Positions 1 to 41,575 of a DNA stretch of 41,575 bases are shown in pieces. Below the pieces are notes generated by a model that made no database searches, was not told the origin of the DNA, and was given only the letters and a program-made list of their open reading frames with translations. Origin of the DNA: an uncultured bacterium (lineage in GTDB: Bacteria > Bacillota_I > Bacilli_A > RFN20 > CAG-826); the NCBI GenBank assembly GCA_949285325.1, contig CASDYZ010000048.1, positions 1 through 41,575 on the forward strand, read 5' to 3'. Numbering within the stretch: the stretch's first letter is position 1; each line of letters begins with the position of its first letter. The position numbers and the translations under genes were made by a program.

Positions 1-786
1 ATCGGTGAAAATCCTTCTGACACATCGATCACTTACATAAGTGAAAATGATTTAATCGCAAGAGTGAGTGGTGATGGATATATTTATGGATACAAAAAAA
101 GTGGGACAGTTCGTATTTATGCTTTTTCAAATATGGATAATAATGTTTATGACTATATCGATGTTGTTGTTGGTGATGTCATTCCAACATCTATGTCAGT
201 TAATTTAGAAAATAATTCCCTTTCTCGCGGTGCGTCTTTAACTATTAGACCCACCTTTGCTCCTATTAATACAACAAATACATCAATAGCCGCGACTAGT
301 TCAGATGAAGACATTTTAAAAGTAATAAATAACGGTAGAACTGTCACTATTCAAGGAGTAAGTGAAGGTGAAGCTTATGTAGAAATAATTTCAAACGCAA
401 ATCCAAGTTTAAAACAAAATGTAAAAATTAATGTTACTCAGCCTTTACCAAGTGAGGATGAATCGTATGATGATTTCGTTGGATTTATTAGAAAAAGTTT
501 AGGTCATTTTCTCTTATTTTTTATCGATGGAGCTTTAATTTATTTTTCCTTTTATATGTTTTTAAAGGATAATGAAAAGATTAAGCTTTACATGATTTTA
601 TTATTCACTATCGGAAGTGGATTTTTATTAGGTTGCTTAAGTGAATTATTACAATTTATTCCTCAATCACGTTTCCCTTCTTTTATCGATATTTGTATCG
701 ATACACTTGGTGTAGTAATAATGTCTCTTATCATTTACGCATGTATGGTGATATATAAGAAAATAAAAGAAAAAAAGAAAAAATAA
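1..786 (+). CDS. Ig-like (Big_2) repeat protein with C-terminal VanZ domain, 5' partial
   Basis: The frame is open from base 1, so the protein is cut by the window edge; the GTG at 64 is an internal valine, not the start. The visible part begins inside a bacterial Ig-like (Big_2) repeat (pattern ARVSGDGYIYGYKKSGTV), followed by a second Ig-like domain to about visible residue 145. About three membrane helices follow, then the VanZ signature SELLQFIPQSRFPSFID and a lysine-rich cytosolic tail. VanZ-family proteins are membrane proteins linked to teicoplanin resistance and cell-surface glycans, with unknown biochemistry. The Ig-like part is probably extracellular. Family assignment is firm for both parts; function is not known. 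Confidence 0.8.
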   Translation: MGENPSDTSITYISENDLIARVSGDGYIYGYKKSGTVRIYAFSNMDNNVYDYIDVVVGDVIPTSMSVNLENNSLSRGASLTIRPTFAPINTTNTSIAATSSDEDILKVINNGRTVTIQGVSEGEAYVEIISNANPSLKQNVKINVTQPLPSEDESYDDFVGFIRKSLGHFLLFFIDGALIYFSFYMFLKDNEKIKLYMILLFTIGSGFLLGCLSELLQFIPQSRFPSFIDICIDTLGVVIMSLIIYACMVIYKKIKEKKKK

Positions 787-792
787 AAATAT

Positions 793-821
793 TTGCAACA
801 AAAAATTAATTGTTATATAAA
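793..821 (+). promoter_or_regulatory. Promoter of the MFS gene
   Basis: TTGCAA (793-798), a 17-bp spacer and TATAAA (816-821). The expected transcription start near 828 leaves a leader of only about 8 nt without a Shine-Dalgarno sequence before the ATG at 836. Confidence 0.55.
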
Positions 822-835
822 TATTAATCGAAATT

Positions 836-2065
836 ATGGCGACTTATTTATTAATAATTATTTATGTCATATTTATATCACTAGGGCTACCAGATTCTGT
901 CATCGGCAGCATTTGGCCATCTATTGCATCAAGTTTTAACATCGATGTTGATTTTCAAGGATTTGTCACTATTACCATATCTTTATTCACTATTTTATCG
1001 ACATTTTTAACTATAAAATTAGTACAAGTAATAAAAGAAAAATATATTGTCATTTTTTCTATTTTATTAACTTCTATTGGTCTATTATGTTTTGGTTTAT
1101 CAAACAATTTTATATTATTGGTATTAAGCTGTGTTCCTCTCGGCTTAGGGGCTGGGGCAATCGATTCAATTTTAAATAGTTATGTCGCCAATCACTATAA
1201 AGCGATACACATGAATTTTCTTCACGCATTTTGGGGAGTAGGAACAATTGTTTCACCTATTGTTTTATCACTCTATTTAAAAGATAATGAAACTTCCTGG
1301 CGGATAGGTTTATATTTTTTATCAGCGTTACAATTTATCATCTTTTTATTTTCTTTTATCAATATTAAGGTTTGGGATAAGGTAGAGAAAAATTTTTTAA
1401 CTAGAGAAAATAAAGAAGAAGAACATATAAAAGTTGGCTTTTTTTAAACTTTTAAAATTAAAGGTGTCGTCTTTGCTATTTTTGCTTTTTTCGCATATGT
1501 TGCGATTGAATCGATATGTAGTTATTGGTTTTCAAGTTATGTGACTTATGGGTTAAATAACAAAATACAAGTATCACCGTCCACCATCGCCATATGGACA
1601 TCGCTATTTTTTATAGGGATAACTTTAGGCCGACTCATCGGCGGACTCATCTCTTTTAAAATAAATGACAAAAATAGAATGAGGTTAGGTGAATTAACAA
1701 TTTTAATCGGTATAATTTTACTCTCAACCACCGCGATTGATGGCGTGGATAATGCTACTTATTTAAACGTTATTTTACCTCTATCTTTTATTGTTATCGG
1801 TATAGGATGTGGACCTATTTATCCAGCGATTATCCACGATACACCGACTCGATTTTCTAAATCTTTAAGTCAAAATGTCATCTCAGTGCAGATGGGGTGT
1901 TCGTATATTGCTAATATAAGCGCCGCGCCACTATTTGGGGTGCTTGGTAAGAATGTTTCTTTTTTATATTTACCACTTGTCGTATTTATATTTTTGATCA
2001 TCTTATCTATAGGTAATGAAATAGTCGCTCACAAAACAAAAAATAAAGATAATTTAATTAAATAA
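836..2065 (+). pseudogene. MFS transporter interrupted by an in-frame TAA
   Basis: Two halves of one Major Facilitator Superfamily permease lie in the same frame. The first (203 codons, about six membrane helices, with GLPDSVIGSIWPSIASSF near the N-terminus as in sugar/drug MFS proteins) ends at a TAA at 1445-1447. Reading continues in the same frame as TFKIKGVVFAIFAFFAYVAI into the next helices, and the second half ends at 2065. The total of about 408 residues is normal for the family, and one base change at 1445 would restore it. The stop follows a run of seven T, but removing one T would put the second half out of frame, so slippage does not repair it. Substrate is unknown. The gene is probably inactive, unless the stop is read through or is a sequence error. 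Confidence 0.8.
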
Positions 2066-2115
2066 TTTATAAATATTTTAAAAATATAAGCAGTTTTAAT
2101 GTTTTTTATTTATTT

Positions 2116-2912
2116 TTAATACCAATCATGTTTTTCGTTTCTATTTAATTTTTTAATATTTTCCATATCGTCTTGGCTAAGATTAAAATCAAATATATTT
2201 AAATTCTCTTCCATATGTTTTATATCGCTAGAACCCGGTATGACAATAACACCTCTTTCCACGTACCACCTCAAAACTATTTGGGCACTTGTCTTATGAT
2301 ATTTATTTGCAATAGATACTATAGTTGGATCATTTAAAATAGAGAATGTATATCCTCTTCCGCCAAGTGGATACCACGCCATTACATCGATGTTTTTAGA
2401 GTGAATAAATTTAACAACTTCTTCATCTTGATAATATGGGGGTAGTTCGTTTTGTACAAGGGCTGGTAATATTTCTATTTTTGGTAAAAAGTAGGATAAT
2501 TCATTAACGTAGTAGCAACTTATACCAGCACATCTAACTTTCTTTTCTTTTATCGCTTGTTCTATTTCTTTATAAGCATATACGTCATCACTACTTGGGT
2601 GATGTAGCATCATCATATCGACATAACCAATATTAAGTTTTTTTACCGATTTCTCTATTTCTTGTCTCGCTCTTTTATATTGACTGGGATAAAGTTTAGT
2701 GATGACAAATATTTCTTCTCTAGCTATATTGCTATCCCTAATTGCTCTTCCTACTTCTTCTTCATTGTCGTACATTGAAGCGGTGTCGATTAATCGATAT
2801 CCAACTTTTAAAGCATCTTTGACCGCTTTATAACATTTTCACCTTTAAGTGACCATGTGCCAAATCCGACATATGGTATTTTAACGCCACTATTTAAAGT
2901 TACATACTTCAT
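2116..2912 (-). pseudogene. Aldo/keto reductase with a one-base frameshift
   Basis: The start is the ATG at 2912, preceded by an AGAGGTGAT ribosome site. It gives the typical N-terminus MKYVTLNSGVKIPYVGFGTW. Near 2833 the frame breaks: GENV is followed out of frame by YKAVKDALKVGYRLIDTA. One extra base (GTT TAT instead of GTTAT) would restore a 265-residue enzyme, the normal length for prostaglandin-F-synthase/AKR5-like reductases. The catalytic tetrad is present: Asp in LIDTA, Tyr in SMYDN, Lys in VITKLY and His in MLHHPS. The family reduces aldehydes or ketones with NADPH. The gene converges on the broken MFS gene. As read it yields only a short peptide, so I call it a pseudogene; an assembly error is the alternative. 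Confidence 0.8.
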
Positions 2913-2983
2913 CACTATCACCTCTTTTTAAATTTTATCATCACCTATAACATATAAATAGTTATCAATTACGTTTCACCTCG

Positions 2984-2992
2984 TGATATAAT
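2984..2992 (+). promoter_or_regulatory. Extended -10 element (TGATATAAT), leaderless start
   Basis: TGA plus TATAAT at 2987-2992. The start codon of the downstream gene is only 6 nt further on, at the expected +1. A weak -35 (TTATCA, 2962-2967) lies 19 bp upstream. Confidence 0.6.
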
Positions 2993-2998
2993 ATTTTT

Positions 2999-3928
2999 GT
3001 GTGTACAGCGATAAGGATAAAGCATTTATTTGGTCGAAATCTCGATTTAGATTATGACTTTAAACAAAATATTATTTTTATTGGCAGTCATTATGATTTT
3101 CATTTTACTAAATTAGGTAGTAACAATAATCACTATAAGATACTAGGAATGGGGATAGTCATTGATAATTATCCACTATTTTCTGACGCTTTTAATGAAT
3201 GTGGTCTCGCTGGGGCGGGCCTTAATTTTCCAAATAACGCATTCTTTTTTAAAGGGGATAATAATAAAAATAACATTTCTCCATATGAACTTATTCCTTT
3301 TGTGTTATCTAATTTTAAAAATATAAAAGAGGTAAAAGATTTCTTGAAAAACGCTAATTTGATTGATATTCCTTTTTCTAAAAATTTACCTAATGCCCCA
3401 CTACACTATATATTTGCTGATAAAGATGGATGTATCGTCTTAGAGCAAACAAAAGAGGGATTAGCAATATATGATGATGAATTTGATGTATTAACAAATA
3501 ATCCTCCTTTTCCTTTTCATAGATTAAACGCATTAAGGTATTTAAAATTATCAAATGAATATCCATCAAATCAAATTCCTACTTTAAATTTATCTCCTGA
3601 TTCAATTGGTTTTGGAAGTATTGGCTTACCTGGTGATTATTCTTCTTCATCTAGATTTATTAAAGCTATGTTTTTAGCTAAGAATATTGTCTTACCAGAA
3701 AATGAGGAAGAAAAAGTAACAACTTTTATAAATGCATTAACTTCATTATCTTTTATAAGAGGGGTAGCAAAATCTAAAAATAATCAATTTGAAAGAACGA
3801 TATATTCATCATGTATGAACTTAAATGAATTAACTTATTCATATAAATTAGAATTTTCTAATAAAATAATCACTATTAAAATGAATGATTTTACTACTAA
3901 AGATATTGAAATAAAATCGAGTATATAA
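2999..3928 (+). CDS. Choloylglycine hydrolase family enzyme (bile salt hydrolase-like)
   Basis: 309 residues, close to the usual 315-330. This Ntn-hydrolase family uses Cys2 as nucleophile after Met removal; here GTG is followed directly by TGT (MCTA), which fixes the start. FGRNLDLDY (conserved Arg and Asp), the Asn segment VLTNNPPFPFH and the hallmark GLPGDYSSSSRF (conserved Arg) are all present. The family cleaves amide bonds in conjugated bile salts or penicillin V; the SSSSRF region resembles bile salt hydrolases more, but substrate cannot be settled by eye. No signal peptide, so cytosolic. There is no ribosome site: a TGATATAAT box sits so close that the mRNA should begin at or next to the GTG. 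A bidirectional terminator follows. Confidence 0.85.
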   Translation: MCTAIRIKHLFGRNLDLDYDFKQNIIFIGSHYDFHFTKLGSNNNHYKILGMGIVIDNYPLFSDAFNECGLAGAGLNFPNNAFFFKGDNNKNNISPYELIPFVLSNFKNIKEVKDFLKNANLIDIPFSKNLPNAPLHYIFADKDGCIVLEQTKEGLAIYDDEFDVLTNNPPFPFHRLNALRYLKLSNEYPSNQIPTLNLSPDSIGFGSIGLPGDYSSSSRFIKAMFLAKNIVLPENEEEKVTTFINALTSLSFIRGVAKSKNNQFERTIYSSCMNLNELTYSYKLEFSNKIITIKMNDFTTKDIEIKSSI

Positions 3929-3930
3929 AA

Positions 3931-3960
3931 AAATGAAGGAGGTTTCCTTCATTTTATTTG
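3931..3960. terminator. Bidirectional terminator
   Basis: AAATGAAGGA (3931-3940), a GGTT loop and TCCTTCATTT (3945-3954), with A-rich and T-rich flanks. It separates the convergent hydrolase and the unknown gene at 3975-4715. Confidence 0.75.
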
Positions 3961-3974
3961 TCTATAAATTATTA

Positions 3975-4715
3975 TTATTTATCATCTAACTTATCAAGTT
4001 CGTTTTCAAAATATTTTGGATAAGTAGATTTAGAAATACAGTATTTATAGAACGCTTTTTCACTTTTGATGACACCTAGTGAATTAAAATATGTTTCTTT
4101 TTCTAACAACCACATATTTTCATTCAATATTTCAGTATCTTCGTCACTTGCTTTAGCTAAAAAGTACAATGCATCGAGATAAAGAGCAAATTTATCTGAC
4201 CAACTACCGCTGTCGTCATCATTAAGTTCAAATACTTTAAATTCTTTGACAAATTTTAAGACTGGATTCTTTTCTAAAGAAATAACATCCTCTATTTTTA
4301 ATCCTCTTTCAATTACTTCTGGCTCACCATCATCATTTAAAACAAAATTCTTTGCTTGAAACGCCAATATGTTAGTAACGGCTTCACTAGGCCCGACGTA
4401 TTTTAATGGTTGAACATTGATGTTATTGACAAAACAATCAAAATAGACAGTAGGTATTTTACTTTTTTTATGATAAATGTTGACAAAACTAACAAAGCTT
4501 AATTTCCCATTTGGATAATCTTTATCGTCATATTCTTTTTTTAATCTGTCTTCAAGCAAATAGCATTTAGGTGAGGTGTAGTCCTTAAGAGTTTTAAGCC
4601 CATCTTCACTAGAAAACCAATCTAATCTTTTGTTTTCAGGATTGTATTTATTTTCATCTATATTGGTGTTTGGTTTTGTTTCTTTTTTACCAAACAAACT
4701 GCTAAAGAAAACCAT
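3975..4715 (-). CDS. Hypothetical protein
   Basis: 246 residues that I do not recognise. The start is set by a GGAGG ribosome site next to the ATG at 4715. The N-terminus MVFFSSLFGKKE is short, hydrophobic then basic, and is followed by a hydrophilic, Asn/Lys/Asp-rich protein with no membrane segment. The middle has mixed beta-like stretches (KLSFVSFVNIYHKK, PTVYFDCFVNNIN); the C-terminal third looks helical (WSDKFALYLDALYFLAKAS). It is the second gene of a pair with the small DFYNRI-repeat gene 24 bp upstream, so the two are probably co-transcribed. Confidence 0.6.
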   Translation of the reverse strand: MVFFSSLFGKKETKPNTNIDENKYNPENKRLDWFSSEDGLKTLKDYTSPKCYLLEDRLKKEYDDKDYPNGKLSFVSFVNIYHKKSKIPTVYFDCFVNNINVQPLKYVGPSEAVTNILAFQAKNFVLNDDGEPEVIERGLKIEDVISLEKNPVLKFVKEFKVFELNDDDSGSWSDKFALYLDALYFLAKASDEDTEILNENMWLLEKETYFNSLGVIKSEKAFYKYCISKSTYPKYFENELDKLDDK

Positions 4716-4739
4716 ATTTTTTCCTCCTTATTATTAGGT

Positions 4740-4946
4740 TTATTTTTTAGAGCTCATTACCAAAGCGCTGGTAACATCGCCTTTGGCGACTATCCGATTA
4801 TAGAAATCTTTCGTTACATTTTCGTTTTTAAAATATCGGCCCAAGATTCGATTATAAAAATCATAAGCTACTTTATCACCATTTGGTTTTTCCTCAATGT
4901 AACCAATAATGCGATTATAAAAATCTTTAATCGGTACTTTTGACAT
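4740..4946 (-). CDS. Small protein with three DFYNRI repeats
   Basis: 68 residues with a clear ribosome site (GGAGGCGCG) before the ATG at 4946. The protein is almost entirely three copies of one unit of about 21 residues: IKDFYNRIIGYIEE, AYDFYNRILGRYFK and TKDFYNRIVAKGDV. Each looks like a beta-hairpin with the consensus DFYNRI(I/L/V)(G/A). The repeat is visible at DNA level as recurrent CGATTATA(G/A)AAATC on the plus strand. I have no named family for it; repeats of this kind suggest a small beta-propeller-like or beta-solenoid structural or binding module. It is 24 bp upstream of the unknown gene at 3975-4715 in a likely operon. Confidence 0.65.
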   Translation of the reverse strand: MSKVPIKDFYNRIIGYIEEKPNGDKVAYDFYNRILGRYFKNENVTKDFYNRIVAKGDVTSALVMSSKK

Positions 4947-5454
4947 ATTTTAATCGCGCCTCCTTTCTATCATTAATAATTGCATCAATAACAAAAAAAT
5001 AATTTATAAATCTTTGCAAACATAAAAAAATATGTTTAAGTTTTAATTAGTCTTTTTAATCAACAATAGCAAAAAAATATTCAATAAATCTAATTAATAA
5101 ATTGTGACGTCAAAAAATGATTAAATCCTTCTATCAATTATTTTCAAATTTATGAATTAACAATTTTCACATTATTTAATTGTTGTTTACAAATAACTAA
5201 CGACATCGGAAATCTTCTTTTACTTCAATATGACCTCTAGCAAGTTTTTTAGGCTTTAAAGTTATGATAAAGCTTAGTGAACAACAATTTAACGTTTACG
5301 AAGATTGTGAATTTTATGCACACCTCTAACAAAGATGTTCGAATATTCAAGCACCATTAGATGGGAAATCTTTTAGGAATAAATATGATAATTAAAAATT
5401 GCAATTTTTTCTTTGTGTTATCACTTAAACATCATATTGATGAAATATATAAAT
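4947..5454. other. 508-bp intergenic region, very AT-rich
   Basis: No convincing gene. The first part carries the ribosome site and presumably the promoter of the repeat-protein gene. Around 5200-5360 the minus strand contains a short readable stretch (KPKKLARGHIEVKEDF) without start or intact frame, possibly a relic of a lost gene. A 70-codon plus-strand frame at 5361 overlaps the zinc-ribbon gene and has no ribosome site. Confidence 0.4.
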
Positions 5455-5856
5455 TTACTCTTTCTCATTATACTTTTTATCAGCAGATAATTTCTTTTTC
5501 AAAATATAAACATCTCTTACCACACTTATTAAAAATTGAACAAATGAAACTACTAAAATATATAAAATTATAAGCACGGCAAGTATCACAAAAGAAACCC
5601 ATCCCCTAAGAATGGGGAAAATTAGAAAAATCGCTACTAAAGTTAAGCATGAGGCAAAAATTAAAATAAAATAAAAAAATCTAATCCAAAAACGGTAGTT
5701 TATGTTCCTTGTATCCTTAAGATAACCAGCACATGCTTTAATTCTTTTGCTTTTTGTTTTGACACTAAGCAAACTCCCACATTCAAAACAAATTTTGTTT
5801 TTAATTTCATCATCACTTAATTCTTTTGAACATCTAGGGCATTTATATTCATTCAT
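5455..5856 (-). CDS. Zinc-ribbon membrane protein
   Basis: 133 residues starting at the ATG at 5856 with a GGAG ribosome site. Residues 1-35 are a zinc ribbon (CPRC then CFECG: two Cys pairs 18 residues apart). A basic linker (KTKSKRIKACAGYLK) leads to two or three hydrophobic helices (about residues 58-85 and 90-115) and a charged tail (KKKLSADKKYNEKE). The ribbon is probably cytosolic. Zinc-ribbon/membrane proteins of this kind are common in Firmicutes and have no general function. The promoter has a run of eight G between -35 and -10, so expression may switch with tract length. Confidence 0.65.
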   Translation of the reverse strand: MNEYKCPRCSKELSDDEIKNKICFECGSLLSVKTKSKRIKACAGYLKDTRNINYRFWIRFFYFILIFASCLTLVAIFLIFPILRGWVSFVILAVLIILYILVVSFVQFLISVVRDVYILKKKLSADKKYNEKE

Positions 5857-5913
5857 GAACGACTCTCCTTTTTTAATAAAATCGCATTAAGTTTTTAATT
5901 GAATAGACATTTA

Positions 5914-5942
5914 ATAATAATACCCCCCCCATCTTTTGACAA
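5914..5942 (-). promoter_or_regulatory. Promoter with a G8 tract in the spacer
   Basis: On the minus strand: TTGTCA (5942-5937), exactly 17 bp, then TATTAT (5919-5914). Eight consecutive G (5930-5923) lie inside the spacer. The expected start near 5907 leaves about 50 nt before the ATG at 5856. Confidence 0.6.
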
Positions 5943-6030
5943 GTGTTTTTCATTGCTGAATTTTGTTTATTTTTTAATTAGTGTTAATTAACGGCGCGTA
6001 CAAAGAACTTTATTATTATAAACTCTATTA

Positions 6031-6061
6031 AAATAAAAAAAAATCGATACAAAGTATCGAT
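6031..6061 (-). terminator. Terminator after proS and tRNA-Ser(GCU)
   Basis: On the minus strand ATCGATAC, TTT, GTATCGAT (6061-6043) is followed by a T-rich tract (6042-6031). Perfect 8-bp stem. Confidence 0.8.
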
Positions 6062-6073
6062 AATTTGTTCTTT

Positions 6074-6165
6074 TGGCGGAGTAGGAGAGACTTGAACTCT
6101 CGCACCGGAAATCCGATCTACCTCCTTAGCAGGGAGGCCCCTTCACCAACTTGGGTACTACTCCG
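6074..6165 (-). tRNA. tRNA-Ser (anticodon GCU)
   Basis: 92 nt including encoded CCA. Acceptor arms CGGAGTA / TACTCCG, discriminator G, anticodon stem CCTCC/GGAGG with loop CTGCTAA, a long variable arm as in class II tRNAs, and T-loop GTTCAAGTC. Located 23 bp after the proS stop. Confidence 0.92.
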
Positions 6166-6176
6166 TAGCGGTATTA

Positions 6177-6185
6177 ACTATAACA
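6177..6185 (-). promoter_or_regulatory. Extended -10 for tRNA-Ser(GCU)
   Basis: TGTTATAGT (extended -10; hexamer 6182-6177) between proS and the tRNA. The expected start lies about 5 nt before the tRNA, so the tRNA may be transcribed alone as well as with proS. Confidence 0.45.
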
Positions 6186-6188
6186 TAA

Positions 6189-7625
6189 TTAATACGCTTT
6201 GGCAAAGAGAACAATTTTTTTTGCTTTTTTTCCGCACACTGGGCAAGTATCGTCGAATGGTATTTGATTAAAAGGCATACATCTTGCACTTGCGGTGGTA
6301 AGTTCTTTAATTTTATCTTCACACTGCTGTTCTCCACACCACATCATCTTTGCAAATCCACCTTTTTCAAGGGCGGTTTTTAGTTCGTCGACAGTGTGTA
6401 CTTCACTTATGTGTTCTAACAAATAATTTAATGCTTTGTTATACATTTCTTCATGTATTTCTTTAAATAATTTTGGTAAGGCGTCCACTACTTCATCGTT
6501 TTTTAAAACATTTTTTTCACCGTTATGTCTTTTAACTAGTGTGACGACACCTTTTTCAATGTCACGTGGACCTAGTTCAATTCTAATCGGTACACCTTTC
6601 ATTTCATATTCGGAATATTTCCAGCCAGGAGATTTATCACTTTCGTCAATTTTGACACGGACTCCACTATTTCTTATTTTTTCATATAGTTCACGGGCGG
6701 CTGGTATGACTCCTGGTTTATTTTGTGCCACTGGGATAACTACTGTTTGAATAGGTGCCACATATGGAGGGAGCACTAATCCGTTATCATCTCCATGCAC
6801 CATAATAAGCGCGCCAATAAGTCTAGTAGAGACACCCCAAGAAGTTTGAAATGGGTTAGTTAATTTACCGTCTCTTCCTTGATAAAGTATATTAAAGGCT
6901 TTGGCGAATCCATTTCCAAAATAGTGAGTTGTACCTGATTGAAGGGCTTTACCATCTGGCATGAGCGATTCGATTGTATATGTTTCTTCTGCCCCAGCAA
7001 ATTTTTCTTTATCAGTTTTTCTACCTTTGACAAATGGTATAGCTAAGAGATTTTTACCACATTCGTCATATATGTCTAACATATGTAGTGTTTCAGTTCT
7101 TGCTTCTTCTTCTGTCTCGTGCATGGTGTGGCCTTCTTGCCACAAGAATTCTGAGCCTCTTAAAAAAGGTCTAGTTGTCTTTTCCCACCTCACTACTGAA
7201 CACCACTGATTAAATAGTTTTGGTAAATCTCTATACGATTTAATTATTTTTGAATATGTTTCACAAAATAAAACTTCTGATGTCGGCCTAACAATGAGTG
7301 GATCTTCTAATTTATTTTGTCCCCCGATGGTGCATATTAAAGTTTCAGGAGCAAATCCTTCGACATGTTCTTTTTCTTTGTTTAATAAAGAAGAAGGTAT
7401 GACGGATGGCATATATACATTTTCATGTCCACTTTCTTTAAATCTCTTATCTAAATAAGATTGTATTTGCTCCCATATGGCGTACCCATATGGTAGATAG
7501 ACGATAAAACCTTTAATTGATGAATAATCCATCAATCCTGCTTTTTTACATACGTCAGTGTACCACTGGGCAAAATCATCTTCTTGCCTAGTGATAGAAT
7601 CGTTTTTAATCTTGTTATCACCCAT
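6189..7625 (-). CDS. proS: Prolyl-tRNA synthetase, archaeal/eukaryotic type
   Basis: 478 residues, the usual length of the short ProRS class without the bacterial editing insert. It charges tRNA-Pro with proline in the cytosol. Class II motifs are visible: VRPTSEV, then RWEKTTRPFLRGSEFLWQEG (motif 2) and WGVSTRLIGALIMVHGDDNG (motif 3). The anticodon-binding domain follows. The C-terminal zinc-like domain (CGEQQCEDKIK, then CPVCGKK) ends in the conserved AKAY tail. The start ATG has an AAGAGGT ribosome site. It follows the GGDEF/EAL-like gene by 18 bp, with tRNA-Ser(GCU) and a terminator downstream, so the three probably share a transcript. No T-box leader is seen. Confidence 0.95.
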   Translation of the reverse strand: MGDNKIKNDSITRQEDDFAQWYTDVCKKAGLMDYSSIKGFIVYLPYGYAIWEQIQSYLDKRFKESGHENVYMPSVIPSSLLNKEKEHVEGFAPETLICTIGGQNKLEDPLIVRPTSEVLFCETYSKIIKSYRDLPKLFNQWCSVVRWEKTTRPFLRGSEFLWQEGHTMHETEEEARTETLHMLDIYDECGKNLLAIPFVKGRKTDKEKFAGAEETYTIESLMPDGKALQSGTTHYFGNGFAKAFNILYQGRDGKLTNPFQTSWGVSTRLIGALIMVHGDDNGLVLPPYVAPIQTVVIPVAQNKPGVIPAARELYEKIRNSGVRVKIDESDKSPGWKYSEYEMKGVPIRIELGPRDIEKGVVTLVKRHNGEKNVLKNDEVVDALPKLFKEIHEEMYNKALNYLLEHISEVHTVDELKTALEKGGFAKMMWCGEQQCEDKIKELTTASARCMPFNQIPFDDTCPVCGKKAKKIVLFAKAY

Positions 7626-7643
7626 AATTAAACCTCTTGTATA

Positions 7644-9401
7644 TTAATTAAAATTATTATCTATTTGGGATAATTTTTCCATTTTTTTCTTATCTATTGG
7701 TAAAAGCATATCGTTAGAGTAACTTATAGTCTCACTTGAAACAAAATTAATGCCACTTTTAATAATTAATTCAATGGACGCCCACCCCTCCATGTCGGTG
7801 GCGATAATTGGCTTTTTATACCTTAAAAGTTGTTCCACTAAAGTGTGGATAGATAACCTTATCCTATTATTTTTCTTTATCTCACCCGTCATAGAGCTAC
7901 CAGCGACGAAAAAATCAAAATTAGTATAAATAGAAGGATCTAACAATAAATTTTTATCTTTCATTAAAAGAGCTAATTCAAATCCTAATTTATGAAGTTC
8001 TTTCATCTTCTCGTTAAAGACATCGATAATATAAGCATTTTCATTGACTTCTTGCTCGTCGAAGACAATGACTAGACGAACATTTTTAAATGAGCTCATC
8101 TGTGGGACTATTTCTATCAAATTGTCGATATCCATCATCCCGACTGGGAAAAATAATCGGCAGGAATTGTCAGGTTTTTCATTAGCAAATTTAGGAATGA
8201 TAGTCCTTGCCACTTTAGCGAATATTTCTCTATTTTTATTTATTTTAGAAGCGTATCTTGCTATCTCATTAAATGATGTAAATGATGAATCGTACGCTTT
8301 TACATAGACAAAATATCCTAATATTTTCTTTTTAGAAGCATTGACTATTGGTCGATATAAATATCTAATTGAACCCTGTTTTAACAAAGAATTAATTTCA
8401 TCTTCATATTTAGAAAAATCTTTGTTGGAATTGATAGTTTTTTGATATAACATCACTGGTTTTTCGTTTTGATGAGCGTTTATAGAGCATTCCTGCGCGT
8501 GAAAGACAATCTCGTCAAAATCATGATAAAACGCAAAATTTTGTACGACACCGATAGAGAAATTTATCGTATTTTGAAAACCATTTACTTTAATAGCCTT
8601 ATTTAACGATCTTACGATAGAATTCGCGAGCCTCATCGCATCGTCGTTACTAGAAATATGTAAGTCAAATAAAATTAGTTCGTTGTCGCCTATCTCGATA
8701 ATTTGTCTAGGCCTTTTTGCCACCAATGCGTAAGGATATATTTCATTCCTTAAAGTCATCACCATATATCTTTCTATTTTTTCATTTGTCAAAGCTTTTT
8801 GTTTCATGTAGAAAAAGCGGATACAAAAAGTATAACCATTGATAGATTTCATTGTGTTGATTTGATTAGCCATCACGCTTCTTGCCACCACACCTATCGA
8901 GTGCTTTTTATTTTTAACTTTATTAATTGAATTAGTCGGCGTTATATATCTAAGAATATGGCTCTCAAGATGAATTAGACCTAAAGAACTTTCATAATGG
9001 AGAAATTTTAATAAAGAGAAATAAGAAGAATGTCCGCGGTGGATGACGACATCTGCTTCTAGATATTGCTCGACATTTTTATAATCTACACATATAGAGA
9101 AAATCCAGTTTTTAACCTTGTCGACATCATTTGGATGAAATCTTGCGTAAAATGTAGCAAAATCCATCGTCCTTTTCGTCCTTAAATCACTTCTATTAAA
9201 ATATGTGATAATATTCTTTTTAACATCGATGATAAAAATTCTAGTCGTGTTACTCTCTTCTTTAATCTTTTTGTAATAACGCTTGGTTGCACTGTTGACG
9301 ATGATAAAAGATGAGATGAAAAAAATAATTAATAAAATAAGAACAATCATCAAAATGAATGTTGATAAAAAAATTGGATCCGTAAAATCCCAACTGCTCA
9401 T
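7644..9401 (-). CDS. Membrane-anchored degenerate GGDEF/EAL-like protein
   Basis: 585 residues from the ATG at 9401, preferred because a TATAAT box lies 9 nt upstream and MSSWDF runs straight into a membrane helix (residues about 11-36). The middle resembles a GGDEF domain with the signature eroded to IGDNEL, followed by the typical SIGVV segment. The last 220 residues resemble an EAL domain (YLYRPIVNASKKKILGYFVY) with EAL reduced to VKA, and acidic metal ligands that do not line up with active enzymes. Active versions make and degrade cyclic di-GMP. Here both sites look dead, so a sensor or structural role is more likely; this is inference. A PAS-like segment may occupy residues 50-150. Confidence 0.7.
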   Translation of the reverse strand: MSSWDFTDPIFLSTFILMIVLILLIIFFISSFIIVNSATKRYYKKIKEESNTTRIFIIDVKKNIITYFNRSDLRTKRTMDFATFYARFHPNDVDKVKNWIFSICVDYKNVEQYLEADVVIHRGHSSYFSLLKFLHYESSLGLIHLESHILRYITPTNSINKVKNKKHSIGVVARSVMANQINTMKSINGYTFCIRFFYMKQKALTNEKIERYMVMTLRNEIYPYALVAKRPRQIIEIGDNELILFDLHISSNDDAMRLANSIVRSLNKAIKVNGFQNTINFSIGVVQNFAFYHDFDEIVFHAQECSINAHQNEKPVMLYQKTINSNKDFSKYEDEINSLLKQGSIRYLYRPIVNASKKKILGYFVYVKAYDSSFTSFNEIARYASKINKNREIFAKVARTIIPKFANEKPDNSCRLFFPVGMMDIDNLIEIVPQMSSFKNVRLVIVFDEQEVNENAYIIDVFNEKMKELHKLGFELALLMKDKNLLLDPSIYTNFDFFVAGSSMTGEIKKNNRIRLSIHTLVEQLLRYKKPIIATDMEGWASIELIIKSGINFVSSETISYSNDMLLPIDKKKMEKLSQIDNNFN

Positions 9402-9410
9402 ACGTAAGTA

Positions 9411-9440
9411 ATTATAGTTAAAAATAAAATATTTATCTAT
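9411..9440 (-). promoter_or_regulatory. Promoter of the GGDEF/EAL-like gene, leaderless
   Basis: Minus strand TAGATA (9440-9435), an 18-bp spacer and TATAAT (9416-9411), with only 9 nt to the ATG at 9401. No Shine-Dalgarno sequence. Confidence 0.55.
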
Positions 9441-9486
9441 TGATAAATCAATAATGTTAAAAAAATATATCAAAAAAAATTAATTA

Positions 9487-9495
9487 TGGTATAAT
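9487..9495 (+). promoter_or_regulatory. Extended -10 for tRNA-Ser(CGA)
   Basis: TGGTATAAT, 13 nt before the tRNA 5' end. The same element precedes tRNA-Ser(GGA). Confidence 0.6.
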
Positions 9496-9508
9496 TTTTA
9501 TTCGAGTT

Positions 9509-9599
9509 AGAGGAATACCCAAGTGGTTGAAGGGGGCAGTTTCGAAAACTGCTAGAAGATGCAAGTCTTGCAGGGGTTCAAATCCCCTTTCCTCTGCCA
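9509..9599 (+). tRNA. tRNA-Ser (anticodon CGA)
   Basis: 91 nt with encoded CCA. Acceptor AGAGGAA / TTCCTCT, discriminator G, anticodon stem GCAGT/ACTGC with loop TTCGAAA, long variable arm, T-loop GTTCAAATC. Confidence 0.92.
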
Positions 9600-9618
9600 A
9601 TTATTTAAATACACACTC

Positions 9619-9644
9619 AATATCCGTCCATCGGATATTTTTTT
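9619..9644 (+). terminator. Terminator after tRNA-Ser(CGA)
   Basis: AATATCCG (9619-9626), loop TCCAT, CGGATATT (9632-9639), then a T run to 9644. Confidence 0.8.
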
Positions 9645-9721
9645 ATTTAGTTAGATAAGTAACTGATTTAAATCTTTTTAAAATGTGGAACATAATCAAT
9701 TGCAAATACTAAAATTAAAAT

Positions 9722-9790
9722 ATATTTGGGAAAAAATATACGTTGAAATAGGGAAAAAATCTACATTGAAATAGGGAAAAAATCTACATT
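9722..9790 (+). repeat. Three 23-bp direct repeats upstream of ATPase gene 1
   Basis: Units at 9722-9744, 9745-9767 and 9768-9790. The last two are identical: GAAATAGGGAAAA followed by AATCTACATT. The first matches at 17 of 23 positions and keeps the GGGAAAAAAT core. The array ends 4 bp upstream of the -35 box of the ATPase gene, as expected for an operator or activator site. Confidence 0.85.
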
Positions 9791-9794
9791 GGCT

Positions 9795-9823
9795 TTGACT
9801 TTTTGTTTGAGATTTGTTATTAA
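9795..9823 (+). promoter_or_regulatory. Promoter of ATPase gene 1
   Basis: TTGACT (9795-9800), 17 bp, TATTAA (9818-9823). The ribosome site AGGGAG follows about 10 nt later, before the ATG at 9845. Confidence 0.55.
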
Positions 9824-9844
9824 TTTATTAGGGAGAAAGTTAAA

Positions 9845-11128
9845 ATGAAACAATATTTGCCTAGATATTTAGATGATATATTAGAAGAGATGCTCACTTA
9901 TGTCGGCGCGGTTTTAATAGTTGGACCAAAATGGGTTGGAAAAACAACCACTGCCGAAAGGCACGCGAAAAGTATCTTAAAAATGCAAGATCCAGACATG
10001 ATTAAATCGTATTTAGCAACCGTTGAAATAAAACCTTCAATATTGCTTCAAGGTGAAACGCCAAGATTGATAGATGAATGGCAAGTCGCCCCTATCATTT
10101 GGGATGCGGTGCGGGCTAAGGTTGATGAAATAGGTAAAACTGGTCTATTTATACTAACTGGTTCGACTTCTATTGATAGAAGTAAGATTATGCATTCTGG
10201 AACAGGTAGAATAGCTAGATTGATGTTGTATCCTATGAGTCTATATGAGTCGAACGATTCTAACGGGAAAATTTCTTTAACTGCATTATTTGATAATAAA
10301 AAAATCGATATTGACGGAATAAAATCTAACTTATCGATTGAAGATTTAATACTGACTGCTTGTAGAGGTGGTTGGCCTACTACTTTAGATAAAGATAAAA
10401 AATCATCCATTATGATAGCAAAATTATATTTAGATAATATTTGTGAAGAAGATTGTTCGAGTGTGGATGGAGTAAAAAGAAATCCTCGAAGAATGAGGAC
10501 AATACTAAGTTCTTACGCGAGAAATATTTCTACATTAGCAAGTGGTAAGACTTTACTTGATGATGTTAGCGCAAACGATATAAATATGGATTCTAGAACG
10601 TTAAAATCATATTTAACTGCTTTAGAAAAACTATATGTTATTGAGGAAGTTCCAGCGTGGTGCCCTAATATTCGCTCAGCGAGTGCGATAAGAAGCTCTA
10701 ATAAAAGAGAATTTATCGATCCTTCCATCGCTGTTGCGGCATTAAATTTATCACCAGAATTATTGCTTCATGATTTAAATACTTTTGGTTTTATTTTTGA
10801 AACATTATGTATTAGAGATTTAAAAGTTTATTCATCTAAATTAGGTGGATCTGTATCTTATTACCACGATAAATATGGATTAGAGGCTGATTGTGTTTTA
10901 CATTTAAATGATGGACGTTACGCATTAATCGAATTTAAATTAGGTGGAAAACAAATTGATGAAGGGGCTAAACATCTTTTAAAAATAAAAGAATTAATAT
11001 TACAAGCAAATAAAGAAAATAAAAATATCAAAGAACCTGATTTACTAATGGTAATTACTGGTGGCGAAATGGCCTATACGAGAAAAGACGGGGTTAGGGT
11101 TGTTCCAATAGGATGTTTGAAAGCTTAA
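9845..11128 (+). CDS. AAA-type ATPase with DUF4143-like nuclease-fold C-terminus (copy 1)
   Basis: 427 residues. Walker A is GPKWVGKTTT (about 27-36) and Walker B/sensor RLIDEWQ, then FILTGSTS as in AAA_14 ATPases. The C-terminal part is DUF4143-like and ends with a PD-(D/E)XK-like pattern: LEADCVLHLNDGRY followed by ALIEFKLG. This widespread prokaryotic family has no proven function; the nuclease-like fold and variable copy number suggest a selfish, defence or mobile role, which is inference. It is a paralogue of the gene at 30816-32090 (shared GPKWxGKTTT, RxHAK, LxxDEWQ and PxACLKx end). Its promoter carries three 23-bp repeats and it lies beside tRNA-Ser(CGA). The ribosome site is AGGGAG. 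Confidence 0.85.
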   Translation: MKQYLPRYLDDILEEMLTYVGAVLIVGPKWVGKTTTAERHAKSILKMQDPDMIKSYLATVEIKPSILLQGETPRLIDEWQVAPIIWDAVRAKVDEIGKTGLFILTGSTSIDRSKIMHSGTGRIARLMLYPMSLYESNDSNGKISLTALFDNKKIDIDGIKSNLSIEDLILTACRGGWPTTLDKDKKSSIMIAKLYLDNICEEDCSSVDGVKRNPRRMRTILSSYARNISTLASGKTLLDDVSANDINMDSRTLKSYLTALEKLYVIEEVPAWCPNIRSASAIRSSNKREFIDPSIAVAALNLSPELLLHDLNTFGFIFETLCIRDLKVYSSKLGGSVSYYHDKYGLEADCVLHLNDGRYALIEFKLGGKQIDEGAKHLLKIKELILQANKENKNIKEPDLLMVITGGEMAYTRKDGVRVVPIGCLKA

Positions 11129-11251
11129 TAGTCAATAAGCATATATTCATATTTTGTTATTTAGATTAAAGTTTTAAAAAATTTAGATAAAAAATGTAAG
11201 ATTTAATTTAACTTACATAATATAAAATGCTACACCGCAAATTAAACTATA

Positions 11252-12253
11252 TTATTCGACTGGTTTTATAAAGAAATTGCCAAATACTTGATTTAAAGGT
11301 GTGACAGCGATAAAAGCGTGGATATCGACTTTTTTAGCCACCTTAACCACTGTTTTGACTTCGCTTGAAGAGACGACCATGGTGATGATGTTTCTATCCG
11401 CACCAGAATAAGCTCCTTTGCCCTTCATTATCGTCGCACCGTGGGGGAAATACGCTACTAAAATTTCTGACATATAAGGGCTTGGAGAAATAATTTGAAG
11501 TTGAACTTTTTTATTTCTGACATTGATATAGTCAATAATGAGAGAAACGACAAATAAATAGACGATAGAAAATAAAGTAGAAACGACAGGTTCCTCCCAT
11601 TCAGATGGGGCGTTGATGAACAACAATATAGCGTGCAAGGCGACGATGACACCGTTCATCATAACAGCGTATTTACCGACACTTGTCGATTTTTTAAGAG
11701 CAAAATAGTAGGTAAATATATCAATCCCTCCACAGGAGAAATCGCCGACAAACGCAATCGCGGACGCCACACCAGTACACATACCAGCAAACAAAGATCT
11801 AATAAAAGCGTCATCCATAATAAATTCGCTAGAGGCGATAGCTTGAGATACTCCCCAAACTGGTAAAAGTGAAATAAATATGGAAGAAGTGACAACATTT
11901 ACAATGGTAAAGATAGCAAACTTCTTTCCGATACATAAATAAGCGAAAATTATAATAGGTATATTAATTACTGTATAAAGTATTGACTGTGCGTCATATA
12001 TATTTAAATTTTTTAACCCACAAAGTTGAAGGATTAAAAATATGTTTTGGCTTATACCACTCACTCCACCAGTAACGATTGTAAGCCCTGTTTCTTCAAA
12101 TGGAGTGACAAAGCAATTAAATCCGATAGCGAATATAAACGCTGACAAGACAGATAAAAATAACGCTTTTGATGATGATAGTACATCTCTTAAAATATAG
12201 TGATCATATAAGAAGTCGTTAATTTTTTTCTTGATTTTTTGTGTTTTCTTCAT
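11252..12253 (-). CDS. YitT family membrane protein (DUF161 + DUF2179)
   Basis: 333 residues from the ATG at 12253 (MKKTQK); an upstream ATG at 12262 is possible but has no support. Five or six membrane helices span about residues 25-230, including the signature TGGVSGISQ and GGIDIFTYYF. A soluble C-terminal DUF2179 domain follows (GATIMKGKGAYSGADRNIIT). This family is abundant in Firmicutes; transport or ligand binding has been suggested but not shown in general. A weak TGTTATCGT element lies 9 nt before the start and no ribosome site is seen. It converges on ATPase gene 1; the 123-bp gap holds only a 7-bp inverted repeat (11194-11218). Confidence 0.85.
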   Translation of the reverse strand: MKKTQKIKKKINDFLYDHYILRDVLSSSKALFLSVLSAFIFAIGFNCFVTPFEETGLTIVTGGVSGISQNIFLILQLCGLKNLNIYDAQSILYTVINIPIIIFAYLCIGKKFAIFTIVNVVTSSIFISLLPVWGVSQAIASSEFIMDDAFIRSLFAGMCTGVASAIAFVGDFSCGGIDIFTYYFALKKSTSVGKYAVMMNGVIVALHAILLFINAPSEWEEPVVSTLFSIVYLFVVSLIIDYINVRNKKVQLQIISPSPYMSEILVAYFPHGATIMKGKGAYSGADRNIITMVVSSSEVKTVVKVAKKVDIHAFIAVTPLNQVFGNFFIKPVE

Positions 12254-12359
12254 AAAATACAAACGATAACATTTTTTACGAAATTAATTTTAATAAGCAT
12301 TATCCGCTAATGCAATATAATAGCGTAAAAAGAGTTAAAATTTTTGTCAATAATATTTA

Positions 12360-12388
12360 TTGAAATGAATAAGTGTTAATGCTAGAAT
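12360..12388 (+). promoter_or_regulatory. Promoter of the membrane thioredoxin-like gene
   Basis: TTGAAA (12360-12365), a 17-bp spacer, TAGAAT (12383-12388). A classical leader with AGGAGGG ribosome site follows. Confidence 0.65.
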
Positions 12389-12424
12389 AAATGCGCTATA
12401 TGTATATATAGGAGGGAACAATAA

Positions 12425-13252
12425 ATGAAAGTATTAAGAGCAATCGGTGGATTCTTCGTAAAAATCGGACGTTGGATTAGAGATACAGCGTGGGTACAAC
12501 CACTACTTATCGTCGGTGGTATATTCGCCATCGTATTTTCTATTCAACCGACAGTAAATTGGATTGAATCAATGTTTGATTCTGGTAGTAAAGATGTTGC
12601 TTACTACAATAATTTCCGTTTGAGTTTAGAAGGTTGTGAAGACGAAGATAGCGAAGCTGATGAATTATTTAAATATCTTCAAGCAAGAGCGGATGAATCC
12701 GCTACCGAAGAGCAAATAAATAGATATGGGGATAAATTCTTTATCGCTTTTGTCCAAGAAGATTGTGTGGGATGTGAAAGTGCATATTATGGTTTTGAAT
12801 ATCTTCAAGACAACTGGGATAGAAATGGATATACAATCAACGATGACTCATCATTCAAGTTATACACCATCTTCATCGATACTGAAAACGATGACGATGT
12901 CAATTTATTCCAAAGATATTTTTATGGTAATTATGGTGAGGTATTTGAAACAACATCTGGCACCATCCAAGAAAGTTACTACTATATCAATAATGGCGGT
13001 ACTTCTTCAACATACGCTACTGAGGTGAGCAACATGGAAAGTGAAGAGACATTTGTCTCGCCTACTACTTTCTTAATTGATTTCTCAGATGATTTGTCAT
13101 ATAGAAACGAATACGGTGTGAGCGAAGTATTCTTCGCAGTCGATGGCACCGCTATCGGGGGTGGCTCTGCTACTTCTCCTCAAGCAAAAGCACGCACCTT
13201 ATGCGATGCTTGGAATCACGAAGGCAAATTTGCTAAAGATTGGCAAGAATAA
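12425..13252 (+). CDS. Membrane-anchored thioredoxin-like protein with CVGC motif
   Basis: 275 residues with a strong ribosome site (AGGAGGG). A basic/amphipathic N-terminus (residues 1-22) is followed by one membrane helix (about 23-42, QPLLIVGGIFAIVFSI) and an acidic extracytoplasmic domain. This has a thioredoxin-like start FFIAFVQEDCVGCESAYYGF, with CxxC followed by a helix, and a later TTFLIDFS strand with a preceding Pro (VSPTTF), where the cis-Pro of thioredoxins sits. This suggests a thiol-disulfide oxidoreductase at the outer face of the membrane. The sequence is far from standard thioredoxins and I cannot assign a partner. A leaky terminator separates it from pgeF. Confidence 0.65.
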   Translation: MKVLRAIGGFFVKIGRWIRDTAWVQPLLIVGGIFAIVFSIQPTVNWIESMFDSGSKDVAYYNNFRLSLEGCEDEDSEADELFKYLQARADESATEEQINRYGDKFFIAFVQEDCVGCESAYYGFEYLQDNWDRNGYTINDDSSFKLYTIFIDTENDDDVNLFQRYFYGNYGEVFETTSGTIQESYYYINNGGTSSTYATEVSNMESEETFVSPTTFLIDFSDDLSYRNEYGVSEVFFAVDGTAIGGGSATSPQAKARTLCDAWNHEGKFAKDWQE

Positions 13253-13268
13253 AAATTAAATTTAGTTA

Positions 13269-13295
13269 ACCGTCAATCTGACGGTTTTCTTTTTT
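13269..13295 (+). terminator. Terminator between the thioredoxin-like gene and pgeF
   Basis: ACCGTCA (13269-13275), loop ATC, TGACGGT (13279-13285), then TTTTCTTTTTT. The ribosome site of pgeF (GGAGAG) follows directly, with no visible promoter of its own, so pgeF may depend on read-through. Confidence 0.85.
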
Positions 13296-13306
13296 GGAGA
13301 GATAAT

Positions 13307-14050
13307 ATGAAATATTTTGTTTGGGATCAACTTAAAAATGCTAGGGCTATCACCACTACTAGAGATATTGGCAACATGGCCTATCAAGTAGAAAAAGAAG
13401 ACCCTCAATTAGTGAGGCTTAGAAGAGGAAAGGTGTCCTCTTATCTAGGGATAGATAACACGCATCTCATCTTCACTCACCAAACCCATTCTGATGTCAT
13501 TAAAGAGGTGACATTATCCGATATTGGTAGAGGTTGTCTAGATTTTGAAAGCGGGATAGAAGCTGACGCCCTATATACGAGAGAAAAAGGTATCGCCATC
13601 GGTATATTTCACGCCGACTGCACTCCTTTATTTATTTCTTGCCCTAAAATTGATTTAGTGGGCATTATCCACGCTGGATATAAAGGAACACTAAAACATA
13701 TATCATATAAAGCCATTAATCACATCAAAGAGAAATATGATTTAAATGGAGAGGATATATATATTCACATCGGGCCCGCTAGACAATTTTTCACCTTTCA
13801 TGTATCTAGTGAAGAGCAAGAAAATATAATTAAAAATAAATGTGAAAAAGCTCTTAGAATGAACGGGGAAAATGATGCGTTATTCGACATGCCTTTCTCT
13901 AATATAATTGATTTGATAGACGCTGGTATACCACTGACTAATATAACAAGCTCTATGATAGACACTACCGATGACGACAACTGCTACAGTGCGTTTATAA
14001 AAGAAAAAGATGATGGCCGTATGGCGTCCATCATCATGATTGAAAATTAA
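13307..14050 (+). CDS. pgeF: PgeF/YfiH family (laccase-domain) protein
   Basis: 247 residues with a GGAGAG ribosome site. The metal and active-site residues of the Cu-oxidase_4/DUF152 family are visible: HQTHSD (about residues 57-62), FHADCTP (with the catalytic Cys) and IIHAGYKGT. In Escherichia coli the homologue removes wrongly incorporated serine from peptidoglycan precursors; other members act as purine nucleosidases (adenosine, inosine). The protein is cytosolic. It starts 11 nt after a terminator and converges on coaD. Confidence 0.88.
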   Translation: MKYFVWDQLKNARAITTTRDIGNMAYQVEKEDPQLVRLRRGKVSSYLGIDNTHLIFTHQTHSDVIKEVTLSDIGRGCLDFESGIEADALYTREKGIAIGIFHADCTPLFISCPKIDLVGIIHAGYKGTLKHISYKAINHIKEKYDLNGEDIYIHIGPARQFFTFHVSSEEQENIIKNKCEKALRMNGENDALFDMPFSNIIDLIDAGIPLTNITSSMIDTTDDDNCYSAFIKEKDDGRMASIIMIEN

Positions 14051-14090
14051 TGTAATTTAGATGATATTTAAATCAAAAATGATGCAGATT

Positions 14091-14573
14091 TCATCTTTTT
14101 TTTAGCATTTTAATGACGCAAGGTGGAACTAGTTCGCTCACATCTTTACCACCTTCATAGAGTTCCATAATCGCTGAAGAAGTGATAAAACTATATTTAC
14201 CATTCGCCATAAAAAAGACCATGTCGATATCTTTTGAGGCAAATCTATTTGCACTTGAAAGTTGAAATTCATATTCGAAATCACTGACCGCCCTAAGCCC
14301 TCTAATCATGTGTGTGGCGTCATGTTTTAATGCGTAGTCGACACTTAATTCATCACTCATATCGACGACGACATTATCTAAATCTTTGGTCGCTTCTTTC
14401 ATCATTTCAATTCTCTCTTTTGGAGTGAATCGACCATTTTTATTAGGGTTATGGGCTAAAAGGAGGATGACTTTATCAAAAATAGATAACGCTCTTTTTA
14501 ATATGTCTAAATGACCATTGGTAATTGGATCAAAACTTCCAGGATATATAGCAATTTTTTCTTTATTTTTCAT
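14091..14573 (-). CDS. coaD: Phosphopantetheine adenylyltransferase
   Basis: 160 residues, normal length. It transfers AMP from ATP to 4'-phosphopantetheine in coenzyme A synthesis. The nucleotidyltransferase motif is AIYPGSFDPITNGHLDIL, with the catalytic TxGH variant TNGH, and the second signature is ISSxxMR-like (FITSSAIMELYEGG). The start overlaps the preceding membrane-protein gene by 11 bp, suggesting coupled translation. Following rsmD (with one gene between) and a ylbF-like gene, it reproduces the Bacillus ylbF-rsmD-coaD order. Confidence 0.95.
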   Translation of the reverse strand: MKNKEKIAIYPGSFDPITNGHLDILKRALSIFDKVILLLAHNPNKNGRFTPKERIEMMKEATKDLDNVVVDMSDELSVDYALKHDATHMIRGLRAVSDFEYEFQLSSANRFASKDIDMVFFMANGKYSFITSSAIMELYEGGKDVSELVPPCVIKMLKKR

Positions 14574-15063
14574 CTTCTTCTACGTTTTCTTTATTTTCTT
14601 GTTCTATTTCTTCTCTTGTAGGAGCGGGTTCAGTTTCAAAATGATATTCAACTACTTCTTTATTTTTCCACTCTTTCATCTGCGGCATATCTAATATTAA
14701 CAACACCAATAACGCATAGACGAATTGGACAAAAAACATAATAGAAAATTCACTGGTGATAGTAATCAAAGAAAGTAGTAATAAACATCCACATGTGACT
14801 ATGTCAAATATTGTGGCGAATCTATCCATTTTTTGTTTGTTAGAGGTGAATTTGATGACGTTAAATATACACGCTCCAATGACTAACAGTGCGGCGATCA
14901 CTGAACATACAATACAAATAACTATATATGAATTTGTATATGTTGCGGGGGCAAATAATAGATAAAAGGCTGAGGCGACACTGCTGACGCTTGAAATAAA
15001 TAAAGAGACACTTAAAAGGGCTAAAACAACGACCAAGAATATGTCCCATCTAATATTTTTCAT
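14563..15063 (-). CDS. Four-helix membrane protein of unknown function
   Basis: 166 residues with a good ribosome site (AAGGAAG). Four hydrophobic segments at about residues 7-33, 42-66, 82-103 and 105-124 are followed by a strongly acidic cytosolic tail (about 130-166) rich in Glu (REEIEQENKENVEEDEK). I recognise no family. It sits between rsmD and coaD, overlapping coaD by 11 bp, so it belongs to that operon. Confidence 0.7.
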   Translation of the reverse strand: MKNIRWDIFLVVVLALLSVSLFISSVSSVASAFYLLFAPATYTNSYIVICIVCSVIAALLVIGACIFNVIKFTSNKQKMDRFATIFDIVTCGCLLLLSLITITSEFSIMFFVQFVYALLVLLILDMPQMKEWKNKEVVEYHFETEPAPTREEIEQENKENVEEDEK

Positions 15064-15117
15064 ATTTTTTTCTTCCTTTCTTAATAGATTTTGTTCTTAT
15101 TTATATGATATCACTTT

Positions 15118-15696
15118 TTAAACTTTTTTACTTAATTTATAAAAGAGTAAATAGGTGTCCTTATATTTTTTATTTTTAAATAATTCAAAAAAAGATATTT
15201 TCTCATTTAGATATTTATCGCTTTCAATTATCAATATGGAATCGTTTTTAATTAGTTTTAAACTATATATTTTATTTAATATTGTTTCAAAATTGTCATT
15301 GTTAAATATATATGGCGGATCTAGATAAATATAGTCGAAAGAAAGATTATTTTCCTCACACGCTCTTAGGGCACTTAAATCATCTAAATTGAATAAAAAA
15401 TATTTGTTTTGCGGGATTTCAAGTATTTTTAAATTGTTTTTTATACACTTATATGCTTCTCTTGACAAGTCGTTAAATACGCATAATGACACTCCTCTAG
15501 ATATGCTTTCAATCCCTACCACTCCACTTCCGGCGTACAAATCTAAAAATGTTTTATTTTCTAAGTTTGTAAGGGAAGAAAATAAAGCTTCTCTCACCCT
15601 ATCTTTTGATGGGCGAGTTATAGATAGAGAAGGTATGGTTAAAATTCTACTTCTATATATTCCACTTATTATTCTAACACTATTATCTTTATGCAT
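15118..15696 (-). CDS. rsmD: 16S rRNA (guanine966-N2)-methyltransferase
   Basis: 192 residues from the ATG at 15696 (MHKDNSVRI), preceded by a GGGTGG ribosome site; a GTG 12 bp upstream is possible. RsmD methylates G966 of 16S rRNA in the 30S subunit. Visible motifs are RIISGIYRSR, TRPSKDRVREALFSSL, the SAM-binding FLDLYAGSGVVGIESISRG and the catalytic LDPPY (YIYLDPPYI). It lies 11 bp after the YlbF-like gene in the same direction. Confidence 0.92.
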   Translation of the reverse strand: MHKDNSVRIISGIYRSRILTIPSLSITRPSKDRVREALFSSLTNLENKTFLDLYAGSGVVGIESISRGVSLCVFNDLSREAYKCIKNNLKILEIPQNKYFLFNLDDLSALRACEENNLSFDYIYLDPPYIFNNDNFETILNKIYSLKLIKNDSILIIESDKYLNEKISFFELFKNKKYKDTYLLFYKLSKKV

Positions 15697-15707
15697 ATTG
15701 CCACCCA

Positions 15708-16064
15708 CTATTTTGGTTTAAAGTTGTATTTAAGTTTCTCACTTAAAGCATAATTAAATCTATTTAAATATTTTTGATACAACAAATAATTTTTCAAATA
15801 TTTTTTTACTATTTTATTTTCGTATAGTTCTTTTTTTGCATTCGATAATGCCATTAGTGTCTCTTGAGCTATTTCACTATCTTCACCTTCTCGATTAATT
15901 GTTTGATTATATTTTAAATTGATATCGTCTTTAATTTTTGTAAGTTTAATTACTTCTTTATCTATTTTCATCTTTTTCTCATATTTATTCATCAATTTAA
16001 AACATCTCAGTTTATGTAGATGTTTTTTTAAATCGATAGTAAGTAAATAAATTTCGCTATCCAT
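15708..16064 (-). CDS. YlbF/YmcA-family helical protein (probable)
   Basis: 118 residues, almost wholly helical, with Lys-rich heptad-like stretches (KKMKIDKEVIKLTKIKDDI) and a middle segment EIAQETLMALSNAKKEL. The pattern of two long helices and an invariant-position LxxAKKEL/KRxxx element fits the Com_YlbF family, and the position directly upstream of rsmD matches ylbF in Bacillus subtilis. There YlbF, with YmcA and YaaT, helps RNase Y mature mRNAs and affects competence and sporulation. Similarity by eye is modest; synteny is the main support. No clear ribosome site. Confidence 0.55.
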   Translation of the reverse strand: MDSEIYLLTIDLKKHLHKLRCFKLMNKYEKKMKIDKEVIKLTKIKDDINLKYNQTINREGEDSEIAQETLMALSNAKKELYENKIVKKYLKNYLLYQKYLNRFNYALSEKLKYNFKPK

Positions 16065-16097
16065 GGATACATATTACTACATTTTAAAACATAAATG

Positions 16098-16106
16098 TGA
16101 TATTAT
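16098..16106 (+). promoter_or_regulatory. Extended -10 (TGATATTAT) for def, leaderless
   Basis: TGA plus TATTAT at 16101-16106, with 8 nt to the ATG at 16115. No ribosome site. Confidence 0.55.
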
Positions 16107-16114
16107 TCATTTAT

Positions 16115-16663
16115 ATGAAATATAAATTAATTAAAGACAATAACCCAAAGTTAAGAAAGAAAAGTGAAGAAGTATTAATACCACTAAGCCAAGAAGATAA
16201 AGAAACACTCGATTTCATGCTCTTCTATTTAAAAAAATCTCAAGATATAGAGTACGCTCAAAAGCACAATATCCGCCCTGGTGTAGGGCTAGCAGCCCCA
16301 CAACTTGGCATATTAAAAAGGATGTTCGTCATCTATTATCAAGTTGGAGAAAATGAATATAAAATATATCAATTAGTCAATCCTAAAATCATCGCTTTTT
16401 CTAATCAATTAGCCACGCTTGAAGGTGGGGAAGGATGCCTATCAGTCGACGCGGTGCACGAAGGATATGTCCATAGACATAATTCCATACAATTAAAAGC
16501 TTACGATTACTATTCTAAAAAAGATATAATTATCAACGCTGATGGGTATGACGCGATTGTCCTTCAGCACGAATACGACCATCTCGATGGTATTTTGTTT
16601 TATGATAGAATCGATAAAGATAATCCAAAAGCGATAAAAAAAGACGAAGTGATTATAAAATAG
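16115..16663 (+). CDS. def: Peptide deformylase, type II
   Basis: 182 residues from the ATG at 16115. An in-frame GTG at 16097 overlaps the -10 region and is unlikely. The enzyme removes the formyl group from nascent proteins. All three motifs are intact: GVGLAAPQLG, EGCLSVD (metal Cys) and QHEYDHLDG (two metal His and the catalytic Glu). The insert after motif 1 and the length fit Gram-positive type II enzymes such as YkrB. It stands upstream of the RNase J gene, as in Bacillus, but the rpoY gene that lies between them there is absent in the 99-bp gap. Confidence 0.94.
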   Translation: MKYKLIKDNNPKLRKKSEEVLIPLSQEDKETLDFMLFYLKKSQDIEYAQKHNIRPGVGLAAPQLGILKRMFVIYYQVGENEYKIYQLVNPKIIAFSNQLATLEGGEGCLSVDAVHEGYVHRHNSIQLKAYDYYSKKDIIINADGYDAIVLQHEYDHLDGILFYDRIDKDNPKAIKKDEVIIK

Positions 16664-16762
16664 TATTTTAACTATCATTTAACTAATAGATTTTATATAA
16701 TTATTTTAGTGATTTGAGAACACATAGTAATTGAATTGTTATATAGTATCAAGGAGGCACAA

Positions 16763-18433
16763 ATGAAAAAAACAAACTCTTCCTCTGTCAGCATTTATGC
16801 GTTAGGTGGTTTGGGCGAAGTTGGTAAAAACATGTATTGTTTTGAGACGGAAAATTCTATCGTCATCATCGACGCTGGTGTCCGTTTTCCTGGGGTTGAA
16901 CTACCAGGTATTGACTATATCGTTCCAGATTATACGCATTTAAAAAATAATAGAAATAAAATAAAAGCATTAATTATAACTCACGGGCACGAAGACCATA
17001 TAGGTGGTATACCTTTTTTACTTCAAACAGTGTTAATTCCTATCATTTATGCACCTAGACTCGCCGCGGCGATGATTAGAAATAAACTTGAAGATTACCG
17101 CATGGGGCAAAAAGCTAATATTGTCGAATACGACAGCGACTCAGTATTTGAAGTTGAAGATTTTAAAATATCATTTTTTAGAGTCACCCACTCCATCCCT
17201 GACTCTTTTGGTGTCGTACTCGATACGAGTGAAGGACGCATCGTCTCGACTGGTGACTTTAAAGTAGATTTAACTCCTATCGGCCCTGATATCGAGTTAA
17301 ATAAGATGGCAAAACTAGGGAGTGAGGGAGTCGATTTACTTTTAAGTGATTCGACAAATTCAGAAACTGAAGGATATACGCCTAGTGAAAAAAATGTTTT
17401 AAATTCTATTGAAGAAATATTTGACATCGCCCCTGGTCGACTTATCGTCTCCACTTTCTCGAGCAATATTTCTCGTATTCAACAAATATGTAATGTTGCT
17501 GCCGAGCACAAAAGAAAAATAGTTATTTTAGGTCGCTCGATGGAAAGGACAGTTGAACTGTCGAGAAATTTTGGATATATCAAAATACTAGACACGCAGA
17601 TAATCGAACCAGATGAGATGAAACAATATAAATTAAATGAGATAGTTATCTTGTGCACTGGTTCTCAAGGTGAACCGATGGCGGCCCTTTCTAGAATCGC
17701 CACCGGGGAACATAAAGACGTTAAAATATTCCCAGGTGACACGGTGGTCTTTTCTTCCTCAGCAATACCAGGAAATGGGATATCTATATCTCGAGTTGTA
17801 AATACGCTTACTCGATGTGGGGCTGACGTCATAACTAATTCTATTTTAAGTGATATCCATTCATCTGGACATCCTGGTAAGCAAGAATTAAGATTAGTCT
17901 TAAAAATATTTAAACCAAAATATTTTATGCCGATGCATGGAGAATATCGTATGCTTCGCACTCACGCAGAAATCGCCTGCACGGTAGGGCTAAGTGAAGA
18001 TAGGTGTTTTATCTTAGATAACGGTGATTCTTTAATATTAAACAACCATAAAATCACTAAAGGATTTGCGGTTGAACATGGCTCTACTTATATCGATGGT
18101 AAAGATGTCAACGGTTTAGCAGAATCAGTTATCGACGATAGAAAAACATTGACTGAAGAAGGTATGCTCGCCGTATGTGTTGCGATCGATACAAGAAATA
18201 ATCAACTACTCATCCCACCAACCTTCTACGTCAAAGGTTTAGTGTATCAAAGCTCACAAGAAATTTTAGATAAATGTAAAGAGATAGTAGAAATTAATGT
18301 CAGGCGTTTGCTCGCTGGCCACACTAATTTTGCTGAACTTAAAAATGTCATGAGAAATGTCGCGGGAGACTATTTATTTAAACAGACTCATCGTCGACCG
18401 ATGGTCATCCCAATCATCATGTCAAAAAGTTAA
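16763..18433 (+). CDS. rnj: Ribonuclease J
   Basis: 556 residues from the ATG at 16763, chosen for the AAGGAGG ribosome site. RNase J is a beta-CASP metallo-beta-lactamase RNase with 5'-exo and endonuclease activity in mRNA decay and rRNA maturation. Metal motif ITHGHEDHIGG, FRVTHSIPDS, VSTGDFKVD and LLLSDSTNSE are followed by the beta-CASP domain (VSTFSSNISRIQQ, CTGSQGEPMAAL) and SGHPGKQEL, MPMHGEYRM, then the C-terminal domain. The motifs look catalytically complete. Whether it is J1 or J2 cannot be decided by eye. A TGTTATATA element lies just upstream. maf follows by 6 nt. Confidence 0.95.
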   Translation: MKKTNSSSVSIYALGGLGEVGKNMYCFETENSIVIIDAGVRFPGVELPGIDYIVPDYTHLKNNRNKIKALIITHGHEDHIGGIPFLLQTVLIPIIYAPRLAAAMIRNKLEDYRMGQKANIVEYDSDSVFEVEDFKISFFRVTHSIPDSFGVVLDTSEGRIVSTGDFKVDLTPIGPDIELNKMAKLGSEGVDLLLSDSTNSETEGYTPSEKNVLNSIEEIFDIAPGRLIVSTFSSNISRIQQICNVAAEHKRKIVILGRSMERTVELSRNFGYIKILDTQIIEPDEMKQYKLNEIVILCTGSQGEPMAALSRIATGEHKDVKIFPGDTVVFSSSAIPGNGISISRVVNTLTRCGADVITNSILSDIHSSGHPGKQELRLVLKIFKPKYFMPMHGEYRMLRTHAEIACTVGLSEDRCFILDNGDSLILNNHKITKGFAVEHGSTYIDGKDVNGLAESVIDDRKTLTEEGMLAVCVAIDTRNNQLLIPPTFYVKGLVYQSSQEILDKCKEIVEINVRRLLAGHTNFAELKNVMRNVAGDYLFKQTHRRPMVIPIIMSKS

Positions 18434-18439
18434 TTTATT

Positions 18440-19003
18440 ATGATCCTTTTAGCGTCTAAATCTCCGCGTCGAAAGATGCTTTTGAGTGAAATTTGTAAAG
18501 ATTTTATCGTCCTTTCTAGCGATGTCGATGAATCGAGTTCTTATAATCTACCTTATTTAGAGTGTGTCAAAGATTTGGCAAAGAAAAAAGCACAAAAAAT
18601 ATTTGATAATCATAAAGATGATGTAGTTATAGGTGCGGACACCATCGTTGTGTTTAACGATAAAATTATCCATAAACCAATTGATGAACAAGATGCTTAC
18701 CATATATTAAAAATGTTATCTAATAATGAGCATTTAGTGTTGACCGCTTACTGTATTTGTTATAAGGATAAACAGATTGTTAAAGTAGTAACTTCAAAAG
18801 TTAAATTTTTTAAGTTGAATGATGACACTATATACAAATATATAAGAGAAAAAAAGCCTCTTGATAAGGCGGGAGCGTACGGTATACAAGACTCTTCAAA
18901 AGAATATCCTATTGTGGAAAGTTTTACTGGTTCATACACTAATATTGTCGGTCTACCGATAGAATCGTTATATAGAGATTTAAAAGATTTAAAAATAATT
19001 TAA
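18440..19003 (+). CDS. maf: Maf-family nucleotide pyrophosphatase
   Basis: 187 residues, normal length. Maf proteins hydrolyse dTTP/UTP or modified nucleotides and affect septum formation. Motifs seen: LLASKSPRRKMLL (phosphate-binding), SSDVDES, GADTIV, and the C-terminal KAGAYGIQ plus GSYTNIVGLP. Only 6 nt separate it from the RNase J stop and no ribosome site is visible, so translation is probably coupled. The last 4 bp overlap the convergent EIIB-like gene. Confidence 0.92.
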   Translation: MILLASKSPRRKMLLSEICKDFIVLSSDVDESSSYNLPYLECVKDLAKKKAQKIFDNHKDDVVIGADTIVVFNDKIIHKPIDEQDAYHILKMLSNNEHLVLTAYCICYKDKQIVKVVTSKVKFFKLNDDTIYKYIREKKPLDKAGAYGIQDSSKEYPIVESFTGSYTNIVGLPIESLYRDLKDLKII

Positions 19004-19377
19004 TATTTGTTAATAATTTCACCAACATTATTGTCCTTATCGTTTAAGACGATAGTTATTTTATTTGATGAAAGAATAAAATTAGTAGCCCCAAGCGTTT
19101 TAAGTTGCTCTTTATCAATTAAATTATAATCTTTAAGTGAGGCGATTAATCGAGAACCTTTTTGTTCGATAGAAATGATATTTTCTTCTCCTCCTAAAGA
19201 ATTGAGCCATAATTTTTTTATTTCTCCCTTATCGACTTTCTTTTTCTTAAATTTTGGGACGAGGATAAAAATAAGAACGACGATGACGATGAGAACAAAT
19301 ACCCCGAGGGCAATCCATATCCCATTATTTTTTAAAAAATCATTAAACAAGGTTTTAAACTGTCCCATATCAATCAA
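19000..19377 (-). CDS. Membrane-anchored EIIB-like domain lacking the catalytic cysteine
   Basis: 125 residues from TTG at 19377 (AAAGGGAT ribosome site 4 nt away); the ATG at 19368 is the alternative. One membrane helix (about residues 18-40, IWIALGVFVLIVIVVLIFI) is followed by a basic stretch. The domain that follows aligns with PTS glucose-family EIIB: LWLNSLGGEENIISIE, SRLIASLKDYNLIDKEQLKT and LGATNFIL. In true EIIB the phosphorylated Cys precedes TRLR; here that position reads QKGSRL, so phosphotransfer is not possible. A regulatory or binding role is inferred. It overlaps the end of nadK by 8 bp, indicating coupling. Confidence 0.7.
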   Translation of the reverse strand: MIDMGQFKTLFNDFLKNNGIWIALGVFVLIVIVVLIFILVPKFKKKKVDKGEIKKLWLNSLGGEENIISIEQKGSRLIASLKDYNLIDKEQLKTLGATNFILSSNKITIVLNDKDNNVGEIINKY

Positions 19378-20152
19378 TAAATCCCTTTCTAATCGATTTT
19401 AAATATGTATGTTCTTTAGAATATAAAACATTTACCTCTTTATTTGATAAAGATATGTCAATCTGCTTTAAATCATCAACTTTTTTTGTCAAGTGGTCAA
19501 AGCCTATGACGACATCAAAAAACTCACCTTTAAATGTGATGACACTTTTCGACGGTATGATTAATGATGAATTTAGACTGTGAAACTTGCTATTTTGTAT
19601 GGAAGAAATCTCACTTAATTCTAACAATTTTAAATCGTGATGGATGAGCGCCCCGCCAAGCGACCTATTGAGTGCGGTGCTACCTAGACTCGACGATACA
19701 CATAGCCCATTTCCTCTAAATAGTTCTAACAACTCACCATCAATATAGACGTTACTAATTAAAGTTGAAAAAGGATTTTCAATTCTAATTTCATTAACCG
19801 CGTATATCGTCTCAACACTATCTTTATAAGAAAAATTTGCTTCTAATAAATTAAATTTATGATGTTGGACGCTATTTTCTTCGAGTTGGATAAACATGTC
19901 TTCAACACTATTTAAGTCAAAGTCGTAAAAGAAGCCGAGATGACCGCTGTTAAGGCCGATAAAGACTATGTCATCTAACTTACTTAAATAATGTTGCACC
20001 GCGCGTAAAAAAGTACCATCACCACCAATAAAAATAACGACATCAGGTTTATCTTGATTTACATTATGATGATATTTTTTAATTAAAGATAACAATTTAT
20101 CTTCAATTTCTTTATTCATATAATTACTTTTTTTAAAAATTGCAATATTCAT
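19370..20152 (-). CDS. nadK: NAD kinase
   Basis: 260 residues, normal for Gram-positive NAD kinases. It phosphorylates NAD to NADP with ATP. The GGDGTFLRA motif (catalytic Asp), VNEIRIE, and the NAD-site segment GNGLCVSSSLGSTALNRSLG with GGALIHH are clear. Only a weak AGGT precedes the start, while a TGATATAAT box lies 14 nt upstream; the leader should be about 8 nt. It is divergent from the CYTH gene, a pairing resembling the Bacillus yjbK-yjbN region. Confidence 0.93.
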   Translation of the reverse strand: MNIAIFKKSNYMNKEIEDKLLSLIKKYHHNVNQDKPDVVIFIGGDGTFLRAVQHYLSKLDDIVFIGLNSGHLGFFYDFDLNSVEDMFIQLEENSVQHHKFNLLEANFSYKDSVETIYAVNEIRIENPFSTLISNVYIDGELLELFRGNGLCVSSSLGSTALNRSLGGALIHHDLKLLELSEISSIQNSKFHSLNSSLIIPSKSVITFKGEFFDVVIGFDHLTKKVDDLKQIDISLSNKEVNVLYSKEHTYLKSIRKGFID

Positions 20153-20166
20153 ATTCGACCTAAAAA

Positions 20167-20175
20167 ATTATATCA
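20167..20175 (-). promoter_or_regulatory. Extended -10 (TGATATAAT) for nadK
   Basis: Minus strand TGA (20175-20173) plus TATAAT (20172-20167), 14 nt from the ATG at 20152. Confidence 0.55.
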
Positions 20176-20217
20176 TGAATATATATAAATATACATAAAA
20201 AACAAGGAGGTACATCG

Positions 20218-20805
20218 ATGAGTAAAGAAATTGAAAAAGAAGTGAGAAGCATGCTCGATGAAGATAAATATTTTGAAATGGTGTCATTTTTTCTTCGTAA
20301 TTATCCAAAAACTCCATTTTTAAATATTATAAACATTTATTATGATACTCCTGAACACACCATTTATAATTCTAATGCGGTGCTTAGACTTAGGATAACT
20401 AACAAAAAACCTCAACTTACTATCAAGATCGGGATAGATGAGAATACCGCGAGTGAAATAAATCAATCACTAAGTGAAAAACAATATCACGATTTAGTTC
20501 ATAAAAGCATTTTCCCACTCGGTGAAGTGTTAACTAAATTAAACGATTATGGACAGATGATACATAAATATGAAGAAATAGGCAGGATTAAAACCAAAAG
20601 ATTAGAAATTAAAACTGATGACGGACTAATAGTCGTCGATGCGAATACTTATTTAAATATTAAAGATTATAATATTGAGATTGAATGCGATGAGATAGAC
20701 AATGGCAAAAAATTATTAAATCGTTTAAGTGAACAGTTTAAATTTAAAATAAGTGACAATTACGTCACTAAATTTAATCGTTTAATGGCAAATGTTTTAA
20801 AATAA
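20218..20805 (+). CDS. CYTH domain protein (YjbK-like triphosphatase)
   Basis: 195 residues with a very strong ribosome site (AAGGAGGT). The N-terminal ExExK motif is EIEKEV, followed by alternating charged strands typical of the triphosphate tunnel: IYYDTPEHTIYNSNAVLRLR, QLTIKIG, RIKTKRLEI, YNIEIECDE and the C-terminal KFNRLM. CYTH proteins hydrolyse inorganic triphosphate or related compounds in a metal-dependent manner. The Bacillus homologue YjbK lies near ppnK and spx, as here. Substrate is not predictable. Confidence 0.85.
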   Translation: MSKEIEKEVRSMLDEDKYFEMVSFFLRNYPKTPFLNIINIYYDTPEHTIYNSNAVLRLRITNKKPQLTIKIGIDENTASEINQSLSEKQYHDLVHKSIFPLGEVLTKLNDYGQMIHKYEEIGRIKTKRLEIKTDDGLIVVDANTYLNIKDYNIEIECDEIDNGKKLLNRLSEQFKFKISDNYVTKFNRLMANVLK

Positions 20806-20807
20806 TA

Positions 20808-21251
20808 TTATTTATCGTCGTCTTTAATTTGCTTGATGTGGTCGCACTCTTTATATTTAGGGCAACGACCTTCTTGGCACTGCCACATGGCGATTCTTTG
20901 CGCGTGTGGGATGAACACTCTTATATCGTCAGGATTATAACCGACTTGAAATTTCCTATCATCAATCATGATAGGTCTTTTTAAAATAGAAGGATTTTCT
21001 TTTATAAAAGAAATAAGTTCTTTGACAGTCATGCTATCGATATCGACATTTTGTTCTTTTATAATTTTTGAACGCTTAGAAATGATGTCGTCAGTCCCAT
21101 TTTCTGTCTTAGCTAAAATATCTTTTAACTCCTTCTCGTTTAGCGTGGCGACAAATATATTTTTTTCCACGTAAGGGATATTTTGTTCTTCGAACCATTT
21201 CTTAACTTTTCGACAACTCGAACACGATGGTGACGTATAAATTTTAATCAT
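20808..21251 (-). CDS. spx: Spx/ArsC-family regulator with cysteine-rich C-terminal tail
   Basis: 147 residues, about 16 longer than standard Spx. Spx binds the alpha C-terminal domain of RNA polymerase and redirects transcription under thiol stress. The redox switch CSSC is at the canonical positions 10 and 13, and the C-terminal core has RPIMIDDRKFQVGYNPDDIR as in Spx. The extra tail WQCQEGRCPKYKECDHIK adds three Cys and one His, which could bind zinc or a second redox center. A TATAAT box (21274-21269) and a weak AGGT ribosome site precede the start. The symbol is by family; a plain ArsC-like role cannot be excluded. Confidence 0.82.
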   Translation of the reverse strand: MIKIYTSPSCSSCRKVKKWFEEQNIPYVEKNIFVATLNEKELKDILAKTENGTDDIISKRSKIIKEQNVDIDSMTVKELISFIKENPSILKRPIMIDDRKFQVGYNPDDIRVFIPHAQRIAMWQCQEGRCPKYKECDHIKQIKDDDK

Positions 21252-21608
21252 ATTTTTTACCTGTTAAAATTATACACCAAATAATTAGTTTTATATTAAA
21301 AAATGATAAAAATATTTTTTTACTATACAATCGTAGTAAAAATAGATGCGATACATCGCTTATAAGGCAAAATATACGCAAAAGTCGGGTATTTTTTATA
21401 TTTAACCTTAAATTTAAAAGAATCAAAAAATATAAAATAAAACGATAAAAATCTATATTTTGACAATGACAAAAAATAATTGCGTTATAGTTTACTTTTA
21501 TATCTTTATCACATAACATATAGACACCTAGAGCGAAATATACATTTTCTCTCTACATGTTCTTAATCAAATTTATTTTTTTCTAACACTTAAGGGGGAC
21601 AAACAACT
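21252..21608. other. spx-nrdD divergent regulatory region
   Basis: 357 bp without a gene. Two inverted repeats are visible: TTTTTACTA / TAGTAAAAA (21317-21325 and 21334-21342, 8-nt spacer) and GCGATACATCGC (21348-21359). For nrdD there is TTGACA at 21460-21465 with TATAGT 20 bp further, a poor spacing. No match to the NrdR box was seen. The repeats could be operators for redox- or oxygen-responsive control of the anaerobic reductase. Confidence 0.5.
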
Positions 21609-23993
21609 ATGTTAGAAGTCAAAAAAAGAAATGGGGATATTGCACCATTTGATTTATCAAAAATTGAAAACGCAATTAGAAGAGCGTTCATCGCTGAACA
21701 CAAATCGTTTACTGAAGATATGATATCCACTCTCGCTTTTAAAGTCAGCGCGGATTTTTCTAATAAAGTAGTCGATGATAAAATTGGAGTTGAAGACATC
21801 CAAGACTCAGTCGAAAATGTCCTTTTACAAACTGGATATATCGACATCGCTAAATCATACATGATATACCGTCGCCAACACGAGAGTTTAAGAGAGATGA
21901 AATCGACTGAACTCGATTATAAAAAGACGGTCGATAATTATTTAAAAGTCAATGACTGGCGAGTGAAAGAAAATTCCACTGTCACTTATTCTGTCGGTGG
22001 TCTTATCTTATCTAATTCCGGGGCGGTGACTGCTAATTATTGGCTTAGTGAAGTATACGACCCAGAAATTGCAAACGCTCATAGAAACGCCGACATGCAC
22101 ATCCACGATTTAAGTATGCTTACCGGCTACTGTGCAGGTTGGAGTTTAAAACAATTAATTAAAGAAGGTTTAGGTGGGGTGACAGGTAAAATAACAAGTT
22201 CACCAGCTGCTCACTTATCAACCCTATGCAATCAGATGGTCAACTTCTTAGGCATTATGCAAAACGAATGGGCTGGCGCGCAGGCATTCTCTTCATTCGA
22301 CACCTATCTTGCCCCATTTGTCAAAAAAGATAATTTGACATATAAAGAGGTAAAACAATGTATTCAATCATTTATATATGGTGTCAACACTCCTTCTAGA
22401 TGGGGGACACAAGCTCCATTCACTAACATTACACTCGATTGGACTGTTCCTAACGATATGGCGGAATTAAACGCTATCGTCGGTGGAAAAGAACAAGATT
22501 TTAAATATAAAGACTGCGTCAAAGAAATGGCGATGGTCAACAAAGCATTCATCGAAGTGATGATTGAAGGAGATGCGAACGGTAGAGGTTTCCAATACCC
22601 AATTCCTACCTATTCAATTACTCGCGATTTCGATTGGAGCGAGACAGAAAATAATAAACTACTATTTGAGATGACCGCAAAATATGGTACACCTTACTTC
22701 TCAAACTACATCAACTCCGACATGGAGCCAAGCGATGTTAGAAGTATGTGTTGCCGTCTTAGACTTGACTTAAGAGAATTAAGAAAAAAATCTGGTGGAT
22801 TCTTCGGTTCTGGAGAATCGACTGGCTCAGTTGGTGTAGTCACCCTCAATATGCCTCGTCTTGCTTATTTAAGTGTCGATGAAAAAGATTTCTACAACCG
22901 TTTAACTAAGTTGATGGACATCGCCGCGAGGAGCTTAAAAGTAAAACGTAATGTCATTACGCGCTTATTAGAAAACGGATTATATCCATACACTAAAAGA
23001 TATCTCGGTACATTCAATAACCACTTCTCCACTATCGGTTTAGTTGGTATGAATGAAGCGTGCTTAAATGCGAGATGGATTAGACAAGACTTAACTCATG
23101 AAACCGCACAAAAATTTACTAAAGATGTCTTAAATTTCATGAGAAGTAAATTGAGTGATTATCAAGAGATGTATGGTGATTTATATAACTTAGAGGCTAC
23201 ACCTGCCGAATCGACAGCGTACCGTCTTGCTAAACACGATAAAGAAAGATATCCAGACATCATCACCGCGAGCGATAACGATGAGACTCCTTATTATACA
23301 AATTCATCTCACTTGCCAGTTGGATTTACTTCTGACATATTCGCCGCACTCGACATCCAAGATGAACTTCAAACTTTATATACTAGTGGGACTGTCTTCC
23401 ACGCCTTCTTAGGTCAAAAATTACCAAGTTGGCAGTCTTGTATGAATCTAGTGAGAAAAATCGCGGAAAATTACCGTCTTCCTTACTATACGATGAGTCC
23501 TACCTACAGCGTTTGCCGTCACCACGGATATCTAGACGGTGAACAGTACGAATGCCCAATTTGCCACGAAAAGACTGAAGTCTATTCAAGAATTACTGGT
23601 TACTACCGCCCAGTTCAAAACTGGAATGAAGGCAAATCAAAAGAATTTAAAGATCGTAAAGTTTATGATTTGAATAATTCAACCGCACCAAAGCATCCTA
23701 TCAATCAAGAAAATAATTGTGAAGATAAGCCAAAAAGAACATATGAAGTTAATGAACTAATGTTATTTACTTCTAAAACTTGTCCAAAATGTCAAATGGC
23801 AAAAATGATGCTCGATAAAGAAAATATTAAATATAAAAATATGGATGCGGAAGAATTCAAAGATGAAGCTAGAGCTTTCCAAATTAAACAAGCACCGACA
23901 CTACTCGTACCAGATGGTGACAACCACTATTTAGTTTACGATAATCCAAGTGAAATCAAAGCGTATATTGAAAGGATTAAACATTTAAACTAA
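21609..23993 (+). CDS. nrdD: Anaerobic ribonucleoside-triphosphate reductase fused to a glutaredoxin-like domain
   Basis: 794 residues with AGGGGGA ribosome site. Domains: ATP-cone regulatory domain (1-95), ten-stranded barrel (DMHIHDL, CNQMVNFLG, GVNTPSRWGTQAPFTN), zinc-like segment CRHHGY/CPIC, and the glycyl-radical loop RITGYY with Gly at about 664, then WNEGKSKEF. The class III enzyme makes dNTPs without oxygen after activation by NrdG. Unusually, a redoxin domain with CPKC (about 725-728) follows at 712-794, with the cis-Pro motif QAPTLLV. This suggests reduction by thiols rather than by formate. trxB overlaps by 1 bp and nrdG lies convergent beyond it. Confidence 0.95.
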   Translation: MLEVKKRNGDIAPFDLSKIENAIRRAFIAEHKSFTEDMISTLAFKVSADFSNKVVDDKIGVEDIQDSVENVLLQTGYIDIAKSYMIYRRQHESLREMKSTELDYKKTVDNYLKVNDWRVKENSTVTYSVGGLILSNSGAVTANYWLSEVYDPEIANAHRNADMHIHDLSMLTGYCAGWSLKQLIKEGLGGVTGKITSSPAAHLSTLCNQMVNFLGIMQNEWAGAQAFSSFDTYLAPFVKKDNLTYKEVKQCIQSFIYGVNTPSRWGTQAPFTNITLDWTVPNDMAELNAIVGGKEQDFKYKDCVKEMAMVNKAFIEVMIEGDANGRGFQYPIPTYSITRDFDWSETENNKLLFEMTAKYGTPYFSNYINSDMEPSDVRSMCCRLRLDLRELRKKSGGFFGSGESTGSVGVVTLNMPRLAYLSVDEKDFYNRLTKLMDIAARSLKVKRNVITRLLENGLYPYTKRYLGTFNNHFSTIGLVGMNEACLNARWIRQDLTHETAQKFTKDVLNFMRSKLSDYQEMYGDLYNLEATPAESTAYRLAKHDKERYPDIITASDNDETPYYTNSSHLPVGFTSDIFAALDIQDELQTLYTSGTVFHAFLGQKLPSWQSCMNLVRKIAENYRLPYYTMSPTYSVCRHHGYLDGEQYECPICHEKTEVYSRITGYYRPVQNWNEGKSKEFKDRKVYDLNNSTAPKHPINQENNCEDKPKRTYEVNELMLFTSKTCPKCQMAKMMLDKENIKYKNMDAEEFKDEARAFQIKQAPTLLVPDGDNHYLVYDNPSEIKAYIERIKHLN

Positions 23994-24889
23994 TGTACGA
24001 TGTAATTATTGTCGGGGGTGGCCCTTCCGGGATGAGTGTCGCTCTCAATGTACTTAGAAGTAGTAAAAAAGTTTTGATAATTGAAAAGGAGAATTTCGGC
24101 GGGCAAATCGCTAATTCTCCTCGAGTGGAAAACTTCCCAACTATCAAATCGATATCGGGATTAGAACTATCTAATAGACTCTTAGAGCAAATTGTCGAAC
24201 TCGGTGTCGAATTTGAAATGGAAACTGTCACTTCTATTAAAAAAGAAGATAAGACATTTTTCGTTAAAACCAATTACAATACTTACGAAGCTAAATCAGT
24301 CGTCATCGCAAGCGGAGTCGAACATAAACATTTAAATATACCTGGAGAAGATTTAAAAGGTGTCTCCTACTGTGCGGTGTGCGATGGGGCGTTCTACAAA
24401 GATAAAGAAGTCATCGTTATAGGCGATGCAAATACCGCATTACAATATTCTCTACTTTTATCCGACTATGTCAAAAAGGTGAAATTATGTACACTATTCA
24501 ACAAGTTCTTCGCCGACAAGATTTTAGTCGATCGGGCGCTTAAAAAAGATAATATTGTCGTCTATCACAATTTAGACTCTTTAAGATTTGAGGGGGATGA
24601 TGAGGTTAATAAGACTGTATTTGTCAATACCCAAACAAACGAAGAATTTACTCTTAGATGTGACGGTGTATTTATCGCCATCGGGCAAATACCTTCAAAT
24701 GAATATTTAAAAAATCTAGTCGATTTAAAAGACGGATATATAGTTGTCAACGATAAAAAACAAACTAAGACAGTCGGTTTATACGCTGTCGGGGACTGCA
24801 CCTATAAGGCCGTTAGACAACTCGCCACGGCGATGGGCGATGCGGCAGTTTGTTCATACCATTTAATCAATTATTTACAAACTATCTAA
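23993..24889 (+). CDS. trxB: Thioredoxin reductase-like flavoprotein with atypical pyridine-nucleotide site
   Basis: 298 residues, about 10-15 shorter than usual. FAD motifs GGGPSG (8-13) and YAVGD(C), and the redox pair CAVCDG (Cys127 and Cys130) are intact. The NADPH domain is not: GxGxxA reads GDANTA (144-149), and the HRRxxxR segment that fixes the 2'-phosphate is replaced by CTLFNKF. It may use NADH, ferredoxin or another donor; this is inference. Its ATG overlaps the nrdD stop by 1 bp, so it is translationally coupled and most likely reduces the redoxin domain of NrdD. It overlaps the convergent nrdG end by 4 bp. Confidence 0.9.
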   Translation: MYDVIIVGGGPSGMSVALNVLRSSKKVLIIEKENFGGQIANSPRVENFPTIKSISGLELSNRLLEQIVELGVEFEMETVTSIKKEDKTFFVKTNYNTYEAKSVVIASGVEHKHLNIPGEDLKGVSYCAVCDGAFYKDKEVIVIGDANTALQYSLLLSDYVKKVKLCTLFNKFFADKILVDRALKKDNIVVYHNLDSLRFEGDDEVNKTVFVNTQTNEEFTLRCDGVFIAIGQIPSNEYLKNLVDLKDGYIVVNDKKQTKTVGLYAVGDCTYKAVRQLATAMGDAAVCSYHLINYLQTI

Positions 24890-25578
24890 TATCCACGAAG
24901 TTTAACAACATCGACATATTTACAAATAATATCGACAAATTGTTTGGCCTTTGTCTCATCTATTGGATGAAGGCCTTTTTTAATGCAACCTTCGCTATCG
25001 ACAAATTTTTGAAAGACAAGTTTTTTAGCCCCTTTTATGAGTTTACCCATTTCTTCGATTGACTTTTCTTCGTGAAATTCTTTGACTAATGTCGTTCTAA
25101 ATTCATAATCGATAATGTTTTGTTTTAATATATTAATTGATTCTACTATCTTTTCTAAATCAATATTATTTTTACCGATGGTAATCGGATATTTTTCTAA
25201 ACTATTTTTAACATCCATCGCCACGTAGTCGATAAGTTTATTGTCGATTAAATATTTCATTATTTTAGGATTTGTCCCATTGGTGTCTAACTTAATTAAA
25301 TATCCAAGTTTTTTAATCGTTTTAATTTTATCGATTAAATCATCCATCAACGTCGGCTCGCCTCCACTTATCGTAACCGCATCAATTAAACCAATTCTCG
25401 ATTTTAAATATTTTAATATCTCATCAAAAGAGATAGGTTCAACTTCTTTTGAAGGGAACACTAAAAAAGAATTGTGACAAAAAGGACAAGCAAAATTACA
25501 GTACGCACTAAAAAGGGTGACACATACTTTTTCATCGTAATCGACGAGAGAAAACTTTTCTATTCCATAAAATTCCAT
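24886..25578 (-). CDS. nrdG: Anaerobic ribonucleotide reductase activase (NrdG2-type radical SAM)
   Basis: 230 residues from the ATG at 25578; an ATG at 25605 is upstream but lies before the likely transcription start. The radical-SAM cluster motif is CNFACPFC, followed by HNSF, then ISGGEPT (SAM-binding GGE) and KLDTNGTNP. This is the NrdG2-like variant (about 220-235 residues) rather than the short NrdG. It would generate the glycyl radical in NrdD. It is convergent to trxB and has its own -10 box 6 nt upstream, with no ribosome site. Confidence 0.9.
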   Translation of the reverse strand: MEFYGIEKFSLVDYDEKVCVTLFSAYCNFACPFCHNSFLVFPSKEVEPISFDEILKYLKSRIGLIDAVTISGGEPTLMDDLIDKIKTIKKLGYLIKLDTNGTNPKIMKYLIDNKLIDYVAMDVKNSLEKYPITIGKNNIDLEKIVESINILKQNIIDYEFRTTLVKEFHEEKSIEEMGKLIKGAKKLVFQKFVDSEGCIKKGLHPIDETKAKQFVDIICKYVDVVKLRGY

Positions 25579-25584
25579 ATATTG

Positions 25585-25590
25585 ATTGTA
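25585..25590 (-). promoter_or_regulatory. -10 element (TACAAT) for nrdG, leaderless
   Basis: TACAAT on the minus strand with 6 nt to the ATG at 25578. The -35 is weak. Confidence 0.45.
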
Positions 25591-25627
25591 AATCAAACAA
25601 AACATAAAAGCATTTAAAAACTAATAA

Positions 25628-25656
25628 TTGTAAAAATTGTTCATCACTAATAAAAT
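25628..25656 (+). promoter_or_regulatory. Promoter of trpS
   Basis: TTGTAA (25628-25633), 17 bp, TAAAAT (25651-25656). Start near 25663 and an AAGGAG ribosome site follow. Confidence 0.6.
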
Positions 25657-25679
25657 TATGTAGGAAGGAGTTAGAAACA

Positions 25680-26663
25680 ATGAAGACGATTTTGACGGGA
25701 ATTAAACCGACTGGTAAATTGACGTTAGGTAATTATATAGGGGTACTTAAAAGATTAAAAGATTTTCAAAATCAAGGCGAGTGCTATATTTTTATCGCAG
25801 ATTTACATGCTTTAACTCTTCCCATAGAACCTAGTGAATTAAATGAAAATTCAATCGATATCGCTTGTTTTTATCTCGCGGCAGGTCTAGATCCAAATAA
25901 AATTACTTTATTCCTTCAAAGTTCCGTTAGCGCGCATGCAGAAATGGCAATCATCTTACAAAATTATTTGTACATGGGTGAACTATCGAGGATGACACAG
26001 TTTAAAGATAAATCATCAAAGATGAATAAAAATTCAATCGGTTTAGGTCTATTTGCCTATCCAGTCTTAATGGCAGGCGATATTCTTTTATACGACGCGG
26101 ATGAAGTACCAGTTGGAGAAGACCAAATCCAACACGTTGAACTAACACGCGACTTAGTTAAAAGAATAAACAATAGATATGGTGATGTATTTAAGATGCC
26201 AAGTGCTAAATTTAATAAAGTAGGGGCGAGGATCATGTCGCTAAGTGATCCGAGTAAAAAAATGAGTAAATCAGATCCTAAAGGCGATATATTTTTAAAA
26301 GACGATGTTAAAACAATTCGTAAAAAAATAATGTCGGCAGTGACTGATTCAGGATGCGAGATTAAATACGATGAAGAAAATAAACCAGGGATATCTAATT
26401 TACTCACTATCTATGCGTGTATGAAAAATATATCTATTGAAGAAGCAGAAAAAGTATTTAATGGCTATCGATATGGCGATTTTAAAAAGTGTGTCGCTGA
26501 TGCGGTAATTGAAGAAATCGAACCATTTCAACAAAGATACATAGAGATTAAAGAAAATAAATTGTATGAAGATGTCTTAAGACAAGGGGCTTTAAAAGCG
26601 AATAAAAAATCTCAAGAAGTATTAAATAGAATCAAAGAAAAAATAGGATTATTAAAGGCGTAG
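25680..26663 (+). CDS. trpS: Tryptophanyl-tRNA synthetase
   Basis: 327 residues, normal length, with AAGGAG ribosome site. It charges tRNA-Trp. The HIGH-like motif is in GIKPTGKLTLGNYIG, then IADLHALT, the tryptophan-binding MAGDILLYDADEVPVGEDQ and the KMSKS loop (KKMSKSDP). The leader from the promoter is about 17 nt, so there is no T-box. The HAD phosphatase gene follows by 3 nt. Confidence 0.95.
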   Translation: MKTILTGIKPTGKLTLGNYIGVLKRLKDFQNQGECYIFIADLHALTLPIEPSELNENSIDIACFYLAAGLDPNKITLFLQSSVSAHAEMAIILQNYLYMGELSRMTQFKDKSSKMNKNSIGLGLFAYPVLMAGDILLYDADEVPVGEDQIQHVELTRDLVKRINNRYGDVFKMPSAKFNKVGARIMSLSDPSKKMSKSDPKGDIFLKDDVKTIRKKIMSAVTDSGCEIKYDEENKPGISNLLTIYACMKNISIEEAEKVFNGYRYGDFKKCVADAVIEEIEPFQQRYIEIKENKLYEDVLRQGALKANKKSQEVLNRIKEKIGLLKA

Positions 26664-26666
26664 TTT

Positions 26667-27488
26667 ATGGTGGAAAAAGAAAATCGTTATATGTTTTGTC
26701 TCGATATGGATGGGACATTATTAAATTCAAAAAGCAAAATACCACTTCAAACAGTTAAATATTTACAAAAATTAGAAAAAGAAGGACATATAGTCGTTTT
26801 AGCTAGCGGTAGACCACTTAGGGCGCTTAAATCGTACTACGCCCAAATCAATCTACATACACCTATCGTTTGTTATAATGGTGCCTACTGCTACCATCCT
26901 TACGACAACACATTTGAAGAGACACATTACATATTTTCTAAAGAAATAATTAAGCAAATTTATATCGACTCGAAAGAGGCAGTATTAAATGTCATGTGTG
27001 AAACAAACGATAAAATATGGCTCATTAAACCGAATCAAGATTTAGCGACTTTCTTTTGGCACGACGGCATGCGTGTCGTATATGGCGATATTTTAGAAAC
27101 ATTGACTGAAGATCCTTGGACGATGATAATGCACGACAAAGGACCTGAATACGATAAAATTATAATCGACGCGGTTAAAAAACATCCTGGATTCGATGTT
27201 CGCTTTTGGTACAACTCTTCCTATAGTGAGATTTATTACACCAAAACAAGCAAAGCGAAATGTTTAGAAGAAATTGCTAAATATTACGATATCCCCCACT
27301 CCCACATGGTGTGTATTGGGGACGCGAATAACGACATTGAAATGATTGAAAAAGCTGGAATTGGTATCGCGATGAAAAACGGCTCAAAATTACTGTTAGA
27401 AAAAGCAGAATATATATCTGAAAAAGATAACGATCACCAAGGTGTAATGGTGGAAATTAAAAAGATATTAGAAGGTAAATTAAAATAA
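26667..27488 (+). CDS. Cof-type HAD-IIB phosphatase
   Basis: 273 residues. HAD motifs: I, LDMDGTLLNS (nucleophile Asp and second Asp); II, LASGRP; III, Lys in TSKAKCL; IV, GDANNDIEMIEKAG. The large C2B cap between motifs II and III is typical of the Cof family, which dephosphorylates sugar phosphates, FMN or pyridoxal phosphate. The substrate is not predictable. It starts 3 nt after trpS, so it is co-transcribed. A bidirectional terminator follows. Confidence 0.9.
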   Translation: MVEKENRYMFCLDMDGTLLNSKSKIPLQTVKYLQKLEKEGHIVVLASGRPLRALKSYYAQINLHTPIVCYNGAYCYHPYDNTFEETHYIFSKEIIKQIYIDSKEAVLNVMCETNDKIWLIKPNQDLATFFWHDGMRVVYGDILETLTEDPWTMIMHDKGPEYDKIIIDAVKKHPGFDVRFWYNSSYSEIYYTKTSKAKCLEEIAKYYDIPHSHMVCIGDANNDIEMIEKAGIGIAMKNGSKLLLEKAEYISEKDNDHQGVMVEIKKILEGKLK

Positions 27489-27513
27489 TATTTTTTAAAA
27501 TCTTGTTAAATTA

Positions 27514-27537
27514 AGCCTTTTTTGAGGCTTTTTTTAA
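27514..27537. terminator. Bidirectional terminator
   Basis: AAGCCT (27514-27519), TTTTTG loop, AGGCTT (27526-27531) and a T run; an A-rich left flank lets it work on the minus strand too. It lies between the convergent HAD and phosphoglucomutase genes. Confidence 0.75.
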
Positions 27538-27550
27538 TTTATTTATCGTT

Positions 27551-29254
27551 TTATTGCTCTAAATTTAATAGTTTTAAAAGTTCTATATACATTCTTTCAA
27601 TTCTAGATTGAGAATCTAATTTACTTTTTGTCACTGCCCCTAGATAAAATTTGACTTTAGGTTCAGTACCACTCGGCCTAATGGCGATGTATCCGCCGTC
27701 ATCAAAGATAAATTTCATGACGTTAGATTTATCTAATTCAATCGAGGTAGTCTCCCCGTTAGAAATACGGGTAGAATTTAAATAATCTTCCACCGCCATA
27801 ACGGTGTGGTCGTCGAGTTTTTCAAGTGGATGTTCTCTTAACTGTTTCATTAAATCATCCATTTTTTGTTGGCCTATTGGACCTTTAAATTCAAATGATT
27901 TAACGATGTCTTCGTGATAGCCATATCTTTTACTTATCATGTTGTAAACATCTTCTAAATCCATACCTTTAAGTTTGTAATATAAGGCCATCTCAGTGTA
28001 GAGTAAAATTGCTTGAAGTCCATCTTTATCACGCGCGAATGGAGCGACTAGACATCCATATGATTCTTCATAACCAAAAATAAATGTTGGTCCGTGATGT
28101 TTTTCATAATAATCAATTCTACTACCGATATATTTAAATCCAGTTAAAAATGATTCAGTCGCTACCCCAAAAGAAGAAGCGATTTTTTCTCCAAGTGGTG
28201 AAGTGACTACCGTATTATACATGACACCTTTTTGAGGTAAATCATTTCTTTCTTTTCTAATCGTCAGAATGTAATTTAAAAGCATTGCCGCCCCTTCATT
28301 ACCGTTGACGAGGTGATATTCTTTATCTTTACCTAAATATGCGAGCCCCACTCTATCGCCATCTGGATCAGTCATGACGATTAAATCAGCGCTATTTTCT
28401 TTCGCGACTTTTATCGGTTCAATAAATGAGCGTGGATCTTCTGGGTTTGGTGAAAGGGCGCTAGAAAAATCAGGATCAGGATTGCACTGGGAAATAACTG
28501 GGACAACATCGTATTTAAAATCTTTAAAAATACGCATCGCGTTGACATAACTTGTCCCGTGGTTAGGGGTGAACACTATTTTAAAATTTTTCTTATTCAA
28601 TTTAGGATTTAAACTAATTTGTTCAACTAATTTTACATATTCATCGTCGATACTTTTATCGAGTACGATCGTCTCACCAGGATTAGAAACTGAAGTGTAA
28701 ACGACATCTAATTCATTTGGGAGGTCATTTATAATATCGACTAATCTTTTTATTTTAGAAGGAATCAATTGACACCCAGTCTCGTCATATACTTTGTAGC
28801 CGTTATATTCTTTGGGGTTATGAGAGGCGGTTATCATTATGCCCCCTACCGCTTTTAAGTATCTGACCGCAAAAGAGAGTTCTGGGGTAGGTCTAAGTGA
28901 ATCAAAAACATAAGTTTTAATCCCAAAATTATTTAATGTCTTGGCAGAAAGTATAGTAAATTCTCTCGATTGGTGACGATTGTCGTGCGATATGACGACA
29001 CCTTGAGTTGTAGCTTGTGGGAATTTTTCTAATAAATATATAGCAAAACCAACGGTTGCTTTTCTCACGGTAAATTCATTTAATCTATTAGTGCCAGGAC
29101 CTAATATACCTCTCATCCCGGCGGTGCCAAATTCAACATTTTTATAAAAAGCATCTGCTTTTTCCTCTTCACTCATCTTTTTAAGTTGTTCTTTTATGAC
29201 ATTATTGACTTTGCTAGAATTTAGCCACCTTTTGTAATTATCTTGAATATTCAT
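27551..29254 (-). CDS. pgcA: Phosphoglucomutase / phosphomannomutase (alpha-phosphohexomutase)
   Basis: 567 residues from the ATG at 29254, chosen for its AGGGGG ribosome site; a TTG 18 bp upstream is less likely. It interconverts hexose 1- and 6-phosphates and supplies glucose 1-phosphate for UDP-glucose. Motifs: GTAGMRGILGPG, the phosphoserine loop TASHNPKEYNGYKVY, the metal loop DPDGDRVG, the sugar loop GYEESYG and the phosphate-binding RPSGTEPKVKFY. The long form fits PgcA of Firmicutes; the exact sugar is unproven. It would feed the Ugd and sugar-transferase genes at the right end of the window. Confidence 0.92.
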   Translation of the reverse strand: MNIQDNYKRWLNSSKVNNVIKEQLKKMSEEEKADAFYKNVEFGTAGMRGILGPGTNRLNEFTVRKATVGFAIYLLEKFPQATTQGVVISHDNRHQSREFTILSAKTLNNFGIKTYVFDSLRPTPELSFAVRYLKAVGGIMITASHNPKEYNGYKVYDETGCQLIPSKIKRLVDIINDLPNELDVVYTSVSNPGETIVLDKSIDDEYVKLVEQISLNPKLNKKNFKIVFTPNHGTSYVNAMRIFKDFKYDVVPVISQCNPDPDFSSALSPNPEDPRSFIEPIKVAKENSADLIVMTDPDGDRVGLAYLGKDKEYHLVNGNEGAAMLLNYILTIRKERNDLPQKGVMYNTVVTSPLGEKIASSFGVATESFLTGFKYIGSRIDYYEKHHGPTFIFGYEESYGCLVAPFARDKDGLQAILLYTEMALYYKLKGMDLEDVYNMISKRYGYHEDIVKSFEFKGPIGQQKMDDLMKQLREHPLEKLDDHTVMAVEDYLNSTRISNGETTSIELDKSNVMKFIFDDGGYIAIRPSGTEPKVKFYLGAVTKSKLDSQSRIERMYIELLKLLNLEQ

Positions 29255-29305
29255 ACTTTTCCCCCTTAACAATTGCTATATTATTTCACAAACATTATAT
29301 CAAAA

Positions 29306-30265
29306 TCAAATATTACGAAGAATATTTTTATATTCTTCATTTAATGATATTTCGAATGTTTTATTTTTTAAATACTTTAAAATACCGGATGTGTTATTAA
29401 ATGTAATCTTGTAGGCAATTAAAAATTGATTGGTAAAATGGTATTTATTTTTAAATTCATCGTTAAATATAAAATCACCATATTTATTGTCACCGACGAC
29501 GGGGTGGGATATATAAGACATATGCACTCTTATTTGATGAGTTCTCCCACTTAATAATTCAACCTCTAAAAGTGTCGTGTCTTTATATTCTTTAATGACT
29601 TTATATTTAGTGATCGCTTCTTTGCCTTTTTCTTTGTCCACAAAAACCATATTTTGTTGACTATTTTTTACAATAGGGGCATCAATTGTTCCTCCGCTTT
29701 TAATATGGCCCGCTACTAAGGTGAGATAATATTTTTTTAAATTATCTTTATCTTTAATTAATTTAGCTAGTTCGTGAAGTGTTTCAATATTTTTACCAAT
29801 TAGCATTATTCCAGAAGTGAATTGGTCTAGTCGGTGGGCGATGGATGGGGTAAAGGCTTTATCAATATCAGGATTATAAAAATTAGTAAAATATAAATAT
29901 TCTAAAACCAATCTATCGACACCTTTAATGCCTTTTTTTAAATCGCTTTGGCTTGGTATACCTCTAGGTTTATCAATAATCAATATATTTTCATCTTCAT
30001 ATATAATCCATGGTTTAATGGTGTTTGATTTAATTAAATTAGGCGTTTTACCATAATCTTCAAACGCTTTATCGTCGATATATATTTGCACTAAATCGCC
30101 AGCGTTTAAAATAACATCCTTTTCAACTTTCTTACCATTTATTTTTATGTCTTTTTTTCTCAGCACCTTAAAAATAAAACTAAGTGGGGCGTTAGGTAGA
30201 AGCTTCTTAAAATATTTTTCGACACTTTGCCCACTTTCAAGATTATTTATAACAAATTCTTTCAT
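29306..30265 (-). CDS. RluA/RluD-family pseudouridine synthase
   Basis: 319 residues from the ATG at 30265; an earlier in-frame ATG at 30301 lies upstream of the likely transcription start. An S4 RNA-binding domain (LPNAPLSFIFKVLRKKDIKI, with NGKKVEKD) is followed by the catalytic domain with the signature HRLDQFTSGIMLIGK (catalytic Asp) and LLSGRTHQIRVHMSYISHPV. Members isomerise uridines in 23S rRNA or tRNA; the exact site cannot be told. The nearest Bacillus counterpart is RluD-like YjbO, near ppnK. Confidence 0.92.
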   Translation of the reverse strand: MKEFVINNLESGQSVEKYFKKLLPNAPLSFIFKVLRKKDIKINGKKVEKDVILNAGDLVQIYIDDKAFEDYGKTPNLIKSNTIKPWIIYEDENILIIDKPRGIPSQSDLKKGIKGVDRLVLEYLYFTNFYNPDIDKAFTPSIAHRLDQFTSGIMLIGKNIETLHELAKLIKDKDNLKKYYLTLVAGHIKSGGTIDAPIVKNSQQNMVFVDKEKGKEAITKYKVIKEYKDTTLLEVELLSGRTHQIRVHMSYISHPVVGDNKYGDFIFNDEFKNKYHFTNQFLIAYKITFNNTSGILKYLKNKTFEISLNEEYKNILRNI

Positions 30266-30272
30266 AAAAGAT

Positions 30273-30301
30273 ATTGTATTAAATATATTTAAAGCATGCA
30301 A
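30273..30301 (-). promoter_or_regulatory. Promoter of the pseudouridine synthase gene, leaderless
   Basis: Minus strand TTGCAT (30301-30296), 17 bp, TACAAT (30278-30273), then 7 nt to the ATG at 30265. Confidence 0.55.
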
Positions 30302-30419
30302 AATTTTTTACAGTAAATATATGAGTTGAGATAAAAATATAAATTATATAAATGTAAAACAATAATTATTTATTTAAAAATAAAGTTTATTAAATAAAGA
30401 GTGCAACTTTTTTAGTTTT

Positions 30420-30428
30420 TGGTATAAT
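30420..30428 (+). promoter_or_regulatory. Extended -10 for tRNA-Ser(GGA)
   Basis: TGGTATAAT, identical to the element before tRNA-Ser(CGA). Confidence 0.6.
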
Positions 30429-30466
30429 TATATTCGCGACTTAAAAAACAACCTAAAAGTCAGCTT

Positions 30467-30557
30467 GGAGGAATACCCAAGGGGTTGAAGGGGCGGGCTT
30501 GGAAAGCTCGTAGACATGTAACAGTGTGCGTGGGTTCAAATCCCACTTCCTCCGCCA
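30467..30557 (+). tRNA. tRNA-Ser (anticodon GGA)
   Basis: 91 nt with encoded CCA. Acceptor GGAGGAA / TTCCTCC, discriminator G, anticodon stem CGGGC/GCTCG with loop TTGGAAA, long variable arm, T-loop GTTCAAATC. Confidence 0.92.
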
Positions 30558-30572
30558 GCAAAAGTACGACAT

Positions 30573-30618
30573 GTCTGATACAAACTTAGAAGATTTCTAA
30601 GGATGTGCAGACTTTTTT
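30573..30618 (+). terminator. Probable terminator after tRNA-Ser(GGA)
   Basis: Two stacked stems: GTCTG/CAGAC (30573-30577, 30608-30612) enclosing CTTAGAA-GAT-TTCTAAG (30585-30601), followed by six T. Confidence 0.55.
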
Positions 30619-30815
30619 AATTTTTGGGCTTGGATAGCCACTTTTTCAAATTCACGCTGTTGGTATGGTGGGTGTGAAAAATGTTAAAAGAACCTAAAAA
30701 CCATCATTTTTAAGGTTCACTTTGAAACGGCAGGTGTACACTATTACACGGTAACTGCGCACCCTATCCTTTTAACAATATTGATAATTATTGACTAGCG
30801 GATAAATAAAGTCAT
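30619..30815. other. Intergenic sequence with a long hairpin beside tRNA-Ser(GGA)
   Basis: No gene found. GAACCTAAAAA (30690-30700) pairs with TTTTTAAGGTTC (30707-30718) with one bulged A and a CCATCA loop. Base composition around 30640-30770 is richer in G and C than the neighbours (GGTATGGTGGGTGTG, CGGTAACTGCGCACCC). It could be a relic of the element that carried the adjacent ATPase gene, or a small RNA. Confidence 0.35.
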
Positions 30816-32090
30816 TTAAGGTTTTAAACAGGCAAGTGGTACGACATATACACCATCTTCTCTTTTATATGCGTATTGATTTTTCGAAATTACTAATAAA
30901 AATGTAGCTTTTTCGATTAAATCATTATTTATCTTTTTAAGGTTTGTGGCAGCTAAATCTATGTCGTCGTCATTTCCTAATTTAATTTCAACTAATCCAA
31001 AACTACCATCATTAAAAAGAATAACCGCATCTGCTTCTCTTTCTAAACTATCTTTGTAATGATAAATTGAAGCATCAATAACACTAGCGTAGATTTTTAA
31101 ATCTCTAATCGCTAAAGATTCAAATAAAAACCCAAAATAATTCATATTTTTAAATAAAGATTGAGGTGATTGTCCAAGTGCTGCGCTAGCAATAGATGGA
31201 TCGACAAAATATCTTGTATTTTTTGTTCTAATAGCAGTTTTGCTACGTAGATTAGTATTCCACGCCACTACTTCATCAATTACAAATAATCTTTGCAAAG
31301 CTGAAAAATATTTTTCAAAAGTTCTACTATCAATATTTACATCATTAATTATTGTTGAATCTGGACACTGCGTACCAATATTTCTAGCATAAGATCTAAG
31401 TAGTTTCACTGAAACTAGTTCATTTTTTTTCAAATCTAAATCTTTCAAAGAAAAAATGTCATCTTGATATAGAATTGTAAAATAATCCTTTGCTTGTTGT
31501 AACGCTACTTTTTCACTCTTATTAAGAGAGAGTGGCCATCCACCTCTACAAATATAAAAAGCATAATCAAAAATGGTTTTATTTGAGCTACTAGGTTTAA
31601 AATTACCTTCTTTTAAATCAATAAGCGATACGCTTCCATTACTTTCACCACTTTCAAAGAGCGACATCGTTCTCATTAGTTTTTTTGTGATTCTTCCATT
31701 TCCGGTGTGTTGCTCTTTAGTTATATCTTCATCATAATCAGATTTTCCTAATTTATAAGTAACACTACCAGACAAAATATATTGTCCAAATTCGCCTGTT
31801 TTATCTACCTCAACTTTTATATAGTCCCAAATAAAAGAAATCATTTGCCATTCATCGATAAAGATTGGTTTCTCTCCTTGGTTTAAAAAATATTCTGGCG
31901 AAATTTTTGCAAGTTCGATAATTTCTTTTCTAGTATTTAAAGGCATTAAATCAACAATAGTTTTTGCGTGTCTTCTGCACGTTGTTGTTTTACCGCACCA
32001 TTTAGGTCCAACAACTAAAATTGCCCCTTTACTTTCTAAAGAAAAATCTAATATTTCATCAAATAGTCTTGGAATATACTCGTTTTTCAT
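30816..32090 (-). CDS. AAA-type ATPase with DUF4143-like nuclease-fold C-terminus (copy 2)
   Basis: 424 residues, paralogous along its length to the gene at 9845-11128. Walker A GPKWCGKTTT, Walker B IFIDEWQMISFIWDYI, then YILSGSVT. The C-terminus carries EREADAVILFNDGSFGLVEI followed by KLG, a PD-(D/E)XK-like pattern, and both paralogues end in PLACLK/PIGCLK. The function of the family is unknown. Upstream lie a TTGATA-17-TAAAAT promoter with only 6 nt to the ATG (no ribosome site) and four 23-bp direct repeats. It is next to tRNA-Ser(GGA) but transcribed towards it. Confidence 0.85.
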   Translation of the reverse strand: MKNEYIPRLFDEILDFSLESKGAILVVGPKWCGKTTTCRRHAKTIVDLMPLNTRKEIIELAKISPEYFLNQGEKPIFIDEWQMISFIWDYIKVEVDKTGEFGQYILSGSVTYKLGKSDYDEDITKEQHTGNGRITKKLMRTMSLFESGESNGSVSLIDLKEGNFKPSSSNKTIFDYAFYICRGGWPLSLNKSEKVALQQAKDYFTILYQDDIFSLKDLDLKKNELVSVKLLRSYARNIGTQCPDSTIINDVNIDSRTFEKYFSALQRLFVIDEVVAWNTNLRSKTAIRTKNTRYFVDPSIASAALGQSPQSLFKNMNYFGFLFESLAIRDLKIYASVIDASIYHYKDSLEREADAVILFNDGSFGLVEIKLGNDDDIDLAATNLKKINNDLIEKATFLLVISKNQYAYKREDGVYVVPLACLKP

Positions 32091-32096
32091 AGCTTA

Positions 32097-32125
32097 ATTT
32101 TACAAAAGTAGAAAGTTAATATCAA
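32097..32125 (-). promoter_or_regulatory. Promoter of ATPase gene 2, leaderless
   Basis: Minus strand TTGATA (32125-32120), exactly 17 bp, TAAAAT (32102-32097), then 6 nt to the ATG at 32090. Confidence 0.7.
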
Positions 32126-32130
32126 GCACA

Positions 32131-32222
32131 ATCCAAAAAATATCAGTAAATTAATCCAAGAAATATGAGTAAATTAGTCCAAGAAATATGAGTAAAGTAA
32201 TACATGAAATGTGAGTAAAATA
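32131..32222 (-). repeat. Four 23-bp direct repeats upstream of ATPase gene 2
   Basis: Units 32131-32153, 32154-32176, 32177-32199 and 32200-32222 follow each other without gaps. Plus-strand consensus is ATCCAAGAAATATGAG followed by TAAATTA; units 2 and 3 differ at two positions, units 1 and 4 are more diverged. The array starts 5 bp upstream of the -35 box. 32223-32423 holds nothing else that I can identify. Confidence 0.85.
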
Positions 32223-32423
32223 ATTGACAAAAATTTTCTAGGACGGATTATTCTAAACCAAACTATTTTAAATGCTTTCAATATTTGATATAACCTAGAA
32301 ATCTAAAAGATATTGCTAAATTAGTTTAAACTTCGTGTTTCTCTGTAATAGGGCATTTAAACACACGGTATAGGATTAGACTATATTTTTATCAATGAGC
32401 TTTTATTCTTTAATATGTGTTAA

Positions 32424-32933
32424 TTATCGATATTTATCTATTCTAATCGAATCGAAATTTTATCAAGAAGTACTTTGCCTCCTATGCAAACTCTTGATGG
32501 TTTTTTTGAAGGACATTCTGTACCAGTAAATGAGAAACTATCCGAGTTGTTTTTACAATTACACATCAGTGAAAAAACTAATAGAGGAATCCCCACTATT
32601 ACTAATAAATATGGTAAGAAAGCAATAGCCATAAACGAAAATACAATAGTAGTAACTATACCATTTAATCGTATCAATGAAGTGGGTAATAAAGTGGGTA
32701 ATTAATTACTTACCAAATCTCAAACACGAGTCCTCGCGGAAATTAGAAATAATCCAAATATTACTAAATCTCAATTAATGATAAAATGCGAGTTAAGTAA
32801 AACATCGATTGATAAAAATATTAAAGCTTTAAAAGATAAGAACTATATAAAAAGACAAGGTTCAAAAAAGACTGGATATTGGGAAGTTATAGAAGAAAAA
32901 GAACAAGATTTTAATAATGTCTTAAATGATTAA
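32424..32933 (+). pseudogene. C-terminal remnant of an AlbA_2/Schlafen-type ATP-binding winged-helix regulator
   Basis: The frame opens after a TAA at 32421 and reads FIYSNRIEILSRSTLPPM, FFEGHSVPVNEKLSELFLQL, SEKTNRGIPTITNKYGKKA and VTIPFNRINEVGNKVGN. This is the well-known C-terminal half of AlbA_2 (Schlafen-like) ATP-binding proteins. An in-frame TAA at 32703-32705 interrupts it, and the same frame goes on into a winged helix (LLTKSQTRVLAEIRNNPNIT, LSKTSIDKNIKALKDKNYIK, GSKKTGYWEVIEE) ending at 32933. The N-terminal AlbA_2 domain (about 250 residues) is missing. It is therefore a truncated, stop-interrupted relic in the tRNA-Ser-linked island. Confidence 0.82.
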
Positions 32934-33212
32934 TGTAAAAAGAAATTGATGTTATTATTGATAAATCATCTAGTTCTTAATTTGGCTATGTGGTTTTTAT
33001 GCCTAGATGATATTTTTAACTTGTTTCAATTTACACTGCCGCCAAAATTGCTTTTAAATCTTCATTCGGTGGATAAGAAAGCGCTTTAGTTATATTAAAC
33101 AAAGATAGTTTTAACATTTAAAAGATAATTCTAAATATAAATCTTAATAAATTTATAAAACTATACATTGTCTAATAATTATCTATATAAACGTATCTTA
33201 ATAAAAAGCATT
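32934..33212. other. Intergenic region with long-loop inverted repeat
   Basis: ATCATCTAG (32965-32973) and CTAGATGAT (33003-33011) form a 9-bp stem with a 29-nt loop, followed by a T-rich stretch; possibly a terminator of the decayed regulator gene. A 28-codon minus-strand frame at 33117-33031 is present but unsupported. Confidence 0.35.
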
Positions 33213-33221
33213 TGATATAAT
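33213..33221 (+). promoter_or_regulatory. Extended -10 (TGATATAAT) for the ABC operon, leaderless
   Basis: TGA plus TATAAT at 33216-33221, 8 nt from the ATG at 33230. No ribosome site. Confidence 0.6.
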
Positions 33222-33229
33222 CGCATTGT

Positions 33230-34144
33230 ATGGAGCCACTAATCGACATTAAAAATCTATCCAAACAATATAAATCGAGCGATGTAAAAGCAATAGACGA
33301 CATATCTTTTGAAATACGTAAAGGAGAATTGTTCGCCTTTTTAGGCGTCAATGGTGCGGGCAAATCCACCGCTATTAATATCTTAGTGGGCATCATCAAA
33401 AAAGATAATGGCGAGATATATATTGAAGGTAAAAATATTGAAGAACAATCTTCTTTACTTAAAAATGATATCGGTGTCGTCTTTCAGTCATCCTTGTTAG
33501 ATAAACATTTAACTGTGAGACAAAATCTATTTTTTCGAGCGGTACTTTATGGGATGAATAAAAAAGAATTTGAAGAAAGGCTTAGTTTTTTCAGCGCACA
33601 ACTAGAGTTAAAACCTATATTAAATAGACCTCTAGGCAAATTGAGTGGGGGACAAAAAAGAAAAGTCGATATTGTCCGGGCTTTAATGCATAAACCAAAA
33701 ATATTAATATTAGACGAACCTACGACTGGTTTAGATCCAAAGACGAGGCAAGAAGTATGGTTGTTAATTAATACTTTAATTAAAAAAGATAATTTAACCG
33801 TACTTTTAACTACCCATTATATGGAAGAAGCAGTCAATTCTAATTACGTCGTCATCATCGATAAAGGTAAAATTGTATGCCGAGGCACGCCGCAAGAATT
33901 GAAAAATAAATATGCGAATGACTATTTAAATATATATAAATATAAAGATGAGTTATTAGATGTATTAAAAGAAGAGAATGTTAAATATAAAAAAGACAAC
34001 AACAAGATTCAAATATTGTTCGATTCCACAACAAGCGCGAAAGATTTTGTTATTAGTTATCAAAAATACATATATGACCTAGAAATTATTAAAGGTACGA
34101 TGGATGATGTATTTTTAAATGTAACTGGAAAGGAACTAATATAA
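33230..34144 (+). CDS. ABC transporter ATP-binding protein (DrrA/CcmA-like)
   Basis: 304 residues. Walker A GVNGAGKST, Q-loop VFQSSLLD, signature LSGGQKRKVDI, Walker B ILILDEPTTGLDP and H-loop TTHYME are all present, so the ATPase is complete. The C-terminal extension of about 75 residues is as in the daunorubicin-resistance type of exporters. It energises the permease whose ATG follows the stop directly. The substrate is unknown; an antibiotic, lipid or bacteriocin is possible. The gene leads a three-gene operon with a TGATATAAT promoter and no ribosome site. Confidence 0.92.
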   Translation: MEPLIDIKNLSKQYKSSDVKAIDDISFEIRKGELFAFLGVNGAGKSTAINILVGIIKKDNGEIYIEGKNIEEQSSLLKNDIGVVFQSSLLDKHLTVRQNLFFRAVLYGMNKKEFEERLSFFSAQLELKPILNRPLGKLSGGQKRKVDIVRALMHKPKILILDEPTTGLDPKTRQEVWLLINTLIKKDNLTVLLTTHYMEEAVNSNYVVIIDKGKIVCRGTPQELKNKYANDYLNIYKYKDELLDVLKEENVKYKKDNNKIQILFDSTTSAKDFVISYQKYIYDLEIIKGTMDDVFLNVTGKELI

Positions 34145-35050
34145 ATGAATAAAGATCTTACTTCTTTATATTATTTATCAAAAAGAAATGTAATCTTATA
34201 TTTTAAAGATAAAATGACATTTTTTGTTTCTTTAATCACTCCGATGATACTACTTATTCTTTTTGTCACCTTTTTAAATGACACTTATAAAAATTCAATA
34301 AATAATATTTTTTCTTCAGTAAGTATAGATAATAAATTAATCGACGCGTTTACTGGTGGGTGGCTTTTTTCTTCCGTCTTATCCACTTCTACTTTGACAG
34401 TAACGTTTTGTTCAGGGATTATGGTTATCGATAAAATAAATAATGTCGATATCGATTTTAAAATTACTCCTGTTAAACCTTTTATTTTAAAACTAAGTTA
34501 TGTTTTATCTAATTTAATATCCACTTTGATAATTGCTTTTATTTTACTTATCATCGGGATGATTTATCTTGCTTTCATCGGCTTTTATTTAAGTGCGATA
34601 GATATTTTATTAATAATTATAAATATTATCCTTTCATCTTTATTCGCTACACTTTTAGCGAACATCATTTGGACTTTTACCCGTTCTAGCGGGGTGACGA
34701 GTGGTATATGTACACTTGTCTCAGCCTTATATGGATTTATATGTGGGGCGTATATACCTATCAATTCAATGGGTAAACCTTTCCAATACATCACCTCGTT
34801 CTTACCTGGTACATATTCCACCATTATATTTAGAAAAACATTTTTAAATGGGGTGCTAGATAAGATGGGTGAAACCGCGCCTTCTATTACGATAGATGAG
34901 GTTGCCAAAGCTTTCGATGTCAAATTTTGTTTCTTTGATTTTGAATTAAATTTACAAATATTATTTATTTTATCTATTTCTTTTATTGCTATTTTGTTTA
35001 TCATTTTATTGATAGTTAGTCTACTTAGAGACAAAAAAGAAAATAAATGA
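34145..35050 (+). CDS. ABC-2 type permease
   Basis: 301 residues with about six membrane helices: residues about 28-45, 75-95, 117-145, 155-180, 190-208 and 270-293. An extracellular loop follows the first helix. The segment PINSMGKPFQYITSFLPGTY before the last loop is typical of ABC-2 permeases (NPL/FLPGT pattern). It forms the membrane part of the exporter with the upstream ATPase. The start is adjacent to the ATPase stop, with AAGGAA as possible ribosome site, and the last 4 bp (ATGA) overlap the next gene. Six consecutive helices in one polypeptide suggest a homodimer. Confidence 0.88.
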   Translation: MNKDLTSLYYLSKRNVILYFKDKMTFFVSLITPMILLILFVTFLNDTYKNSINNIFSSVSIDNKLIDAFTGGWLFSSVLSTSTLTVTFCSGIMVIDKINNVDIDFKITPVKPFILKLSYVLSNLISTLIIAFILLIIGMIYLAFIGFYLSAIDILLIIINIILSSLFATLLANIIWTFTRSSGVTSGICTLVSALYGFICGAYIPINSMGKPFQYITSFLPGTYSTIIFRKTFLNGVLDKMGETAPSITIDEVAKAFDVKFCFFDFELNLQILFILSISFIAILFIILLIVSLLRDKKENK

Positions 35051-35943
35051 AAATATTACTAATTTATTATACTGGTACATATAACACTCGCTTTTTATCG
35101 AATAAAATAAAAGAGAGATTTATCTTAGATAATCACGAAGTCGAACTCGTTGAATTTAATAAAGACGCACCTACGATAGATGCTTCTAATTACGATTTAA
35201 TCGGTTTAGGTTATCCAATATATGGATTTAATTCTCCTAAACCTTTCAATCAATATTTAAAAAGTAATATAAAATTTAAAAAAGGGCAAAAATATTTTAT
35301 ATATAAAAATTCAGGAGAAACTTTTTCACTTAATAACGCATCGAGTAGAACGATAAAAAATTTAGGTAGAAAACGTAAGATAAAACTAGTGGGTGAATAC
35401 CACTTCGTTCTACCCTACAACATCCACTTTCCATTCGAGGAAAATTTCATAAAAGAAATATTACAATATAATGAAAAATTACTCGATATACTCATCTATA
35501 ATCTAAAACAATATAACATTAAAATTATCAATTCTAATATATTTTATGATATCGCTTCATTTTTTATTTCTATTCAAAAAGTGGGTGGACCAATCAATTC
35601 ATTTTTTTATAAAGTTGACAATAATAAATGTATAAAATGTATGAAATGCATCAATGAATGCCCATCAAAAAATATATATATCGATAAGAAAAATAAAATT
35701 AAATTTCATCACGATTGCTACATGTGTATGAGGTGCTCGTTCTACTGCCCGGCTAACGCGATTAACATCGGTTTTTTAAACAGTTGGAAAGTATCTAATT
35801 ATTACAATTTATATGCATTAGATAAAGATAAGAAATTAGTTGCTCCTTATATAAAAGGAGATGAAAAAGGATTTTATAAATGCTTTAAAAAATATTTTGA
35901 TAAAATAGAAAAAGAATATCAAAAATTCAGTCAAAATATATGA
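35047..35943 (+). CDS. EFR1 family ferrodoxin (flavodoxin-like plus two [4Fe-4S] clusters)
   Basis: 298 residues. An N-terminal flavodoxin-like fold (LLIYYTGTYNTRFL, phosphate-loop-like; YDLIGLGYPIYGF; KYFIYKNSGE) is followed by two ferredoxin motifs, CIKCMKCINECPSK and CYMCMRCSFYCPAN. This combination defines the EFR1 group, common in anaerobic Firmicutes, and suggests electron transfer from ferredoxin-like clusters to an FMN site. The partner is unknown. It overlaps the permease by 4 bp, so it is translated with the ABC exporter; the link between them may be coordinated control or modification of the exported compound. Confidence 0.9.
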   Translation: MKILLIYYTGTYNTRFLSNKIKERFILDNHEVELVEFNKDAPTIDASNYDLIGLGYPIYGFNSPKPFNQYLKSNIKFKKGQKYFIYKNSGETFSLNNASSRTIKNLGRKRKIKLVGEYHFVLPYNIHFPFEENFIKEILQYNEKLLDILIYNLKQYNIKIINSNIFYDIASFFISIQKVGGPINSFFYKVDNNKCIKCMKCINECPSKNIYIDKKNKIKFHHDCYMCMRCSFYCPANAINIGFLNSWKVSNYYNLYALDKDKKLVAPYIKGDEKGFYKCFKKYFDKIEKEYQKFSQNI

Positions 35944-36022
35944 AAAATACTTAAAACTATACTTTTTTTAATTTATTTAGAATAAAAATATACATTAAAT
36001 TAAATGAGGTAAAATTATTAAT

Positions 36023-37333
36023 TTAATAAATACATATCGAAAAAATAAAAAATACAAATAATCTTAAATTGACGACTGATTGTAAATCTAAACTATTTTT
36101 ATTAAGCAAAAATTCTTCAAGTGAGATTATTAAAATTCCCCTTTCGTTTGTATATGATAAAAATGGTCTATTGATAACTAAAATCTTTTTAAAAGAATTT
36201 TTTACTTTAATCAATACATCATATTAATTTTCTAAATGTTTGCTATAAGGTATATCATCCATAATTTGAATGAAATATTCTTTACTAGATATTCTTGCAA
36301 TAAAATCTATTTCGCTTTGAACATAGACATATTTTCCTTCTTTATTTTTCTTTTTCTGCGTCAGGAATCCAACATCGACTCTATATCCTCTACCCACGAG
36401 TTCATTGTACACTACATTTTCAATTAAAAATCCTTGATTAGTTTCTCTGAAGTTGATGCGTATATTCCTAAGTCCAATATCTTGGCAGTAATATTTACAT
36501 GGTGTATTTAAATATTTATTCGTCCGTATGTCATATCTATTTACTTTATCAAAAAGGAAAGCGTCGGTTATCTCTTCGAAAAATCTAGTTATCGTCTCAT
36601 TATCAATTTTTATTTTTCTTTCACTATATAAATAATTAGCCATGTTGAGAGGATTAGTTAAAGAACCAGTAACAGCGCAAAGTGCATCGACAATCATATA
36701 TAATTCATCGATTAAATTAGTGTTGATATTTCTTCTAATATCATCGATATACACTTTTTTCATTAAATTGTCTAAATATCTTTCTTTTGCTAAATCGGTT
36801 TCCTCTTCAAAAAGTCCAGGCATCCCACCGTATCTAATATATTCATTTAATGCGAAGCGTTTATCTTTTTGATAGGTATCGTAAAACTCACTAAAATAGA
36901 GAGGACGGACATTAATCTCACTACCTCTATCTTTAAATTCATCATTTATATCTTTAGATAAAAATTTAGAATTAGAACCTGTGATATATACATCATAATT
37001 TGGATGTTTGTTAAGTGAATTGACACATCGAACAAAATCATTAGCTAATTGAACTTCATCGATAAATATATAATATTGAGTTTTGTCATCGTTTGCCTTA
37101 TTTTCTATATATTCTCTCAACTTGCCTTTTTCTCTTAATGCATCATTTTCTTCATCATCTAATTGAACGATAATAATTTGATTTTCATTAACTCCATTTT
37201 CAATTAGATACTGCTTATATATTTTTAAAAGTAAAAAAGATTTACCACATCTTCTAAGGCCAGTGATAATCTTAACTTTTGAAGAATGCCTTTTTGAAAT
37301 TAATTGATTTAAATAAAAATCTCTCTTAATCAT
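36023..37333 (-). pseudogene. AAA_14/DUF4143 ATPase (copy 3) interrupted near the C-terminus by TAA
   Basis: The first 369 codons (37333-36227) give an ATPase of a different DUF4143 subgroup: Walker A TGLRRCGKSF, Walker B YYIFIDEVQLAN, then YITGSNSKFLS, and the C-terminal YNELVGRGYRVDVGFL. They end at a TAA at 36226-36224 in SKHLEN-stop. The same frame continues with YDV, then IKVKNSFKKILVINRPFLSY and GILIISLEEFLLNKNSLDL, exactly the usual end of this family. A single change (for example GAA to TAA) explains the break. The product lacks its last strand-helix elements, so it is probably inactive, though the ATPase part could still fold. Ribosome site GGAG. Function of the family unknown. Confidence 0.8.
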
Positions 37334-37347
37334 ATATAATCTCCAAT

Positions 37348-37379
37348 CGCAAAAAACTAGAAAATTCCACTTTTTTGCG
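37348..37379. other. Inverted repeat between divergent genes
   Basis: CGCAAAAAA (37348-37356) and TTTTTTGCG (37371-37379), perfect 9-bp arms with 14-nt spacer, just upstream of ATPase 3. Operator or small hairpin. A second imperfect repeat (TTAGG/CCTAA) lies near 37446-37464. Confidence 0.4.
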
Positions 37380-37551
37380 GTTCTCCAAATTAACTACAAC
37401 TTTATTTATTTTTCGAGGTAATGCGATTAATGTTCATTTAAAACTTAGGGGCAAAGTTACCTAACTTTTAAATGATATATTAATGCTTATATCTTTTCAT
37501 TTAATTTAAAAAGAGTAAACTAATTAAAGAAGAAAAGAAGTGAAAAATATT

Positions 37552-38418
37552 ATGGAAATAGATTATGAAGTATTAAATAAAATATTTAATAAAGATTATG
37601 AAATAATCGATAAAATCCAAGGTGGGATGACTAATTTTTCTCATCTTATTAAATCAAAAAATAAATATTATATCCTTTATCAAGGGAGCGATTTTGCTAA
37701 TCTATCTATCGATAGACAATTAGAAAGACACTGTCAGTCTCTTGTCTATTCTCTTAACATTACAAGTAAAAATATATACTTTGATATAGATAAAGGGATA
37801 AAGGTAAATGAATATATATTAGGTGATTCTCTTAATAATGTAGATAATTTTTCATATGAAGCGGTAAGTGCACTTCTACACACACTCCACGACTCTCACC
37901 TTAAAAGTGGTAAAACATTTAATATGTTAGAATCTATGGATAATTATTTAAAGATATTAAATAAACAAAATGTTAAATTAGACGATGCTTTTTATCCAAT
38001 GTTAAATTTAATTAAAAATAATTTTATTTATTTATCATCATTTAAAAAGACGATATGCCACAACGACTTTCAAAAATCTAACATCGTTAAAAGTGTAGAT
38101 GATAAATACTACATGATCGACTTTGAATTTATGATGGATAACGACTTAGTGTACGATATTGCCGCGTTTGCAAATAACGACATGAAAGAAGGGCTAAAAT
38201 TATTAGATGTATATTTTAACCATCAAATAAATGATGATATTTTAAAAAGGTTTTATTTTTACCGCATGTATCTATCTCTTCAGTGGTACGTATTAGCAAA
38301 AATTAAAAGTAAAAATGAAGATAATGATATATTAGGTTTTGACTTTAATAAAGTCGCCTCATTCTTTTTTGACAATGCTTTATATTGTTATAAATATTTA
38401 ACGACTAATTTTAAATAA
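37552..38418 (+). CDS. Choline/ethanolamine kinase-like phosphotransferase (LicA/APH fold)
   Basis: 288 residues from the ATG at 37552; a GTG at 37540 is also possible. The aminoglycoside-phosphotransferase/choline-kinase fold is shown by the P-loop-like IQGGMTNFSHLI, the catalytic ICHNDFQKSNIV (Brenner motif with catalytic Asp and Asn) and the metal motif YMIDFEFMMDNDLVYDIAAF. In related bacteria LicA phosphorylates choline for decoration of teichoic acids or polysaccharides. Choline, ethanolamine and other hydroxylated substrates cannot be separated by sequence. Nearby polysaccharide genes favour a surface role, but no partner lic gene is visible here. Ribosome site is weak. Confidence 0.8.
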   Translation: MEIDYEVLNKIFNKDYEIIDKIQGGMTNFSHLIKSKNKYYILYQGSDFANLSIDRQLERHCQSLVYSLNITSKNIYFDIDKGIKVNEYILGDSLNNVDNFSYEAVSALLHTLHDSHLKSGKTFNMLESMDNYLKILNKQNVKLDDAFYPMLNLIKNNFIYLSSFKKTICHNDFQKSNIVKSVDDKYYMIDFEFMMDNDLVYDIAAFANNDMKEGLKLLDVYFNHQINDDILKRFYFYRMYLSLQWYVLAKIKSKNEDNDILGFDFNKVASFFFDNALYCYKYLTTNFK

Positions 38419-38420
38419 TA

Positions 38421-39581
38421 TTATTTCTTTTTAAACATCTTACTAATTTTATTAAATAAAATGTTTATTGGTTTTGCCACCACCGGGAGTAGCATAGTGA
38501 CCACTAAGAATATAAAAGAAGGATATATATCTAGAAAATTAAATGTTTCTTTATCGATTAAAAATCCTGTTGCGTAGAATAACAATAATATTAAATAAGC
38601 GATTAAGGCGGATAAAAGTAAAGATAACTCAATGATAATCAATATCGTTATTATTCTATTTTTATGCCCTTTGTGTTTAGTGTTTATTAAAAAATCAAAA
38701 CAAGACGAATAGATAAAACCACTTATGCCGAAAAAGACAATCGATATAATAAGTATCAATATTGAATCTAATAGTTCGTTATATTTAAATGAATAGACGA
38801 TTAAAGAGGAGAAAAGGACCATCAAAAATGTTGAAAACATAATCAAAAGTATCGATGACCAATTCTTTTTTATCGATATAAATAAGTTTTTAACAAATTG
38901 TTTTTTGCTTGGTTTTTGATTTTCTTTATCTTCATTTTCATTTTCACCAACGACGATAAAATAATAATTGTCGTTATTATTTTCTATCTGCTCCTCATCA
39001 CTTTTGTCGTCTATCAGTATGACATCTTCGTCACTAGTTACACCATTATCTTGTTTAACAAAATCGTTAAATATGAGGACAGGATAGGATATATTATCAA
39101 AATTAGCTATAGTCTTTTTAATTATGTTGATGTTTTTCTTATTTACTGCATTTGATAAATCGACGCTGACGTATTTAGCGTCTAATTGTTTGAGATTTAT
39201 CAATATTTGATTTATTTTATTAACATTATCTTCTTCTTTATCTAAGGGTAATTTTTTTAATTTTATTAAAGTATTATAGATGTTATCTTTAAAAGAATTT
39301 AATTCATCTTTAGTGGTGAGAAAAAACGCTTTTAAAGCAATATTTTTACTATTTATTTTATAATTTATCCATATTTTATTTTCATCTTCATTAAGTGGTA
39401 AAGATATAAAATCATCATCAAAATTTAAAACAAATTTTATAATATTGTTATCTTTATTTTCGCCGTTAAATAACAAATTAAACAATGTGTCATTATCTAT
39501 ATAATTGACACCATTGGTAAAAGAATAATTACTTATTTCTTCTTTTCCCTTATTTGTTTTTGTTATATCAACTTTTAACAT
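38421..39581 (-). CDS. Large hypothetical membrane protein
   Basis: 386 residues; I do not recognise a family. About 230 N-terminal residues are soluble and hydrophilic, with an acidic Asn/Asp-rich linker (DDKSDEEQIENNNDN) and a short strand YYFIVVGENE. Four or five membrane helices follow: about residues 240-265, 272-297, 309-335, 350-370. The protein ends with a basic tail (KISKMFKKK). AAAAGGGT before the ATG may serve as a ribosome site. The gene is 57 bp downstream of ugd on the same strand and converges on the LicA-like kinase, so it may be a later member of the polysaccharide operon. Confidence 0.6.
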   Translation of the reverse strand: MLKVDITKTNKGKEEISNYSFTNGVNYIDNDTLFNLLFNGENKDNNIIKFVLNFDDDFISLPLNEDENKIWINYKINSKNIALKAFFLTTKDELNSFKDNIYNTLIKLKKLPLDKEEDNVNKINQILINLKQLDAKYVSVDLSNAVNKKNINIIKKTIANFDNISYPVLIFNDFVKQDNGVTSDEDVILIDDKSDEEQIENNNDNYYFIVVGENENEDKENQKPSKKQFVKNLFISIKKNWSSILLIMFSTFLMVLFSSLIVYSFKYNELLDSILILIISIVFFGISGFIYSSCFDFLINTKHKGHKNRIITILIIIELSLLLSALIAYLILLLFYATGFLIDKETFNFLDIYPSFIFLVVTMLLPVVAKPINILFNKISKMFKKK

Positions 39582-39638
39582 ACCCTTTTAATAAAAATAT
39601 ATTACCATAACGATAAGTTAATTTTAATATTTAACATA

Positions 39639-40826
39639 TTAATCTCTATGGTACACATCTTTAGTGTAAACTTTGTGCATGACATCTACTATATTCTCAT
39701 CCACCCTGTTGGCGATTATTAAATCACATTTATTTTTAAAAGTATCTATATCCTTAATAACATTGATATCTAAATAATTATCAGCGGCTAAATTTGGTTC
39801 ATATAAAAATATTTTACTTTTATCGTATTTATCTTTTAATCCATTTAATATGTCGATAATCGAACTTTGTCTAAAGTCAGTTACACCTTGTTTCATATTT
39901 AATCGATAAATACCTACATACTGCCCATCTTTTATATTAGATAATATGTCGTCAATAATATATTTTTTTCTAATCTCATTAGATTCGACAATTGAAGAGA
40001 TAATAATTGAAGGTATATTAGAAAATGTCTCTTTAAGTTGTTTAGTGTCTTTAGGTAGACAATAACCACCATAACCGAAGGATGGGTTATTGTAAAATTG
40101 ACCAATTCTTTTATCTAGGCACACCCCATCAATTATATTTTTAGCGTTTAATTTTTTACTAGATGCATAAGTATCAAGTTCGTTAAAAAAGGATATGCGC
40201 ATCGCTAAAAAAGTATTGGCGAACAATTTAGTGCTCTCCGCCTCTTCTAAACTCATAATTAAAGTTTTAACACAAGCATCTTCACAAGCCTCTTTAAATA
40301 AATCGATAATTAGTTCACCTTTATTATTAGTTATATCGCTGACACCCACTATTATTCTTGAAGGATGTAGACTATCGTATAACGCCTCCCCTTCTTTTAA
40401 AAACTCTGGACAAAAATAAATGTCGATATAATTATATTTTTTTATTAAAGACGACGTATATCCTATCGGTATTGTCGATTTAATAATAACTATACATTTA
40501 TCGTTTATTTTAAATAATTTATCTAACACATCTTCAATAGATGAGGTATCAAAATACTTATTTTGAATATTGTAATCAGTCGGTGTCGCGATTATGACTA
40601 TATCGGCATTTTTACATTCATTTATATCTAAACTCCCCCTTATATTTAAAGAGGGATTATTTTTAAAATAATCATCGATATCTTTATCGATAAATGTCGA
40701 TTTTTTATTGTTGATTAAATCGATTTTTTCTTTAACGATATCAATCAATACCGCTTCATTATTTTTTGAAAGCACTAAAGCGTTAGATAATCCGACATAT
40801 CCCGCTCCAAAAACACAAATCTTCAT
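39639..40826 (-). CDS. ugd: UDP-glucose 6-dehydrogenase
   Basis: 395 residues, the normal length. It oxidises UDP-glucose to UDP-glucuronate with two NAD, providing a precursor of acidic polysaccharides. The NAD-binding GAGYVGLSNALVL (residues 7-19), IIATPTDY, KSTIPIGYT and the catalytic-Cys motif GYGGYCLPKDTKQL are intact, as is CPEFLKEG. The start is 18 nt after the sugar-transferase stop, without a ribosome site; a TGATATACT element inside the end of that gene lies 9 nt upstream, so there may be an internal leaderless promoter. Together the two enzymes point to capsule or exopolysaccharide synthesis. Confidence 0.93.
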   Translation of the reverse strand: MKICVFGAGYVGLSNALVLSKNNEAVLIDIVKEKIDLINNKKSTFIDKDIDDYFKNNPSLNIRGSLDINECKNADIVIIATPTDYNIQNKYFDTSSIEDVLDKLFKINDKCIVIIKSTIPIGYTSSLIKKYNYIDIYFCPEFLKEGEALYDSLHPSRIIVGVSDITNNKGELIIDLFKEACEDACVKTLIMSLEEAESTKLFANTFLAMRISFFNELDTYASSKKLNAKNIIDGVCLDKRIGQFYNNPSFGYGGYCLPKDTKQLKETFSNIPSIIISSIVESNEIRKKYIIDDILSNIKDGQYVGIYRLNMKQGVTDFRQSSIIDILNGLKDKYDKSKIFLYEPNLAADNYLDINVIKDIDTFKNKCDLIIANRVDENIVDVMHKVYTKDVYHRD

Positions 40827-40835
40827 AACTTTAAT

Positions 40836-40844
40836 AGTATATCA
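40836..40844 (-). promoter_or_regulatory. Extended -10 (TGATATACT) for ugd
   Basis: Minus strand TGA (40844-40842) plus TATACT (40841-40836), with 9 nt to the ATG at 40826. It lies directly against the upstream stop codon, so an operon with read-through is the alternative. Confidence 0.4.
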
Positions 40845-41444
40845 CTATTTCTTCGATACATCTTTAGATTTAAGTACTTGACCAATTGTTTTAAAAAATA
40901 TTTTCGCATCTAACCAAAAATTAATCTTGTTGTAGTATTCTCCATCCATTTGTCCTTTTGATATAGGATCGAGTTTGACTCTACCACTCACTTGGGCTAA
41001 ACCAGATAGTCCTGGTTTTAATTTAATGGAATTATTTTTTCTTCTCTCTTCGATTGTCTCTTTATCTTCATAAATTAAAGGTCTTGGGCCAATGAACGCC
41101 ATTTGGCCAACAAATATGTTGAGTAACTGCGGAGTCTCATCGATAGAAGTTCTTCTTAAAAATTTACCAAATTTAGTCACATATTTATCTGGATTATCAA
41201 TATGTTCACTCGTCTCGTGTGATGGGGCGTCTACTCTCATTGATCTAAATTTTATTAAAGGGAAAGGCTTAGAGTTTTTCCCGCATCGATATTGTTTAAA
41301 AAATGGGTGTCCGCCACTCGCAACTGCGTTTATTGGTATCACCCACCACCAAAGAAAAACAGAACATAAAATAATACCAATTAAAGAACCAAATATGCCA
41401 ATTAGTCTTTTAAAAGGTAGATATAGTTTTTGTGATGTTCTCAT
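40845..41444 (-). CDS. Initiating sugar-phosphate transferase (bacterial sugar transferase family)
   Basis: 199 residues, the short PglC/WcaJ-C-terminal type. It moves a sugar-1-phosphate from a UDP-sugar to undecaprenyl phosphate at the membrane and starts a polysaccharide repeat. One N-terminal re-entrant/membrane helix (about 12-35) is followed by the catalytic motifs FPLIKFRSMRVDA, RRTSIDETPQLLN, FIGPRPL and KPGLSGLAQVSGR, all conserved. Sugar specificity is unknown. The start is ATG at 41444 with AGGAAAG upstream and a TGGTATAAT box 21 nt away. Confidence 0.92.
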   Translation of the reverse strand: MRTSQKLYLPFKRLIGIFGSLIGIILCSVFLWWWVIPINAVASGGHPFFKQYRCGKNSKPFPLIKFRSMRVDAPSHETSEHIDNPDKYVTKFGKFLRRTSIDETPQLLNIFVGQMAFIGPRPLIYEDKETIEERRKNNSIKLKPGLSGLAQVSGRVKLDPISKGQMDGEYYNKINFWLDAKIFFKTIGQVLKSKDVSKK

Positions 41445-41465
41445 TTCTATTTAACTTTCCTACCC

Positions 41466-41474
41466 ATTATACCA
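41466..41474 (-). promoter_or_regulatory. Extended -10 of the sugar-transferase/ugd genes
   Basis: Minus strand TGG (41474-41472) plus TATAAT (41471-41466), the same element as in the tRNA promoters. The remaining bases to 41575 are AT-rich with nothing recognisable. Confidence 0.6.
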
Positions 41475-41575
41475 AAAAAATCTAAAGAATAAAGATAAAT
41501 ATTTTTTATCGATTTTAAATAATATTTTCTTATTTATTTAATATTATTAAATATAAATTTAATTAAACTACAAAT

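What the first reader, a model, noticed from the sequence alone, without database searches (positions are those of the whole stretch)
9722..9823. Exact 23-bp direct repeats abut the promoter of ATPase/DUF4143 gene 1
Three units of 23 bp (two identical, one at 17 of 23) end 4 bp before a TTGACT-17-TATTAA promoter. ATPase gene 2 (next finding) has the same design with a different repeat sequence: same period, same place. Repeats spaced about two helical turns apart against the -35 suggest cooperative binding of a protein, possibly the ATPase itself or a partner. DUF4143 ATPases are very common and have no known function, so a shared, element-specific cis array would be a first handle on what they do.
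Basis: partly seen in the sequence, partly recalled or inferred. Interest (0 to 1): 0.75.

Follow-up and report, generated by a model that had tools for sequence, protein, structure and literature searches.

The report
Fixed-spacing operator arrays of DUF4143 ATPases
A very common but uncharacterised ATPase-nuclease gene family, catalogued as an anti-phage defence candidate, almost always carries its own private set of DNA repeats spaced exactly 23 letters apart at its promoter, in bacteria and archaea alike, which suggests that each protein binds and controls its own gene.

Summary
A 23-bp direct-repeat array (9728-9791, 2.8 copies) lies 3 bp before TTGACT-17-TATTAA and the AAA_14/DUF4143 gene 9845-11128; shuffles reach score 12 against 35 observed. 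It is not a local oddity. Of 147 homologues of this subfamily, 130 have a best repeat spacing of exactly 23 (or 46), mean score 31 against about 6 at every other spacing. They come from several bacterial phyla and methanogenic archaea, down to about 29% protein identity. Neighbouring genes show it in 2 of 361 cases, one of them itself a family member. A sister clade in the same genome uses 33±1 bp; two other DUF4143 clades have none. Unit sequence differs between proteins, tracks protein divergence (Mantel r 0.56) and not the host, and shares a weak consensus. In its own genome the unit occurs only in the array. A congeneric empty site shows that array plus gene is the whole 1.6-kb cassette. 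The protein is an intact AAA+ / winged-helix / PD-(D/E)xK protein (PADLOC PDC-S01). Best explanation: the ATPase assembles head-to-tail on its own iteron-like operator and represses its promoter. Binding and repression are inferred, not shown. I found no paper describing these arrays.

The parts
9728..9791 (+). Array 1: head-to-tail 23-bp units GGGAAAAAATMTACRTTGAAATA, 2.8 copies (9728-9750, 9751-9773, 9774-9791)
9795..9823 (+). Promoter TTGACT (9795-9800) - 17 bp - TATTAA (9818-9823), 3 bp after the array
   Evidence: consensus match only
9830..9835 (+). Shine-Dalgarno-like AGGGAG, 9 bp before ATG
   Evidence: by eye
9845..11128 (+). AAA_14 + DUF4143 protein (427 aa, PADLOC PDC-S01): AAA+ (1-205), winged-helix region (about 214-275), PD-(D/E)xK-like domain (about 311-421)
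9606..11249 (+). Whole cassette (array + gene) absent from the same locus of the congeneric genome G001, just after tRNA-Ser; exact ends uncertain by some 20 bp
32130..32224 (-). Array 2: 4.1 units of 23 bp of a different sequence (TTTACTCATATTTCTTGGATTAA in the gene's direction)
30816..32090 (-). Paralogous clade-A AAA_14/DUF4143 gene (424 aa), 46% identical to gene 1
36224..37333 (-). Third DUF4143 gene, of a different clade, without an array: internal contrast

Best explanation
Each clade-A DUF4143 (PDC-S01) gene is a one-gene cassette with a private operator. The encoded AAA+ / winged-helix / PD-(D/E)xK protein recognises an asymmetric core of about 18 bp that recurs every 23 bp in one orientation. 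Protomers sit head to tail, one per unit (2.2 turns, so each is rotated about 60-70 degrees from the last), as AAA+ proteins pack in a spiral. The assembly lies on or against the -35 region in bacteria, and across the place where the promoter must be in several methanogens, so it represses its own transcription and keeps a potentially dangerous ATPase-nuclease scarce. Sister clade B does the same with one more helical turn between sites (33±1 bp). A trigger, perhaps phage infection or a change in nucleotide state, would release or activate the protein. Shown: array, exact period, clade specificity, co-inheritance, uniqueness in the genome, cassette limits, position at the promoter, intact active-site residues. 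Inferred: binding by the gene's own product (about 0.8), autorepression rather than another outcome (about 0.65), nuclease or defence function and trigger (open).
For: Period exactly 23 (115) or 46 (15) in 130 of 147 homologues; mean lag score 31.2 at 23 against 5.1-6.0 at every other lag 18-29. 137/147 by a laxer rule, median 2.9 copies, 52 bp before ATG. Same in Bacillota, Bacteroidota, Spirochaetes, archaea (Methanobrevibacter, Methanosphaera), Actinobacteria, Chlorobi and phage/viral contigs, down to 29% identity. Controls: 64/77 targets against 2/361 neighbouring genes, p = 5e-61, one of the two being a clade-A gene itself; own-genome background. Unit similarity tracks protein identity (Mantel r 0.56, permutation p 0.001; reverse complement r -0.39, so orientation is fixed to the gene) and not the host genome (same-genome residual 0.007 ± 0.010). 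Shared degenerate consensus (about ACCNCAAAA...AARYRAAAT, 7.4 bits against about 2.9 in column-permuted controls). Unit found nowhere else in its genome. Cassette = array + gene in an empty-site comparison and in three different contexts, so the only protein travelling with the array is the ATPase. Arrays end 0-13 bp before, or cover, the predicted -35; clade B units often contain the -35; some archaeal arrays end 8-11 bp before ATG. No inverted-repeat enrichment, as expected for head-to-tail binding. AlphaFold2 model, pLDDT 93, with a winged-helix region; structural neighbours include DNA-bound Cdc6/Orc1 and DnaA. Walker A/B and E319, D349, E363, K365 essentially invariant in 137 proteins.
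Against: No binding, expression or activity data. Co-variation of unit and protein would also follow from simple co-inheritance. The segment-wise test that picks the winged helix (231-255, partial r 0.16) is weak. About 7-12% of clade-A genes have no clear array. In some 60% of the Bacilli examples the array stops before the predicted -35, a place that would also suit an activator; predicted -35 position and array end are hardly correlated (r 0.16). Two DUF4143 clades do without any array.
Confidence: 0.66

Rival explanations
1. The array is the ATPase's binding site, but its main job is not repression. It is a loading or sentinel site where the ATPase-nuclease waits, and it is released or fired when phage action disturbs the locus, or it marks self DNA.
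For: PADLOC lists the family as candidate defence PDC-S01; the nuclease site is intact; the unit exists only at its own locus; arrays of up to 10 units exceed what a simple operator needs.
Against: The constant position at the promoter and the overlap with -35 or archaeal promoter regions are most simply regulatory. Nothing here tests defence.
Confidence: 0.15
2. The array is a cis site for movement or copying of the cassette (iterons or transposon-like end) on which the AAA+ protein acts as initiator or target selector.
For: The cassette is mobile (empty site); Orc1/DnaA-like fold neighbours; iterons of 22-24 bp with a similar motif exist in phage replication genes; 3 of 63 loci have a second same-orientation array downstream.
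Against: Array on one side only in 60 of 63 loci, no inverted ends found, no recombinase in the cassette. The promoter position is unexplained.
Confidence: 0.1
3. The bound protein activates the promoter, or the array is bound by a host protein rather than by the ATPase.
For: Most Bacilli arrays end 0-13 bp upstream of the predicted -35, where activators sit.
Against: Unit follows the protein and not the host; same 23-bp rule in archaea and bacteria; the unit is unique in the genome. Against activation: consensus-like promoters in several members and arrays covering the core promoter in others.
Confidence: 0.09

Closest known systems
PADLOC PDC-S01 (AAA_14 + DUF4143; candidate single-gene defence system)
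   Same: All eight genes of this genome match Pfam DUF4143 and the seven proteins scanned match PDC-S01 models. PMC12988326: 4th most common defence across prokaryotes, ATPase fused to PD-(D/E)xK.
   Different: I found no description of a cis array or of a clade-specific period; the system is unvalidated.
Iteron-binding plasmid initiators with autorepression (RepA/RepE/pi; background knowledge)
   Same: Head-to-tail repeats of about 20-23 bp bound by a winged-helix protein at its own promoter.
   Different: Here an AAA+ / PD-(D/E)xK protein, chromosomal cassette, no replicon; period fixed at exactly 23 or 33±1 by clade.
DnaA boxes / Orc1-Cdc6 origin boxes (AAA+ plus HTH/WH initiators)
   Same: AAA+ with DNA-binding HTH assembling on repeated sites; DnaA represses its own promoter (background knowledge); fold neighbours 2qby and 1l8q.
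   Different: No origin here, extra nuclease-like domain, unit sequence specific to each cassette; TM-scores low (0.21-0.26).
Archaeal ATPases PABY2304 (2qen) and SSO1545 (2fna)
   Same: Best fold matches, TM 0.38-0.43 of query.
   Different: No sequence match to any PDB chain at E 0.01; I know of no array reported for them.

Membership tests
Pfam AAA_14 + DUF4143 proteins | Both domains over gathering score | tested here: met
   108.8 and 49.1 bits against 28.1 and 27
PADLOC PDC-S01 | Match to PDC-S01 profile over full length | tested here: met
   PDLC04790 E 4e-59, residues 1-425
PADLOC PDC-S01 | Anti-phage activity | not testable with these tools
Active PD-(D/E)xK nuclease | Conserved E...D-x13-ExK on the core fold | tested here: met
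   E319, D349, E363, K365 at least 136/137; strands 336-365 and helices 311-329, 369-390; activity itself not testable
Active AAA+ ATPase | Walker A GxKWxGKT and Walker B DE | tested here: met
   K33, D77, E78 137/137
Iteron / autoregulated operator array | Head-to-tail repeats of fixed spacing at the promoter of the binder's gene | tested here: met
Iteron / autoregulated operator array | Gene product binds the repeats | not testable with these tools
   indirect only: cassette contents and co-variation
Iteron replicon | Replication origin function / own replicon | tested here: not met
   insertion between conserved flanking genes of the host genome
Transposon with repeat ends | Repeats at both ends, inverted; transposase | tested here: not met
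   array on one side in 60/63 loci, never inverted; cassette holds one gene

The most novel reading that the evidence does not exclude
A large, interdomain-mobile family of AAA+/PD-(D/E)xK immune-type proteins is built on one principle: each cassette carries a private address, a head-to-tail array whose period (23 bp, or 33±1 bp in the sister clade, one helical turn more) is set by the geometry of the protein's AAA+ spiral, with a constant rotation near 60 degrees per site. The array-bound assembly is the resting state of the defence and also its sensor.
Probability: 0.2. Interest if true: 0.93.

Novelty: new variant of a known kind. Interest (0 to 1): 0.8.

Why it matters
DUF4143/PDC-S01 is reported as the fourth most common defence entry in prokaryotes and the most frequent single locus in rumen genomes, yet its function is unknown (PMC12988326, PMC13356809). 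A near-universal, sequence-private, period-exact DNA site at its own promoter gives the family its first candidate ligand: binding, stoichiometry, ATP dependence, cryo-EM on short DNA and reporter assays become direct. The same rule in archaea and bacteria, with a clade-specific second period, indicates that spacing rather than sequence is under selection, which points to a defined multi-protomer assembly.

Tried and rejected
Inverted repeats at the promoters: no enrichment in any clade. Regulon idea: the unit occurs only in its array. Transposon-end idea: one-sided arrays. Phage decoy arrays: the window's unit occurs only singly in viral contigs. Tandem CCRCAAAA arrays in viral contigs look like ordinary iterons, about equally common at 22, 23 and 24 bp (12, 14, 8 contigs); those at 23 bp are not next to DUF4143 genes. 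Mapping of specificity residues by partial Mantel: only weak signal. PHROGs, NCBIfam and sequence search of the PDB: nothing. Literature on DUF4143, PDC-S01, AAA_14, COG1373 and such repeats: nothing on arrays found.

Full report
WHAT IS THERE. The array is as described. Units 9746-9768 and 9769-9791 are identical and 9723-9745 matches at 18 of 23; TRF gives 9728-9791, period 23, score 114. It ends 3 bp before TTGACT-17-TATTAA and 53 bp before the ATG at 9845. The lag-scan score is 35, against a maximum of 12 in 500 shuffles. The second gene (30816-32090, minus strand) has 4.1 units of a different 23-bp sequence at 32130-32224. In 534 kb of the same genome (406 upstream regions) no other gene scores above 18.

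THE FAMILY TEST. The genome (1.15 Mb) has eight DUF4143 genes. I collected homologues of gene 1 from the same taxonomic family (loci L030-L059, L080-L119) and from a collection with one genome per species (L120-L199, including methanogens, Bacteroidales, Clostridia, Treponema and Verrucomicrobia). Of 147 with at least 90 bp upstream, the best repeat spacing between 12 and 60 bp is exactly 23 in 115 and 46 in 15. The mean score is 31.2 at lag 23 and 5.1-6.0 at all other lags from 18 to 29. A laxer rule finds arrays in 137/147, median 2.9 and up to 10.3 copies, ending 52 bp (median) before ATG. Distant homologues on plasmids and a phage (Bacteroides, Collinsella, Prosthecochloris, Actinomyces oris at 29%, Lentilactobacillus hilgardii at 29%) all have 23 (or 46) as best spacing, although at scores of only 10-12 in the most distant, and so do the seven viral-contig homologues, one at a score of 11. 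In the same loci, other genes show a 23/46 array in 2 of 361 cases against 64 of 77 targets, and one of those two is itself a clade-A gene.

CLADES DIFFER. The L007/L004 clade of the same genome has arrays of 33 bp (some 32 or 34): 22/30 and 15/28 above threshold at 31-34 bp. The L006/L008 and L001/L002 clades have none beyond background (26/30 without, in each). On a 98-protein tree the clades are well supported and the label needs 14 changes against 45.6 in shuffles (quick method). The two periods differ by about one helical turn, and both leave a similar angular remainder (23 bp = 2.19 turns, 33-34 bp = 3.14-3.24 turns at 10.5 bp per turn). That reading is inference.

UNIT AND PROTEIN BELONG TOGETHER. 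Unit similarity rises with protein identity (Mantel r 0.56, none of 999 permutations above 0.19); the reverse complement gives -0.39, so the orientation relative to the gene is fixed. Paralogues in one genome are no more alike than expected from protein identity. All units share a degenerate consensus (7.4 bits against 2.8-3.1 in controls), and arrays tend to end at one phase, after position 16-19, which suggests a core of about 18 bp plus a short A/T-rich linker. In its own genome the core occurs only in the array, with up to three mismatches allowed. The co-variation alone would also result from co-inheritance; the constant spacing under changing sequence would not.

THE CASSETTE. In the congeneric genome G001 the flanks are collinear but window 9606-11249 is missing, just behind tRNA-Ser (9509-9599), leaving 25 bp. 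In G088 and G110, which hold 84%-identical genes elsewhere, DNA similarity to the window begins in or just before the array and ends at the stop codon. Array and gene are thus the unit that moves, and the ATPase is the only protein that travels with the array. A host factor is an unlikely binder.

PROTEIN. AAA_14 and DUF4143, PADLOC PDC-S01. The AlphaFold2 model (pLDDT 93, pTM 0.92) shows AAA+, a three-helix winged-helix region and a PD-(D/E)xK-like domain (the names of the last two rest on my reading of secondary structure and motifs, and on PMC12988326 for the PD-(D/E)xK fold of PDC-S01). K33, D77, E78, E319, D349, E363 and K365 are essentially invariant in 137 proteins. Fold neighbours include two archaeal ATPases, Cdc6/Orc1 on origin DNA, DnaA and NLR proteins, all with modest TM-scores. 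The stretch whose divergence best predicts unit divergence beyond overall identity is 231-255, in the winged-helix region, but the effect is weak (partial r 0.16).

POSITION AND MECHANISM. In the Bacilli set the predicted -35 starts 0-13 bp behind the array in about 60% and lies inside the last unit in most of the rest; in clade B it often lies inside the repeat. In several Methanobrevibacter genes the array ends 8-11 bp before ATG, so the promoter must lie within it. Direct, not inverted, repeats fit head-to-tail AAA+ packing. I therefore favour binding by the gene's own product and autorepression. Activation, a sentinel role and a role in mobility are the rivals. Promoter calls are consensus matches only, and none of the binding or regulation has been measured.

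KNOWN OR NEW. Searches of the paper library found one paper naming DUF4143 and three naming PDC-S01; the passages read do not mention arrays. Most subscription papers and all preprints are not held, so prior description elsewhere cannot be excluded. Iterons, DnaA boxes and Orc boxes are the known kinds this works like. Membership in a replicon or transposon class was tested and not met.

LIMITS. Homologues were chosen by similarity and are not independent of one another; clades B to D were sampled only within one taxonomic family; about 7-12% of clade-A genes lack a clear array; helical-angle arguments rest on an assumed 10.5 bp per turn.

Noticed in passing
L165 (193 bp after gene), L181 (3 kb after), L198 (76 bp after): A second array with the same unit and the same orientation lies downstream of the gene and not before another clade-A gene; possibly remnants of a lost copy or of an insertion event.
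   Followed up: partly
G000:C2:19718-24029 and C8:1299-5901: DUF4143 genes of different clades sit next to each other (three in a row on C2, two on C8); eight in a 1.15-Mb genome.
   Followed up: no
L345, L347, L349, L350, L351, L353, L356: Seven viral contigs of 13.6-14.4 kb carry 23-bp CCRCAAAA-type tandem arrays close to the end of a gene of 540-585 aa, without DUF4143 genes; look like iterons of an uncharacterised element.
   Followed up: partly
L346, L348, L352, L357, L358: Tandem 23-bp repeats lie inside an ORF of 256-320 aa that resembles a phage replisome-organiser (HTH) gene, as replication-origin iterons do (family not tested).
   Followed up: partly
window 32430-32950, + strand: Stop-broken remnant that looks like an ATP-binding/winged-helix regulator, lying divergently next to array 2 (family not tested).
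   Followed up: no
L035, 190-300 bp before the gene: A separate 44-bp tandem repeat (AACGAGTATGGGCCGTGTCTCAAACTCCCTACTG...) lies upstream of the 23-bp units.
   Followed up: no
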